Virus record (IMG/VR): IMGVR_UViG_3300023223_000579
Location: 1 to 46,195 of that record
Length of the DNA: 46,195 bases
Direction: 5' to 3' (one strand)
Source: a virus
This document shows positions 1 to 46,195 of this stretch, piece by piece; the first letter of the stretch is position 1, and each line of letters starts with the position of its first letter. Under the pieces are notes generated by a model, which was not told where the DNA came from, did no database searches, and saw only the letters and a list, made by a program, of their open reading frames with translations. The position numbers and the translations under genes were made by a program.

Positions 1-894
1 ATGGTTAGAATCGCCGCCTGAGCCTACACCGCCCACACCTCCGCTTACAGCGGGAGAAGAGCCACTAATGCCCCCAGGCCCACCTGAACCACCAGTAGCA
101 GAGGAAAAGCCACCAAAGGAGGATGTCCCTCCGCTGGAACCAGTGGGTCCAGTTGTAGCACCTACTCCGCCGCCGCCGCCGCCGCCAGCAACCACTATGG
201 TTTCAACAGAAACAGTGCCCGCTGGTTTAATCCATGTGCCGGAACCTGTGAATGTTTGAATTTCAATTAGGCCACCGCCGGCAGAAGCACTTAAGGTATT
301 CAGGGCATCTTTAACTGTATCGCCAGATACAGATGAATCATTATCTACCAGAGATGCTGCATAGTCATCCAAGACCGCAACAACCGTACCAGTTCTACCG
401 AAAACGCTATCTACAGCGCCACCGCCGCCGCCTGCTCCAATTTGAAAGCCAGATAGAATAATCTGCCATTGGTCTGTTGCGAGATCGTATTGAACATGCA
501 ATGGCTCATTGGCGATTATTTCCCCGCCAGTTAATGCTACAAGACCAGTGCCTTTGACAATTGCCTTAACGCCCGTGCCAGTAAGGTTAAGCGTTGATGC
601 GCCAGAGTTTATATTGCCAGGGAAAAATTTGGCCATAAAACCATCGGGCAAAGAAGGTGGCGCTTCAAATGGTGATATTGCATTCCCTACATAGGCATTG
701 GCAACACCGCTTTCTAAAAAGAACGTCGAAGCCCCTGTATAAAGCGTAGCAGCTTGGGACATCTGATTCGTTGTTAATGCAGCAAGAGAAATGCCCGTCT
801 TGGTAATAAAGTTTTCAAGCTCGCCGCCAATTGATTCGTTGAACTCTTCCGCTGTAAACGTATCACCTGGGGCTTTTACTGGATAATCGCGCAT
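1..894 (-). CDS. glycine-rich tail fibre protein, 3' end missing
   Basis: Open for 298 codons from the ATG at 894 to the window edge, so the C-terminus is missing. AGAAGGAA lies upstream as ribosome binding site. The N-terminal 130 residues (MRDYPVKAPGDTFTAEEFNE...) look like a virion-attachment region. Near residue 215 an aromatic beta motif, FTGSGTWIKPAG followed by VETIVVAGGGGGGG, starts a run of Gly, Ser, Pro and Thr. This is the common glycine-rich tip architecture of phage fibres. It is probably a receptor-binding or distal fibre component, the last known gene of the leftward late operon. The fibre family is clear; the receptor cannot be inferred. Confidence 0.8.
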   Translation of the reverse strand, partial: MRDYPVKAPGDTFTAEEFNESIGGELENFITKTGISLAALTTNQMSQAATLYTGASTFFLESGVANAYVGNAISPFEAPPSLPDGFMAKFFPGNINSGASTLNLTGTGVKAIVKGTGLVALTGGEIIANEPLHVQYDLATDQWQIILSGFQIGAGGGGGAVDSVFGRTGTVVAVLDDYAASLVDNDSSVSGDTVKDALNTLSASAGGGLIEIQTFTGSGTWIKPAGTVSVETIVVAGGGGGGGVGATTGPTGSSGGTSSFGGFSSATGGSGGPGGISGSSPAVSGGVGGVGSGGDSNH

Positions 895-964
895 AATTTA
901 TTCCTTCTGTTTTATCTTACCTTTTGTTCAACAGTTTTTAAAGGCAGTTGTTTTTTAACCACCC

Positions 965-990
965 GATTGATTTATATGGAGACATCAATC
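965..990 (-). promoter_or_regulatory. short hairpin between fibre genes
   Basis: Perfect 7-bp inverted repeat GATTGAT/ATCAATC with a 12-nt loop in the 139-bp gap before the glycine-rich fibre gene. No T-run follows on the minus strand, so a simple terminator is unlikely. It may be an mRNA processing or stability element. Confidence 0.3.
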
Positions 991-1033
991 CCGATCCTTT
1001 TTGTTCTGCCCTATTTGCTGGGATGTTTTAAAT

Positions 1034-1312
1034 TCATACGCCCCTTTCAGTTTCATCAGTGGTCCAATTTTGAGGCTCTTCTGTTGTGATGCTTACCATA
1101 GGAAATTCATCTTTTAATATATCCGCGCCAGCCTGTGTCAGCCTTTGTGAGTGTACAAGATAATGCGTTCCTTGTTCGTTCAGCTTGGGTGGACCTATTG
1201 TTTCTGAATCCTTGAACATTGCTATTACTTCTGAATAGCGTGTTTTAAATGCCTCATATGAGTAATTTGGATTAGATTGATTCATTACTGGCATTTTTAT
1301 ATAAAAAGTCAT
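1034..1312 (-). CDS. hypothetical protein, tail-fibre associated position
   Basis: 92 residues, not recognised. The start codon overlaps the stop of the preceding gene (TAATG), indicating translational coupling and supporting the 1312 start. It is polar and soluble with no membrane segment; the C-terminus (VSITTEEPQNWTTDETERGV) is acidic. It lies between two host-recognition genes, so it could be a fibre assembly chaperone or small accessory, but that is position alone. Confidence 0.6.
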   Translation of the reverse strand: MTFYIKMPVMNQSNPNYSYEAFKTRYSEVIAMFKDSETIGPPKLNEQGTHYLVHSQRLTQAGADILKDEFPMVSITTEEPQNWTTDETERGV

Positions 1313-2361
1313 TATACAACAGTCCTGTTCTGTCTTAATTCTAAATGAGCAACTAAAGCGGCAAATTCTCCATCGGTCAGGGTTCCTGTGCCCATCGCAA
1401 GACTATATAGGCGCATATTATCTGTTATGCCTCCTGCTGAACTTCCAGGGAAAAACCCTATTCGCATAGGAGATGAATTTGTTGAGGAGTTATTCATCTC
1501 TATTGCGATATCAGTTCCGGTTGTGCTGTCATTCCACCAAGTTGCCGTATCCGTGGCAGCGTCATGGTCAACATCATATCCTATCACATGGTCGCCTGTA
1601 GGACTTCCGTTTATGTCAGTTGTGTAAACTGCGCCTTTTGTTGCACTCCACTGCTCAAGCTTATGTGATTCATCGGGATTTTGAGTAAGAAAGACACCAT
1701 GATCTCCTGCTATATCTACAGTGCACATAAGCGGTCTATCTATCCAAGCACCGTCCGTACTATGCCACATTGATATTATCCAGAAGTTTTGGCCATCTGC
1801 TTTGTGAAGGTTATTCAGGAATGGTGTGTTACCTCCAATGAGATCAAATATCTCGGTATCTGTACCTGTCCAGAAGGCGGCTTGTGAACCAGCGGCGCCA
1901 TCAAAAATAGGGTCATCAGTTGTATTCGCAAGGGCAGTGCCCAACATTACGTGGTAAGCAGACTGTAGTTCACTATCATCTGGAGTAGGCTCAATGTTTT
2001 TCCAAAGTTGAGATCTTGCTGTTTCCGTACCATTGAAAGTCTCGGCAACAAAAGTGATTGTTACAACGATTTCGTTAGCCGAGACCGAATCTATTAAATG
2101 CGTAGCGTTATAAGTAGCCTCGACAGCTCCAGCAATGGTAAAAAAATCTCCAGCCTCAAAGTTATGGCCGGTCATGGGGAAGCCTGTATTACCGCCGCCT
2201 TTATCTACCGCTGCGGCAGCATCTAATGTCCCATGGAAATATGAATCTATATGTGTGGCATCCAGATCAAACACGCAAGTAGAATTGATCTCGCCCAAAG
2301 GTTCTTGTCCAGTTAGCGCCATGCCATCAACGCCAAAATATCCCACAGGAAATGTAAACAC
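1312..2361 (-). CDS. lectin-like receptor-binding protein
   Basis: 349 residues. The start is GTG at 2361, coupled to the previous stop (TAGTG) with an AGGAGAC site upstream. Residues about 61-118 (GHNFEAGDFFTIAGAVEATYN...) match the small beta-domain inserted in other virion proteins of this phage. Residues about 150-345 alternate strands and loops and end in RLYSLAMGTGTLTDGEFAAL, the usual end of a concanavalin A/LamG-like fold. A glycan-binding tail tip is the likely role. The fold assignment is by eye and moderately sure; the virion role is supported by its place between fibre genes. Confidence 0.65.
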   Translation of the reverse strand: MFTFPVGYFGVDGMALTGQEPLGEINSTCVFDLDATHIDSYFHGTLDAAAAVDKGGGNTGFPMTGHNFEAGDFFTIAGAVEATYNATHLIDSVSANEIVVTITFVAETFNGTETARSQLWKNIEPTPDDSELQSAYHVMLGTALANTTDDPIFDGAAGSQAAFWTGTDTEIFDLIGGNTPFLNNLHKADGQNFWIISMWHSTDGAWIDRPLMCTVDIAGDHGVFLTQNPDESHKLEQWSATKGAVYTTDINGSPTGDHVIGYDVDHDAATDTATWWNDSTTGTDIAIEMNNSSTNSSPMRIGFFPGSSAGGITDNMRLYSLAMGTGTLTDGEFAALVAHLELRQNRTVV

Positions 2362-3326
2362 TAGCTAAAGTCTCCTTGAAACACCCCGTCCATGTTTGAG
2401 CCGTCTGAAATAAACGTAATATAATCAACAGCATTTACGCCAGTTGATAGCGTGGGAGGGGTTCCACCGGGGAATCTATAAGCAGAACCAAATGCTATTA
2501 ATCTGGTTCCCGTACCATCCTGAACGAGCCTTAATATATAAGTGCCGCCATCCTGCATATTGGTAGGATTATCCAGCACAAGGTCGCCGTCTAGAATTAA
2601 CTCAGTAACCTGATCGTCCTCTAAATTCCATGGTACATTGGCCAGCCTAACCGTGACATCATCAATATCTCCTATGAAATCTAAATCGGCTCGGATATCA
2701 ATATCCCCACCAGCGCCCGCAACAATGTTTTCTGTGAATGTTCCGTTAGCAGCCCTGTCAGTTCCCTCTGTATCTCCAGCAACGGGTGTCACATTGCCTG
2801 CTGAAAAGTTAGAGACTGTGAATTCAACCTCGTAGGTCTGGCCGCTTGTTAGGGACAATGCTTGGTTAAGATCTGAGTCGCCCGCTTGCGACCCGTCAGA
2901 ACTGGCAACTCCTGCAGCAATAGACCAGCCCGGACCTTTAGCCCAGTCAGAATCTGTGGCAAACCCGCCATTGGTAATAAGGTCTGCACCCAGCGCTGTA
3001 AGAGATGTGGCATTAAAATTCTGCGCCTTTGTAAATTCCTGAGCTACATCAAGCTTTGCAACGTTGCTGACGGGCTCATATTTGCTTGTACCGTTATTAA
3101 AAGCAAGAATTTGACCATCAGCAGAACCAGCTAAAGTCATATCAACCGATTCAATACTGAAGCCGCCAGTCACATTCATTCTTGTGGAGGATAGTTGCAC
3201 AACACTGACTGTGCCCTCGCCATCTTCCATAGTCTGTAAAGTGCCCGTTAACCCGCTCGAATCGTTAGGAAGGCGCAAAAGACTGCGGAAGGTCAGATTA
3301 ATATTTTTACCGACCAGAGTTCCCAT
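2361..3326 (-). CDS. tail fibre protein with carbohydrate-binding-like middle domain
   Basis: 321 residues in three parts. Residues 1-60 (MGTLVGKNINLTFRSLLRLP...) probably anchor to the virion. Residues about 115-230 resemble a CBM4/9-type jelly-roll: NGGFATDSDWAKGPGWSIAAG, then ALSLTSGQTYEVEFTVSNFS. The C-terminal 90 residues (LILDGDLVLDNP...GTYILRLVQDGTG) recur at the ends of many phage fibres. It lies directly after the gp48-like baseplate gene, where Mu places its fibre gene S. Probably binds a surface polysaccharide. Confidence 0.75.
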   Translation of the reverse strand: MGTLVGKNINLTFRSLLRLPNDSSGLTGTLQTMEDGEGTVSVVQLSSTRMNVTGGFSIESVDMTLAGSADGQILAFNNGTSKYEPVSNVAKLDVAQEFTKAQNFNATSLTALGADLITNGGFATDSDWAKGPGWSIAAGVASSDGSQAGDSDLNQALSLTSGQTYEVEFTVSNFSAGNVTPVAGDTEGTDRAANGTFTENIVAGAGGDIDIRADLDFIGDIDDVTVRLANVPWNLEDDQVTELILDGDLVLDNPTNMQDGGTYILRLVQDGTGTRLIAFGSAYRFPGGTPPTLSTGVNAVDYITFISDGSNMDGVFQGDFS

Positions 3327-4025
3327 TTAAGCATTCTCCCATAACGTTGTTTCAATATCCCAGTTGTTGCTATTTGATAACCATGTTCCACCCGAGGCGC
3401 CCTCTTCGTCTTGTGCAACAAATCTAAAAATAACATCAGCATTTGCAGGTGCCAGCTTTTCAAACAAGCATATTATAACATTGTTTACTTCATTCCCGAA
3501 TACCACAGGAAAAGTAAAGTTGAAAACATTTAAGTCTATCGGGGTCAGGAAATCCACAACCATTGTAAAACGGGCATCACTGGGATTATTAAACAGAATA
3601 GCAGGAAATTCCATAGGGAACACGCCCCAGCGCCCGCCGCCGTCAACCCGCACTTCAAAACCGAGCTCCAGTGCCAAGGCCTCAAACCCTTCTTTGGTGG
3701 CCACACCCAAAGCGGTTAATTTTGTTACAATATTGTCTCTGCGCTCTTGAGAGGTTTCGGCAATCGGGAAACACTCATCTGGTATTCCAAGGGCTGATTC
3801 CCACTCAGATAAAAGTAATTCCGTATCAGCTGGAAAGTGCTCACAAATTACTTCGTTTTGCTTTCCCTCAGCACGAAACAATTCTATTCCGAGGCCTACG
3901 ATTAGATTCTTTAAAGTGGTGCCTTCCTGATTTTTGGCCTTAAATACCTTGCCATTAGGCAGGTAATTAGCCAGCGACTGGGCTTGCTCTTCTTCAGTAT
4001 GTGGACCAAATAATTTATCTGCCAT
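3327..4025 (-). CDS. Mu gp48-like baseplate protein (YmfQ/DUF2313)
   Basis: 232 residues. The N-terminus (EEEQAQSLANYLPNGKVFKA) and the middle block SEWESALGIPDECF with ERRDNIVTKLTALGVATKEGF are typical of YmfQ/DUF2313 proteins, which finish baseplate wedges and link them to fibres. The gene immediately follows baseplate J and precedes the fibres, the same order as Mu gp47-gp48-S. It is somewhat longer than the usual ~190 residues, with extra sequence near the C-terminus. Confidence 0.85.
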   Translation of the reverse strand: MADKLFGPHTEEEQAQSLANYLPNGKVFKAKNQEGTTLKNLIVGLGIELFRAEGKQNEVICEHFPADTELLLSEWESALGIPDECFPIAETSQERRDNIVTKLTALGVATKEGFEALALELGFEVRVDGGGRWGVFPMEFPAILFNNPSDARFTMVVDFLTPIDLNVFNFTFPVVFGNEVNNVIICLFEKLAPANADVIFRFVAQDEEGASGGTWLSNSNNWDIETTLWENA

Positions 4026-4027
4026 GA

Positions 4028-5581
4028 TTAAAAACTAATAGTTCCCAAAACGGGAATTTCACCTTCGTTAATTGTTACGTCACCAACTGGAGTCACAAGC
4101 GTAAAGTTTGATACAGCCTCAAAGGTTTCCGGGTTAACGGTCTGGAAAATAACAGACTCATATTCAAAATCTTTCAAGTCTTGCCCTACAGCCGTTTCAT
4201 CTGCGAATAAAGCTTGTAGATTTGCTGTGATAGCATCCCGCATTGTATTGCTGTCTGGCACAAGCAAAGAGAACGTGAAGCCCACTGTCACCCCTATAGG
4301 TGGGCGGACTATCACATCCCTATCATCGGTATGGGCGGGGGTTATTTCTAGCAGCTTTTGCTTCACATCGTCAGCCTCTTGGGCGGATGGAATAATATTT
4401 GCATCATCATCTCTAGTAAAATGTGTTACCACCACTCCAGGCGGGACAGTTAAGTCCACCAATATTGTGCCAGAAGCCGTAGGGTTACTGTCCAGCAAGA
4501 CAGGATAAGCCAGTTTAAAGTCATCTATTTTGATAACGCGCTGCTGGGTCACATTAAATTCAGGTTCGACTGCCCCTGTAACGGTGATTGCAAAGGTATC
4601 TTCTACATTATGTTTCGTTGCTCCAAAATCTACAATGGCTATAAAATCAGATTGAGTGATGCTTGAGGGCGTAAGCTGGGAGGCTATCTGCTCATTGGCT
4701 TTAGTTACAAATACACGAGTCACCCCAGAAACTTCGCGGGCTTTCTGCCTGATTCTCGGTTCATTAAATGGCGTTGGCGGCTCTTGGTAGACATCTAAAG
4801 TGCGCTCCCGTAAATTGACATCATCTTCGATATCGGTTGCACCAGAAACCTCTGAGAATTGAACCAGGGCGGTTCCGTCTACGCCAGCAAGGGGAGTCCC
4901 AAGGGTCAAAGCTGCGCCTGAAGCAAGGTTCTGGGTGCTACCAAAATCATCTGAACGCACATCTACATTAGCAATATCGGCGTTAGCTAGAATAGTGCCA
5001 GTTGCAGGGGAGGAGGGGCTTCCAACAATCTGATATGTGAAAGTATCTAAATCTGTAATTGTAATGGGAAACGTGCCGTTATATTCTGGTTCTACAGCAC
5101 CGGAAATAGTGACTTGTAATCCAGTTGCAAAATTATGGTCTGATACTGTTGTGATTGTAACCAAACTTGCCACTTGAGTGGCCGTTGAAACTGAGATTGA
5201 AGCAAACGCAATAGTGGCCGCAGCCTGCGAAACATATTGATTGCTGTCTGAGGACTGAAATAAAGTTGCGGCCGGGATGATGCTTCCAACTACTCCCGTA
5301 ACATTTATAAGGCCATTGGCTTTAGTGGCTGGGTTACGAGTGACGCCTTTCAACTCTCCCCATCTTTCTAAAAACTCATCTGTGGCGGTATCGGGAAATA
5401 TCTCACGAACTAATATCTTCAGGTTTTCAAATAAATCGAAAGTCCGGCCGGCATAGCCCTTGATCATGCTATCCAAAAAACTGTTCTTTAAGAACGGGTT
5501 AGACTCAGGTAAAGAAGTTTGGACGTCGGTTTTAATTCTCGACTCGACCTCCCTTCTGTTGGCTGGGAATTGAAGTGCCAT
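4028..5581 (-). CDS. baseplate J-like protein (Mu gp47 type) with two inserted domains
   Basis: 517 residues; a baseplate wedge protein of contractile tails. Family blocks are present: the N-terminal helical part (LKNSFLDSMIKGYAGRTFDLF), the beta part ending LTLGTPLAGVDGTALV, DVNLRERTLDVYQEPPTPFN, and the C-terminal VIFQTVNPE region. The family core is split twice. Residues about 139-200 hold HNFATGLQVTISGAVEPEYN...TFTYQI...PATGTI, and 313-376 hold a diverged copy (ITVTGAVEPEFN...SGTILVDL). These explain its size over simpler homologues. It is transcribed with gp46 and gp48 homologues, although an HNH gene now separates it from gp46. Confidence 0.9.
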   Translation of the reverse strand: MALQFPANRREVESRIKTDVQTSLPESNPFLKNSFLDSMIKGYAGRTFDLFENLKILVREIFPDTATDEFLERWGELKGVTRNPATKANGLINVTGVVGSIIPAATLFQSSDSNQYVSQAAATIAFASISVSTATQVASLVTITTVSDHNFATGLQVTISGAVEPEYNGTFPITITDLDTFTYQIVGSPSSPATGTILANADIANVDVRSDDFGSTQNLASGAALTLGTPLAGVDGTALVQFSEVSGATDIEDDVNLRERTLDVYQEPPTPFNEPRIRQKAREVSGVTRVFVTKANEQIASQLTPSSITQSDFIAIVDFGATKHNVEDTFAITVTGAVEPEFNVTQQRVIKIDDFKLAYPVLLDSNPTASGTILVDLTVPPGVVVTHFTRDDDANIIPSAQEADDVKQKLLEITPAHTDDRDVIVRPPIGVTVGFTFSLLVPDSNTMRDAITANLQALFADETAVGQDLKDFEYESVIFQTVNPETFEAVSNFTLVTPVGDVTINEGEIPVLGTISF

Positions 5582-5582
5582 A

Positions 5583-6224
5583 CTAATTTACCTTTCTATG
5601 CCCATGAAAATTATCATAGGTGTTTTGGTTTATTGGCTCATGGAGGGCTTTTTCTATTGGCCACCCAAGATTTAACCTACTTGATAGTGTATCAAATTTT
5701 AACCCAAATTTATTGGCCAAATCTGTAAGACAATATTTTTTGCCATTATATTCAACAATTCTATTGTTCCGCTTATTTCTACCTTGTTCATACTGAGTAG
5801 CCCATTTGCAATTATCTGGCTCATAGTTTTTATTATTATCAATGCGTTCTAAAGTGGTTCCTTCGGGGCGATTGCCCATATCGGCATAGAAATTCCTAAA
5901 ATCTCTCCATCGATCGCAGACTACAATACCGCGACCTCCATAGTTTTTATAACTAATATTATTAGGATTTGTGCATCTTTGGATCATGCAATCCCAAGAA
6001 CAATATTCAGGAGTGCCTTGTCCCCCATGCTTTGTTGAGGCTTTTGTTTTTGTGCATGTAATACATAAAGATTTTGCGTGCACCAATCCCATACCCCTCA
6101 TGTATTCTGCACCACATTTACATTCAAGAAACCAATATGATGATTTCAATTTAGTACCGTCTTTGATAAACCGCTTATATCTTAGAAATTTACTATAAAT
6201 TAAATCTTCTTTTTTAATTGCCAT
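5583..6224 (-). CDS. free-standing HNH homing-type endonuclease
   Basis: 213 residues. A Cys cluster (C35-x-C37, C54-x2-C57) probably binds zinc. The core at about 90-150 has KNYGGRGIVVCDRW, then TLERIDNNKNYEPDNCKWAT and EQGRNKRNN, a motif set of phage HNH/AP2-linked homing nucleases. Residues 156-193 (YNGKKYCLTDLANKFG...TLSSRLNLGWPIEKAL) look like a DNA-binding helix-turn-helix tail of these enzymes. It fits exactly between the gp46 and gp47 homologues with 1-2 bp on each side. This suggests it moves as a selfish gene and has no virion role. Confidence 0.85.
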   Translation of the reverse strand: MAIKKEDLIYSKFLRYKRFIKDGTKLKSSYWFLECKCGAEYMRGMGLVHAKSLCITCTKTKASTKHGGQGTPEYCSWDCMIQRCTNPNNISYKNYGGRGIVVCDRWRDFRNFYADMGNRPEGTTLERIDNNKNYEPDNCKWATQYEQGRNKRNNRIVEYNGKKYCLTDLANKFGLKFDTLSSRLNLGWPIEKALHEPINQNTYDNFHGHRKVN

Positions 6225-6226
6225 TT

Positions 6227-6685
6227 TTAATCCAATGATGTGCCTGTGTTTGACCAGATGTCAAAACTAAAGCTATCTACCTTACTGCCATTCCGCAGCA
6301 ATACTATCTCCAGAATGATAGTTTCCGGCTCCAGTCTACCTGAGACCTCGACTGCTTCAACATGATTATCATTAATCAACCACTGTAAAGCTTGCCGCGC
6401 ATAATCGATAGCCCTATTTAATGTTTCTTGATTGAGCCTAGCCTGATCGATCAACCATAACTTGGACCCGATCTCAAAAGCGGCCTCATCGAACAATTCG
6501 TTTGCCCACCAACCTCTTCTGCGCTCAGACGGTATCATTTCCTGCCTATCTGCCCGACGTTCTTCAAACAGGGACATCTTGAGCGATGTATCAAAGCCTT
6601 CTGTAGCCAATAGGTCGCCAGTAGCAGGGTCAATGCTTATATCAAAATCACCTCGATCTGTGCTTTTTACATCAATGTCTATCAT
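6227..6685 (-). CDS. Mu gp46-like baseplate protein
   Basis: 152 residues, close to the family's usual size. The block MIPSERRRGWWANELFDE with GSKLWLIDQARLNQETLNRA is characteristic of GP46 proteins, which are thought to form part of the inner baseplate (gp25-like region). It overlaps the spike gene by 4 bp (ATGA). The neighbouring order (gp45, gp46, gp47) is that of Mu apart from the HNH insertion. Confidence 0.88.
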   Translation of the reverse strand: MIDIDVKSTDRGDFDISIDPATGDLLATEGFDTSLKMSLFEERRADRQEMIPSERRRGWWANELFDEAAFEIGSKLWLIDQARLNQETLNRAIDYARQALQWLINDNHVEAVEVSGRLEPETIILEIVLLRNGSKVDSFSFDIWSNTGTSLD

Positions 6686-7308
6686 AGCGTTTGATTTGGC
6701 CCGTCTGTTGGTGCCGGCGCATTGTCGTTCTCGTCATGGGTATGGGTATTATAAATTGACTGGAAGTTATTTAAGCTTTCTTCAGTGCTACCGAAATCCC
6801 ACTTAATGTCATCACGCACCCGCAATTCACCGTTGATTCTAAATTCGTCTACATTACATGTTAACAGACCGCCATTCACAGTTACAGTCTCATTGCCTTG
6901 GATAGTCACATTTCTGGCTCCGCTAATGTTGATTGTATCATCGCCAGTGATATTGATAATCCTGTCATTTTTGACGAATATATCTAAATCCCCGTTGGCC
7001 TTTAAAGTGATTCGGGTCTTGGTTAATGTATTGAAAAGTGCAACTTCCCCTTCTTTGAGGTCTTTTGGCCGGCGGTCATAATCGTTAAATATACCAGCGC
7101 GGTTTTGTTCCTGCGCCTGGATATTAAAGACAAGCCCTATACTGCCCTCGGGAGGTGACGAATAGAAGCCATAGGGGGTTACGAACCAGATATCATTAAC
7201 CTTTGTCATGAACTTGGCTTTTAGAAACGGAAATTTCTTAGTATCAATCATAGGATCGGTACTTAGAGCAATCTTTATCATGCTAACCATTTTATTAAAC
7301 ATACTCAT
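6682..7308 (-). CDS. baseplate spike, Mu gp45/gpV-like
   Basis: 208 residues. An N-terminal OB-fold-like part is followed by short beta repeats (residues about 100-165, DLDIFVKNDRIINITGDDTI then RNVTIQGNETVTVNG) that should form a trimeric beta-helix. The end carries THTHDEND (His about 189 and 191). In P2-type and Mu-type spikes an H-x-H motif at the apex coordinates iron. The protein would pierce the outer membrane. It overlaps its neighbours by 4 bp on both sides. Confidence 0.88.
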   Translation of the reverse strand: MSMFNKMVSMIKIALSTDPMIDTKKFPFLKAKFMTKVNDIWFVTPYGFYSSPPEGSIGLVFNIQAQEQNRAGIFNDYDRRPKDLKEGEVALFNTLTKTRITLKANGDLDIFVKNDRIINITGDDTINISGARNVTIQGNETVTVNGGLLTCNVDEFRINGELRVRDDIKWDFGSTEESLNNFQSIYNTHTHDENDNAPAPTDGPNQTL

Positions 7309-8435
7309 GTGCTTGGTACCTGAAATTTAAAAACTTGTTTACTGGCTTTATCTTTTGTTGGCTCTGCAATAGTTAATGTAAACGCATCTTTTCTAACCAA
7401 TGTAAGCAATGTTGTATTTCCCCTATTATTATCCACCTCAAACGAAACATCTTTTATAAGTAATTCGGTATCGTTCTCAAAACCAAAATCGTCAATGACT
7501 CTGATAATTCTATTGGGCTCATATATACCAATGCCGCCAGAATGGCCTTTGACACGATACCGATAAACAAGTGATCGGCTTTTTCTAACATCTGCCTCCC
7601 ACTGGGCACGCTCTTGTAATTCTTCCAAATCTGTAGAATTTTCGGCTTGAATTTGCAATACCCTGCTTTCTCTTATTTCATCATCAGTAGCCAGATTATT
7701 ACGCTCAACAATATTGTCATTGTCTTTTGAGATATTACTGATAGATAAAAACGTCGGATTTCCTACGCTGTGAAAGATATATCTATTATATCGCTCTGAA
7801 TCATCAATAGCTATTTCCCCATCCAGAATATTATTGAAAGATGTGTCCTGGGGTGAGGCAACATGAACAAGAATGGCCTGTTGTCTTAGCGTGTCGGCAC
7901 CGCGTACAAACACTAGGCTCCCATCGCCGTTTGTGGTTAAAAGCACTTGTCTCTTACGAGCATAGCGTTCAAGAATTTCAAAGCCCTTCTCTGCCACTTC
8001 ACCTGAAAAGGGGGAGTCTCCATTAAAGGGCTTTAAATCTGGAACCAGCGTATCATCTACAATGATATCCAGATTTAGTGTTGTGATCACTTTTTGGGCC
8101 AACTGTGTTAATGTGAAACCACCAACAGCATCGGGATTTAATTCAATGCCTCCATCAACGTGAGAGTCTATTAAATCCGCTGTTTTAGATCGCCCTGTTA
8201 ATCTGGTTTGATGACTAAAGGCATTATAAGTAGTTATGCTTTGTTCAATAAATCCTGTTAAGAACAGTTCGTTATCTACAAATAGTTTAACTGCCCCACC
8301 GCGCTGGAATGGCAACACTTCTCTTGTACCCTGAACTGTTATAGAAAATATACCGCTAACGGCTTCAACAGAACGAGAAACACTCGCCTCTGTAAATCCT
8401 GTAAATCTTTGTCCGTCAAATTCGATTTCAATCAT
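7305..8435 (-). CDS. baseplate hub, Mu gp44/gpD-like
   Basis: 376 residues. The N-terminus (EIEFDGQRFTGFTEASVSRS, then GIFSITVQG) and the block FIEQSITTYNAFSHQTRLTG are typical of gp44 hub proteins of the gpD/gp27 family. These form the ring on which the spike sits. It overlaps the gpN homologue and the spike by 4 bp each, so the three are translationally coupled. Confidence 0.88.
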   Translation of the reverse strand: MIEIEFDGQRFTGFTEASVSRSVEAVSGIFSITVQGTREVLPFQRGGAVKLFVDNELFLTGFIEQSITTYNAFSHQTRLTGRSKTADLIDSHVDGGIELNPDAVGGFTLTQLAQKVITTLNLDIIVDDTLVPDLKPFNGDSPFSGEVAEKGFEILERYARKRQVLLTTNGDGSLVFVRGADTLRQQAILVHVASPQDTSFNNILDGEIAIDDSERYNRYIFHSVGNPTFLSISNISKDNDNIVERNNLATDDEIRESRVLQIQAENSTDLEELQERAQWEADVRKSRSLVYRYRVKGHSGGIGIYEPNRIIRVIDDFGFENDTELLIKDVSFEVDNNRGNTTLLTLVRKDAFTLTIAEPTKDKASKQVFKFQVPST

Positions 8436-9652
8436 GCGCTTAAGATTTTCAAATCTCCGCCTAAAAATGTCGGGTTGTTGGATTCGTTCAAATCAACAAG
8501 TGCTTCTGTATTCTCAGTCGTTCCATACAAACGGTGACTCAATACAGTGGCCGGAACATCTGGAGAAGAGAAGTCAGTTATTCTAAACGCCTGCAGCCTT
8601 TGGTCATCGAAGAACTCTCTTGTTAGGTTTCTGAGCACTTGCATCTCAGCAAACATCTCGTCGGGTAATGCTTTTGGCTTTGTTTCAAATATCTCGTTAA
8701 GCTCTTGAAATCGCTCCTCAAGGGCGGATTGGCGCTGATCAACCTGCACATCTGTTTGATATTCTAGGTTCTGGGATTCAATATATTCGTCTTTTAATGC
8801 AACTGTTTTCACAGCGGTTTGAATTATATCCCTGTTGTTTTGCCGCTGCGCCCGTTGGACTGTGGTTATAGGCACATCAGCAAACTGGGAATCAAAATTA
8901 AACAGCTTCTCAGAGATAAGTATTTGATTTGATGGGGTGATGCCTAGCTGGGCATTCTGGTCAAACAATGTATCAAACTGACTAGCCAAGTTAGTCGGGT
9001 TGTTGATTAGCGGGCGTAGATTATCCTTAAAATCATTAAGCGTTAAAAAGAAATCATTCAATTGATCCGGGTCTGTATTTAATACACTCAGATTATCATT
9101 ATATACCCCGAGAACCTCTGAAATAATAGATTCGGCATCCGTGAAGTTTAATGCAAAGAACCGCCCTATTTCAAAGTTTTCAGCTATGTTCGCAACCAGA
9201 ATATCCTGAACTCTTGTGCCGGAAGCCACAGAAGCCGCTGCTTTAGATCCCACTGTATCGCTGGGGGTTAGGCCAATGGCTTCTTCCTGAACCTCGAAAC
9301 TCATTGTAAAGACGGCTCGGCCAATGTCTGTGAATCCCTGTGATAGCGTATAGTTAATTAATGCGACATTTAACGTTCCAAAGAAAGGATGCACCAGCTG
9401 CCCTGGGCCTTCGCTTTCCAACGCTGATATAAGAGCGTCACGTCGTGCAAAGTATTCCCCCTGTTTTCCGTCATGGATAATGCCCGTAATAGAGAAACTT
9501 TTTTGCATCTTTCCAAGGTCTTCAACTTCCCTTGTATCCCTGTTTGGGAACTCATGGGTTACAGTTTTTCTGCCACCTTGGGTGCGGTCATCCCTCATAA
9601 GGAACGGGGCTCCTTTAAAACTGGCAGCCTGTGTCTGGTTTAAAATGCTCAT
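8432..9652 (-). CDS. Mu gpN-like tail/DNA-circularisation protein
   Basis: 406 residues. The first 130 residues (GAPFLMRDDRTQGGRKTVTHEF, with GPGQLVHPFFGTLNVALINY) match the DNA_circ_N domain of Mu gpN, despite its name a structural protein of the tail distal end. The C-terminal part is helical with Gln/Glu/Arg-rich stretches. It follows the tape measure with a 1-bp overlap, as in Mu. Confidence 0.85.
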   Translation of the reverse strand: MSILNQTQAASFKGAPFLMRDDRTQGGRKTVTHEFPNRDTREVEDLGKMQKSFSITGIIHDGKQGEYFARRDALISALESEGPGQLVHPFFGTLNVALINYTLSQGFTDIGRAVFTMSFEVQEEAIGLTPSDTVGSKAAASVASGTRVQDILVANIAENFEIGRFFALNFTDAESIISEVLGVYNDNLSVLNTDPDQLNDFFLTLNDFKDNLRPLINNPTNLASQFDTLFDQNAQLGITPSNQILISEKLFNFDSQFADVPITTVQRAQRQNNRDIIQTAVKTVALKDEYIESQNLEYQTDVQVDQRQSALEERFQELNEIFETKPKALPDEMFAEMQVLRNLTREFFDDQRLQAFRITDFSSPDVPATVLSHRLYGTTENTEALVDLNESNNPTFLGGDLKILSA

Positions 9653-11487
9653 TAACCCCCACCCATGTTGCGACCAGTTTGTACCACGCTGACATTACCT
9701 GACGCGTCTGTACTTGATTGAACGCTTTTAACATTAGTCTTTTCATCGGTTTCAAGTCTAACCTTCACATCAACCGCCACTGGCGTTGTTAATGCTGGAG
9801 TGAATGGGCCGAACCTTTCTTGATCTTTGGCTAAAGATAGCTTCTGGAAACTACGTTCTAGCGCATCAACATCTACACCGATCCCCCCTCGGCGAATCTG
9901 AAGTTTCGTTTCAGAAAGTGCCGCATTTAAAGCAAACAACCTTTTTGCTTCTGGGCTGCTCCCCATTACTTTGACGTTAGCTATTCCCTTGGCAACTTTT
10001 TTATTAACGTTTACGCCAAGCTCTTCGTTTAATTTTTTGACTTCTTTGTTCATGCCTTTGAATTTATTTATTATGCCGCCCAAGCCTTTTCCAATACCCG
10101 TTGCTAATAAACCCCCTAAAGCTACCCCTAGAAGCCCCACTCCCGCTGTAATGGCAACCACAGACGCAAGCCCACCAACAAATCCAGCAACAGTTGCTCC
10201 AAACACAGCAGTCACCCCCAGTCCAACGATAGCAAGCCCAGCCAATGCAAATTTTAAGAGGAACGCAGCTGCGATAAGTGCAATCACCGCTATAGTCATT
10301 GAGGTTATAAATCCTGTAATTTTCGGGAACCTGTTCGCAAAAGTGGCAAAAGTATCATTAATATTTGTAATGCTTTTTGCCAGTAAATTGATCAACGGCA
10401 GCTGTGTTTCACCAATTTCTATCCCCAGTCTTTTAAAACTGTTTTTCGTTAAATCTAAATTAGCTTGTGTGGTGGCCAGCACATTTGCTAGCTCTCGCTG
10501 AACCGAACCTGCAAAAACAGAACGATTTGTGGCAATATCAAGGGCTTCTGTATATTTACCCATATTTTGAGCCAAGGTAACTACATTAAGTGCAAATCTT
10601 TCTCCAAATAGATCAACCGCAGCGGCTATTCTTGCTTTTTCTGGTAAATCCCTTAATTGCTCAAGAACAGCTAGCAATGTTCCTTGAGGGTCAACCTGAA
10701 ATGCTTCAAAACCTGCTTCCCCTATTTTTTCTACATCTTTAAAGGCTAATGTCATTCGTCTAATTGTTGTGCCCACTTGTGATCCTTGGATTCCTAAAGC
10801 CGTTAGTGTGGCCGCCAGCGCTATAGATTGGTTTGCGGTTAATCCCATTTGCTTACCTACTAAAGCCGTCCTGTTCGCCATTGCGTTTAATAACTCGACC
10901 CCCGTAAGCTCTAAACGGTTAGATAGCTCATTGGTAGCATCAGTCATGTCGCGCACAGCTGCCGTCCCACCACCAAAAATATTTTCAAATCTGGCAAAAA
11001 CTGTAGCCGCCTCTTCTGGATTAATTCCCTCAATCGCTACGGATGTTTCCGAAATAAGCCTAGTAAATTCTTTAAGGTTAGGTAATGCCACGCCGATTTT
11101 TTTACCAGCGGCAGCTGTCCGTAATAAGATTTCTGGAGCAGTTGGCAAGGTTTTTGATAAATCTAAAGCGATATCTCGAATTGTCGCCAAGTTTTCTGGA
11201 GACACTTCTCGTAAAACCTTTTTAACATTGGCCATTTCAGTTTCAAAGCGAATCGCCTCTCGAACGGGCAGAATCACACTAGCGGCTGCTGCCGCCACAC
11301 CAATAAGCCCTGAGCGCGTTCCTGCTAATTGTCGTCTATTTTTAGCCAACTTATCAGACAGCTTACCAGTAGCCCCGCCAGCCGCTAAAACCCTCAGTTT
11401 CATTTTCTCAGCAGATCTAGCAACTCTCTGCGATGATTTAGAAAATTTATCTTGTAGCCGAACTATAAATGATACATTAAATGGCAT
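9652..11487 (-). CDS. tail tape measure protein
   Basis: 611 residues, short for a tape measure, so a short tail is expected because length scales with this protein. The block at about 75-330 (REAIRFETEMANVKKVLREV, ELTGVELLNAMANRTALVG, LGIQGSQVGTTIRRM) is the TIGR01760 tape-measure core. Residues about 389-475 are very hydrophobic (VIALIAAAFLLKFALAGLAI...) and may insert into the inner membrane. The start ATG is 3 bp after the stop of the frameshifted chaperone. Confidence 0.9.
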   Translation of the reverse strand: MPFNVSFIVRLQDKFSKSSQRVARSAEKMKLRVLAAGGATGKLSDKLAKNRRQLAGTRSGLIGVAAAAASVILPVREAIRFETEMANVKKVLREVSPENLATIRDIALDLSKTLPTAPEILLRTAAAGKKIGVALPNLKEFTRLISETSVAIEGINPEEAATVFARFENIFGGGTAAVRDMTDATNELSNRLELTGVELLNAMANRTALVGKQMGLTANQSIALAATLTALGIQGSQVGTTIRRMTLAFKDVEKIGEAGFEAFQVDPQGTLLAVLEQLRDLPEKARIAAAVDLFGERFALNVVTLAQNMGKYTEALDIATNRSVFAGSVQRELANVLATTQANLDLTKNSFKRLGIEIGETQLPLINLLAKSITNINDTFATFANRFPKITGFITSMTIAVIALIAAAFLLKFALAGLAIVGLGVTAVFGATVAGFVGGLASVVAITAGVGLLGVALGGLLATGIGKGLGGIINKFKGMNKEVKKLNEELGVNVNKKVAKGIANVKVMGSSPEAKRLFALNAALSETKLQIRRGGIGVDVDALERSFQKLSLAKDQERFGPFTPALTTPVAVDVKVRLETDEKTNVKSVQSSTDASGNVSVVQTGRNMGGG

Positions 11488-11489
11488 TT

Positions 11490-12076
11490 TTATCTCTTTG
11501 AAGCTTTGGCTATGTCAGCATTAATCCTATTCATATTATCTACTAATTCGCCAATCAAAGGAAGGGGCATACTGTGCAAGGCTTCCCAAGACAGCCCCCC
11601 TTGATAGAAATACATTAAGTTTGCAAAGGTCTTTAAAAGCTTTAAGTAATCTTGTTCATCCAGGAGGCAATCAAAAAATTTTCAAGATACATCCCCAGAA
11701 TTGACATTAAATCTTCGTCAGAGAGTTTCTCAAATAAAGCTGGTTTAAATGGCTCTTTACCATCTACCAGAGCAATTCCTTTGCACATAAGGTCTTTGAA
11801 ATCTTCTGTATATTGTCCAAAATCAACTGTCTTGCTCATCATAATAGCGCCGACAATCTCATCGCCTTTTATGGAGCTTTTAGAAGAGCTGGGTTCTGGT
11901 TGTTCAGCGCCCGTATCGAAGTCCCTGACGGCCTGAAAGAAGCCTTGCTTCAACTTGGCTGTAAATCTGGAATAATTGGCTGTGGGGGCTTTTAAAACGA
12001 TATGGCTGGCTTCTACCATCATGCCATCATGGGCATATTCAAAGCCCCCCGTAAGGTCATATTGAAATTCTTGCAT
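11490..12076 (-). CDS. long tail assembly chaperone made by -1 frameshift
   Basis: Ribosomes slipping back one base at 11675-11681 leave the 144-codon frame after codon 134 and read 61 more codons to a TAA at 11490-11492, giving about 195 residues. The extension (DCLLDEQDYLKLLKTFANLM, GGLSWEALHSMPLPLIGELV) looks like the C-terminal T domain of tail chaperones and has no start of its own. The short form coats the tape measure and the long form recruits tube subunits in lambda G/GT. Its place between tube and tape measure is exactly where this signal occurs in Mu-like phages. Confidence 0.85.
11642..12076 (-). CDS. tail assembly chaperone, short form (Mu gp41-like)
   Basis: 144 residues, the unshifted product. 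It has a mainly helical, acidic profile (FQYDLTGGFEYAHDGMMVEA; KPALFEKLSDEDLMSILGMY). It lies between the tail tube gene and the tape measure, the universal position of G-type chaperones. The slippery site is 10 codons before its stop, so most of this protein is shared with the long form. Confidence 0.82.
   Translation of the reverse strand: MQEFQYDLTGGFEYAHDGMMVEASHIVLKAPTANYSRFTAKLKQGFFQAVRDFDTGAEQPEPSSSKSSIKGDEIVGAIMMSKTVDFGQYTEDFKDLMCKGIALVDGKEPFKPALFEKLSDEDLMSILGMYLENFLIASWMNKIT
11675..11681 (-). promoter_or_regulatory. -1 ribosomal frameshift slippery site
   Basis: Minus-strand heptamer A AAT TTT in the chaperone reading frame (codons GAA AAT TTT TTG). It fits X XXY YYZ with X=A, Y=T, Z=T, so both tRNAs can re-pair after a -1 slip. 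The shifted frame is open to the base before the tape-measure start region. Confidence 0.8.
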
Positions 12077-12096
12077 TGGATCCTCTTGATTAAAAT

Positions 12097-12483
12097 TTAT
12101 GTTGCAGGTTGTGTCATAAATTCTAAATCAATTTGCTCGTCGCTGCCAAGGTTAATATCAGGATCGTTATTTAACGTTGCACAAATAAACGTCCTGGAAA
12201 AGCCTTCTCCGTCTGTAATGGCTATCACAGCGGCTTCACCAGCTTTTAGACTTCTGGCAAGCTCGATGTTTGCCAGTGTGGGAAAAAAGGACATCTTAAC
12301 AGTAGAGAGGGCTGTTTCAACATTTTGCGAATCAACCTTTTCGGTTACGCCGCCGCCAGCTGACTGCACTTCACTCTTTTGCTCTCCGAAACCTTCTGTG
12401 TATGACACAGAGTTTGGAACAACTTTAACGGCGTCGTTGTTAATGACGACTTGTGGGTCAACTATTTTTTTAGCGCCAGCCAT
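12097..12483 (-). CDS. tail tube protein, Mu gpM-like
   Basis: 128 residues. Beta-rich with a typical start (DPQVVINNDAVKVVPNSVSY) and a pattern of strands separated by short loops. It lies directly after the sheath gene, as Mu gpM follows gpL. It would form the inner tube of the contractile tail. Family identity is inferred from size, strand pattern and order. Confidence 0.83.
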   Translation of the reverse strand: MAGAKKIVDPQVVINNDAVKVVPNSVSYTEGFGEQKSEVQSAGGGVTEKVDSQNVETALSTVKMSFFPTLANIELARSLKAGEAAVIAITDGEGFSRTFICATLNNDPDINLGSDEQIDLEFMTQPAT

Positions 12484-12496
12484 ATCTTAAGTCCTT

Positions 12497-14032
12497 TTAG
12501 GTTATGCTAAATGCGATTTGCATGTTAGCGAGGATTGTTCGCAATTGAGTTACAATTGGAGTTTGCATATCAATAGCTACAGCACCATTGATTTTATCAA
12601 TAGTTACGGTCCTGTTAGTCTTGAAAAATTGAAGGGCGGCCTCGCCTGCTTCGGTTACAACAAAGTCGGGTCCGGAAAGCTCTGTGTAAAGCTTGTCCAG
12701 CTCAGTCTCGATTATAATCTGATTAGCCATGGAGCGTCCTGGTTGAATCGGACCCTCTACAAGCCTGCTTTGACGGAAGCGAGCACGAAGGTTATTAAAG
12801 AAGAACTCGCGGGCTACGCTTGCTGCATCGACAGCATTTAAGAACTTGAATGTTTTCTCAGGGTTTGCAGCTGCGTCTGTTTTCTTTGTGGTGACGACCT
12901 CGCCCAGAATAACTGTGTTTCTGGCTGTGTTATTGGACAGAACAGAAGCACCAGCTGTCTGCAGGTCTTCAATCTCTTCACGGGTAAATGTGAAACTGAT
13001 TGGTATAACATCCAGCGCAGTAAACGGGGTGTTGAAATAAGGAAGAGTGGAAAGCGCAGGACCGCCGAACTGATCACGCCCGCCAAATGGGGTAATGACC
13101 AAATTAGCGATGTTGGTGCCGTCTGTAAGGCGCTTAGAGCGTGCTGCCCCCACCAGAGAGGCAACCACATAAGGCGCCTCTTGTAATGCGCCGCCTTCAA
13201 CCAGATTAGCTGGATCTACAACCAACTTATCGCCCAGCAAGACCAAGCTTTCGGAATTCTCGGCATTAGCAGCCGTTTCCAGATTAGAGAAAGTATCCAC
13301 CTTACCAACAAGGCCAACGCCATCCAGAACGTCATTAACGACATTAAAGCGGGCATCAAGGAAGGTTGTCAGGGTAGATAGGTCTGAACTGAAGGGCCAC
13401 AGAACTGTTTGGTATCTTTGGTCAGCCAGCACATCAAAGACAGTGGTAAGGGTTGGTGTCAGTGTGCCTCCTGTAAAGGCAGTTGTTGCCAATGTAATAC
13501 CAGTGACATCGCTTGTGATAACCAGCGGAAGCTCATTGAATTCAACGCCTGCTGTATCATAAGTCAAGGTCACAACTTCAGATACCTCAGCGGAACTATA
13601 ATTAGATACTGCATCCAGGGCGGTATCAATCTGACCAGCCACAGTAGATGCTGAAGCGCCGCTGGCAACGCTAAGGACAATGTCATCAATGAAGTTGCCC
13701 AGCTTGATCCTAAGAGTCCCAGTGGCTGTAGCTGTTCCTGTGACGGTAATAGTGGCATCGGGGCTTGCACCTGCACCAGCGGCAAGAGGAATAACATCAA
13801 GGCGGGTATTACCGTTAATAGACTTGAATGCCTTAATCATTTGCGCAAGCTCTGAATTCTGACCGAATGTAGCGTCTTCTGTGCCATCGTTCGGGAAGTT
13901 CTCGATCAAGGCACCGGCTGTGCCTGCAAATGTTTCAAATACCCCAACTACAAGCACCCTTTGCTCTTCATTAGAAATCTGCTCCTGGGCGGGCAGTATA
14001 TTAATGGTTACGTCTGGCTGTGATACTGTCAT
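12497..14032 (-). CDS. contractile tail sheath, Mu gpL-like
   Basis: 511 residues, near the family's usual length. The N-terminus (QPDVTINILPAQEQISNEEQ) and the block GATFGQNSEL-like followed by INGNTRLDVIPLAAGAGASP are typical of gpL sheath proteins. The C-terminal block (GRSMANQIIIETELDKLYTE, then ITQLRTILANMQ-like end) is the conserved inner ring domain. It overlaps the small gp38-like gene by 4 bp. Confidence 0.92.
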   Translation of the reverse strand: MTVSQPDVTINILPAQEQISNEEQRVLVVGVFETFAGTAGALIENFPNDGTEDATFGQNSELAQMIKAFKSINGNTRLDVIPLAAGAGASPDATITVTGTATATGTLRIKLGNFIDDIVLSVASGASASTVAGQIDTALDAVSNYSSAEVSEVVTLTYDTAGVEFNELPLVITSDVTGITLATTAFTGGTLTPTLTTVFDVLADQRYQTVLWPFSSDLSTLTTFLDARFNVVNDVLDGVGLVGKVDTFSNLETAANAENSESLVLLGDKLVVDPANLVEGGALQEAPYVVASLVGAARSKRLTDGTNIANLVITPFGGRDQFGGPALSTLPYFNTPFTALDVIPISFTFTREEIEDLQTAGASVLSNNTARNTVILGEVVTTKKTDAAANPEKTFKFLNAVDAASVAREFFFNNLRARFRQSRLVEGPIQPGRSMANQIIIETELDKLYTELSGPDFVVTEAGEAALQFFKTNRTVTIDKINGAVAIDMQTPIVTQLRTILANMQIAFSIT

Positions 14033-14241
14033 TCTTTAGGTTCCTTTTGAGGCTTTGACTTTGCAGAAGCTTTTCTTTTATTTTTCACTATTTCGCAGCA
14101 ATTATCAAGTTCGCTGTCTTTTAATCTTGCGCGCCACCAGCGGTCAAGGGGAGCGCCCTTTTGGTCGGCTGGGACTGATACTATCTGATCCGCCTTATGG
14201 CCACCGATATCCCTGTTCAACTTTATTTTAATTGTTTTCAT
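14029..14241 (-). CDS. Mu gp38-like small protein (DUF2635-like)
   Basis: 70 residues. Its central VPADQKGAPLDRWWRARLKD resembles the V-P-x-W-x-R-R-L-x-D signature of DUF2635, the protein between gp37 and the sheath in Mu-like phages. The C-terminus is basic and Lys-rich. It overlaps both neighbours (gp37-like by 1 bp, sheath by 4 bp). The role is unknown in the family. Confidence 0.72.
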   Translation of the reverse strand: MKTIKIKLNRDIGGHKADQIVSVPADQKGAPLDRWWRARLKDSELDNCCEIVKNKRKASAKSKPQKEPKE

Positions 14242-15347
14242 TATAATGGCTCGTCATCTAAATCAATATTAGCGGTTAAATCAGTATCAGGCAAGTTAGG
14301 AAGGAAATCAACCGCGATATCCCTGAACGCTACATCGTTTATATCTAAATTAACGTCACCTGTAATAATATCACTAACGATTTCAAAAAGAAACTGGTGG
14401 ACAAAATAGGAGTCATTATCAACCAATACCCCGTCTGATATAAAGGTCAGCCCAGAGAATTCTTTTTCGCAGAGTCCGTCGTCGAATCTGAAGTTCAAAA
14501 GCGATTGAAATAATACAGCACGAAGATCTTGCATGTTATCGCGTGCCAGCCTTGCCCCTCGATTATCTTCTACAGAGGGCACAAAAACCACTATAGCGAC
14601 TTCCTGTACTATTCTTTGCCTGTAATCATCGCCTGCCTGAATGGTGGCGGTGGCGTCTGAGTTTATATTCCTATCCTTACTTGCTGTGGTATCACCTATA
14701 ACTATGAAAGCATAAAGCTGGTCAATATCGGTTTGCTTTGTATAAGCCCTCAAAGCCCTGTCCGCTGATATGGCTCCAGTTATCCGGACATCCTTTTGAA
14801 TTGTTATAGTCCCGCCAATGGTGGATTCAATGTCTGGTGCGCTGGCTAATTCATAAGTGAAGGATGTTGCCCCAGTGACAGTGATTTGATGCTGACCGTT
14901 TAAGCCTCGATCGCCAAAATCGAATAAAAGAATTGTGCCTGTGGCGGGGGTTGTGTTGGTATCTGGGACATTGATATTGATTGTTTGTCTGTTAGGAGGT
15001 GGCAAATCAACATTAAAAGTTCCGTTCCATTCTGCTTCATTGGCCCCGGATATCTCTATTGTCGGGATAATCGTATCAACATTCTCATTAAAGGTAACGT
15101 CATGATCTTGATCTGTATCAATGGTCGCGAATCCATCAACATGGGTTATCGAATCAACCGAGATAATCCCCTTGGCTCCTAAAACCGTGACAAACTCCCC
15201 TGTGGTTAATAAATGACTAGCTGTAGTGTTAACAGTAACGGTGGTACCTGCAACAGTCATAGAAGAAACGGAAAGCTGCGTGCTGAAATCGTTGGTTAAA
15301 AGCGGCACGGTTGCTTTCATATGTTTGATGACGTCAGCGCCTTTCAT
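14241..15347 (-). CDS. Mu gp37-like tail terminator with inserted beta domains
   Basis: 368 residues, about twice the size of a plain Mu gp37/DUF1834 protein. The core is residues 1-25 plus about 185-368 (RALRAYTKQTDIDQLYAFIV, QEVAIVVFVPSVEDNRGARL, VLFQSLLNFRFDDG...). Between them lie about 155 beta-rich residues with two or more diverged copies of the domain also inserted in baseplate J (IEISGANEAEWNGTFNVDLP...PATGTI; ITVTGATSFTYELAS). Terminator function is inferred from position before gp38 and the sheath. Confidence 0.72.
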   Translation of the reverse strand: MKGADVIKHMKATVPLLTNDFSTQLSVSSMTVAGTTVTVNTTASHLLTTGEFVTVLGAKGIISVDSITHVDGFATIDTDQDHDVTFNENVDTIIPTIEISGANEAEWNGTFNVDLPPPNRQTININVPDTNTTPATGTILLFDFGDRGLNGQHQITVTGATSFTYELASAPDIESTIGGTITIQKDVRITGAISADRALRAYTKQTDIDQLYAFIVIGDTTASKDRNINSDATATIQAGDDYRQRIVQEVAIVVFVPSVEDNRGARLARDNMQDLRAVLFQSLLNFRFDDGLCEKEFSGLTFISDGVLVDNDSYFVHQFLFEIVSDIITGDVNLDINDVAFRDIAVDFLPNLPDTDLTANIDLDDEPL

Positions 15348-15367
15348 TACCTTCCACTACCTTCCAC
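15348..15367 (-). promoter_or_regulatory. duplicated Shine-Dalgarno sequence
   Basis: A perfect 10-bp tandem repeat places GTGGAAGGTA twice just before the gp37-like start, giving two GGAAGG ribosome-binding sites in a row. The proximal copy has the usual spacing to ATG at 15347. Confidence 0.5.
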
Positions 15368-15385
15368 TAGCAATTACTAACTTTA

Positions 15386-15865
15386 TTAAAACTTGAAGCC
15401 TTTTTTAATGTTGTTCTCAAGATGCAAAGACATATTGCGAAAATTCTCTTTTATAGACGGTATCAGATACGGCCGCTTTTTTAAACCGCCGGGTGGATTG
15501 CCTAATTCCAGAGGCCGCGCATAAACAATGTCGCTTCCTTCCTTGCCTCCGCCAAATTCCAGTTGTGAGTGGCCTTGGATATTGAACCCGATCGAGCGGC
15601 GCAATCCGCCAGATAGATTTGCAGGGGCTTCTCCTGGCGCTGATGCCCTATGCCTTACCCTGCGCTTTGTTTTCCCGCGCCTGATTACCCGAACCTGCCC
15701 TGTTTTGGGTTGATCGAGTATTTTAGCTTGTGCCGTCTTTACCAGATCCTTCCCCATGAAGAACATGCCCTTGCGAATGTTCTTCCGCATATCTCGGTCC
15801 ATATGTTTCGTGCGGTCTATGACTCGCTTGGATGCATTGGTTAATTCAAATGATATTCCACTCAT
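15386..15865 (-). CDS. HK97 gp10-like neck/tail-completion protein
   Basis: 159 residues. The basic N-terminal half (MRKNIRKGMFFMGKDLVKTA, then HRASAPGEAPANLSGGLRRS) and the pattern YARPLELGNPPGG...KRPYLIPSI are the hallmarks of HK97 gp10-type proteins, which join head connector and tail. It overlaps the upstream gene by 4 bp. In Mu this position is taken by gp36-like proteins; here the neck is of the HK97 type. Confidence 0.85.
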   Translation of the reverse strand: MSGISFELTNASKRVIDRTKHMDRDMRKNIRKGMFFMGKDLVKTAQAKILDQPKTGQVRVIRRGKTKRRVRHRASAPGEAPANLSGGLRRSIGFNIQGHSQLEFGGGKEGSDIVYARPLELGNPPGGLKKRPYLIPSIKENFRNMSLHLENNIKKGFKF

Positions 15866-16134
15866 TTTCTTTTATAGCCCTTAAATAATAAAACCACAGC
15901 GAAATCATATACAAAATTATATAGTTCTCCCATTGCCCCAGTTCCTGTACCGAACGTATATGCTACCTTTGGGTGCTTGTCACAAATCCAAGTATAACAC
16001 ATATCCAGACGCCACTTAACAGGCCGTAAAAGCGGGGCAAGCAACCATCTGCGCCAATATATAAATATATCCCACTTGATGAACAACCATATTCTCTTGT
16101 TCATTGGTAAATGTCTCCGTCCATCCCAGCTCAT
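15862..16134 (-). CDS. small Trp-rich, probably membrane-associated protein
   Basis: 90 residues, not recognised. Rich in Trp, Ile and Arg near the N-terminus (KRIWLFIKWDIFIYWRRWLL), suggesting an amphipathic or membrane-associated segment. Overlaps both neighbours by 4 bp, so it is in the same coupled operon as the neck protein. Confidence 0.55.
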   Translation of the reverse strand: MSWDGRRHLPMNKRIWLFIKWDIFIYWRRWLLAPLLRPVKWRLDMCYTWICDKHPKVAYTFGTGTGAMGELYNFVYDFAVVLLFKGYKRK

Positions 16135-16337
16135 TTTTTCTTACCTTTTGTTTCTGGTTTCACTATCTGCAATGTTCCGTCAAAACCCCAGCCTGTGGCA
16201 CGAAGGAATCGCTCTATGATACCAAGCAACTTTGTCAGAGTCATGTCTTCGTCAATATTTGGTACCTCAAACCTTATCTCAACTGGATCGTATTCATCCG
16301 TTGTAGCCGTCATTATTGTTTTGCCGTTTTTCATCAC
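16131..16337 (-). CDS. hypothetical protein, first gene of tail operon
   Basis: 68 residues, not recognised. Acidic in the middle with a helical stretch (EDMTLTKLLGIIERFLRATG) and a Lys-rich end (ETKGKKK). It is preceded by the AT-rich gap 16338-16428, so it may be the first gene of the tail transcription unit. Confidence 0.55.
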   Translation of the reverse strand: MMKNGKTIMTATTDEYDPVEIRFEVPNIDEDMTLTKLLGIIERFLRATGWGFDGTLQIVKPETKGKKK

Positions 16338-16428
16338 TTAATTTCCTTGTTAAGTTAATATATATTTCAATAACTTACGAGTTTCTAATAACTAAATAGT
16401 TAACTAAAATTTAATTTTCTTTCTTAAT
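16338..16428. promoter_or_regulatory. AT-rich gap, possible tail-operon promoter
   Basis: 91 bp of very AT-rich DNA with direct repeats AATAACT and the sequence GTTAAGTTAATATA, similar words of which recur before other leftward units (about 44157, 44829). No consensus -35/-10 pair is certain. Confidence 0.35.
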
Positions 16429-16677
16429 TTAGCCATCATCCATCTCCTTTAAGGCTTCTTTACGTTTGTGCATTAATTTTCTTCCAATTGCTAGTTGTTC
16501 GGCATCCCTGATACCCTTACAGAGTGTTAGGGCTTCGTACCATCCTTTTACAACGGGGTCTGCTTTTATCTCTTCTATAGGGGTTTGTTGGTCGTTGGCG
16601 ATCACGGTAATGTAATTATCTATACAATCCTGAAAAGCTTCCTCTATTCTACCGATAGCATTCTCAAGGTCTGTCAT
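16429..16677 (-). CDS. hypothetical protein
   Basis: 82 residues from the ATG at 16677, preferred because AAGGA lies upstream and it overlaps the previous stop. A longer start at 16695 lacks a ribosome site. Helical and charged (LENAIGRIEEAFQDCIDNYI; RKLMHKRKEALKEMDDG). Not recognised; part of the small-gene island between connector and tail genes. Confidence 0.55.
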   Translation of the reverse strand: MTDLENAIGRIEEAFQDCIDNYITVIANDQQTPIEEIKADPVVKGWYEALTLCKGIRDAEQLAIGRKLMHKRKEALKEMDDG

Positions 16678-17053
16678 GGGGTTTTTCCTTTTCAAATATG
16701 GGATAAATTATGTCTATGTATTTAGGCTCTACACCTCCGCCTTCGGGGGCCGGGTCATGGATAATCTTACCCCCTTCGTATATAACGCTGTGCTGAAACC
16801 CTCTCGGACTTTTGCCTGCCACTAGAAACATACCTTTCTGTTTTTTGAGCCATTTCTGAGAAAAGCTAATTGTAAATACCCCGTAACCCTTTGTGTTCAG
16901 AAACTCGTTCACCGCAGACCAGAAATCTTCTGACTTGGTTATGTGTCCAAAATTTGGCACATCGTCGATGTTCATATCAAGTACCGTTGCCAAATTAGCA
17001 GAAAAACAGTTCCCCTTGCTTCCGGTTATTGTTTGTTTCCAAAAATTATCCAT
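16664..17053 (-). CDS. papain-like (C39-type fold) hypothetical protein
   Basis: 129 residues. The pattern GSKGNCFSANLATVLDMNID...VPNFGH followed by GFQHSVIYEGGKIIHDPAPE gives a Cys near residue 16, a His near 95 and an Asp near 106 in the order of papain-like peptidases. Phages often carry such small proteins without known substrates. It could be an inactive or regulatory version. A second protein with the same Cys-His-Asp layout is encoded at 34792-35199. Confidence 0.6.
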   Translation of the reverse strand: MDNFWKQTITGSKGNCFSANLATVLDMNIDDVPNFGHITKSEDFWSAVNEFLNTKGYGVFTISFSQKWLKKQKGMFLVAGKSPRGFQHSVIYEGGKIIHDPAPEGGGVEPKYIDIIYPIFEKEKPHDRP

Positions 17054-17059
17054 ATCTAC

Positions 17060-17488
17060 CTACTCCTCTGTGTTATTTGGGGATGTTTTAATATGATCTT
17101 GTTCGCACAAATAATCTATAACATGGCAAATTAATATTCCCCTTTCCTCGCCCAACTTGGTAACCCCACGTGGATTATAGGGGTTTTCACCTTTATTTCT
17201 CTTGTCAAGAATACTCCCCTGAAAATGCAGTAATACCTGTTCTTTGAGTTTTTCAATATCAATGTTTTTAAAACACAAGCAAGAACCAAACTCAGGACTA
17301 TGTTTATCTATCTCTAAAAAATCCCACTCAGGACATTTATGTTTTTTATTGGTGAGATTGATTGTGTCGTAAGCATATCGGGATATATTTTCCACGGACG
17401 AAACAATATCCATATCCATATCAGATTTAGGTTCTTGGTGTCCCAGCCATATACCCACTGTTTTAAAATCATCAGATAAATCATCCAT
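17060..17488 (-). CDS. hypothetical acidic protein
   Basis: 142 residues, not recognised. Several Cys and His residues (HKCPEWD, GSCLCFKN, ILICHVIDYLCEQDH) could bind metal, but they do not form a standard finger. The start is coupled to the preceding stop two bases away. It precedes the papain-like gene. Confidence 0.55.
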   Translation of the reverse strand: MDDLSDDFKTVGIWLGHQEPKSDMDMDIVSSVENISRYAYDTINLTNKKHKCPEWDFLEIDKHSPEFGSCLCFKNIDIEKLKEQVLLHFQGSILDKRNKGENPYNPRGVTKLGEERGILICHVIDYLCEQDHIKTSPNNTEE

Positions 17489-17489
17489 C

Positions 17490-17660
17490 TCAATCCTCCT
17501 GTTTAATGTCTTGTGTTATATTTGCGGCTAGTTTACGGGCGGCTTCTAGTAGCGTTTTATAGCGATGCTCCGGTATCTGGGCATATACCCGGCCGTCCTC
17601 CAATACAATGCCCCTATACAGGTCAGTGTCTTTTCCTATAGCTTCCTCAAGTTCCGTCAT
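17490..17660 (-). CDS. small hypothetical protein
   Basis: 56 residues (MTELEEAIGKDTDLYRGIVL...ANITQDIKQED) with good coding character. The stop is 1 bp from the next ATG. It starts right after a 45-codon frame. Not recognised. Confidence 0.5.
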   Translation of the reverse strand: MTELEEAIGKDTDLYRGIVLEDGRVYAQIPEHRYKTLLEAARKLAANITQDIKQED

Positions 17661-17664
17661 ATCT

Positions 17665-17802
17665 CTATTCCTTGTTGAGTTGTTTCCATAGATTTACCTC
17701 AGGTATTCGAGCGCCACATAAGCAGCGGACCCAGCCTATTATTTCATCTGGGTACCATCTGTGACCAGTGAAGCGGTGTTTTAGTTTAAGGATAATTTTC
17801 AC
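17665..17802 (-). CDS. possible very small protein with Cys motif
   Basis: 45 codons from a GTG at 17802 (VKIILKLKHRFTGHRWYPDE...RCLCGARIPEV). AGGGG lies about 9 bp upstream of the start. It has Trp-rich and CxC features that look more like protein than noise, but it is short and starts with GTG, so it is uncertain. Confidence 0.4.
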   Translation of the reverse strand: MKIILKLKHRFTGHRWYPDEIIGWVRCLCGARIPEVNLWKQLNKE

Positions 17803-17820
17803 GATATGCTAGCCCCTGTT

Positions 17821-17997
17821 CTATTTACAGTTTTTTAAAGCGGCGGCGTAATATTGTACCTTTGAGACTCCCGTCCGCTGCATATATTGCTCGGCTATGC
17901 CCGCCAGCATTCCAGCTGCCTCTACATCCTCAAGCCCAAAAATCTTTACAACGGACTGAATCTCTTTTACGAATTCTTTGGTAATATTTTCTGGCAT
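17821..17997 (-). CDS. small helical hypothetical protein
   Basis: 58 residues from ATG at 17997, chosen because GGGGGA lies 5-6 bp upstream. The in-frame ATG at 18081 has no ribosome site, and the extra 28 residues would translate a region that carries a T-arm-like hairpin. Helical (KEFVKEIQSVVKIFGLED; AAGMLAGIAEQYMQR). Not recognised. Confidence 0.55.
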   Translation of the reverse strand: MPENITKEFVKEIQSVVKIFGLEDVEAAGMLAGIAEQYMQRTGVSKVQYYAAALKNCK

Positions 17998-18177
17998 ATC
18001 TATCCCCCAAGTTGTTAAAGGCTGGCAGGACTCGAAACCTGCTGGTGTTTTCGCAAGCTTTACAACATAACTACGCATCATTACACCAAGCGATTATATG
18101 TTCTTGCTTCTGCATGTCCTTCCACGCTGCAGCCCGTAGCTTTTATAGGATAGATCGGTTATATATGCAAATTTATT

Positions 18178-18252
18178 TGGTGGGGCTGTGGGGAATCAAA
18201 CCCCAGACATTGTTATTCCCGATACTAACTGCTTCAAGCACGCGGCAGCCCC
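18178..18252 (-). tRNA. tRNA-like element with encoded CCA, atypical D arm
   Basis: 75 nt on the minus strand starting GGGGCTG and ending CAGCCCC-A-CCA, giving a perfect 7-bp acceptor stem with encoded CCA. The T arm is TGGGG-TTTGATT-CCCCA. The middle 40 nt does not fold canonically: the D arm is at best a 3-4 bp stem (TGC...GCA), position 8 is C, and T-loop base 56 is T instead of C. An anticodon loop ATCGGGA (CGG, proline) is possible with a bulged G in the stem. It may be a degenerate tRNA or a tRNA-like RNA. It ends 5 bp from the head-tail joining gene. Confidence 0.5.
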
Positions 18253-18256
18253 ATAG

Positions 18257-18637
18257 CTACAAAGTATTCACTGGAATATCTTTCTGACCCCGCTCTTTGC
18301 ACCTTAGCAACATAAAGGTCTTGCGTTCATCAAGGTTTTCTACGTCCATGATGTCAAAACGGCGGTCATCAAACAGAATCCATGTCTCTTCTGTCACGCC
18401 GGCAAGGAAACGAATGTATATTTTATGGGTGACTATGTTCGCTAGATTGACCCCATCAAAGGAATCCAGCCCGCGCGCTGTTTCAACCATTGCCCAGACC
18501 TCAATGTCATTGTCGAAATCTTCTGTGAAGTCGATTTCTTCCGGGCGAATAGTTCTATTCTGCAAGGTGATTCGGTCTCTCAAATCTCCAGTGCAGACTT
18601 TGCGATTCTTTTTCTTTATTTTAACGCAGTTCGACAT
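18257..18637 (-). CDS. head-tail joining (head closure) protein
   Basis: 126 residues. VCTGDLRDRITLQNRTIRPE near the start and WAMVETARGLDSFDG, followed by THKIYIRFLAGVTEETWILF, match the Phage_H_T_join family (SPP1 gp16/HK97 gp9-like stoppers). It closes the portal-adaptor channel. It overlaps the adaptor gene by 17 bp. Confidence 0.85.
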   Translation of the reverse strand: MSNCVKIKKKNRKVCTGDLRDRITLQNRTIRPEEIDFTEDFDNDIEVWAMVETARGLDSFDGVNLANIVTHKIYIRFLAGVTEETWILFDDRRFDIMDVENLDERKTFMLLRCKERGQKDIPVNTL

Positions 18638-19268
18638 GGATTCTCATATTCTTATATTGTTGGGCGCGGCCTTTAATCGTGGCTGGGACACCATCGTCGC
18701 CAGCGGCACAAGGTCCGCCACAATCGCCGCGATTCTCATAATAGAATAAGGTAAGACTTTTCAGAATTTCCTTTATCCCTATAGGAATAGCCGCCTCCGT
18801 CGCCCCGAATCCAGCTGTGAAGGTTATCTCTACCGCTGACCTTTGAATATCTACATCAAAGGGAAGCTGCACCTCTTCCTTGACCGATATCTGCCTATAT
18901 GGTTGTTGCCGGGTGGTTATCAGGTCAGTAAGGTCCACGCCGGTTAATACGCCCTTGTTGAGAAATTCAATCAGGTCCAGGCTAACAAACGGCGACCTAC
19001 GAAGCTCCAGGGCATTGCCAAAGTGATCACGGAATGTTTTGAATTGCATGGTCAGAAGAGTCTGGTTGGTAAAGCGTTCGAACCAGTCCTCGGCGGCTTT
19101 CAGCATGCTTGTGATAAGGGCATCTTCTGCGGTCCCGTCGACCTTCATATAAAGCTTGAGCTCAGCTAGATCGACGGGCAGGATGGTGCTATTATCGGTT
19201 AGTTTTTCGTATTCCCAAGCCGTGGATATGGAATGTCTGAATCTCCCTCTCGTTCCAAAGCTTGGCAT
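18621..19268 (-). CDS. head-tail adaptor (gp6/phiE125 gp8-like)
   Basis: 215 residues. The helical core LAELKLYMKVDGTAEDALITS then MLKAAEDWFERFTNQTLL, and a C-terminal IPIGIKEILKSLTLFYYENRG, are typical of Phage_connect_1/phiE125 gp8 adaptors that bind the portal ring. Position after capsid genes and before the joining protein agrees. Confidence 0.85.
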   Translation of the reverse strand: MPSFGTRGRFRHSISTAWEYEKLTDNSTILPVDLAELKLYMKVDGTAEDALITSMLKAAEDWFERFTNQTLLTMQFKTFRDHFGNALELRRSPFVSLDLIEFLNKGVLTGVDLTDLITTRQQPYRQISVKEEVQLPFDVDIQRSAVEITFTAGFGATEAAIPIGIKEILKSLTLFYYENRGDCGGPCAAGDDGVPATIKGRAQQYKNMRIHVELR

Positions 19269-19278
19269 ATTCTAACCC

Positions 19279-19662
19279 TTATTTTTTAGAAGATTTTTTG
19301 CCCTTCTTTTTGCCTTTTTTCTTAGTGGCGGGCTTTTCTTCTGGTTTAACCTCTTCTTCTGCTTCTGGCGCATCTTCCAAGGTCATCTCAACTTCTACTT
19401 CTTCCTCAGCCTCGGGAGCGGCCTCTTCTTCAACAGCTTCTTCTGCCTCAACCTCTTTGTTTTCTTCGGCAGATTCGATAGCCTTGTTCTCTTCAACTTT
19501 AACAGCTTTTTTCTCGTCTGTATATTCAGCATAATTATGAGTAACCATTTGCTCGGCCAGCTCTGCACTGGCAAGGTAGACGTCACCTTTCTCAAAATTC
19601 TTAATTTCTCTACCGACTGACCACTTACATGCTTTAGTGAATTTGACTGCTTTCTGGCTCAT
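19279..19662 (-). CDS. small capsid-region protein with long charged tail
   Basis: 127 residues. The first 50 (KFTKACKWSVGREIKNFEKG...) resemble small beta-barrel-like proteins found between capsid and adaptor genes in other phages. Residues 50-115 are almost entirely Glu, Ala and Val, and the last 15 are Lys-rich (TKKKGKKKGKKSSKK). The sharp acidic-to-basic switch suggests a disordered tail. Role unknown; it may face packaged DNA or act in assembly. Confidence 0.7.
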   Translation of the reverse strand: MSQKAVKFTKACKWSVGREIKNFEKGDVYLASAELAEQMVTHNYAEYTDEKKAVKVEENKAIESAEENKEVEAEEAVEEEAAPEAEEEVEVEMTLEDAPEAEEEVKPEEKPATKKKGKKKGKKSSKK

Positions 19663-19700
19663 AGCTATATCCCTCTGTAATTAATAGTTAAATGAAATAA

Positions 19701-19723
19701 CGCCCCCAGCATAACTGAGGGCG
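19701..19723 (-). terminator. hairpin after decoration-like gene
   Basis: CGCCCTCAG-TTATG-CTGGGGGCG on the minus strand (9-bp stem with one G-U), followed by TTATTTCATTT. The T-tract is interrupted, so it may attenuate transcription only partly after the gene ending at 19748. Confidence 0.55.
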
Positions 19724-19747
19724 CTAATGATTTCAATAGATAGTCGC

Positions 19748-20164
19748 TTAGTTAGATGGGTTAGCAACAGCACCATCTTGTGGATGACCAAGCACGGCCT
19801 TGGCATCTGTAGCAGCTGTGCCAGTCGTGACATTGGTTGAATCAATCTCAAGGCGTATGAAACGCTTGTGACCAACATAGCCCGTGCGAAGCGATTTGCC
19901 AGTTTGAGTGCTGTCATAAGACGTAACCCCCAAAAGCCTGTCAGCTGCGGCGTCTGCACCATCGGATAAGCCTGGGTCTTCACCTTCAACTACTCTAACA
20001 ACATAATCACCGTCTGTGATTGTGCCTGCTTCGATTAGAAAAGATGCTGAACAAAAGCCTTGTGTATCGTGAATAGCGCCAACCGTTGTCGTATTCGAGG
20101 TAATATCCTGCGAAGCGAGAGCGACTTCTGAAGCTATATCACTGATCATGTCTTTATCTGCCAT
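19748..20164 (-). CDS. capsid-associated structural protein
   Basis: 138 residues. The pattern DTQGFCSASFLIEAGTITDG...VVEGEDPGLSDGADAAADR...VGHKRFIRLEIDST ending VLGHPQDGAV is seen in many proteobacterial phages directly after the major capsid gene. Beta-rich with no membrane segment. Probably a capsid or decoration component. Flanked on both sides by hairpins. Confidence 0.7.
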   Translation of the reverse strand: MADKDMISDIASEVALASQDITSNTTTVGAIHDTQGFCSASFLIEAGTITDGDYVVRVVEGEDPGLSDGADAAADRLLGVTSYDSTQTGKSLRTGYVGHKRFIRLEIDSTNVTTGTAATDAKAVLGHPQDGAVANPSN

Positions 20165-20233
20165 GATATTGGTTCCTTCTTTTTAAGTTACAGTTCAAAT
20201 TTAATAGTAGGTAGTCTGTATTCGGTAAGCCCC

Positions 20234-20255
20234 AGCCACCTTTTAAGGGGTGGCT
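20234..20255 (-). terminator. hairpin after major capsid gene
   Basis: AGCCACC-loop-GGTGGCT, 7-bp stem with an 8-nt loop, 15 bp after the capsid stop. No T-tract follows, so it is more likely an mRNA stabiliser or processing site than an intrinsic terminator. Confidence 0.45.
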
Positions 20256-20269
20256 AGAGCCATAATTAA

Positions 20270-21496
20270 TTAAGCTATGATTTTTAGCTTCTTGATAGCT
20301 TCAGCAAGACGAACCTTACCACCAGTCCAGCGAGTGAAGATAAAGCGAACTTTACCTTGACCACCAAAGGTGAACGGATCTCTAAGAACCCCAACATCGG
20401 TCTTATCAACAATCCAGTAACCTTGACGCCAGTCGCCATAAGCGATTGGTGTGCTGGCAACTGCAACGTCAGGCATGTCATTCATAACAACGAATGGGTC
20501 GCCACCAATAGTGGCTGGCATGCTTTCTGTAGCAACTGCGAACAGATACTGACCGTCCGAGCCTTTCTTCTGGCGGGTCTTAGCTAAGGTTCTGCGGTTA
20601 AGCAGGAACGTGCCGCTATAGCCCGTTTTCAACTCACCTTGCAGCGAAAAGAAATCGTCTGTATCGAAGTCGCCACTCACAGTTGAGTTAACTTCCTGAA
20701 CGTCGGTGTTAGTTAAGAAACCTTCTGGCTCTTCAACCTGATCACCGTTCAGATAGGCGTCGCCCTCAACTTGAGCAGAGCTTTCCAACCAGTCAGATTC
20801 CATTTCAGCAGCAATGTCGAAAGCTGCGTCTGAAAGCATGTGAGTGGTAGCAACTGTGATAGCATCCAACGCATGCACAGGAATTTTCAAGATCCCGTAA
20901 GTTGAGTTGGATTCATCTATCTGGCCGCCCTCGCCACGGAAGCTGGCTTGCATCAAAGTTTCACGCTTTGGAACTTCAATATAGCTTCTGCTTGTGGTGG
21001 ACATACGAGCAACAGACCGCATTGGAGAAATCTCAGTGATTTTCTTGATAATCTCCTGGATATACTCAGGTGGTGCAAGATAGCCGCCCTCAACTTGGCT
21101 GTCAGTTCTAAGGAACTTCATTTCAGCTTCGTCAAGATCCCTATCACCCTTGCGCAAGAATTTCTCATATGCCTTTGCTTCCGCAATTGCATTCTCAGCG
21201 TCAGGGTCGCCAGAACCAACGCGAGTCAGCTTAGCTTCCAGTTCTTCAACATGGGCCTTAATCGCATCTTTTTCTTCAGCTGCTTCGGTCATAGACTTGA
21301 CCATCTCAGACTGCTTTTCAGAATACTCGTCCAAAGTCTTATCCAGCTTTGCAATCTTCTCTTGCGACTCAGCTGATTCAGCGTCTTTAGATTCGAGTGT
21401 GGACTTGAGCTCTTCCCAAGCCTGAGTAAATTCCTTTATTTCTTCGGGACTCAGGTTTTGGTGCTCAGAGTTGTCCTTTTTGTCTTTCTTTTCCAT
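20270..21496 (-). CDS. major capsid protein, HK97 family
   Basis: 408 residues. Residues 1-115 form a Glu/Lys-rich coiled coil, the delta-domain scaffold removed by the prohead protease. The capsid core begins near DSQVEGGYLAPPEYIQEIIK and shows ISPMRSVARMSTTSRSYIEV, the usual start of the HK97 fold, then a C-terminal TFGGQGKVRFIFTRWTGGKV. It is preceded by the protease gene with one base between. Confidence 0.93.
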   Translation of the reverse strand: MEKKDKKDNSEHQNLSPEEIKEFTQAWEELKSTLESKDAESAESQEKIAKLDKTLDEYSEKQSEMVKSMTEAAEEKDAIKAHVEELEAKLTRVGSGDPDAENAIAEAKAYEKFLRKGDRDLDEAEMKFLRTDSQVEGGYLAPPEYIQEIIKKITEISPMRSVARMSTTSRSYIEVPKRETLMQASFRGEGGQIDESNSTYGILKIPVHALDAITVATTHMLSDAAFDIAAEMESDWLESSAQVEGDAYLNGDQVEEPEGFLTNTDVQEVNSTVSGDFDTDDFFSLQGELKTGYSGTFLLNRRTLAKTRQKKGSDGQYLFAVATESMPATIGGDPFVVMNDMPDVAVASTPIAYGDWRQGYWIVDKTDVGVLRDPFTFGGQGKVRFIFTRWTGGKVRLAEAIKKLKIIA

Positions 21497-21497
21497 T

Positions 21498-22241
21498 TTA
21501 TTCCCTTTCAGTAAAGTTTTTGATGGAATCGGTTAATGAGAGAAAACCCGTTCTAATTGCTGGGTCTTCAACAGTTTCTGTTTCTGCGTCGTCTTGCGGA
21601 TCCCCCGCCTTGACTGTGAAACGTGACGTAATCAGATCGATTGCGCCCTTAGAGAAAGCACCTGAATCCCTCAAGCACCGTTCTAAATCTCTTATAGTCT
21701 TGATATCTGCAACTTCTTCTTTGGATTTGAAGTTTGCGACTCTTGCCTCTGGGTTCATCGGGAGAGTCACAAGGGACACTTCCCACAGAGTTAATTTCTC
21801 AATAATTCTTACGCCAGCGTTCGTCATGGAAAATTGGTCAACGCTGAAACCGATGGAGAAGCTATCAATAGCGCCTATTTTTAAGCGACTGAATGTTTCC
21901 CTAGCTAAATGCAGGTCTTTGGGCATGCGGGCTTTAATGAACAAGCCTTTTTTGGTCTCCTGGGCCTCATCAATAACGCCCAATGATTCAGCCATCCTAT
22001 GCTGGTGTAGGAACTTAGGACGCATATCCCGCAAGGTGTCAGTAAAAGCACCCTCGGCTATAATATCGTTGCCAAGGTCTATGTTGCCGAATGTAGAAGC
22101 CAAACCTTCAACATGAAAGAATTCGTCATCATCATCATGCAATGCTTTAAGCTCTGTTTTAAAATACAAAAGCTCTTTTTTTGCTGGCTCCACATTCTCG
22201 GAACTGTCCTGCATTTCATCGTATTTGATTTTGCTGCTCAT
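21498..22241 (-). CDS. prohead maturation protease, HK97 S78 family
   Basis: 247 residues. The fold starts at FFHVEGLASTFGNIDLGND. The likely catalytic His lies in FLHQHRMAESLG (about His81) and Ser in IDSFSIGFSV (about Ser129), followed by WEVSLVTLPMNPEA. It cleaves the capsid delta domain and itself. It is the last leftward gene to the left of the plus-strand cassette. Confidence 0.9.
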   Translation of the reverse strand: MSSKIKYDEMQDSSENVEPAKKELLYFKTELKALHDDDDEFFHVEGLASTFGNIDLGNDIIAEGAFTDTLRDMRPKFLHQHRMAESLGVIDEAQETKKGLFIKARMPKDLHLARETFSRLKIGAIDSFSIGFSVDQFSMTNAGVRIIEKLTLWEVSLVTLPMNPEARVANFKSKEEVADIKTIRDLERCLRDSGAFSKGAIDLITSRFTVKAGDPQDDAETETVEDPAIRTGFLSLTDSIKNFTERE

Positions 22242-22264
22242 GATATCCTGATATGTGAGTGGGT

Positions 22265-22305
22265 CGATAACATTGCCTATAAGAATTTATGAGCAGATGT
22301 TATCG
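22265..22305. promoter_or_regulatory. inverted repeat upstream of protease and cassette
   Basis: CGATAACAT at 22265-22273 and ATGTTATCG at 22297-22305 are exact inverted repeats, with TGC/GCA extending the arms after a 1-nt bulge. It lies between divergent transcription units and is AT-rich, so it looks like an operator rather than a terminator. No regulator for it can be named. Confidence 0.45.
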
Positions 22306-22604
22306 GTAAAATCCTATTTGATAATCTCATATTGAGTTGGTCAAGTAAAGAAGCTTGATTTTTAATGTTGTCCTCATTAAAGATTTGATATTTTTTTCTG
22401 GCATTATCGGGCGGGCATCTATATAAATCTACCGAGGCTGCGGTGTGGAAAGTAGACACACATACAGGATTAGGCAGTAATGGCCTAGGCTCAAGAGACT
22501 ATGCCCAAGCATGACATCTCTCGACGGAGAGGAAGATGGCGGGGCTGAGTGACACAGTCAGTAGGATTAACGCCCTGCCAGCCTCGTTAACCAAAGGGGG
22601 ATAC
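22306..22604. other. non-coding leader of plus-strand cassette
   Basis: About 300 bp with no convincing gene. From 22440 it becomes GC-richer with short pairing segments, for example CTCTC-gacg-GAGAG near 22518-22531. This fits a transcribed, folded 5' leader for the plus-strand genes. The cassette promoter should lie here, but I cannot identify it with confidence. Confidence 0.4.
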
Positions 22605-22757
22605 ATGACTGATGCAGAAAAAATAGCCGAGATCAAAGAAGTTCTTAAAGCCTACAACCACTATCAAGGAAGCGATGCTTCAACAGCCACAAAAGTTGAG
22701 GATGCTTTCGCAACAATTAGTCTAATTGATGATGCGATAGAGGGAAAAACACCATGA
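22605..22757 (+). CDS. cassette gene 1, small hypothetical protein
   Basis: 50 residues from ATG at 22605, chosen because AAAGGGGG lies 6 bp upstream. The longer frame from 22536 has a weaker site. Helical (EKIAEIKEVLKAYNHYQGSD...) and acidic. Stop overlaps the next start (ATGA). Confidence 0.6.
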   Translation: MTDAEKIAEIKEVLKAYNHYQGSDASTATKVEDAFATISLIDDAIEGKTP

Positions 22758-23038
22758 CCGACCCATGGACAAAAATAAAGAATAGACTTCTGGCCTACGG
22801 TTTGCTGATTCCGAACGGCTTAAATATGGTCGATGCTATCAATATTTTAATTGATAAGCTGGACGAACAACAAGCCACTATCATAGAGATGCAGTGGGCT
22901 TTGGAGAAACTGGCTGGTGAAGAGGATGAAAGCGCCAATGAGTATCTAAAGAAAAATGGCAGCTACAGCGCTTTTGACGAGCCGCATGCAGTGAAGATTT
23001 CCAGAGAAGCTCTCAAAAAACATAAAGGTGAAGCATGA
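22754..23038 (+). CDS. cassette gene 2, hypothetical helical protein
   Basis: 94 residues, not recognised. LNMVDAINILIDKLDEQQAT and MQWALEKLAGEEDESAN suggest a coiled coil. Overlaps genes 1 and 3 by 4 bp, showing tight co-translation. Confidence 0.6.
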   Translation: MTDPWTKIKNRLLAYGLLIPNGLNMVDAINILIDKLDEQQATIIEMQWALEKLAGEEDESANEYLKKNGSYSAFDEPHAVKISREALKKHKGEA

Positions 23039-23487
23039 GTGACCCCAGTACTAAGATATTAGAACTAATAGAAAATGTTGATGTCAACGACGCCAATGTC
23101 GCCGACATACTGGATGAGATAGATGCTAGGGTTTGGTGCTTGCTAAATGATAAGGAGCCTCAGTTTCTAAACGGCTTTTGGGGATTTGTTGGCTATAGCA
23201 CTTATGGCGGCAACTGTCATACAGGAGCCGATAAATACACCCGCAGCCGCGATGCATTAAAGAGCATCAGGCCGGAGGGGTGGGATATTAGTATATATGC
23301 AGACCATTTTTATGGCGAGCCTCCTATATGGAATTGCACGATAGGTTTACACAGCAAGGAAGGCGATGTTGTTACAAAGGAATTTACAAGTAGTAGCCAA
23401 GCAACCGGAGAAGGTATGCTAACGGAAGAATTAGCAGAGCTCCACGCAATTGTCCAAGCTATAGCATATGAAAGGAAAGCAGCATGA
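23035..23487 (+). CDS. cassette gene 3, phage ABA-sandwich-like protein
   Basis: 150 residues. KYTRSRDALKSIRPEGWDIS then a strand-rich middle and a final helix AELHAIVQAIAYERKAA recall small phage proteins of the ABA sandwich type, whose function is unknown. The N-terminal 60 residues are extra. Overlaps both neighbours by 4 bp. The family match is weak. Confidence 0.55.
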   Translation: MSDPSTKILELIENVDVNDANVADILDEIDARVWCLLNDKEPQFLNGFWGFVGYSTYGGNCHTGADKYTRSRDALKSIRPEGWDISIYADHFYGEPPIWNCTIGLHSKEGDVVTKEFTSSSQATGEGMLTEELAELHAIVQAIAYERKAA

Positions 23488-23834
23488 GTGATGAAAGTGA
23501 ACTGACAGGCCAATACGGAAAGATACTTGAAGATATGCAAGAAGGCGACCCAGCCGTTGTTCTGCGCGACAGCGAAGGCAATCTAGGTTTTAGAAGGCTT
23601 ACGGCAGAAGACTTCTTTGATGGTCTGGGTCCAACAGCAAAGGCAGCCGAGGCAAGGGTTACGTTATTTGGTACCGACTTTGATTTAGAAGGTCTAGAAA
23701 AAACTCTAGATGCTATGCATAGCTTCCTTATTCTTGACGAGATACCCCATGACAAAAAATCACGAGCAATTTCGATACTAAAAATGATTTCAGATTTACG
23801 AAAAAATATCATGTTATGTAAGCCGTTACCCTAA
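23484..23834 (+). CDS. cassette gene 4, hypothetical protein
   Basis: 116 residues, not recognised. QEGDPAVVLRDSEGNLGFRR is beta-like, and the C-terminal half is helical. Its end overlaps the end of the gpF-like gene by 4 bp on the opposite strand, so the two units converge. Confidence 0.55.
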   Translation: MSDESELTGQYGKILEDMQEGDPAVVLRDSEGNLGFRRLTAEDFFDGLGPTAKAAEARVTLFGTDFDLEGLEKTLDAMHSFLILDEIPHDKKSRAISILKMISDLRKNIMLCKPLP

Positions 23835-24709
23835 CCCGCAGGCCTCAGAATAAACTGGCTGGAACAGCGGCAATTAATTATATTTCCAGCTGACGCCCCG
23901 AGCGATGTATCGCTAGGATGCATCAGGCGCTGGCCGCCAACGACAAAAGGTTCATTGAGACTTTTAGCCTGCCCGTCAGCAGAAGCATGGGAAATCCTTG
24001 TCCGCTCATCCAAAACAGCATTCCAGACCTTAACCGTATTATCCCGAACCACAACGCCCCCAATAGCGACAGCACTTGCGGCCACAACATTGGCCTCGGT
24101 TTGTTTGGTGCGTTCCGCGACCCCGTTTGTTTCGGTTGTTGCGATGGTATCAGCACGGGCGTTTTGTCGCCCGACTAAGCTATTGGTAACATTCCGCGCC
24201 GTGCCTGCCCTGTCTTGCAGCGTCCCCGTCATCAAGGATTCGCTAACAGCAGCAGCTAATGCCGCATTATATTCATTCTGGGTTGTCCTGAGGATAAATC
24301 CCGCTTGCTGATTTGCCCGCTGGTTTATCCTGCGCCTTGTGATTTCAGCGGCCTGGGACTCTAAAGCGAGAATAGCTGCAGCCGTCATAGCCAAAGCGCC
24401 GTCATCTTCTCCTTCTTCCTGTTTTGTGCACTCAACCTCAAAGGCTTTGTTTATCTGGTCGAATAAGCCGCCACTAAAGGCCCGCGCTATTTTTCTATAA
24501 TTCTTTCTAAGGATGGCTACAAGGTCGGGCTGGTACTCCTGCGCCCTGATGTTCGTGCCGGCGGAGATATAAACCGCTGTGAAGTCCCGCCTGATATCCC
24601 TGAAGAACCCGCGCATGTCCCGAGCAAAAGCAATCTCCAGCTTCATTTTCTTAGCGAGGTCAATTCCTGCCTGTCTTTCCGCTTCTGTCTGGCTAGTTGA
24701 TAAGGCCAT
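23831..24709 (-). CDS. head morphogenesis protein, Mu gpF/SPP1 gp7-like
   Basis: 292 residues. The C-terminal block WNAVLDERTRISHASADGQA, followed by PFVVGGQRLMHPSDTSLGAS and NIINCRC, is the signature of the phage head morphogenesis domain, a minor head protein near the portal. It directly follows the portal region, as expected. Confidence 0.88.
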   Translation of the reverse strand: MALSTSQTEAERQAGIDLAKKMKLEIAFARDMRGFFRDIRRDFTAVYISAGTNIRAQEYQPDLVAILRKNYRKIARAFSGGLFDQINKAFEVECTKQEEGEDDGALAMTAAAILALESQAAEITRRRINQRANQQAGFILRTTQNEYNAALAAAVSESLMTGTLQDRAGTARNVTNSLVGRQNARADTIATTETNGVAERTKQTEANVVAASAVAIGGVVVRDNTVKVWNAVLDERTRISHASADGQAKSLNEPFVVGGQRLMHPSDTSLGASAGNIINCRCSSQFILRPAG

Positions 24710-24943
24710 TTAAAACCACGCTAAATAAACAGTTCGACCACCAAAGGCCACGCAAGTCGCTACAAACGCCATTAAAAAAATTAACCCTATCGTTCCATAA
24801 ATTTTAAATGGCTGCCAGTATCTACCAAACAGCCATATCCAATGATCTGGATCTCTACTGAACAAATTAGGGACTTTTGTTGGTAAATACATCCCTAAAG
24901 CCAAGCCTGCCAATATAGTTAACCATATATATTGTTCTGGCAT
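24710..24943 (-). CDS. small two-helix membrane protein
   Basis: 77 residues with two hydrophobic segments (IWLTILAGLALGMYLP; YGTIGLIFLMAFVATCVAFG) separated by a short polar loop. The stop is 1 bp before the gpF-like start. The topology would fit a holin, but the location inside the head operon is unusual and no lysin is adjacent. Function left open. Confidence 0.6.
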   Translation of the reverse strand: MPEQYIWLTILAGLALGMYLPTKVPNLFSRDPDHWIWLFGRYWQPFKIYGTIGLIFLMAFVATCVAFGGRTVYLAWF

Positions 24944-24951
24944 CCTGCCCC

Positions 24952-26373
24952 CTATTCAATAAGGCCATGTTCTTTTGCCATGTCCTCTATCTGTGCATCA
25001 GAATATATACGATCGCCATTTCCGTCTGTTTTTGCCTTAAGGAAGCGCTCGAACATTTCCAGCTGCTTTGCAGTATCTTCCGGGCTTTGGTCTGAGGTAT
25101 CAAGGTCGTCGCCCAAAGGAATAAGGTTGAGAGGGATATAGACTGTATCTCCATTTTCAATTTCTCCTTTACCTAGTTCAGATCTTAATTCATTGTGAGA
25201 ATAGGCGCCTATCTTAGCTAGGCGCTCTGTGTTGGCTAGGAATCTCTCCGCAAGCGCAGGAATATCCTGCTCAATAAATGATAATGCAAACCGCTTTGTA
25301 TCTATATCGAAGCGCGGGAACAAGAACGAAGTCAGGTCAGCCAGCAACCTATTATACAAAGGCAGCACGGCGTTGTCATACAAAATCACCCTGGCCGAAT
25401 CCATGTTCGATAGGGTCATTTTATCCGGGGTCACTAGCGGCAATGGAATGCGCAGGGTATTAAATATGCTGTTACGGGAATCCTTTCTAAGATTTAAGAA
25501 ATCCATATCTTTCAAGGATTCCGCCATATTCTCCCATTTTAGCCCACCCTCGGTAATCATTGGACGGCCAGCGTTTTCGGATCCGCTGTGATGATTGTTT
25601 AATTCTTCCTCTAATCGGGCATATTGGTCATCGGTTAAATTCCCCTCTGTGCTGAGAATGCCTTTGACAGTTGCGCCATTTCTAAGCAGGGCTAGGTTAT
25701 GAACGGAACTTTCGTTATATTGCTCGATCTCGAAAAAGATCGGCATAAGCTTCGATAGCCCGAAAAAGCTATTAAAGTCTTGATTTGGATTGAATGTTTT
25801 GGACTGCCACATCTCTTTGTCATCACTATTAATAAACCGGAACTCCCGATTTTCTTCTACGCGGGTAAACGTTATCTGAGTCCGAGAAGTATTTAGTATA
25901 TAACTACCAACAAAAGAATCCTCAGCATGGGGGCGAGGGTTGATCCGGCTGGGTGATATGTTCATTAATTCAAGCGGCGGACGGGATATGCCCCCTGTCC
26001 CCAATAGAAAATTATTCCCTGTTATCAGAAAATATGAAGCCATCTGTTGTAAGAATTCAGGGCCAGAAGTCTGGGGATTAGGGTTGTTCAATAAATCCAG
26101 AACAGCGCTTTCCCTAACGGGCTTCTCTTCTACCCTATCCCAGATAATGGGTTTAATAGCTCCGATTTCTTCCGTGATAATATCTATGGCATTAAACAGC
26201 GGCGCGGTTCTTTTGAATAAGTGGAGCTGCATATGGGCGGAAAGGTCGAAATGATTATTATTTAACAGATGGTTGATAAATGACCCGCTGCCATCTCCTG
26301 ATAAAAAATTCTTTGTCTGCATAGGGTATTTAACTGGCATGCCCATGTCGAAAGATTTTGCTATTTCATACAT
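24952..26373 (-). CDS. portal protein, HK97 family
   Basis: 473 residues. RTAPLFNAIDIITEEIGAIK, then LLNNPNPQTSGPEFLQQMAS, and a core with SRINPRPHAEDS...SPFGLSKLMPI-like segments are typical HK97 portal features; LNNHHSGSENAGRPMITEGG is the conserved clip/crown region. Its start overlaps the terminase stop by 1 bp. It forms the dodecameric packaging vertex. Confidence 0.92.
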   Translation of the reverse strand: MYEIAKSFDMGMPVKYPMQTKNFLSGDGSGSFINHLLNNNHFDLSAHMQLHLFKRTAPLFNAIDIITEEIGAIKPIIWDRVEEKPVRESAVLDLLNNPNPQTSGPEFLQQMASYFLITGNNFLLGTGGISRPPLELMNISPSRINPRPHAEDSFVGSYILNTSRTQITFTRVEENREFRFINSDDKEMWQSKTFNPNQDFNSFFGLSKLMPIFFEIEQYNESSVHNLALLRNGATVKGILSTEGNLTDDQYARLEEELNNHHSGSENAGRPMITEGGLKWENMAESLKDMDFLNLRKDSRNSIFNTLRIPLPLVTPDKMTLSNMDSARVILYDNAVLPLYNRLLADLTSFLFPRFDIDTKRFALSFIEQDIPALAERFLANTERLAKIGAYSHNELRSELGKGEIENGDTVYIPLNLIPLGDDLDTSDQSPEDTAKQLEMFERFLKAKTDGNGDRIYSDAQIEDMAKEHGLIE

Positions 26374-27665
26374 TAACGAATCCTTATTACAATCTCTTGT
26401 GCGTCAGCCAATTCTGTCAGTCCCCATACTAATGCGTCAAGCCTATCTGGTGAACCGACCATATCTTCTGGGACAAATTGACACATCTGATCTTCGAGTA
26501 AAGTAAATTCTTGAATGTGTCTAACAAGGTCACGCTCATAAAGTCCCGATATAGGTTCCGCTCTAATAAATTTCCCGCGCGTTGCACGCACCTGTTTAAA
26601 CTTTACACTTTTATCTTCAAATTTTATAGACCTTTCGACCAAATCACCACCATTATTAACTTCACCGATAATATAATCGGCTTTGTATTTGTGGTATAAA
26701 TTGACCGCAATCTTGGCCCATGTCGCCGCTGTGTGCTGTCCGGAATAGTCAGCAATGACCAGAAATGTTCCATCCAGACGCTTCCCTACAACCACTATCC
26801 CTGTTTCATCGCTGGTGGCATTTGCGGTGACGGCCGGATCAATGGCTACTATTAATTTAACGCACTGCTCAATGGCCTCCTCGAAAGGAATGCGCTCATA
26901 TTTAATCATGTCGATGTTCCACAAAGCCCCTTCAAATGAATCCAGGAATAGGCCATGGAGGAAACGGTCACGCTGCCTTTTGGGTAAATCTTTCAATGTT
27001 TCTAGATATTCAGGATCGATATTAATTAAATTATCAATCGGATTCATAAGCATGGTTTGATAATTCTCCGGCCGGCGGAGCTTTTCTTTTGTGTTTGGAT
27101 CAACCCCTTCAAAAAATACTTTATAAAGCCAGTGCAATTTTGGTGGCGGGTTGCAATCCACATAGGTTTTATTAAGCAGGCTGGTTTTCTGAGCTAATCG
27201 GGTCTGGGCTGTGGTGAAAGAGTCGTAGGTCAGCTGCGAGGCCTCATTGTAATAAATCGTGGCGTATTCTTTCCCGAGGATTTTGTCCACCCGCTCTTTG
27301 TCATCAAGTCCGCCTATCCATATCTCGGAATCGTTTCTATAGAACTGCAATAGGAAGTCAGATCTGTTCCAATGGACTCGCTCATGTGGAAAGCAAATCT
27401 CCATAACTTTAGGCAGTGTATCCATCCAGATCGATGTTTTCACATGGTTAAATGCTTTCCGGAGAATTACATGGCGGGAGCCTTCCCCGAGGATAGCGCG
27501 ACCAGCTAAAGCCCTACAGAATAGGAATGTTTTCCCACTGCGACTTCCTCCGTAGAGTAGGGTATTTCTAACATCATTTATTAGAAGGTCGGTGGCTTCG
27601 TCTTGTCTGTCGGTTGGTTTATAAGTCACGCTCTTTTGCCAAAAATACAGGGGCCATTGGCTCAT
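26373..27665 (-). CDS. terL: terminase large subunit
   Basis: 430 residues. Walker A is GGSRSGKT at 39-46; the Walker B-like strand is ATIYYNEAS at about 135-143, with Asn where many have Asp before the catalytic Glu. The nuclease part has acidic candidates in VAIDPAVTANATSDETG (about D276), IGEVNNGGD and DRLDALVWG (about D410). It overlaps the small subunit by 47 bp and drives DNA packaging. Confidence 0.95.
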   Translation of the reverse strand: MSQWPLYFWQKSVTYKPTDRQDEATDLLINDVRNTLLYGGSRSGKTFLFCRALAGRAILGEGSRHVILRKAFNHVKTSIWMDTLPKVMEICFPHERVHWNRSDFLLQFYRNDSEIWIGGLDDKERVDKILGKEYATIYYNEASQLTYDSFTTAQTRLAQKTSLLNKTYVDCNPPPKLHWLYKVFFEGVDPNTKEKLRRPENYQTMLMNPIDNLINIDPEYLETLKDLPKRQRDRFLHGLFLDSFEGALWNIDMIKYERIPFEEAIEQCVKLIVAIDPAVTANATSDETGIVVVGKRLDGTFLVIADYSGQHTAATWAKIAVNLYHKYKADYIIGEVNNGGDLVERSIKFEDKSVKFKQVRATRGKFIRAEPISGLYERDLVRHIQEFTLLEDQMCQFVPEDMVGSPDRLDALVWGLTELADAQEIVIRIR

Positions 27666-28017
27666 CGCCAGATGTGTGATCTAGGTTTATTTTCTTGTTA
27701 AACTCTTTCTTTCTGCGCCTTTCAAGCCACCACTGGGCGGTCTCTAAATCGCCTGCGTTTATCTCCTTCGCCACTCTGGTCTTGGCTTTCAGGGACAGGG
27801 TGTTTTTTAATAGCTCTTTTCGGTCTTTAAACTTCGGGTTAGCGTTCTGGTATGTATGGAGGGTCGCCTTCGATATTCCCGCATAAAGACAGGCTTCTAG
27901 GTCTGTCATATCGCTACAAAATGCCTGCTCAAGTTTCTGGACAACCTCGGGGGTCATAACTGTGGGGCGTCCCCCGCCCTCGCCTTGCTTCCCGTTCTTT
28001 GCTTTCTTATCCGCCAT
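27619..28017 (-). CDS. terS: terminase small subunit
   Basis: 132 residues. A helix-turn-helix at MTDLEACLYAGISKATLHTY recognises the pac/cos site, followed by a basic helical region (RRRKKEFNKKINL). It overlaps terL, as often seen, and starts 11 bp inside the HNH gene. Confidence 0.88.
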   Translation of the reverse strand: MADKKAKNGKQGEGGGRPTVMTPEVVQKLEQAFCSDMTDLEACLYAGISKATLHTYQNANPKFKDRKELLKNTLSLKAKTRVAKEINAGDLETAQWWLERRRKKEFNKKINLDHTSGDEPMAPVFLAKERDL

Positions 28018-28315
28018 TACGACTCTCCATAAATTCTTTAACGCTCATGCTACCCTTTGCTGTATTACAGCCCGTGCAGCAAGCTACCATATTATCTATG
28101 CTATTTGTCCCGCCCTTGGACAAAGGGATTACATGGTCTACCGTCGCAACTGGCTTAAGTTGCTGCCCTCGGAAGTACATTTCCCGCTCACAGTAAGGAC
28201 ATATGCATTGTTGCCTCTCCATGCACCTACGAAGCTTTCTACGGTTATCGAAGTTCTTCCGCTTAACAGGCAGAAAATTATCAATCTTTTCTTGTCTTGT
28301 CATCTCCAGTACCAT
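28007..28315 (-). CDS. HNH endonuclease, packaging-associated
   Basis: 102 residues. C39PYC42 and C80TGC83 bracket the core ATVDHVIPLSKGGTNSIDNM, followed by CNTAKGS: a complete HNH with zinc-binding Cys pairs. In HK97-type phages a small HNH beside the terminase helps cos cleavage, so a packaging role is likely. The ATG at 28315 lies inside an inverted repeat. Confidence 0.88.
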   Translation of the reverse strand: MVLEMTRQEKIDNFLPVKRKNFDNRRKLRRCMERQQCICPYCEREMYFRGQQLKPVATVDHVIPLSKGGTNSIDNMVACCTGCNTAKGSMSVKEFMESRNGG

Positions 28316-28383
28316 CAGTTTACATTATCCTCGATTTGCAGTGATATACACTGCATATATGCACTTTCTTAAACTGATTGTAC
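28309..28383. promoter_or_regulatory. 75-bp concentric double palindrome
   Basis: Outer arms GTACCATCAGTTTA (28309-28322) and TAAACTGATTGTAC (28370-28383) are inverted repeats matching at 13 of 14 positions. An inner palindrome GCAGTG-ATATA-CACTGC (28338-28354) shares exactly the same centre, 28346. It lies between the membrane-protein and HNH genes and covers the HNH start codon. It fits an operator bound by a cooperative regulator, a packaging site, or an RNA hairpin. Confidence 0.55.
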
Positions 28384-28389
28384 CAGTTT

Positions 28390-28875
28390 CTATAAAACTT
28401 TAATATAAACCCCCAAAGCGCCCCACAGGAAACAGCCTGTAAAAAATTCCCCGACTCTGGTATCTCGGGTTACATAATAAGCCACGCCTTTCAGTGCTCC
28501 TGATAATGCTAAGACAGGATTAAGGGTGGCCAGTCCGGCCGGAAGAGAAACCGCCAATCCAGTCACGACCATTATCATAAATTTATAGAACTTCAACGGC
28601 ACATATAGCTGCATCCAGGAAATAGGCCATTCCAATGTTTCGGGGTCGCCTTGCAATGTATCATTATTAAAGCCCCGACCATGCCCAGTTAATACGCCCA
28701 GTGTGGTGAATATCAATACCAATATTGCCCAGTATCCCACCTCTTGATAGGCAACCCAAGCATAAGGGAAAGCAAATGCTATCTGGTTGAACGGCCTCGG
28801 GAAAAACTTCTTATAGTCAGAGCTGTGGCCCCGCCACCTATACAAAATCCCACCTGCAAGCGCCCACCACATCAT
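28390..28875 (-). CDS. phage membrane protein of unknown role
   Basis: 161 residues with about four hydrophobic segments (AWVAYQEVGYWAILVLIFTT; FMIMVVTGLAVSLPAGLATL; LALSGALKGVAYYVT; GCFLWGALGVYI) and a conserved-looking polar centre LTGHGRGFNNDTLQ. Similar proteins appear in other phages next to packaging genes; the function is unknown. It overlaps the ParB-methyltransferase gene by 4 bp. Confidence 0.65.
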   Translation of the reverse strand: MMWWALAGGILYRWRGHSSDYKKFFPRPFNQIAFAFPYAWVAYQEVGYWAILVLIFTTLGVLTGHGRGFNNDTLQGDPETLEWPISWMQLYVPLKFYKFMIMVVTGLAVSLPAGLATLNPVLALSGALKGVAYYVTRDTRVGEFFTGCFLWGALGVYIKVL

Positions 28876-30185
28876 TTTTTAAGCTCACTGTAAGTCTTGC
28901 CATCCGATCTAACGGCTTCTTTGCCAGTAAAATTCTGCCACCTTTCTATAATCACTGAAATATAATGAGGGTCCAATTCCATCATAAAACAACTGCGATT
29001 TGTTTTCTCGCAGGCGATTAGAGTAGAGCCATAGCCGCCGAATAGATCAATAATACCATCCCCGCTCTTGCTGGAATTTAACAGCGCCTTTTCTATTAAC
29101 TCTATTGGCTTCTGTGTTGGATGGAGGTATTCGCCGGTCGCCCCTCTGCTCATTTCCCATACATCAGCCTGTGATTTATCGCCATACCATTGACCATCAA
29201 TATAAAATATAAATTCATGTTGTGGTCTATATTTACTATTACCAAGGCCTATGGATTTTTTATTCCAAACAATACATCCTTTGATCTCTACACCCAGACA
29301 ATCCAGCGCCCATTCAAATTCTGCATAACTACGCCAGGTAAGGCATATATAAGCAGCGCCGCCCTGTTTCTTATTCGTAAATGCATGCCCTATTGATTCT
29401 TTAATTAATTGAGATAAATCATCTCCCTTTAGATCATCATTTTTAATCATGCCGTGGGCTTTTATTTTTACGCCACCAGTTTTTTTATCTAGCGAGTGGT
29501 TACCCCTAGCCCGGCCGCCGCCATAACTCATCCCATAGGGCGGGTCAGTAAAAACCATATCAGCTTTATTACCATCCATCAGCAGCGCAACCGTTCCCGC
29601 ATCTGTGCTATCCCCGCACATAAGCCTATGATCTCCTAGTTGCCATATATCGCCCAGCTTGCTAACTGGGGTTTCCGGCGGCTCCGGAACATCGTCCTCG
29701 CCTTCCATTGCGCCTAAATCGTCCGCGTTCAAAAATAACTCTTCCAGTTCATCGCCTTCAAAACCAGTCAAGGACAGGTCGAAATCCAAGTCGTTTAAAA
29801 AATGCATCTCGTTACCCAAGATTTCCATATCATAATCGCTGTTCATGGTCAGTTTGTTGTCAGCGATGATATAAGCTTTTTTCTGAGGCTCGGTTAAATG
29901 CGATATTTCAATGGTAGGAACCTTTTTTAATTTCAGCTTAAAGCTCGCCATTAATCTGCCGTGGCCGGCCACGATACCATTTTCGCCATCTATAAGAATG
30001 GGTGCCAGGAAGCCAAACTCACGGATACTGGCTGCTATTTGATTAACCTGTTCATCGGGATGCAGCTTCGCATTATTTGCGTAGGGAATTAGGTCCGCTG
30101 GTTTCTGATATACAATCTCAAGCTCAAGGTCTTCAAGCTTTACCTTTGCGGGCTTAGCAGTCTTCGTTGTTTTCTTTTCCGCCAT
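28872..30185 (-). CDS. ParB-domain DNA methyltransferase
   Basis: 437 residues. Residues about 25-110 form a ParB/Srx-like domain with the conserved GHGRLMA loop. The methyltransferase has TDPPYGMSYGGG at about 213 and DLFGGYGSTLIACEKTNRSC near 390, the beta-class order (DPPY before FxGxG). It should methylate adenine N6 or cytosine N4, protecting phage DNA from restriction. ParB domains in such fusions may guide or nick DNA. Confidence 0.88.
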   Translation of the reverse strand: MAEKKTTKTAKPAKVKLEDLELEIVYQKPADLIPYANNAKLHPDEQVNQIAASIREFGFLAPILIDGENGIVAGHGRLMASFKLKLKKVPTIEISHLTEPQKKAYIIADNKLTMNSDYDMEILGNEMHFLNDLDFDLSLTGFEGDELEELFLNADDLGAMEGEDDVPEPPETPVSKLGDIWQLGDHRLMCGDSTDAGTVALLMDGNKADMVFTDPPYGMSYGGGRARGNHSLDKKTGGVKIKAHGMIKNDDLKGDDLSQLIKESIGHAFTNKKQGGAAYICLTWRSYAEFEWALDCLGVEIKGCIVWNKKSIGLGNSKYRPQHEFIFYIDGQWYGDKSQADVWEMSRGATGEYLHPTQKPIELIEKALLNSSKSGDGIIDLFGGYGSTLIACEKTNRSCFMMELDPHYISVIIERWQNFTGKEAVRSDGKTYSELKK

Positions 30186-30351
30186 TTCGCACCTTCATAA
30201 AGTAATCATCATCCATATTAACTTAGGGTAGAATATCGCCATCCAGATAAGGTAGGCGATTAATAAACTAACTGCCAGACGTAATCCCATTAGCTGCCAT
30301 AAAAAATTGTTCTAATAAACACCATCGAATGCTCATATAAAAACTTTACTG

Positions 30352-30366
30352 TGATTCGGCGAATCA
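30352..30366. repeat. 15-bp palindrome with two GANTC sites
   Basis: TGATTCG-G-CGAATCA, perfect 7-bp arms, ends one base before a stop codon. It contains both GATTC and GAATC. In a 180-bp gap otherwise without a gene. Confidence 0.45.
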
Positions 30367-30573
30367 TTAAAAGGTTTGAAATCTAGTTTTCCGTTTATAT
30401 ACTTTTTTGGGTTTGGTAAAGTCCGAGGCGTCCTTCATAGATGATAAATGAAAGTCCCCGCAATGGGTGCAAAGATATGGGGTAATATGTGTACTTTTGC
30501 GTTTCCCGAACTTAAATGCCGCCTTTTTGGCAGCTTTTTCTGAATAAACTTTTTTGCCCGATTTACAAACCAT
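30367..30573 (-). CDS. small basic zinc-ribbon-like protein
   Basis: 68 residues, strongly Lys/Arg-rich (KKVYSEKAAKKAAFKFGKRK) with a CTHCGDFHLSS motif that could bind zinc. Similar small CxxC proteins are common in phages and may bind DNA or RNA. Close to but not overlapping its neighbours. Confidence 0.65.
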   Translation of the reverse strand: MVCKSGKKVYSEKAAKKAAFKFGKRKSTHITPYLCTHCGDFHLSSMKDASDFTKPKKVYKRKTRFQTF

Positions 30574-30598
30574 TGCCCTATGGTAACGGGATTCGGGC

Positions 30599-31306
30599 CT
30601 ATAAAAAAGATTGTTGCTTTACCTTTTTAGATTTAGGTGGGAATAAGTCGGGCTGGCGCCTAGACTCAGCAATACGAGAACAAGCCAGATCAAAGTATTT
30701 TTCGTCTAATTCAATGCCAATAAATTTCCTACCTAGCTTTACGCAAGAAACCCCCGTTGTGCCGCTTCCCATAAAGGGGTCAATCACGGTTTCCCCCGCT
30801 AAAGAAGCTTTATGAACAAGCCAAGTCCATTCTTTTAAGGGCTTGGGGCAGGGGTGATCGATATCTTGTCTTCCGGAATAAAGCGGGTGCGTCATTGGTG
30901 ATATGGTTTTCCCCACTCGCGGATCCCTTCCATAAAACAAAATCGGTTGAAATGTCACCATTCCCCAGTGCGACAACCCAGATCCGGCCGGATTTGTAAA
31001 TCCTCCGATATCTGTGGGCTCAGGATATTTGAACATATTCCTTGTGCCAGTAGTGACTGCGGCTCTCCCGCATTTATCAATGCAAAGTCGCACAACCTGT
31101 GAGCAAACTTTTTCTATATATTCTGGGGTGTCTGGGAAATCGGCGTCATATTTAGTTTTCTTGCTGGCCTTGCCTATGGTCCCGCTCCCGCCATTAACGC
31201 CATAAGGTGGGTCGGTTATTAAAACATCAAACCCAGATAACCCGGATACGATATCCAAAGAATCGCCCAGATAAAGCGTGCAATCTCCGATGATTTCTTT
31301 ACGCAC
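30599..31306 (-). CDS. DNA methyltransferase, beta class
   Basis: 235 residues. VLITDPPYGVNGG near residue 30 and VIDPFMGSGTTGVSC near 175 give the DPPY and FxGxG motifs; FIGIELDEKYFDLACSRI closes the fold. N6-adenine or N4-cytosine target. It overlaps the DUF262-like gene by 8 bp, so the pair is co-translated. Its substrate site is not deducible. Confidence 0.88.
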   Translation of the reverse strand: MRKEIIGDCTLYLGDSLDIVSGLSGFDVLITDPPYGVNGGSGTIGKASKKTKYDADFPDTPEYIEKVCSQVVRLCIDKCGRAAVTTGTRNMFKYPEPTDIGGFTNPAGSGLSHWGMVTFQPILFYGRDPRVGKTISPMTHPLYSGRQDIDHPCPKPLKEWTWLVHKASLAGETVIDPFMGSGTTGVSCVKLGRKFIGIELDEKYFDLACSRIAESRRQPDLFPPKSKKVKQQSFL

Positions 31307-31832
31307 TACCTTGCTCCTTTGTAAGCAGGGCTTTAACTTTTTCTATCTCATCAGTCGTGTGGACTACCCCGCCAGTATTCAAGTCTAAATACCACTGAAG
31401 CACCTCTGCTCTAGTTTTCAGGTCGTTTATATAAAACCTAAAGACCGAGTGCATCCCGTGAAAACCGTTAATATCCCGGTGATAATAACCAAAGGCTTTA
31501 ATTTCATTGTTCAAGAATTTTCTAGCGGCCTGTAGCCTTTGTTTACCGTCCACTAACTCAACAATACATGCTTTTCCCTGCGTAAAGCCTTCCCCATTAA
31601 AGTAAAGCTCACTAGCCGCTTTCCCACCCCTCAGTCTATATTCGACATACCTTATTTGCTGCTCTTCGCTCCACACATGCCCCCTCTGATAATCAGGGTC
31701 AAGCTCAAGACCACCAGACTCCCCTCTATCCCTGTACTTATCTAATTGCCATTCCAAATAACCCCAAGATACGTCTACTTGATAGGGCGCATCTTTTGTG
31801 AACTGACGTATATCATTGAAATTAAGTCCCAT
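31299..31832 (-). CDS. DUF262-like ParB-fold protein
   Basis: 177 residues from ATG at 31832, preferred over a TTG at 31862 because GGGAGTAGGA lies upstream. LELDPDYQRGHVWSEEQQIR, VELVDGKQRLQAARKF and LQWYLDLNTGGVVHTTDEIE are the DUF262 core seen in GmrSD/BrxU-type restriction enzymes. No HNH nuclease half follows, so it is a stand-alone N-terminal domain paired with a methyltransferase. Confidence 0.82.
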   Translation of the reverse strand: MGLNFNDIRQFTKDAPYQVDVSWGYLEWQLDKYRDRGESGGLELDPDYQRGHVWSEEQQIRYVEYRLRGGKAASELYFNGEGFTQGKACIVELVDGKQRLQAARKFLNNEIKAFGYYHRDINGFHGMHSVFRFYINDLKTRAEVLQWYLDLNTGGVVHTTDEIEKVKALLTKEQGSA

Positions 31833-31917
31833 TGTCCTACTCCCTATACTTAATACTATCAATAATTAGTTAATATTTTATTAAGTTATCATTGAAATTC
31901 TATTGAACAGCTTGTGC

Positions 31918-32223
31918 CTATCCGCACGGCCTATGATGTGGCGGCCCGCTTGGTCTCGGTATCCCATCACTTCTTTGAAGAACAGGTTCGTATTCAGCTA
32001 TTCCCATTGCCACAGGGGACATATCTCTTGCATGAACTGTTAGGAGTAATTTTTTCCCGAATAGTATTTTTAAACGGTCTGACCAATTAAAACTCCATTG
32101 AGAATAAATACAGGCATGATCAGAAGCTACCGGCAATCCTTCGCACCTACCCATTTTATCAGCATCCCAATTGCTCGGGGCACCCAATATTCTCGTTTGT
32201 CCTACAAATGTCGTTGGTTTCAT
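31918..32223 (-). CDS. conserved phage hypothetical protein
   Basis: 101 residues. GAPSNWDADKMGRCEGLPVA and the later SPVAMGI recall a phage family with a C-x2-LPV motif and a beta-rich core; function unknown. Overlaps the recombinase start by 4 bp. Confidence 0.6.
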   Translation of the reverse strand: MKPTTFVGQTRILGAPSNWDADKMGRCEGLPVASDHACIYSQWSFNWSDRLKILFGKKLLLTVHARDMSPVAMGIAEYEPVLQRSDGIPRPSGPPHHRPCG

Positions 32224-32888
32224 TTCTTAATTCCTTTCATTTTTTTGTTTACATTTCCCACTGTGCCTTTGGAAACGCCTATTTCGGCGGCGATTGTCCT
32301 ATGAGGTATTTTTTGCCGCAGCATTTTTTTAATCTCCTCCTCATCATAATCAACGGCGGGCTGCCTTCCCCACCTGACGTTACCCTCTGATATCTTCGCC
32401 TGTATTCCAGCCGTGACTCTCTCTCGTATCATTTCGCTTTCAAATTCTGCGAAAGCGCCAATCATTTGCATCATCAGCCGACCAGCTGGTGTCGATGTAT
32501 CAAATTCCTGGGTGATGCTTTTGAAGATAACGCCCTTCCCGTCCAAATAACAAAGCTTGTTGGTAAAGTCATTGAGCGATCTTGAAAATCTATCAATTTT
32601 CCACACGCATAAAGTGTCGCCTTCGACAAGGACTTGCAAACAAGCATCCCTCCATTTCCGGTTCACTTTTTTCCCGCTTAGGGTGTCTGCATAAATATCG
32701 TCCCATGCAATTCCGAGCTCAAACATAGCTTCGATTTGAAGAGCCATATCCTGCTTCACTGTAGAAACACGCATATAGCCAAATCTCCTTGGTTTTCTAA
32801 GGGGTTGCGGGGCTTCGGGCTTAGGACGCTCCCTAGGCTTGATTTTCCGTCCGCGCGGTTTTCTTATAGTAGGTTTTTTTGTTTCCAT
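32220..32888 (-). CDS. serine recombinase (resolvase/invertase type)
   Basis: 222 residues. The catalytic domain has GYMRVSTVKQD (Ser42), LCVWKIDRFSRSLND and FDTSTPAGRLMMQMIGAFAE; the C-terminal 40 residues have an HTH (RTIAAEIGVSKGTVGNVNKK). A Lys/Arg/Pro-rich 35-residue extension precedes the domain. The size is that of small resolvases/invertases and lacks the long tail of phage large serine integrases. A palindrome upstream could be its site. Confidence 0.88.
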   Translation of the reverse strand: METKKPTIRKPRGRKIKPRERPKPEAPQPLRKPRRFGYMRVSTVKQDMALQIEAMFELGIAWDDIYADTLSGKKVNRKWRDACLQVLVEGDTLCVWKIDRFSRSLNDFTNKLCYLDGKGVIFKSITQEFDTSTPAGRLMMQMIGAFAEFESEMIRERVTAGIQAKISEGNVRWGRQPAVDYDEEEIKKMLRQKIPHRTIAAEIGVSKGTVGNVNKKMKGIKK

Positions 32889-32902
32889 TTCAATCTCTTA
32901 AT

Positions 32903-32966
32903 TGCCCAAATATATGCCATATTAGCACCTTTTTTGGCCTTGGCCAAATAGATTTCTCTTTGGGCA
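32903..32966. repeat. nested inverted repeats upstream of recombinase
   Basis: TTTGGCC-TT-GGCCAAA (32933-32948) is a perfect 7-2-7 palindrome; TGCCCAAA (32903-32910) and TTTGGGCA (32959-32966) form an outer inverted repeat around it. Serine recombinases cut two bases apart at a central dinucleotide, so the TT centre fits a crossover or operator site. Confidence 0.5.
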
Positions 32967-33021
32967 CTGAAATTATAGTGTCATTTCCCCCAACATTATC
33001 AATAGCTTAACCCCTTCAAAT

Positions 33022-33228
33022 TTACCCTTCGGCAAAATCTATTAATTCAGTAGGAACATTGCGCTTTCCTTGCTGCACGATTCGAAGCTGAGTATTTATA
33101 GTTCGCATGATTTCCCTAGCTTGCGTAGCAATAGCGTCACCCTCAGAAGGCTGGACCTTTTCGTCTTTAATACCGTTAAGCGTTTCCCATAGGGCAGTTT
33201 TCAGATTTGTTGCTGTTAAGTCTTTCAT
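33022..33228 (-). CDS. conserved small phage protein
   Basis: 68 residues. LTATNLKTALWETLNGIKDE and ATQAREIMRTINTQLRIVQQ then VPTELIDFAEG follow a pattern seen in many phages next to DNA-metabolism genes; helical, function unknown. The start lies within the preceding gene. Confidence 0.65.
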   Translation of the reverse strand: MKDLTATNLKTALWETLNGIKDEKVQPSEGDAIATQAREIMRTINTQLRIVQQGKRNVPTELIDFAEG

Positions 33229-33751
33229 AGTCTTTTCTCCTTTGTTGTGATTTACTTAAAGTTCCATTTGCCTTCCTAATTTGATAATCAGACATCCTGG
33301 TTAAACACTCATCCCTTATATCTAAGGTCAGAGCCATACATTCGCCCCAAGCTTTGCCGTATGTTTTATAAGCTCTATAACGGCGATCATATTTCTTTTT
33401 TTGTCCTCTATATTGTTTGGACTTCATATATTCTCTTCTTTTGGCTTCTAGTTCGGGCTTTTCTTTTTTCTTTGTTTCCCGCTCTATTTTTGCTTTTTCT
33501 GGATCGTATGTTTTTTGAAACCACTCAGCCCGTTGCTTACATCTAACATCGCTATTTTTTCTGTTATATTCGAGATCATATAAGCGCTTTATTGCTTTCT
33601 GGGCCGCAGCACTTCTTACAACCCTCTTTCCAACTCCAGCGCATGCTAGGCCACAATAGAGCCTGCCCCCGGAACGAAGCGTGCGATTAACCTGTCCTCT
33701 TTCTTTCTCTTTTTGCCCGCCACAAGCAGAGCATGTAATAATTACTAACAC
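33176..33751 (-). CDS. zinc-finger basic hypothetical protein
   Basis: 191 residues; GTG start at 33751 with AGGAG 5 bp upstream. CSACGG and YCGLACAG give a plausible Cys4 zinc site at residues about 7-37; the rest is Lys/Arg-rich helix. It probably binds nucleic acid. Its last 53 bp overlap the next gene. Confidence 0.65.
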   Translation of the reverse strand: MLVIITCSACGGQKEKERGQVNRTLRSGGRLYCGLACAGVGKRVVRSAAAQKAIKRLYDLEYNRKNSDVRCKQRAEWFQKTYDPEKAKIERETKKKEKPELEAKRREYMKSKQYRGQKKKYDRRYRAYKTYGKAWGECMALTLDIRDECLTRMSDYQIRKANGTLSKSQQRRKDYERLNSNKSENCPMGNA

Positions 33752-33834
33752 ACAGTCTCCTTTTGATGTATTTGTAGGGTTTTATATAACAATTTGACTA
33801 ATTATGCAAACTTAATCCCTTTATAAAAAAGCCC

Positions 33835-34116
33835 CTAAATACCCATGTCCAAAGTTTTGTCACATCTGATAGGAATCGGCTCCTCCCCCTCTGCTGGTTC
33901 GGCGCTGATTAATTCAGCATGCTCAACGGTTGTTTCATAATGCTCTGCATCCCATGAAGATGGGGTCGAATTCTGGCGCATAGCTAAATCCGTCGCTTCA
34001 TTATGGGCTTTTTCTTCGTCGGATTCGTGATCTACGAGCGGCCTTTCTACAACAACCGTGACTTCCTTTTCGATATAATATTTATAGCTCAAGATGACCT
34101 TATATTTATATTTCAT
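33835..34116 (-). CDS. hypothetical protein
   Basis: 93 residues, not recognised. KVILSYKYYIEKEVTVVVER then an acidic helix; two beta strands and a C-terminal Glu-rich stretch. No membrane segment. Confidence 0.55.
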   Translation of the reverse strand: MKYKYKVILSYKYYIEKEVTVVVERPLVDHESDEEKAHNEATDLAMRQNSTPSSWDAEHYETTVEHAELISAEPAEGEEPIPIRCDKTLDMGI

Positions 34117-34123
34117 TAAAACA

Positions 34124-34783
34124 TCACCCTATTAATGCCATTTTTTGGGAAGCGAGTCGCTTCATATCCCTTGGAAATTTCCAAGCGCCTTGTGTCGCGC
34201 ATTTATCCTTATATTTCAATAGCAGTTTGCCGTGCTCTAATTGCAAGCCCTCGTTTTCTGGCACCCATATATCATGCCAAGCATAGTCCACATCATCCAG
34301 AAGATTTAAGTCAAAGCTCAGGGCATCGCCGTGATGTATTTCTACCTTATTATTACCTGCAAACTCAGCGCCGACTATGTCTATGATGTCTTTATCAATT
34401 TCGATAACAGAGATTTTTGTAACCTCTGGGATGGTTAGCAACCCCCGAACGACGCAACCAAGACCAAGCCCAGTCTTTAATACATGACCTTTTGCGTTCA
34501 TCCATATAGGCAAATGTTGCTTTAATTCTTGGGGGCTATCGTCCATGACAACATCAGGAATTGCGCCGTCATCCCTTGCCAAGTGCATCTTGGCCCAAAC
34601 ATGCTCCTCGTTGGCTGATTTCACATATTTTATCAGTGCAGTGTATTTTGTCCGACCGTAAAAATGATGTTGATAGAGCGGTAAGTTAAGTCTTCTTATT
34701 TGCCAGTCGCCAAAGGTCTGGGGTTTTAAGGTGTCAGGAACCTTGGCGGCATTTAAAATATCTGATACTGCTGTTATTTCCAT
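34124..34783 (-). CDS. SAM-dependent methyltransferase, spermidine-synthase-like fold
   Basis: 219 residues. VLKTGLGLGCVVRGLL is motif I, KISVIEIDKDIIDIVGAEF motif II and VEIHHGDALSFDLN motif III of a Rossmann methyltransferase, closest in pattern to spermidine synthase-like proteins. No DPPY motif, so DNA is not the obvious substrate. Target unknown. It is adjacent to a papain-like protein. Confidence 0.75.
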   Translation of the reverse strand: MEITAVSDILNAAKVPDTLKPQTFGDWQIRRLNLPLYQHHFYGRTKYTALIKYVKSANEEHVWAKMHLARDDGAIPDVVMDDSPQELKQHLPIWMNAKGHVLKTGLGLGCVVRGLLTIPEVTKISVIEIDKDIIDIVGAEFAGNNKVEIHHGDALSFDLNLLDDVDYAWHDIWVPENEGLQLEHGKLLLKYKDKCATQGAWKFPRDMKRLASQKMALIG

Positions 34784-34791
34784 CGTTGGGC

Positions 34792-35199
34792 CTAAAAAAT
34801 TATCTCATATGGGTTAATTGTCTTTTTCGTAAATCGTTTCTTTTTGGATGGGTCGAATACTTTGGATCCGTTCCAATAAACGGCATGTCCAACACCTTCA
34901 ACGTTCAAAGACGGGGCGCATAGAATAGCTTTTTTCCCTTGGATTAACGCCATCATATCGTCTCGTCTATCATGAAATGGGTCAATTCTGGATGTCACAA
35001 CTAACGGGGCTTCTCCTGTATATGCCCTGATAATGATTCTCATATCATCTGTATTCAGGCCGCCGCCTTGAATCTTAGCTATTTTGTCACAGACATAACC
35101 GAAAGCTAGGATCATTTCCAGATAAGACAAGCCCAGATACATTGCTAATGCACAAACCGCACAATCTCCTGGATTCTTTTGTCTGATGGTACGCATCAA
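34792..35199 (-). CDS. papain-like (C39-type) hypothetical protein
   Basis: 135 residues. NPGDCAVCALAMYLGLSYLE gives a Cys followed by a helix, and GHAVYWNGSKVFDPSKKK gives His and Asp, the catalytic order of papain-like peptidases. It resembles the protein at 16664-17053 in layout but little in sequence. It could be peptidase, transpeptidase or an inactive sensor. Confidence 0.6.
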   Translation of the reverse strand: MMRTIRQKNPGDCAVCALAMYLGLSYLEMILAFGYVCDKIAKIQGGGLNTDDMRIIIRAYTGEAPLVVTSRIDPFHDRRDDMMALIQGKKAILCAPSLNVEGVGHAVYWNGSKVFDPSKKKRFTKKTINPYEIIF

Positions 35200-35558
35200 A
35201 CCTCCCTTAACAAAGCCAGAGTCTTTTCATTCATCATAGCCAGATCCCTGTTTCGGTCAGCTTTCTCATGGTCTGGTTTTGCCCTGTGCAGCTCCTCATA
35301 CCAACGGAATGTTTCTGCGTTTTGCTGAAGAACATCTATAACATTTTGCAGAGTCGTCCCTTTAATTCTTGCGCCCTGAGGTCTGCGAGGCAGCGTTATT
35401 CCTAACTCTTTAGCTTTGTCTTGGTATGCTTGCCCCGCTTCCTCTGGGGTATCGAAGCGACCTATAGTCATCCGCTTTTTATTTAATTGAATCTTAGCTG
35501 AGTATTTGCCAGTTTTCTTAACCAGCGCTACTCCTTGGGGAAAGTTTCTTTTAACCAT
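35196..35558 (-). CDS. AP2-like DNA-binding protein
   Basis: 120 residues. KTGKYSAKIQLNKKRMTIGR then FDTPEEAGQAYQDKAKELG is a phage AP2/ERF-type domain, usually seen fused to HNH nucleases; here there is no nuclease part. It may be a degraded homing enzyme or a stand-alone DNA binder. Overlaps its neighbour by 4 bp. Confidence 0.7.
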   Translation of the reverse strand: MVKRNFPQGVALVKKTGKYSAKIQLNKKRMTIGRFDTPEEAGQAYQDKAKELGITLPRRPQGARIKGTTLQNVIDVLQQNAETFRWYEELHRAKPDHEKADRNRDLAMMNEKTLALLREV

Positions 35559-35559
35559 T

Positions 35560-36279
35560 TTAAGCCGCCTTTTTCATATATTCGTCTATATTGCATTGAT
35601 AAGGCATGAAATCTACCACCCATAACCACGGGTTTGTGTCCCAACTTTCAAATCCATTAATAGCGCCCCACAGATTTTTAAATTTCTTCTTATTTGTATC
35701 GCATTTAGTGCAATCAACATCAAAGATGACGCCAAGATTAGGGCCGACATCATTATGCAGTCCAGTTCCTGCACATCTAGTGCAAAGAATTGAGTTGTTC
35801 TTATAATCGTGCTCTTCTGGCCTTTGGTCATCAGTAAAAACCCCTTCGAATTTAGCGTCCTCTTCTGAAATATCTTGCAGTCGCTCAACCCGAATATCTT
35901 TAATCACTAAGGTTATTCTGGAGGCCCAGCGATGCATATGAATAGATGGCTTCCATCGCCATGAAACTTCCCTGTCGTAATCTGCAGCATAAAGGACTAA
36001 GTCATTGCAGGCCTCAAGTTGATTGCCATAAGCGCAATTCTCCCGAACCCACAAAAGATCGCCCCGCTTGCCATATGGAGACATCTTTACAAAATCATCA
36101 ATCAAATGAGCTTCGTCGCTCTTCCACATTACGCCAACTTGGTGTTCGTGGGGCGCTTCATATCCAGATTCAAATTCTGGCTGGGGTTTGATAATCCTCC
36201 TAGTTACAAATTTCCTTCCTTCAAAGATAGCTCGCACCATAGGCCCAGAAAATAGAATCGGTTTACTTTTTAATGCCAT
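35560..36279 (-). CDS. ASCH-domain protein with zinc knuckle insert
   Basis: 239 residues. PILFSGPMVRAIFEGRKFVT, RRIIKPQPEFE and DLLWVRENCAYGN are the N-terminal part of an ASCH/PUA-like fold; VERLQDISEEDAKFEGV closes it. Between about 175 and 200 an insert with CTRCAG and CTKC forms a probable zinc knuckle. ASCH proteins are thought to bind RNA or modified nucleosides. Widespread in phages. Confidence 0.75.
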   Translation of the reverse strand: MALKSKPILFSGPMVRAIFEGRKFVTRRIIKPQPEFESGYEAPHEHQVGVMWKSDEAHLIDDFVKMSPYGKRGDLLWVRENCAYGNQLEACNDLVLYAADYDREVSWRWKPSIHMHRWASRITLVIKDIRVERLQDISEEDAKFEGVFTDDQRPEEHDYKNNSILCTRCAGTGLHNDVGPNLGVIFDVDCTKCDTNKKKFKNLWGAINGFESWDTNPWLWVVDFMPYQCNIDEYMKKAA

Positions 36280-36430
36280 TGAATCCTCCCTTACAAAACC
36301 CCCAAATAATCGAAACAGGCAAAACCCCGATATAAGAACAAGTCACTAGTTGATGTCCATTGATAGTATATGATACGGAGCATTTTTCATTACGGTATAT
36401 CCGAAACACTGCCTTGGTATTTTTAATCAT
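36263..36430 (-). CDS. small hypothetical protein
   Basis: 55 residues from ATG at 36430, which overlaps the previous stop (ATGA); a longer frame from 36487 is less likely. IKNTKAVFRIYRNEKCSVSY then a hydrophobic end. Overlaps the ASCH gene by 17 bp. Not recognised. Confidence 0.5.
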   Translation of the reverse strand: MIKNTKAVFRIYRNEKCSVSYTINGHQLVTCSYIGVLPVSIIWGFCKGGFNGIKK

Positions 36431-36630
36431 CCCAGCTTCCTTTGTTTTCTTTTTTGTCGAGCGCTCTCTATAAGATTCTCTGTCCATTGCCTTCCAACCT
36501 CTTCGAGTCCCTCGTCTGTAAAATCAGCGATAGACATAGATTGTTTGGAATCTGACAATCTGAAGAAATTAGGTGGCTTTGGTATATCAATATGCGCTTT
36601 AATGCTGAATGTTGGCATTTCTTCCTCCAA
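36427..36630 (-). CDS. small hypothetical protein
   Basis: 67 residues, helical and basic at the end (ESARQKRKQRKLG), with PKPPNFFRLSDSKQSMSIAD near the start. GGAGGA precedes the start. Not recognised. Confidence 0.6.
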   Translation of the reverse strand: MEEEMPTFSIKAHIDIPKPPNFFRLSDSKQSMSIADFTDEGLEEVGRQWTENLIESARQKRKQRKLG

Positions 36631-36636
36631 AAATAT

Positions 36637-36693
36637 GGGCTAACCCGCCCCTTACCGTCTTATTGCTTTACAAAAAAACAAGCGGGCTAGCCC
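36637..36693 (-). promoter_or_regulatory. long hairpin before a ribosome-binding site
   Basis: GGGCTAACCCGC and GCGGGCTAGCCC pair over 12 positions (one G-U on the minus-strand RNA) with a 33-nt loop. The stem ends about 10 bp before GGAGG of the next gene, so folding could control its translation. A T-run lies inside the loop, not after the stem. Confidence 0.5.
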
Positions 36694-36733
36694 TAGTTCG
36701 ACCCGTCTATCAGGAAGAGCAGGTCAGTAATTC

Positions 36734-37885
36734 TTAATATGTAATCCTAATGTGGGGCAATTTTCCTTGAGCAGCAAGCGTAATAACCAGCTTACCAACA
36801 TCCTCTGAAACCCCGCCCTTTGTAAGAGCTTTTAATATATCATTGTTAATTTTTTTCGTATGATTCAGGTCGGCCTCGCGCTTATCTGCTTCTATTTTTG
36901 CCGTTCTTTCATCTTCTGCAACCCGCTCCTGCTCTGCCTTTACAGCATCATCAGCCTGTTTCTTTGCCGCTATTTTTGCCGCTTTAGCATCTTCCTCGGC
37001 TTTTTGCTCAGCTGCTTTTTTGTCAGCCTTCGCCTTGGCAGTTGCGGCTTCAGCATCTTTTGTATCCTGCTCCGCTTTTTCAGCGCGTTCTTTTTCTGCC
37101 TGTTTTTCCCTGTGCAACTTCGCCGCTTTTTCATCAGCCTCCTGTTGTTTTTTTTCTGCTTCCATGCGGGCTTTCTCCTCAGCATCAGCTTTAGCTTTAT
37201 CAGCTGCCTCTTTCGCTATGGCATCGTCCCGTTCTTTTTGCTCGCGGACTTCTTTTTCTTTGCGCAGTTTCTCAAGCTCAGCTTGGTCAGCGTCATATTT
37301 AATCTTTGTGTCCAGCTGTTCTTTTAGGGCATTAAGGGTCTGAATCCTGACGGTCCCAGCTGCGGTTTCAAACTCTTCCCATTCACGGGATTGTCCCTCT
37401 TCAAGGGTTTTAATTCGGTCCCTAATGACATCAGCTGTAATCTCAATGCTGGGGTCAAATTCCAGCAATGCTTCAATTTTAGCAATGGAGTTCTTATGAT
37501 TCTCGATACGCAGCTTATCTGTTTCTTCCCAGTCAGTTACGGGCTTGCGAATCTTATCCCTCAAATCATCCATGCGTTCCAGCATCCGTTTCTTTTCAGA
37601 ATTTACTTGATCGGTCTGGTCGCGCCAGCCTTGGGTTAACGCTTTAGCTTCGTTCTCCAGAACAATTTTGGAACTAGCAACTTTTCGCGCCATCGAGATA
37701 ATAGCTTTGCGGTTTTTATCGGTTGATATATCTTGGCCAACCTTTTCCGCCTCAGCTTCGATAGCGTCCATTATGGGGTCTAAGCCATTTTCCGAAAAAA
37801 CCTGTATTGCGTTTATTTCGTTTACAACAACCAGCGTTTTAGATTCTTCAACTGGTGCCTCTTCTTTTAATTTAGCTTGTGCCAT
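36734..37885 (-). CDS. coiled-coil protein, TolA-like middle
   Basis: 383 residues. Residues 1-170 are mixed helix with FSENGLDPIMDAIEAEAEKV; residues about 200-340 are an Ala/Lys/Glu coiled coil (EEKARMEAEKKQQEADEKAA); the end ITLAAQGKLPHIRITY is a pattern shared by phage proteins of this type. Such proteins sit near recombination genes in other phages. Function is unknown; the coil suggests a scaffold or DNA-binding role. Confidence 0.7.
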   Translation of the reverse strand: MAQAKLKEEAPVEESKTLVVVNEINAIQVFSENGLDPIMDAIEAEAEKVGQDISTDKNRKAIISMARKVASSKIVLENEAKALTQGWRDQTDQVNSEKKRMLERMDDLRDKIRKPVTDWEETDKLRIENHKNSIAKIEALLEFDPSIEITADVIRDRIKTLEEGQSREWEEFETAAGTVRIQTLNALKEQLDTKIKYDADQAELEKLRKEKEVREQKERDDAIAKEAADKAKADAEEKARMEAEKKQQEADEKAAKLHREKQAEKERAEKAEQDTKDAEAATAKAKADKKAAEQKAEEDAKAAKIAAKKQADDAVKAEQERVAEDERTAKIEADKREADLNHTKKINNDILKALTKGGVSEDVGKLVITLAAQGKLPHIRITY

Positions 37886-37916
37886 TATGATTCTCCCGTT
37901 TGATAGGTGTTTTACT

Positions 37917-37949
37917 ATTTCCTATATATATAGTTTATCAATAGGAAAT
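37917..37949. promoter_or_regulatory. inverted repeat overlapping probable promoter
   Basis: ATTTCCTAT (37917-37925) and ATAGGAAAT (37941-37949) are a perfect 9-bp inverted repeat with a 15-bp spacer, 31 bp before the coiled-coil gene. TTGATA inside it on the minus strand could be a -35 box, with TAGTAA as a weak -10. It lies 21 bp from the LuxR-type gene. Confidence 0.5.
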
Positions 37950-37970
37950 TAAATTCAGGTTAATATTCTA

Positions 37971-38204
37971 TTACGCAGCCTCCTGTGCTTTTTTATTATC
38001 GTTGGCCAGCGCCATTACAACAGCATGCGTTCTATTTTTTGCATTAAACTTCCGCATTATCCCTCGAACATGGAGCTTGATGGTTACCACCTGCAAGCCT
38101 AAAGCGTCGGCAATTTCTTTGTTGGTGTCGCCTTTTTTTAACATAGCCAGCACATCGCCCTCGCGGGGCGTTAGCTCTGATTTTCCGCATGTGCAATTAG
38201 TCAT
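37971..38204 (-). CDS. LuxR-type HTH regulator
   Basis: 77 residues. LTPREGDVLAMLKKGDTNKE then IADALGLQVVTIKLHVRGIM is a complete GerE/LuxR DNA-binding domain; nothing else is present, so it has no sensor domain. A short N-terminal NCTCGK could bind metal. Probably a small phage regulator. Confidence 0.85.
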   Translation of the reverse strand: MTNCTCGKSELTPREGDVLAMLKKGDTNKEIADALGLQVVTIKLHVRGIMRKFNAKNRTHAVVMALANDNKKAQEAA

Positions 38205-38271
38205 TTATTCCTCCAAGGTTTTAATGAATGGCTACTTCATATAGCCTTTTGATTTATAGTGCAAGAAATAA

Positions 38272-38790
38272 TTATCTTCCTTTAAAAATTGTTTCTGTTT
38301 TATCGAGTCCAAACCTATACCATGCGCAATTGTCCTTCCCAGATACCCCGTTTTCCATCCATGAAATCCGCCCAACGCTAACGATCATGGAGCAGTAAGG
38401 AAGATAGGGCGTGGCTTGCTTCGTGTGTGCCCAGTCCGCGTCAAATAAGAGCCAAGTGGTTGTTAATTTTCTAAACCTTGTGATCATTGGGTGTAGTAGC
38501 TGTCGAGTCCACGCGGGATTCGTAATAATATAATCTGCGCCATTTATTTGATCTCTTTGAATATTCAACGCATCCATTTTGATAATTCTTTTGGCGCGCG
38601 GCTTGATGTCGAAAGCCTCTACGCATTGAAACCCCTCTCCGTCTAGGTGGCCTACTAACTGAAGCTTGCCCGCGCATGGCTCAACGTATGTTGATTCTGG
38701 AATCAAATATGGAATCAGAGGCAGCACTGCCTTATAGGGCGTATCATACGCATCGTTTTTTCTACGTTTAAAGTCAGATCGTTTTCCCAT
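38272..38790 (-). CDS. N6-adenine methyltransferase-like protein
   Basis: 172 residues from ATG at 38790, chosen because AGGAG lies 9 bp upstream. TYVEPCAGKLQLVGHL is a SAM-binding motif I, and YIITNPAWTRQLL replaces the usual NPPY/F with NPAW. KNDAYDTPYKAV near the start is typical of phage adenine methyltransferases. The Pro-to-Ala change may reduce activity. Confidence 0.7.
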   Translation of the reverse strand: MGKRSDFKRRKNDAYDTPYKAVLPLIPYLIPESTYVEPCAGKLQLVGHLDGEGFQCVEAFDIKPRAKRIIKMDALNIQRDQINGADYIITNPAWTRQLLHPMITRFRKLTTTWLLFDADWAHTKQATPYLPYCSMIVSVGRISWMENGVSGKDNCAWYRFGLDKTETIFKGR

Positions 38791-38836
38791 GATTAATTGC
38801 TCCTGCAATTTATGTGATCTTTTATTGCATGTGCAA

Positions 38837-39097
38837 TTAAGCCGCTTCCTCTAGGGACAGGCAGAAATCTAATTTCTTGCCCTTGATTACGGACTGTTTG
38901 TTTAAATGCTCCAGCTCAACTTGCCCGACGGTTTTCTCAACTTCTGCAAAATCGTTGCATGGGATCACTTCACCATCATCCCAGACCACATAATATTTGG
39001 AATAATCCTGTTCCAGCCCCTCAATCTTGACCACCAAGTCGTCAATATACTTGAGCAGCTGCGGTTTAGTGGCTTCTTTAGCTATACTTTTTCTCAT
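38837..39097 (-). CDS. hypothetical protein
   Basis: 86 residues, helical (LLKYIDDLVVKIEGLEQDYS) and acidic. YYVVWDDGEVIPCND is strand-like. Overlaps the next gene's frame by 4 bp. Not recognised. Confidence 0.55.
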   Translation of the reverse strand: MRKSIAKEATKPQLLKYIDDLVVKIEGLEQDYSKYYVVWDDGEVIPCNDFAEVEKTVGQVELEHLNKQSVIKGKKLDFCLSLEEAA

Positions 39098-39285
39098 TTT
39101 TTATATCCTTTCTTACATTGCCATTCGATAATCCCGTCAATAGCTGCCTGCGCTTCACAAATAGCTATTTCGTATTGGGGTTTAAAATCATCTAGCTTTT
39201 TATACTCTTTATGAACAAGGGTAATAACCATTGCTGACCCAGCAATCATATAAATACATATCCAAAAAAAATGTGATGTCGGCAT
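39094..39285 (-). CDS. single-pass membrane protein, small
   Basis: 63 residues with one N-terminal hydrophobic helix (FFWICIYMIAGSAMVITLV) and a charged C-terminal tail. The layout suits a small inner-membrane protein, possibly a lysis accessory. No lysin is adjacent, so lysis is only a guess. Confidence 0.5.
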   Translation of the reverse strand: MPTSHFFWICIYMIAGSAMVITLVHKEYKKLDDFKPQYEIAICEAQAAIDGIIEWQCKKGYKK

Positions 39286-39296
39286 TTACCCCCCGC

Positions 39297-39491
39297 TCAA
39301 GTATCAAAGAAGATATCTAAATCCTCCGCACGCCTTTGTAGCAAATTGGTAATCTTTTGCAAGCTAATACTGGAAGAAAATATTTCTTCCTGAGAGCGGC
39401 ACTCCCGTATCTGGGTGCGCAGGTAAATAAAGATATCGTCGATTTGATCATCAAGGGGCTGGTTCTGAAACTTCTTACAGCGGGTGTTCAT
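39297..39491 (-). CDS. small helical hypothetical protein
   Basis: 64 residues (QPLDDQIDDIFIYLRTQIRE; SISLQKITNLLQRRAEDLD), helical and charged. Overlaps the next gene by 17 bp. Not recognised. Confidence 0.5.
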   Translation of the reverse strand: MNTRCKKFQNQPLDDQIDDIFIYLRTQIRECRSQEEIFSSSISLQKITNLLQRRAEDLDIFFDT

Positions 39492-39708
39492 TTAAATCCC
39501 TACAACTGGCTCTGCCGAAAATATATTCGTGGCCAAGTATCTCCGTTATTTCTGGGGGCTGTCCGCGCTCCATATAACCTGTATACGGCTGGTTGAGCAT
39601 GCCTTCTTGCATTGAACATACTATCATATCTTTTTGGGGAAGAACTTTGGTCAGCACTATTGAGGGGTTGGATACAAGAACGAAAGTTATAAACAACAAC
39701 GCTTTCAT
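39475..39708 (-). CDS. small exported protein
   Basis: 77 residues from ATG at 39708. The first 20 residues (MKALLFITFVLVSNPSIVLT) look like a Sec signal peptide. The mature part has two Cys residues (IVCSMQ; GRASCRDLN), which suggests a disulfide. A GTG at 39765 would add 19 residues and destroy the signal shape, so it is less likely. Role unknown. Confidence 0.55.
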   Translation of the reverse strand: MKALLFITFVLVSNPSIVLTKVLPQKDMIVCSMQEGMLNQPYTGYMERGQPPEITEILGHEYIFGRASCRDLNEHPL

Positions 39709-39782
39709 ATGGATAGCATAGCAGAAAGCGGGAGCTGCGTCACCCCTTTGGCTTTTAAGCTCCACAAAGCGCCATATATGAC

Positions 39783-39927
39783 ACCTTAACCCACATAAAG
39801 TGCCTTAAAGCGTCATAAGTGATACATTAAAGCCCGAAAGGTGCCGATGTTATAATGTTCATTATATTGGTCATTACATGGGTTTGTGTTCATTATACTG
39901 AGCATTATTGCCGATTGTTATGCCGAT
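39783..39927. repeat. cluster of short direct repeats
   Basis: The 22-bp units at 39857-39878 (starting GTTCATTATA) and 39888-39909 (same start) are 31 bp apart and match at about 17 positions. GCCGAT occurs at 39843, 39910 and 39922. (A/G)C(A/C)TTAA occurs at 39783, 39802 and 39824. The gap between the Fic gene and the exported protein has no gene, so it could be an iteron-like origin or a multi-site operator. Confidence 0.5.
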
Positions 39928-39954
39928 ATAGCAAGAATACGCATAATCTGCATT

Positions 39955-40401
39955 TTATGTATTCGGGCGCTGCGCATCTAACGTTTGATAATAAAACTTA
40001 TGAAGAAAGCCAAGGCGTAAGTCTGTTTCCATCCATGCCCATATCATGCGGCCAGAGCGCCCGTTTCCATCAGTAAAAGGATGAAAGGTTTCGTATTCTA
40101 CGTGGGCCTCGAAAGAATTGATTTCCTCTTGATTAATCCGATAGAGCAGGTCATTCAAAGCTTTGCGGATATAGGGTGCGCCGGCTGGTGGAAAGTGATT
40201 GCCCACGGTAACATTAAGACCATGCTGATCTCGAAGTCGCGCATTTGGTTGATATACCTTAACAAAGGCCTCGACATCTGCCACGCATAAAGCATCAAGG
40301 GCCATGAAGCGCATGAACTCATTAATTTCTGAATCGGTAGGCTCTCGGACAATTCCTTCAATTCGGTTGCTTTCAGCTATAAATTTGATTCCATCACTCA
40401 T
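39955..40401 (-). CDS. Fic-domain AMP-transferase-like protein
   Basis: 148 residues. The active loop HPFTDGNGRSGR (residues 107-118) matches HPFx(D/E)GNGRxxR exactly, so catalysis is expected. Near the start, S-N-R-I-E-G (11-16) fits the (S/T)xxxE(G/N) inhibitory motif, meaning the toxin may be held inactive in its own chain. Fic enzymes add AMP to host proteins. The preceding gene overlaps by 8 bp. Confidence 0.88.
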   Translation of the reverse strand: MSDGIKFIAESNRIEGIVREPTDSEINEFMRFMALDALCVADVEAFVKVYQPNARLRDQHGLNVTVGNHFPPAGAPYIRKALNDLLYRINQEEINSFEAHVEYETFHPFTDGNGRSGRMIWAWMETDLRLGFLHKFYYQTLDAQRPNT

Positions 40402-40789
40402 TCTTTTGCAGCCTTTTCCGAACTTCTTGCATGATTGTGTTCAGCTCATCCATCCAGCCATCAGGGGATTTAATCTCCGGCCGGTCATCCTGAGTATTGC
40501 CGCCTATCATAGCGTCGCGCCAGACCACCAGAGTCGCTATTGCTTTGGTTATATGAGAAAGGCCGCTGTCTGGGTCGGTGTTTTCGCCCTCCCAGTAACT
40601 GAATATATGCCTCATCAGAGCGTCATAATAATCAGATTCTACGATTGTCGTATCTCTGAAATTATAAGGGCCGTATTTAATCGCACCCTCGCCCATACCG
40701 ATTCCAAGCTCCATGAGCACCCTCGGGGGAACACTGGACATAGAGGCCTTAGCGCGGCCACAGGCTTGTTTTGGATTTTCTTCTGTCAT
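40394..40789 (-). CDS. DUF5664 (dATP/dGTP diphosphohydrolase-type) protein
   Basis: 131 residues from ATG at 40789 (ATGA overlap with the previous gene). PRVLMELGIGMGEGAIKYGP, then NFRDTTIVESDYYDALMRHI and GLSHITKAIATLVVWRDAMI match DUF5664, the family of phage nucleotide pyrophosphatases that includes MazZ of 2-aminoadenine phages. No PurZ or DpoZ gene is in the window. A nucleotide-pool role is likely. Confidence 0.75.
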   Translation of the reverse strand: MTEENPKQACGRAKASMSSVPPRVLMELGIGMGEGAIKYGPYNFRDTTIVESDYYDALMRHIFSYWEGENTDPDSGLSHITKAIATLVVWRDAMIGGNTQDDRPEIKSPDGWMDELNTIMQEVRKRLQKNE

Positions 40790-41163
40790 TCGCAGTAGCC
40801 CCACTCATCCTTGAGGATTTCTTTTAATTCGTAGGTATTTGGATTGACTAAAAATACAGGGATTTTCCAGGCAAAAGCGGTTTCAACTTCCCAGCGAACC
40901 CCAGTTGATTCAGTCCAACCATCAATGCCCAGCACATAAATCGCCGTGCTGTGGGTCACATAAAAATAGCATTGGTCTAGCCAAAACCTGTGGTCGCCCG
41001 CCTCTTGGTTCATGTATGGATGTATAGCGCCGCCATGAGTAATAGGGCTGTAGATAACTTTGCCTTGATCCATAAAATGTGCAGCGGCCTTTGTTACGGC
41101 AAGCTGTCGTGCGTTGCATACTTTTTTATCTGTGTGAATATATGGGGTTGCTAAATAAATCAT
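40786..41163 (-). CDS. DUF1937 nucleoside-deoxyribosyltransferase-like protein
   Basis: 125 residues. MIYLATPYIHTDKKV, SPITHGGAIHPY and GWTESTGVRWEVETAFAWKI form the DUF1937 pattern, a Rossmann-like fold related to nucleoside 2-deoxyribosyltransferases. The gene is joined to the DUF5664 gene by an ATGA overlap, so the two probably act together on nucleotides. Confidence 0.8.
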   Translation of the reverse strand: MIYLATPYIHTDKKVCNARQLAVTKAAAHFMDQGKVIYSPITHGGAIHPYMNQEAGDHRFWLDQCYFYVTHSTAIYVLGIDGWTESTGVRWEVETAFAWKIPVFLVNPNTYELKEILKDEWGYCE

Positions 41164-41471
41164 TTCCTCACCTTTGCTAATAGCCTCATGTCTTCCAAAT
41201 GAAATTTGGTTGCTTTTAATTCATTGGTTGCGTCTTCGAGTTGGCGCGGCTTAATCCCAGCCTGCCAAGCCTCGTCTACAATCGCCTGTAATATTCCGTT
41301 AGTTTCGTGCTTTCTCATGCTGACAAAAGGAGATATCACTTCACCTTGATCAACGTTTTTTAATTCTATATTGGTGACGTAGGTTGTGCGCCCGTCTATG
41401 CCATCCTGAACAAGCGCAACATCGCGTCTGTCTGTTGCGAATTCATCTCTTATGTAGCATTTCCAAGTCAT
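41160..41471 (-). CDS. hypothetical protein
   Basis: 103 residues, not recognised. Beta-like start (WKCYIRDEFATDRRDVALVQ) and a helical end (LEDATNELKATKFHLEDMRL). A hairpin TTGGT...ACCAA lies before its ribosome site. Overlaps the DUF1937 gene by 4 bp. Confidence 0.6.
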   Translation of the reverse strand: MTWKCYIRDEFATDRRDVALVQDGIDGRTTYVTNIELKNVDQGEVISPFVSMRKHETNGILQAIVDEAWQAGIKPRQLEDATNELKATKFHLEDMRLLAKVRK

Positions 41472-41509
41472 TTTTCCCCCTTGGTTGATAGACCAATAGA
41501 ATATTATTT

Positions 41510-41827
41510 TTAAGGAGCGTGTATCTTTTTAATCTCGGTATATAACCCAGCCAAGGCTGATTCTGCCTCGTGGGCGCGTTTAAAGAGTTTTTGGTCTTGT
41601 AGCACCGCAGGATGGTTGCAAAGCTCCTCGGTGACGTTATTCAGAAGAAAGGCGGCCATATGAAGCACCTCATGACAACCGAACGTTCCGGGCGTGAAAT
41701 CTTTTAGAGGCTGACGCGCATTGTCATCTTTGTATGATTTGAGTTTCTTTTTTCTTAGAGCTTCCATTGTTTGAATGTCGGCTGATTCTAAGTTTGCCGT
41801 CAAGACTCCCTGATTATGTATCCCCAC
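41510..41827 (-). CDS. conserved phage helical protein
   Basis: 105 residues. FTPGTFGCHEVLHMAAFLLN and NHPAVLQDQKLFKRAHEAES...GLYTEI match a common phage pattern (GCHE...HPA...LY) of unknown function, usually near replication genes. Overlaps the loader-like gene by 14 bp. Confidence 0.65.
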   Translation of the reverse strand: MGIHNQGVLTANLESADIQTMEALRKKKLKSYKDDNARQPLKDFTPGTFGCHEVLHMAAFLLNNVTEELCNHPAVLQDQKLFKRAHEAESALAGLYTEIKKIHAP

Positions 41828-42536
41828 CTACGATTTGATTGTAATCACATTCGTACGATCTGCAATAAATCTCAGCTATATGATTTGATGGAAAATCTTT
41901 ACAAAACTGTATAAATTCTGCCTTCACATCATCGGGCATGGTTTCAAAAACCATATTATCCCACGGCATCCTTTGGGTTTCTATGGCCTTTTCTCGGAGT
42001 TCTGATGTAATTTGTTTTTTGGGCTCATGTGCCGTTTGCGGTAATGACGCACCAGTCATCCGTTGCAAAGAATCCCCAGCAATCTGTTTGACTGTATCGC
42101 ATTCAATCTCATAGTCCACGCGTTCTTCTTCGCGCTGTTTTTTGTAATCGGCTATTATCCTGCTTTCCGCACTATACATAGGGAAGTGATTACGCTCATG
42201 CGTTTGGCAAGCCTGCACATATTCGGCTGTTGTTATTCTGGGTGCTTCAGGATTGAGAATGTCTTCTAAATTTTTAGGGGAAGGGAAGTCGTCGCCGCCT
42301 GATAAAGCATATTGTTTCAACGCATAGCATATTTGATCTCCGTTATATTTATCGGCCAACACCAACTGCCACCCCTGCATTACCAACTTTGCGTCTATTT
42401 CTCGCCCATATGCTTTTTGCATTTCCGCTAATGGATATACCATCGCTGCTATTTTTTTCTTATCATCTAGATTCCATGACCCATTCTTGCAAGTCCTGCT
42501 TGACTGTATCTGAGCGCTTTCGTTTACCGAGTTCAT
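41814..42536 (-). CDS. putative helicase loader/replication protein
   Basis: 240 residues from ATG at 42536 (AAGGTGG upstream). AEMQKAYGREIDAKLVMQGW then LADKYNGDQICYALKQYALS and DDFPSPKNLEDILNP resemble phage helicase-loader N-terminal domains. It follows the O-like gene with an overlap of 74 bp, the same order as lambda O-P. Family match is moderate. Confidence 0.6.
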   Translation of the reverse strand: MNSVNESAQIQSSRTCKNGSWNLDDKKKIAAMVYPLAEMQKAYGREIDAKLVMQGWQLVLADKYNGDQICYALKQYALSGGDDFPSPKNLEDILNPEAPRITTAEYVQACQTHERNHFPMYSAESRIIADYKKQREEERVDYEIECDTVKQIAGDSLQRMTGASLPQTAHEPKKQITSELREKAIETQRMPWDNMVFETMPDDVKAEFIQFCKDFPSNHIAEIYCRSYECDYNQIVGGDT

Positions 42537-43209
42537 TATAACCACCTTCCATAATTTTTGTGAACTTACCCTCTTTCAAAATAAAATCAATATTTGCTTT
42601 CCAGCCCCTATTATTATCTCCAATAAAAAATGGATTATTCTCAACGATTTCGATCATGGATTTCCACCCCTCAATTCCCCCGCAATCTTTTAATCGTTTT
42701 CTCAGAGAAGCCCGTCTAGCCGCCGTTACTTTTTGGCACTGCACTGTTCCAATTTTTTTACAAAGATCATTCCATAATTTTATGGCGAGTTCGATTTCCT
42801 TCAAATCGGACACTGAATCTGTCTCTGTCTCTTCACTATATGACTCTGCCTCTGCCTCTGTCTCTGTCTCTGGGGTAGCAAGTTGATAGCACGGCGCTAG
42901 CAGGTCGCTAGCATCGCTTGGTTGGTGCTCTAAAAAACCATGTTGTATCAATTGCTTAATAGATTGAAAAACTACCTTCTCGTCCATGCGTGCCCTGAAA
43001 GAAAGCTCTTCCGCATTGTCTGATACTAGGCCGGCTTCGGGGTCCTCGTGCTCGCACGCCAGAATCCAGATGCAGATTGCTAGCGCCTTGCTATCACTGG
43101 TGAGTTTATGCCATTTAAAGTTTTCTAATAATTCCCTGTGAAGCTTTATCCACGGCGGTCTTCTGTCTTTATAATGCTGGAAATCTGACCATCCTTTTAC
43201 TCTTAACAT
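42463..43209 (-). CDS. replication initiator, lambda O/DnaD-like
   Basis: 248 residues. The start GWSDFQHYKDRRPPWIKLHR, then WHKLTSDSKALAICIWILAC and VVFQSIKQLIQHGFLEHQP, gives a winged-helix DNA-binding region typical of phage initiators. A linker of Thr/Glu/Ala/Ser repeats (about 108-135) precedes a C-terminal region SDLKEIELAIKLWNDLCKKI. As in lambda, the linker-coding repeats may form the origin. Confidence 0.78.
   Translation of the reverse strand: MLRVKGWSDFQHYKDRRPPWIKLHRELLENFKWHKLTSDSKALAICIWILACEHEDPEAGLVSDNAEELSFRARMDEKVVFQSIKQLIQHGFLEHQPSDASDLLAPCYQLATPETETEAEAESYSEETETDSVSDLKEIELAIKLWNDLCKKIGTVQCQKVTAARRASLRKRLKDCGGIEGWKSMIEIVENNPFFIGDNNRGWKANIDFILKEGKFTKIMEGGYNELGKRKRSDTVKQDLQEWVMESR
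42817..42873. repeat. hexamer repeat inside initiator gene
   Basis: Five consecutive hexamers CTCTG(C/T/G) at 42844-42873, with a similar short run at 42817-42834. In lambda the iterons lie inside gene O in the same place. It also encodes the repetitive Thr-Glu/Ala-Glu linker, so coding can explain part of it. Confidence 0.5.
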
Positions 43210-43302
43210 TTTCTTCCCCGTTGGTTATTCATTAGTTTTTTATACTGGACTGATTCCGAGAATAAAAGAAATCGAAAATTTAATTATGGGGATAGCGGGG
43301 AT

Positions 43303-43332
43303 AAAAAGAAAAGGCCAGCTCGAAAGCTGACC
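43303..43332 (-). terminator. intrinsic terminator
   Basis: Minus-strand RNA GGTCAGCT-TTCG-AGCTGGCC (8-bp stem with one G-U) followed by TTTTCTTTTT. It ends the transcript from the DUF1064 side before the initiator gene, so a promoter for the initiator must lie in 43210-43300. Confidence 0.8.
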
Positions 43333-43366
43333 TATTCTACCTTGAAAACTTTGGGGGTATTCAAGA

Positions 43367-43382
43367 TCTATCGGGAGATAGA
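43367..43382. promoter_or_regulatory. 6-bp inverted repeat
   Basis: TCTATC-GGGA-GATAGA, a perfect short palindrome between the terminator and the DUF1064 gene. Possible operator, or a hairpin at the end of the transcript. Confidence 0.35.
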
Positions 43383-43423
43383 ATCGCATACTAAAATGAT
43401 TTGCCCTCCCATTACAATAGAAA

Positions 43424-43831
43424 TCAGGTTTTAATTTCGATTTTTAATCCGTCTTTTTTATGTAGGGCATTGAATAGTTTAATTTTTAGCAGAGATTCTC
43501 GGTCACAAAAGCCGCCGCTTCCTTTGACGTCCTCGATTATCACCTGCCCAGAATTGTTGATATATAGAAAATCAGCGGAATATGTCGTGATTAATTCGCC
43601 GGCAACAATCAGCTTATATTTTGGGTGAAGTTGCAGCCCCTGGATAACGCCTTTGTGGAGCAGCTGACGAAGCACCCAACCCCGCGCGGCCTCCGTCTTG
43701 CTGCTGAAGTATTCCATCTTTTGCCCGCACAGGCACAGCTTGCGCTTAGTGTGCACCATATAGCCACAGCCGAAACATACCCAGCTGCGCTTCGCTCTTT
43801 TGTAACCGTCGTATTTATTACGCTTCGACAT
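43424..43831 (-). CDS. DUF1064 nuclease-like protein
   Basis: 135 residues from ATG at 43831; a TTG at 43858 would add 9. An N-terminal CFGCGY and LCLCGQ pair forms a zinc finger. EYFSSKTEAARGWVLRQLLH, TTYSADFLYI and VIIEDVKGSGGF give the acidic-E-x-K pattern of a PD-(D/E)xK nuclease. Probably a structure-specific nuclease in recombination or replication. Confidence 0.78.
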   Translation of the reverse strand: MSKRNKYDGYKRAKRSWVCFGCGYMVHTKRKLCLCGQKMEYFSSKTEAARGWVLRQLLHKGVIQGLQLHPKYKLIVAGELITTYSADFLYINNSGQVIIEDVKGSGGFCDRESLLKIKLFNALHKKDGLKIEIKT

Positions 43832-44138
43832 TAGCTTTTTTGAGGGCCGCTTGTGCAACTTGTATTTTTTCCATTGATATCTCTGCTGTAATACCGCCCT
43901 TGACCGCTTTAAATGGACAAGTTTTAACCAGCAATTCTAAAGCTAACAACAATTCTGGGGCTGCTGCCATAAGGCGAGCGCGCGCTTTTTGGTCGACTGG
44001 GTCATGATCTTCAAGATTCATAGTAGCAATAGGCTCGTCCGCAACCATTTCTTCGTCACTATTTAGCCTGATGTAGATATTACCGTCTATGATATTTGGC
44101 CCCGCTGTTTCCCAAGGTTCTTCTGTATGTTTAGTCAT
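43818..44138 (-). CDS. conserved phage hypothetical protein
   Basis: 106 residues. EEPWETAGPNIIDG, then ARARLMAAAPELLLALELLV, is a pattern very common in phages of Proteobacteria, of unknown function. Overlaps DUF1064 by 14 bp. Confidence 0.7.
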   Translation of the reverse strand: MTKHTEEPWETAGPNIIDGNIYIRLNSDEEMVADEPIATMNLEDHDPVDQKARARLMAAAPELLLALELLVKTCPFKAVKGGITAEISMEKIQVAQAALKKANVEA

Positions 44139-44150
44139 AATCTTTCTCCT

Positions 44151-44357
44151 TTATTTTAAGTTAATATAAATCCAAGTGGTTACTTCATGTTCATCTATGC
44201 GCAATGCTGTAAGCGCCCGCTTTATCCAAGGCTTTTTCTCATCGAAATACTCGTAGTGATATGCTTCGATAATCTCATCGTCTGACATATCCTTGCACTC
44301 GGATACAATAGCATCTGCTGCCATATCAGCTGGCGTTCTTTGAAATGATTGTGACAC
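44151..44357 (-). CDS. hypothetical protein
   Basis: 68 residues, acidic and helical (CKDMSDDEIIEAYHYEYFDE). Not recognised. Second-last gene group of the early leftward operon. Confidence 0.55.
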   Translation of the reverse strand: MSQSFQRTPADMAADAIVSECKDMSDDEIIEAYHYEYFDEKKPWIKRALTALRIDEHEVTTWIYINLK

Positions 44358-44369
44358 ATTATCCTCCTG

Positions 44370-44543
44370 TTATGCGGCTAATTGCTGCTGTAATTTGTTA
44401 TAAAAATATACCTCTTTTTGCGCCCATAGCCGCCTCCGAGCCATCTGTTCGGGGCTACCTTTATTCATGCGGCGGCAAATTTCAAGATATGCGCGCTCCT
44501 TGCGGGCAATAAGTAATTTATCTTGCGCCTGTTTAATGGTCAT
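44370..44543 (-). CDS. small basic hypothetical protein
   Basis: 57 residues (IKQAQDKLLIARKERAYLEI; PEQMARRRLWAQKEVYFYNK), helical, Arg/Lys-rich. It begins on the stop of the preceding gene (TAATG). Not recognised, but the coding character is good. Confidence 0.55.
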   Translation of the reverse strand: MTIKQAQDKLLIARKERAYLEICRRMNKGSPEQMARRRLWAQKEVYFYNKLQQQLAA

Positions 44544-44770
44544 TATCTTTCCCTCTCTATCCAGCGTTTACCATGGGCGATCATTCCTTGCAAATTTATT
44601 GCTGCGTGACCTGTCGCAAAACCCATGTCTACAATTGACTTGCCTTCTTGCATGGCGGTCTTGATGGTAGCAAAGATAACTGGCACATCCTGATGATCTG
44701 AATAAACTGTTTCGTTATCAGCTGCATCTGTAAGTATTAAAAAGTATATATCCGCTACGTATTGTTCCAT
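44543..44770 (-). CDS. hypothetical protein, first leftward early gene
   Basis: 75 residues, mixed fold (YFLILTDAADNETVYSDHQD). Directly follows the divergent control region, so it is the first product of the leftward early transcript. Not recognised. Confidence 0.6.
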   Translation of the reverse strand: MEQYVADIYFLILTDAADNETVYSDHQDVPVIFATIKTAMQEGKSIVDMGFATGHAAINLQGMIAHGKRWIERER

Positions 44771-44936
44771 TTTTCTTTCCTTTGTTTATCAACCTTCTAT
44801 AATAAGTATATCATCCGTAAATTAATATTAAGTTAATAGAGCTTCAATAATAAGTTAAGATTTCTTAACTGTTTTTTAATTGTTTCTTGCTATTATAAAG
44901 TTATAGGCTTATAAAGCAGCAACTTGGGAGATAGCA
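44771..44936. promoter_or_regulatory. divergent early control region
   Basis: 166 bp of AT-rich DNA between opposite genes, so both early promoters should lie here. A perfect 7-2-7 palindrome GTTAAGA-TT-TCTTAAC (44854-44869) and TTAATATTAA nearby look like operators. The XRE-type protein encoded two genes further right is a candidate ligand. TATTATAAAG near 44891 may be a -10 box. Confidence 0.6.
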
Positions 44937-45158
44937 ATGAAAAAAATTACAGCAGCACAAATAGATAAAATCCAATTAATGGAAAGCAGATTGCATTATC
45001 TGCAAGACATAGGCGCTAGTGAGCTGCCAGCCCACCAGCAAGCATACAAAGCGTATAGAGATGAGATCGGAATATCGGTTTTAGAAGCTGAGAAAGTCGC
45101 TTGGCAAGCTGTAGTGGCTTGGAATAACGGGGTAGATTTAACAAGTATGATGATATAG
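44937..45158 (+). CDS. hypothetical protein, first rightward early gene
   Basis: 73 residues, helical (AAQIDKIQLMESRLHYLQDI). GGGAGA lies before the start. No known family. Confidence 0.6.
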   Translation: MKKITAAQIDKIQLMESRLHYLQDIGASELPAHQQAYKAYRDEIGISVLEAEKVAWQAVVAWNNGVDLTSMMI

Positions 45159-45168
45159 GGAATCAAGA

Positions 45169-45327
45169 ATGTCTATAGAAACAGACGACGAGCCTGAAGA
45201 CTTCCCAGAGGAGGAGCATATCAAAATTATTGATGATGCTCTTCGTGCTGATTTAAAAAGAGCGGAGAAAAAACTGGGGAAATGTATTGAATCATTTGAG
45301 GAATTTTTAAAGGAGGGCGTGCCATGA
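45169..45327 (+). CDS. small acidic hypothetical protein
   Basis: 52 residues (IETDDEPEDFPEEEHIKIID; KRAEKKLGKCIESFEEFLKE). It shares ATGA with the HTH gene, so it is co-translated and could be its partner, but there is no direct support. Confidence 0.55.
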   Translation: MSIETDDEPEDFPEEEHIKIIDDALRADLKRAEKKLGKCIESFEEFLKEGVP

Positions 45328-45572
45328 CCCAAAGAAATCCAACAAAAGAAGACATATTCATTGCTATAAAATTAAAGCAAGCCATGAGAAAGGCGGGCTG
45401 CTCTCAAGAAAAACTTGCTAAACACTTAGGCATCTCATATCAACAAGTGGGCAAATATTGCAACGGTCAAAACCGTATATCTGCGGGGCGTTTAGCAATA
45501 GTTGTGAACTTTCTTGAGGTACCCATTGGGCACTTTTATGATGCTCTTATAGATATTAAGGAGGCGGCGTAA
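45324..45572 (+). CDS. XRE-family HTH regulator
   Basis: 82 residues. AIKLKQAMRKAGCSQEKLAK then HLGISYQQVGKYCNGQNRIS and AGRLAIVVNFLEVPIGHFYD is a typical HTH_3 domain. It is short and has no peptidase domain, so it could be Cro-like. It probably binds the palindromes in the control region. Confidence 0.85.
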   Translation: MTQRNPTKEDIFIAIKLKQAMRKAGCSQEKLAKHLGISYQQVGKYCNGQNRISAGRLAIVVNFLEVPIGHFYDALIDIKEAA

Positions 45573-45754
45573 TGATTGAGCCAACAAAAAAAGATATTGA
45601 CCGCAAGGTAATTTACAACGCCGGATATAAAGGCGCTGAAGATCTATATGGCCGCATAACATCGCTTAATGATAGCTACGTCTTCGTGAGATTTAACCCT
45701 CACGGGGACACATCGCAAGCGACATTGCGGTCAGACCTGAGGTGGGATCAATGA
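45572..45754 (+). CDS. conserved phage hypothetical protein
   Basis: 60 residues. EPTKKDIDRKVIYNAGYKGA then ITSLNDSYVFVRFNPHGDTS is a pattern repeated in many phages near early genes; small beta domain. Start overlaps the HTH stop by 1 bp and its stop overlaps the nuclease gene by 4 bp. Confidence 0.65.
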   Translation: MIEPTKKDIDRKVIYNAGYKGAEDLYGRITSLNDSYVFVRFNPHGDTSQATLRSDLRWDQ

Positions 45755-46195
45755 GCGAACCGCAATTAAAGCCAGTTGATAACCGCTACCCAGCGGATGC
45801 TGAGATAATCCTCGGCCTAGATATCAACGAATATCATAAGCACAGAGCTATATCTAAATCGAAGCTTCATGATTACGTTGATTGTCCCAAAACATATGAC
45901 TGGGTATGGAACAAAGGGAATCGGGAAGAGAAGGATTGTTTCACTTTTGGGAACGGATTCCACTGTTCCGTGCTGGAGCCAGATGATTTCTCTGAGCGGT
46001 ATGTGACGTTCCCAGATGAATGGCTGACAAGGCCAAACCATCCCAAAGGCTTGACCATCGTTGAGCAGAAAGAAGAATTCAAAGATCTACATGAGGGCAA
46101 AGGATTCTTATCACAGAAAGACATTGATAAAATTAACGCCATGAATTCCAGCTTTATGGAAGAACCAACATGCAGGGTTTTGTTTACCGAACCTG
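45751..46195 (+). CDS. exonuclease VIII/RecE-like nuclease, 3' end missing
   Basis: 148 codons are present and the frame runs off the right edge. YHKHRAISKSKLHDYVDCPK, TYDWVWN, then FTFGNGFHCSVLEPDDFSER is the typical N-terminal region of phage PD-(D/E)xK exodeoxyribonuclease VIII-like proteins. The catalytic motif would lie further right. Partner of a single-strand annealing protein in recombination; that gene is outside the window. Confidence 0.8.
   Translation, partial: MSEPQLKPVDNRYPADAEIILGLDINEYHKHRAISKSKLHDYVDCPKTYDWVWNKGNREEKDCFTFGNGFHCSVLEPDDFSERYVTFPDEWLTRPNHPKGLTIVEQKEEFKDLHEGKGFLSQKDIDKINAMNSSFMEEPTCRVLFTEP

Follow-up and report, generated by a model that had tools for sequence, protein, structure and literature searches.

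The stretch analysed here (the window) comprises 46,195 nucleotides of viral DNA, record IMGVR_UViG_3300023223_000579 of IMG/VR. Three virion proteins encoded on its minus strand carry copies of a small beta domain. Neither an Rfam match nor a tRNA was found in the window. The genes and domain copies are as follows, with the source of each assignment in brackets:

1312..2361, minus strand: lectin-like tail protein, 349 aa (label from a sequence-only reading; homologue in a sister phage, L227)
2014..2229, minus strand: domain copy in the lectin-like protein, about residues 45-116 (hmmsearch, phrog_9998, sister-gene comparison)
4028..5581, minus strand: baseplate J-like wedge protein (BJ), 517 aa, host of copies 1 and 2 (Pfam Baseplate_J, phrog_6, Foldseek)
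4970..5194, minus strand: BJ domain copy 1, residues 130-204 (hmmsearch; pLDDT about 90-95; absent from Mu gp47)
4445..4666, minus strand: BJ domain copy 2, residues 306-379 (hmmsearch; hhalign to copy 1; gaps in relatives)
14241..15347, minus strand: tail terminator ('gp37-like'), 368 aa, its N-terminal part interrupted by a nested pair of copies (phrog_209, Pfam, Foldseek)
15168..15272, minus strand: outer copy, N half, residues 26-60, strands 23-33, 36-41 and 52-56 (profile alignment, hmmsearch)
14919..15167, minus strand: inner intact copy, residues 61-143, strands 59-143, inside the outer copy (profile comparison, hmmsearch)
14790..14903, minus strand: outer copy, C half, residues 149-186, strands 151-157, 162-166 and 176-185 (profile alignment, hmmsearch)

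Two of the hosts were assigned to known families. BJ belongs to Pfam Baseplate_J (PF04865; 3e-34, 118.8 bits against a cut-off of 21.1) and matches phrog_6 at 9e-48, and its predicted model matches the Mu baseplate protein 9ki1 with a Foldseek E of 1.6e-21. The terminator is assigned through phrog_209 (5e-9; the name given to this family in PHROGs is 'portal protein') and through Foldseek matches of its model to the solved Mu, T5, lambda and Milano terminators (prob 0.97-1.00); its score against Pfam Phage_tail_terminator, 22.5 bits, lies below the cut-off of 27. The terminator's own sequence retrieved no relatives when used as query, and an alignment with four relatives led to 40; one relative, L069, had no match in 50,697 cultured phage records. 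The lectin-like protein has no Pfam name above cut-off and no match in the 50,697 cultured phage records or in IMG/VR, so that its domain copy is documented by one sequence and its sister.

The five segments are almost certainly copies of one inserted domain of about 75 residues and six strands, present twice in BJ, twice in the terminator and once in the lectin-like protein. The preliminary description had proposed such a domain in three virion proteins, twice in BJ. A profile built from six copies in unrelated phage proteins, from which the window and all BJ and terminator sequences were left out, was searched with hmmsearch against all 249 ORFs of the window and recovered all five: BJ copy 1 at 79 bits (iE 2.5e-24), BJ copy 2 at 17 bits (5e-5), the intact terminator copy at 29 bits (1e-8), the two half copies in the terminator at 24 bits each (4-5e-7) and the lectin-like copy at 16 bits (1.2e-4 / 5.9e-6). 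The top score in 20 shuffled sets was 8.9 bits; the remaining ORFs of the window all scored 5.6 bits or less and provided no further copy. In profile-profile comparisons, the four sites with multiple sequences aligned with each other and with outside copies over their full length at 97-99.8% probability (99.8% for BJ copy 2 against copy 1, by hhalign), whereas core segments of BJ and the terminator, used as controls, reached at most 28%, bar two core segments with 21 columns in common. The possibility that the segments share no profile, raised at the outset, falls: the sites match one another and the cores do not.

Comparison with relatives indicates that the copies were added to their hosts, as had been suggested for BJ. 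Phage Mu gp47 has neither BJ copy, query positions 129 and 199 at the copy 1 site meeting at chain residues 124-128, and the cultured BJ homologues are without copies. Copy 1 occurs in all 67 relatives examined; copy 2 is present in 57 and missing from ten, always at one turn, where a short turn stands in its place (for example FVEEATPDAGQV). On the core tree, the presence and absence of copy 2 amount to 6 changes, at least 3 of them forced by well-supported branches. The lectin-like copy, originally placed at residues 61-118, spans about 45-116; the profile recognises its middle only (64-104), and it matches phrog_9998 at 2e-4. The sister phage has the same gene (L227) without the copy, the missing stretch corresponding to the whole domain, and the two genes align with a score of 191, where 200 shuffles gave no more than 73.

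In the terminator, the two copies are very likely nested rather than tandem, in the order A-[A-B]-B, the outer copy being broken at its SGA|YNG loop, which joins strands 3 and 4. Its N half aligns with domain columns 4-37 (97.5%) and its C half with columns 41-73 (91-94%). Once spliced, the outer copy aligns over its full length and outscores either half alone. Profiles free of terminator sequence recover the order N half, whole copy, C half in 24-25 of 34 terminator homologues, where, with the copy-1 profile, the N half ends at column 36-37 and the C half starts at 38-41; judged by alignment columns, all 34 aligned terminators carry the nested pair. BFVD contains one protein of matching fold (TM 0.77-0.83). 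It is very improbable that the terminator instead has a tandem pair with rearranged segments (A-B-A-B, or a swapped pairing of halves): which halves pair is not readable from sequence, but tandem duplication does not give the observed order A, A-B, B, and the copy in the middle is whole and has a normal loop. Of the initial proposal of at least two diverged copies at about residues 30-185, the copies themselves are real, and the count becomes exactly two, one nested in the other. Self-nesting in the terminator is new here, and the pair clearly exemplifies how a domain can take its own homologue into a loop. The earlier sequence-only reading had missed this arrangement.

On the domain tree, which was used for clustering by site only, each site forms a cluster of its own, with too few columns to tell which site seeded which. 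Recent exchange between copies inside the genome was rejected, because the sites have diverged, with 29-38% identity to copy 1, and cluster by site. That the BJ 1, BJ 2, inner and outer sites were each filled once, then inherited with later losses, is supported although not shown. Further carriers of the domain are sheath, major tail, head-closure (Hc3), esterase, tailspike, tail assembly and other proteins, in keeping with the expectation that it had spread as Ig-like domains do. Among cultured phages, it is carried by the sheath of Pantoea phage PdC23, by the major tail protein of Microbacterium phage Big4 and by Pseudomonas phage 8P. A genome scan yielded one locus only. PHROGs 9998, 5838, 529, 701 and 19630 each contain it, and phrog_9998 matches all 18 copies tested; these are nevertheless whole-protein families of unlike lengths and functions, which do not define the domain. 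Taken together, the sequence comparisons establish the common descent of the copies, their insertion into otherwise complete hosts, their repeated presence and absence, and their occurrence in many unrelated families of virion proteins.

The fold is probably of the E1-FCCH / endosialidase-barrel type. The family had been left without a certain name. Its closest named relatives, through matches that are weak but coherent, are E1_FCCH in Pfam and the barrel with which the K1F endosialidase binds polysialic acid. E1_FCCH (PF16190) is the best-matching Pfam family, with 6 of 18 copies at E<=0.1. No window copy passes its cut-off of 29.5 bits (best, 19.7), but a relative's phage copy, at L224, scores 35.5 bits, and the wider family thus overlaps PF16190. 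The best PDB sequence match is an E1 (E 0.6-1.8), with H-G-F...G-D-x-V...N-G...T-F in register; hhalign to the E1 segment scores 23.3 against at most 13.0 for shuffles; and UBA1/UBA6 are among the Foldseek matches of the BJ and terminator models (prob 0.3-1.0, from whole-protein searches without alignment ranges). The E1 FCCH is itself an inserted domain, which contacts ubiquitin and not sugar (PMC12355090). It works in ubiquitin transfer, whereas the phage copies sit in virion proteins; their hosts contain no E1 adenylation domain, and a role in ubiquitin activation does not apply. The phage branch also differs in often ending in a conserved TPATGTI-like segment beyond the matched part. A literature search, in which subscription journals were poorly covered, returned no paper describing the phage family and none linking E1_FCCH to phage.

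For the endosialidase beta-barrel family (PF12195, cut-off 35 bits), no window copy is listed and none passes, and a related copy at L226 reaches 13.4 bits over positions 10-76 of 83. Alignment by hhalign to the K1F barrel is beyond chance, at 26.4 against at most 12.9 in 60 shuffles and at most 16.7 in other K1F segments, with H-G-L-x-x-G-D-x-V and x-F-T-V in register, and endosialidases are among the Foldseek matches of the BJ model. Like the phage copies, the K1F barrel is a small barrel inserted in a virion protein, within the propeller at residues 424-506, but the two resemble each other only weakly (67% over the segment, 15.5% over the whole protein). The barrel bears a polysialic-acid site (S460/S468/G504) that affects host discrimination (PMC12632334). 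S460 and S468 map to the conserved SGA...YNG segment, although the window copies do not strictly conserve the contact residues.

Among domains scattered over phage particles, the Ig-like ones are the textbook case, and their function is debated. Review PMC9022992 describes them (Big_1, Big_2, I-set, FN3) as small beta domains found in virion proteins that include fibre, baseplate and tail-tube; they are optional and sometimes inserted between core strands, as the new domain is. Our domain likewise occurs in several virion classes and is optional, which supports the view that it works like them, not that it belongs with them: the Ig-like, Big and FN3 Pfam families gave no match above cut-off, and identity with an Ig domain was rejected on this ground. 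The conserved pattern and the best fold relatives are also different, and self-nesting, a feature of the new domain, is not described for Ig-like domains in the passages of the review consulted (PMC9022992). Matches to CP2, C2, PKD_6, Cadherin-like and other Pfam families were single, weak and below cut-off, and were taken as chance. The copies represent a second scattered family, Ig-like in habit and not recognisably related to Ig by sequence, which a misleading name (E1_FCCH) or the label 'unknown function' has until now concealed. A broader reading, less likely than not, would make the domain a largely unrecognised, very widespread FCCH / endosialidase-barrel insertion domain, kin of the eukaryotic E1 FCCH, which would form a second 'Ig-like' virion-decorating system able to use its own loop as insertion site (in the terminator and, more weakly, in the unrelated protein L223).

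What the copies do is a matter of weighing. We give an even chance to the favoured joint explanation, that they are copies of one small beta-barrel which folds independently and which phages place, as an accessory domain, in turns and loops of virion proteins, with a role in surface binding. The putative binding role, taken by itself and argued by analogy, falls a little short of even. The barrels would sit on the outside of the virion and add a weak affinity for ligands on the cell surface, glycans being the likeliest; this may raise adsorption, as is thought for phage Ig-like domains and carbohydrate-binding modules. The K1F endosialidase is the one phage relative with a known ligand; as its contacts are not strictly conserved and the E1 FCCH contacts ubiquitin, the fold alone does not give a binding role. 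The sites also differ in habit. All terminator homologues found keep the nested pair, a pattern more in line with a structural part than with an optional adhesin, and the head-tail joint, where the terminator lies, is an odd place for a receptor binder.

A structural reading, in which the barrels stabilise the tail by filling gaps or clamping neighbouring subunits within the rings of baseplate and terminator, with no outside ligand, is on balance unlikely but the strongest competitor. It draws on the nested pair being retained in 34/34 terminators long after both copies diverged, on BJ copy 1 being universal among the 67 relatives, and on host and insert strands that are continuous in the model (BJ 125-137 and 195-210). 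Against this, the presence of BJ copy 2 and of the lectin-like copy varies among relatives, Mu-type baseplates and terminators function without any copy, and the domain is also found in tailspikes and esterases, proteins acting at the cell surface. The copies could instead be tolerated passengers, a stable and easily inserted fold spread by recombination and kept by permissive exposed turns with no selected function. The many unrelated hosts, the self-insertion at a loop and the repeated loss of BJ copy 2 speak for this; we consider it improbable, however, as the copies are intact, in frame, recognisable at low identity and gathered in one cluster per site, and hence kept over long times. The probability that the segments are integral to their host cores and alike by convergence is close to nil. 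Model confidence is high across the junctions, but in relatives and in solved homologues the segments are missing at one point, and full-length profile matches link the sites and not the cores. For BJ, this reading is excluded by the existence of relatives without copies; for BJ copy 2 and the lectin-like copy, homologues without them refute it. Returning to surface binding, BJ copy 2 and the lectin-like copy offer natural with/without pairs among relatives which, with one weak relative of known sugar ligand, make the role of virion decoration directly testable.

A second candidate for self-nesting was encountered in L223. Its spliced copy was reached by 13, 476 and 24 of 1000 combinations of the N half with a shuffled C half, which is no clear win; the C half itself was equalled by 0-11 of 1000 shuffles, and this weaker case is suggestive only.

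The preliminary description had reported one small beta domain in three virion proteins of the window, twice in the baseplate J-like protein (BJ). A profile built from six copies in unrelated phage proteins on other contigs, and run against every ORF of the window, recovers all of them, which confirms the observation.

Copies of the domain and their scores with the outside profile
BJ, residues 130-204: copy 1, 79 bits
BJ, residues 306-379: copy 2, 17 bits
Tail terminator, residues 26-60: N half of an outer copy, 24 bits
Tail terminator, residues 61-143: whole inner copy, 29 bits
Tail terminator, residues 149-186: C half of the outer copy, 24 bits
Lectin-like protein: one copy, 16 bits

The top shuffled sequence reached 8.9 bits and the next real ORF 5.6 bits. 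Copy 1 alone, searched against the window's own record, matched in the same three genes, and PHROG 9998 (function unknown) matches all three proteins. Profile-profile comparison among the four sites represented by many sequences gave 97-99.8% probability over the full length, and core segments of the same host proteins gave no match to the domain (≤28%). As judged from these profiles, the copies are real. BJ belongs to the Mu gp47/Baseplate_J proteins; PHROG 209 and Foldseek matches to solved terminators (Mu, T5, lambda, phage Milano) identify the 'gp37-like' protein as a tail terminator; and the lectin-like protein matched no family above cut-off.

The interpretation of the copies as added domains is supported and extended. 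Among 67 aligned BJ relatives from IMG/VR, an uneven sample drawn by patterns, copy 1 is present in all 67 and copy 2 in 57; the other 10 have a short turn (e.g. FVEEATPDAGQVTIFF) where the window protein has ~80 extra residues. Both copies are missing from the solved Mu gp47, in which BJ residues 129 and 199 join at chain residues 124-128, and residues 291 and 382 at chain residues 215-224. Cultured homologues are short at these sites too, that of Paraburkholderia phage IPK having 339 residues for window BJ 11-517. The lectin-like gene has a homologue, adjoining the same fibre gene, in sister phage L227 (BJ 83% identical), whose alignment lacks ~residues 45-116, which hold the domain. Sequence comparison thus shows that the copies are added parts of their host proteins. 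On a core tree with insert columns removed, copy 2 requires 6 changes, at least 3 of them forced by well-supported branches; because the copy-2 sequences group together, one gain and several losses is the simplest reading of this pattern-drawn, uneven sample.

In the tail terminator, at least two diverged copies had been placed at residues 30-185; the copies stand, and they lie as one whole copy between an N half and a C half. Domain columns 4-37 are covered by the N half and columns 41-73 by the C half; spliced together, the two halves align along the entire domain and score above either alone. Profiles devoid of terminator sequences detect both halves and the whole copy in 24-25 of 34 terminator homologues; in the remainder, the most distant included, at least one part falls below detection and the columns still align. 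With a copy-1 profile, the N half ends at column 36-37 and the C half starts at column 38-41 across homologues. The AlphaFold2 model (34 sequences) has a mean pLDDT of 83; values are 79-97 for the bulk of residues 20-190, with a dip to 67 around 81-90. In BFVD, the model of one protein from an uncultured phage fits the terminator along its entire length (TM 0.77/0.83). Since the modelled strands run 23-33, 36-41 and 52-56, then 59-143, then 151-157, 162-166 and 176-185, and the BJ copy 1 model has six (125-137, 140-145, 156-162, 169-177, 180-184, 195-210), we infer that the halves pair and that the inner copy sits between strands 3 and 4 of the predicted outer one. An unrelated phage protein (L223:3017-5188) has an N half, a whole copy and a weak C half, and may be a second self-nested case.

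The top Pfam match of the domain is E1_FCCH, with the best window copy below the cut-off (19.7 versus 29.5) and a related copy above it (35.5). Against PDB sequences the best hit of the domain profile was likewise an E1, at an E value (0.6-1.8) that is not significant by itself, and the Foldseek hits of both the BJ and terminator models include E1 enzymes. For BJ, Foldseek also points to the beta-barrel domain of phage endosialidase; in hhalign, the domain profile scored double the best shuffle against the K1F barrel, and the rest of K1F gave nothing comparable. The E1 and endosialidase leads, each weak, agree on one small barrel, inserted in E1 (PMC12355090), in the endosialidase propeller and in the window proteins.

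The K1F barrel holds one of three polysialic-acid sites, and its substitutions S460R, S468D and G504V are reported to alter host discrimination (PMC12632334, preprint). S460 aligns with the S/A before G, and S468 with the invariant N, of SGA...YNG, a segment among the most conserved in the domain and the one harbouring the inner copy in the terminator; the K1F contact residues are not strictly conserved in the copies. Because of this barrel site and the alignment of S460 and S468, accessory binding of surface glycans appears the likeliest role: on the outside of the virion the domain would act as discussed for phage Ig-like domains in PMC9022992. The nested terminator pair, which is invariable, could as well be structural.

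The scattering of one domain over phage particle proteins is a known type of phenomenon; no description of this family, its kinship or its self-nesting was found in the papers searched, a set with few subscription journals. With a permissive threshold (E up to 1), tblastn of copy 1 matched 305 of 50,697 phage records, mostly cyanophages.

Carriers found by tblastn and verified with the domain profile
Tail sheath, Pantoea PdC23
Major tail protein, Microbacterium Big4
Head-closure protein, EBPR podovirus 1: two copies
Esterase, Rhizobium RHph_Y1_11
Tailspike, Stappia SI01
Tail assembly protein, Pseudomonas 8P
Baseplate-region proteins, cyanophages
Protein of Yersinia phage 06.16-1: 75 residues longer than its PHROG

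A Yersinia phage protein annotated 'endosialidase' (L233:3467-4327) matched no catalytic endosialidase family and may owe its name only to the barrel domain. Other genes of the window were noted in passing.

Further genes of the window
2361-3326 (-): tail-fibre-like protein, strongly conserved in L227; residues 114-185 match PHROG 30593 (2e-11) and resemble a carbohydrate-binding-type module
5583-6224 (-): free-standing HNH-type endonuclease-like gene (from translation), directly upstream of BJ, between BJ and the GP46 gene; a similar gene also lies close to BJ in sister contig L229
12497-14032 (-): tail sheath (phrog_165) in which residues ~90-190 appear to form an additional beta-rich segment, distinct from the studied domain and found, diverged, in related sheaths L022-L025
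28872-31306 (-) and 32220-32888 (-): two DNA methyltransferase-like genes, along with a serine recombinase-like gene (translations only)
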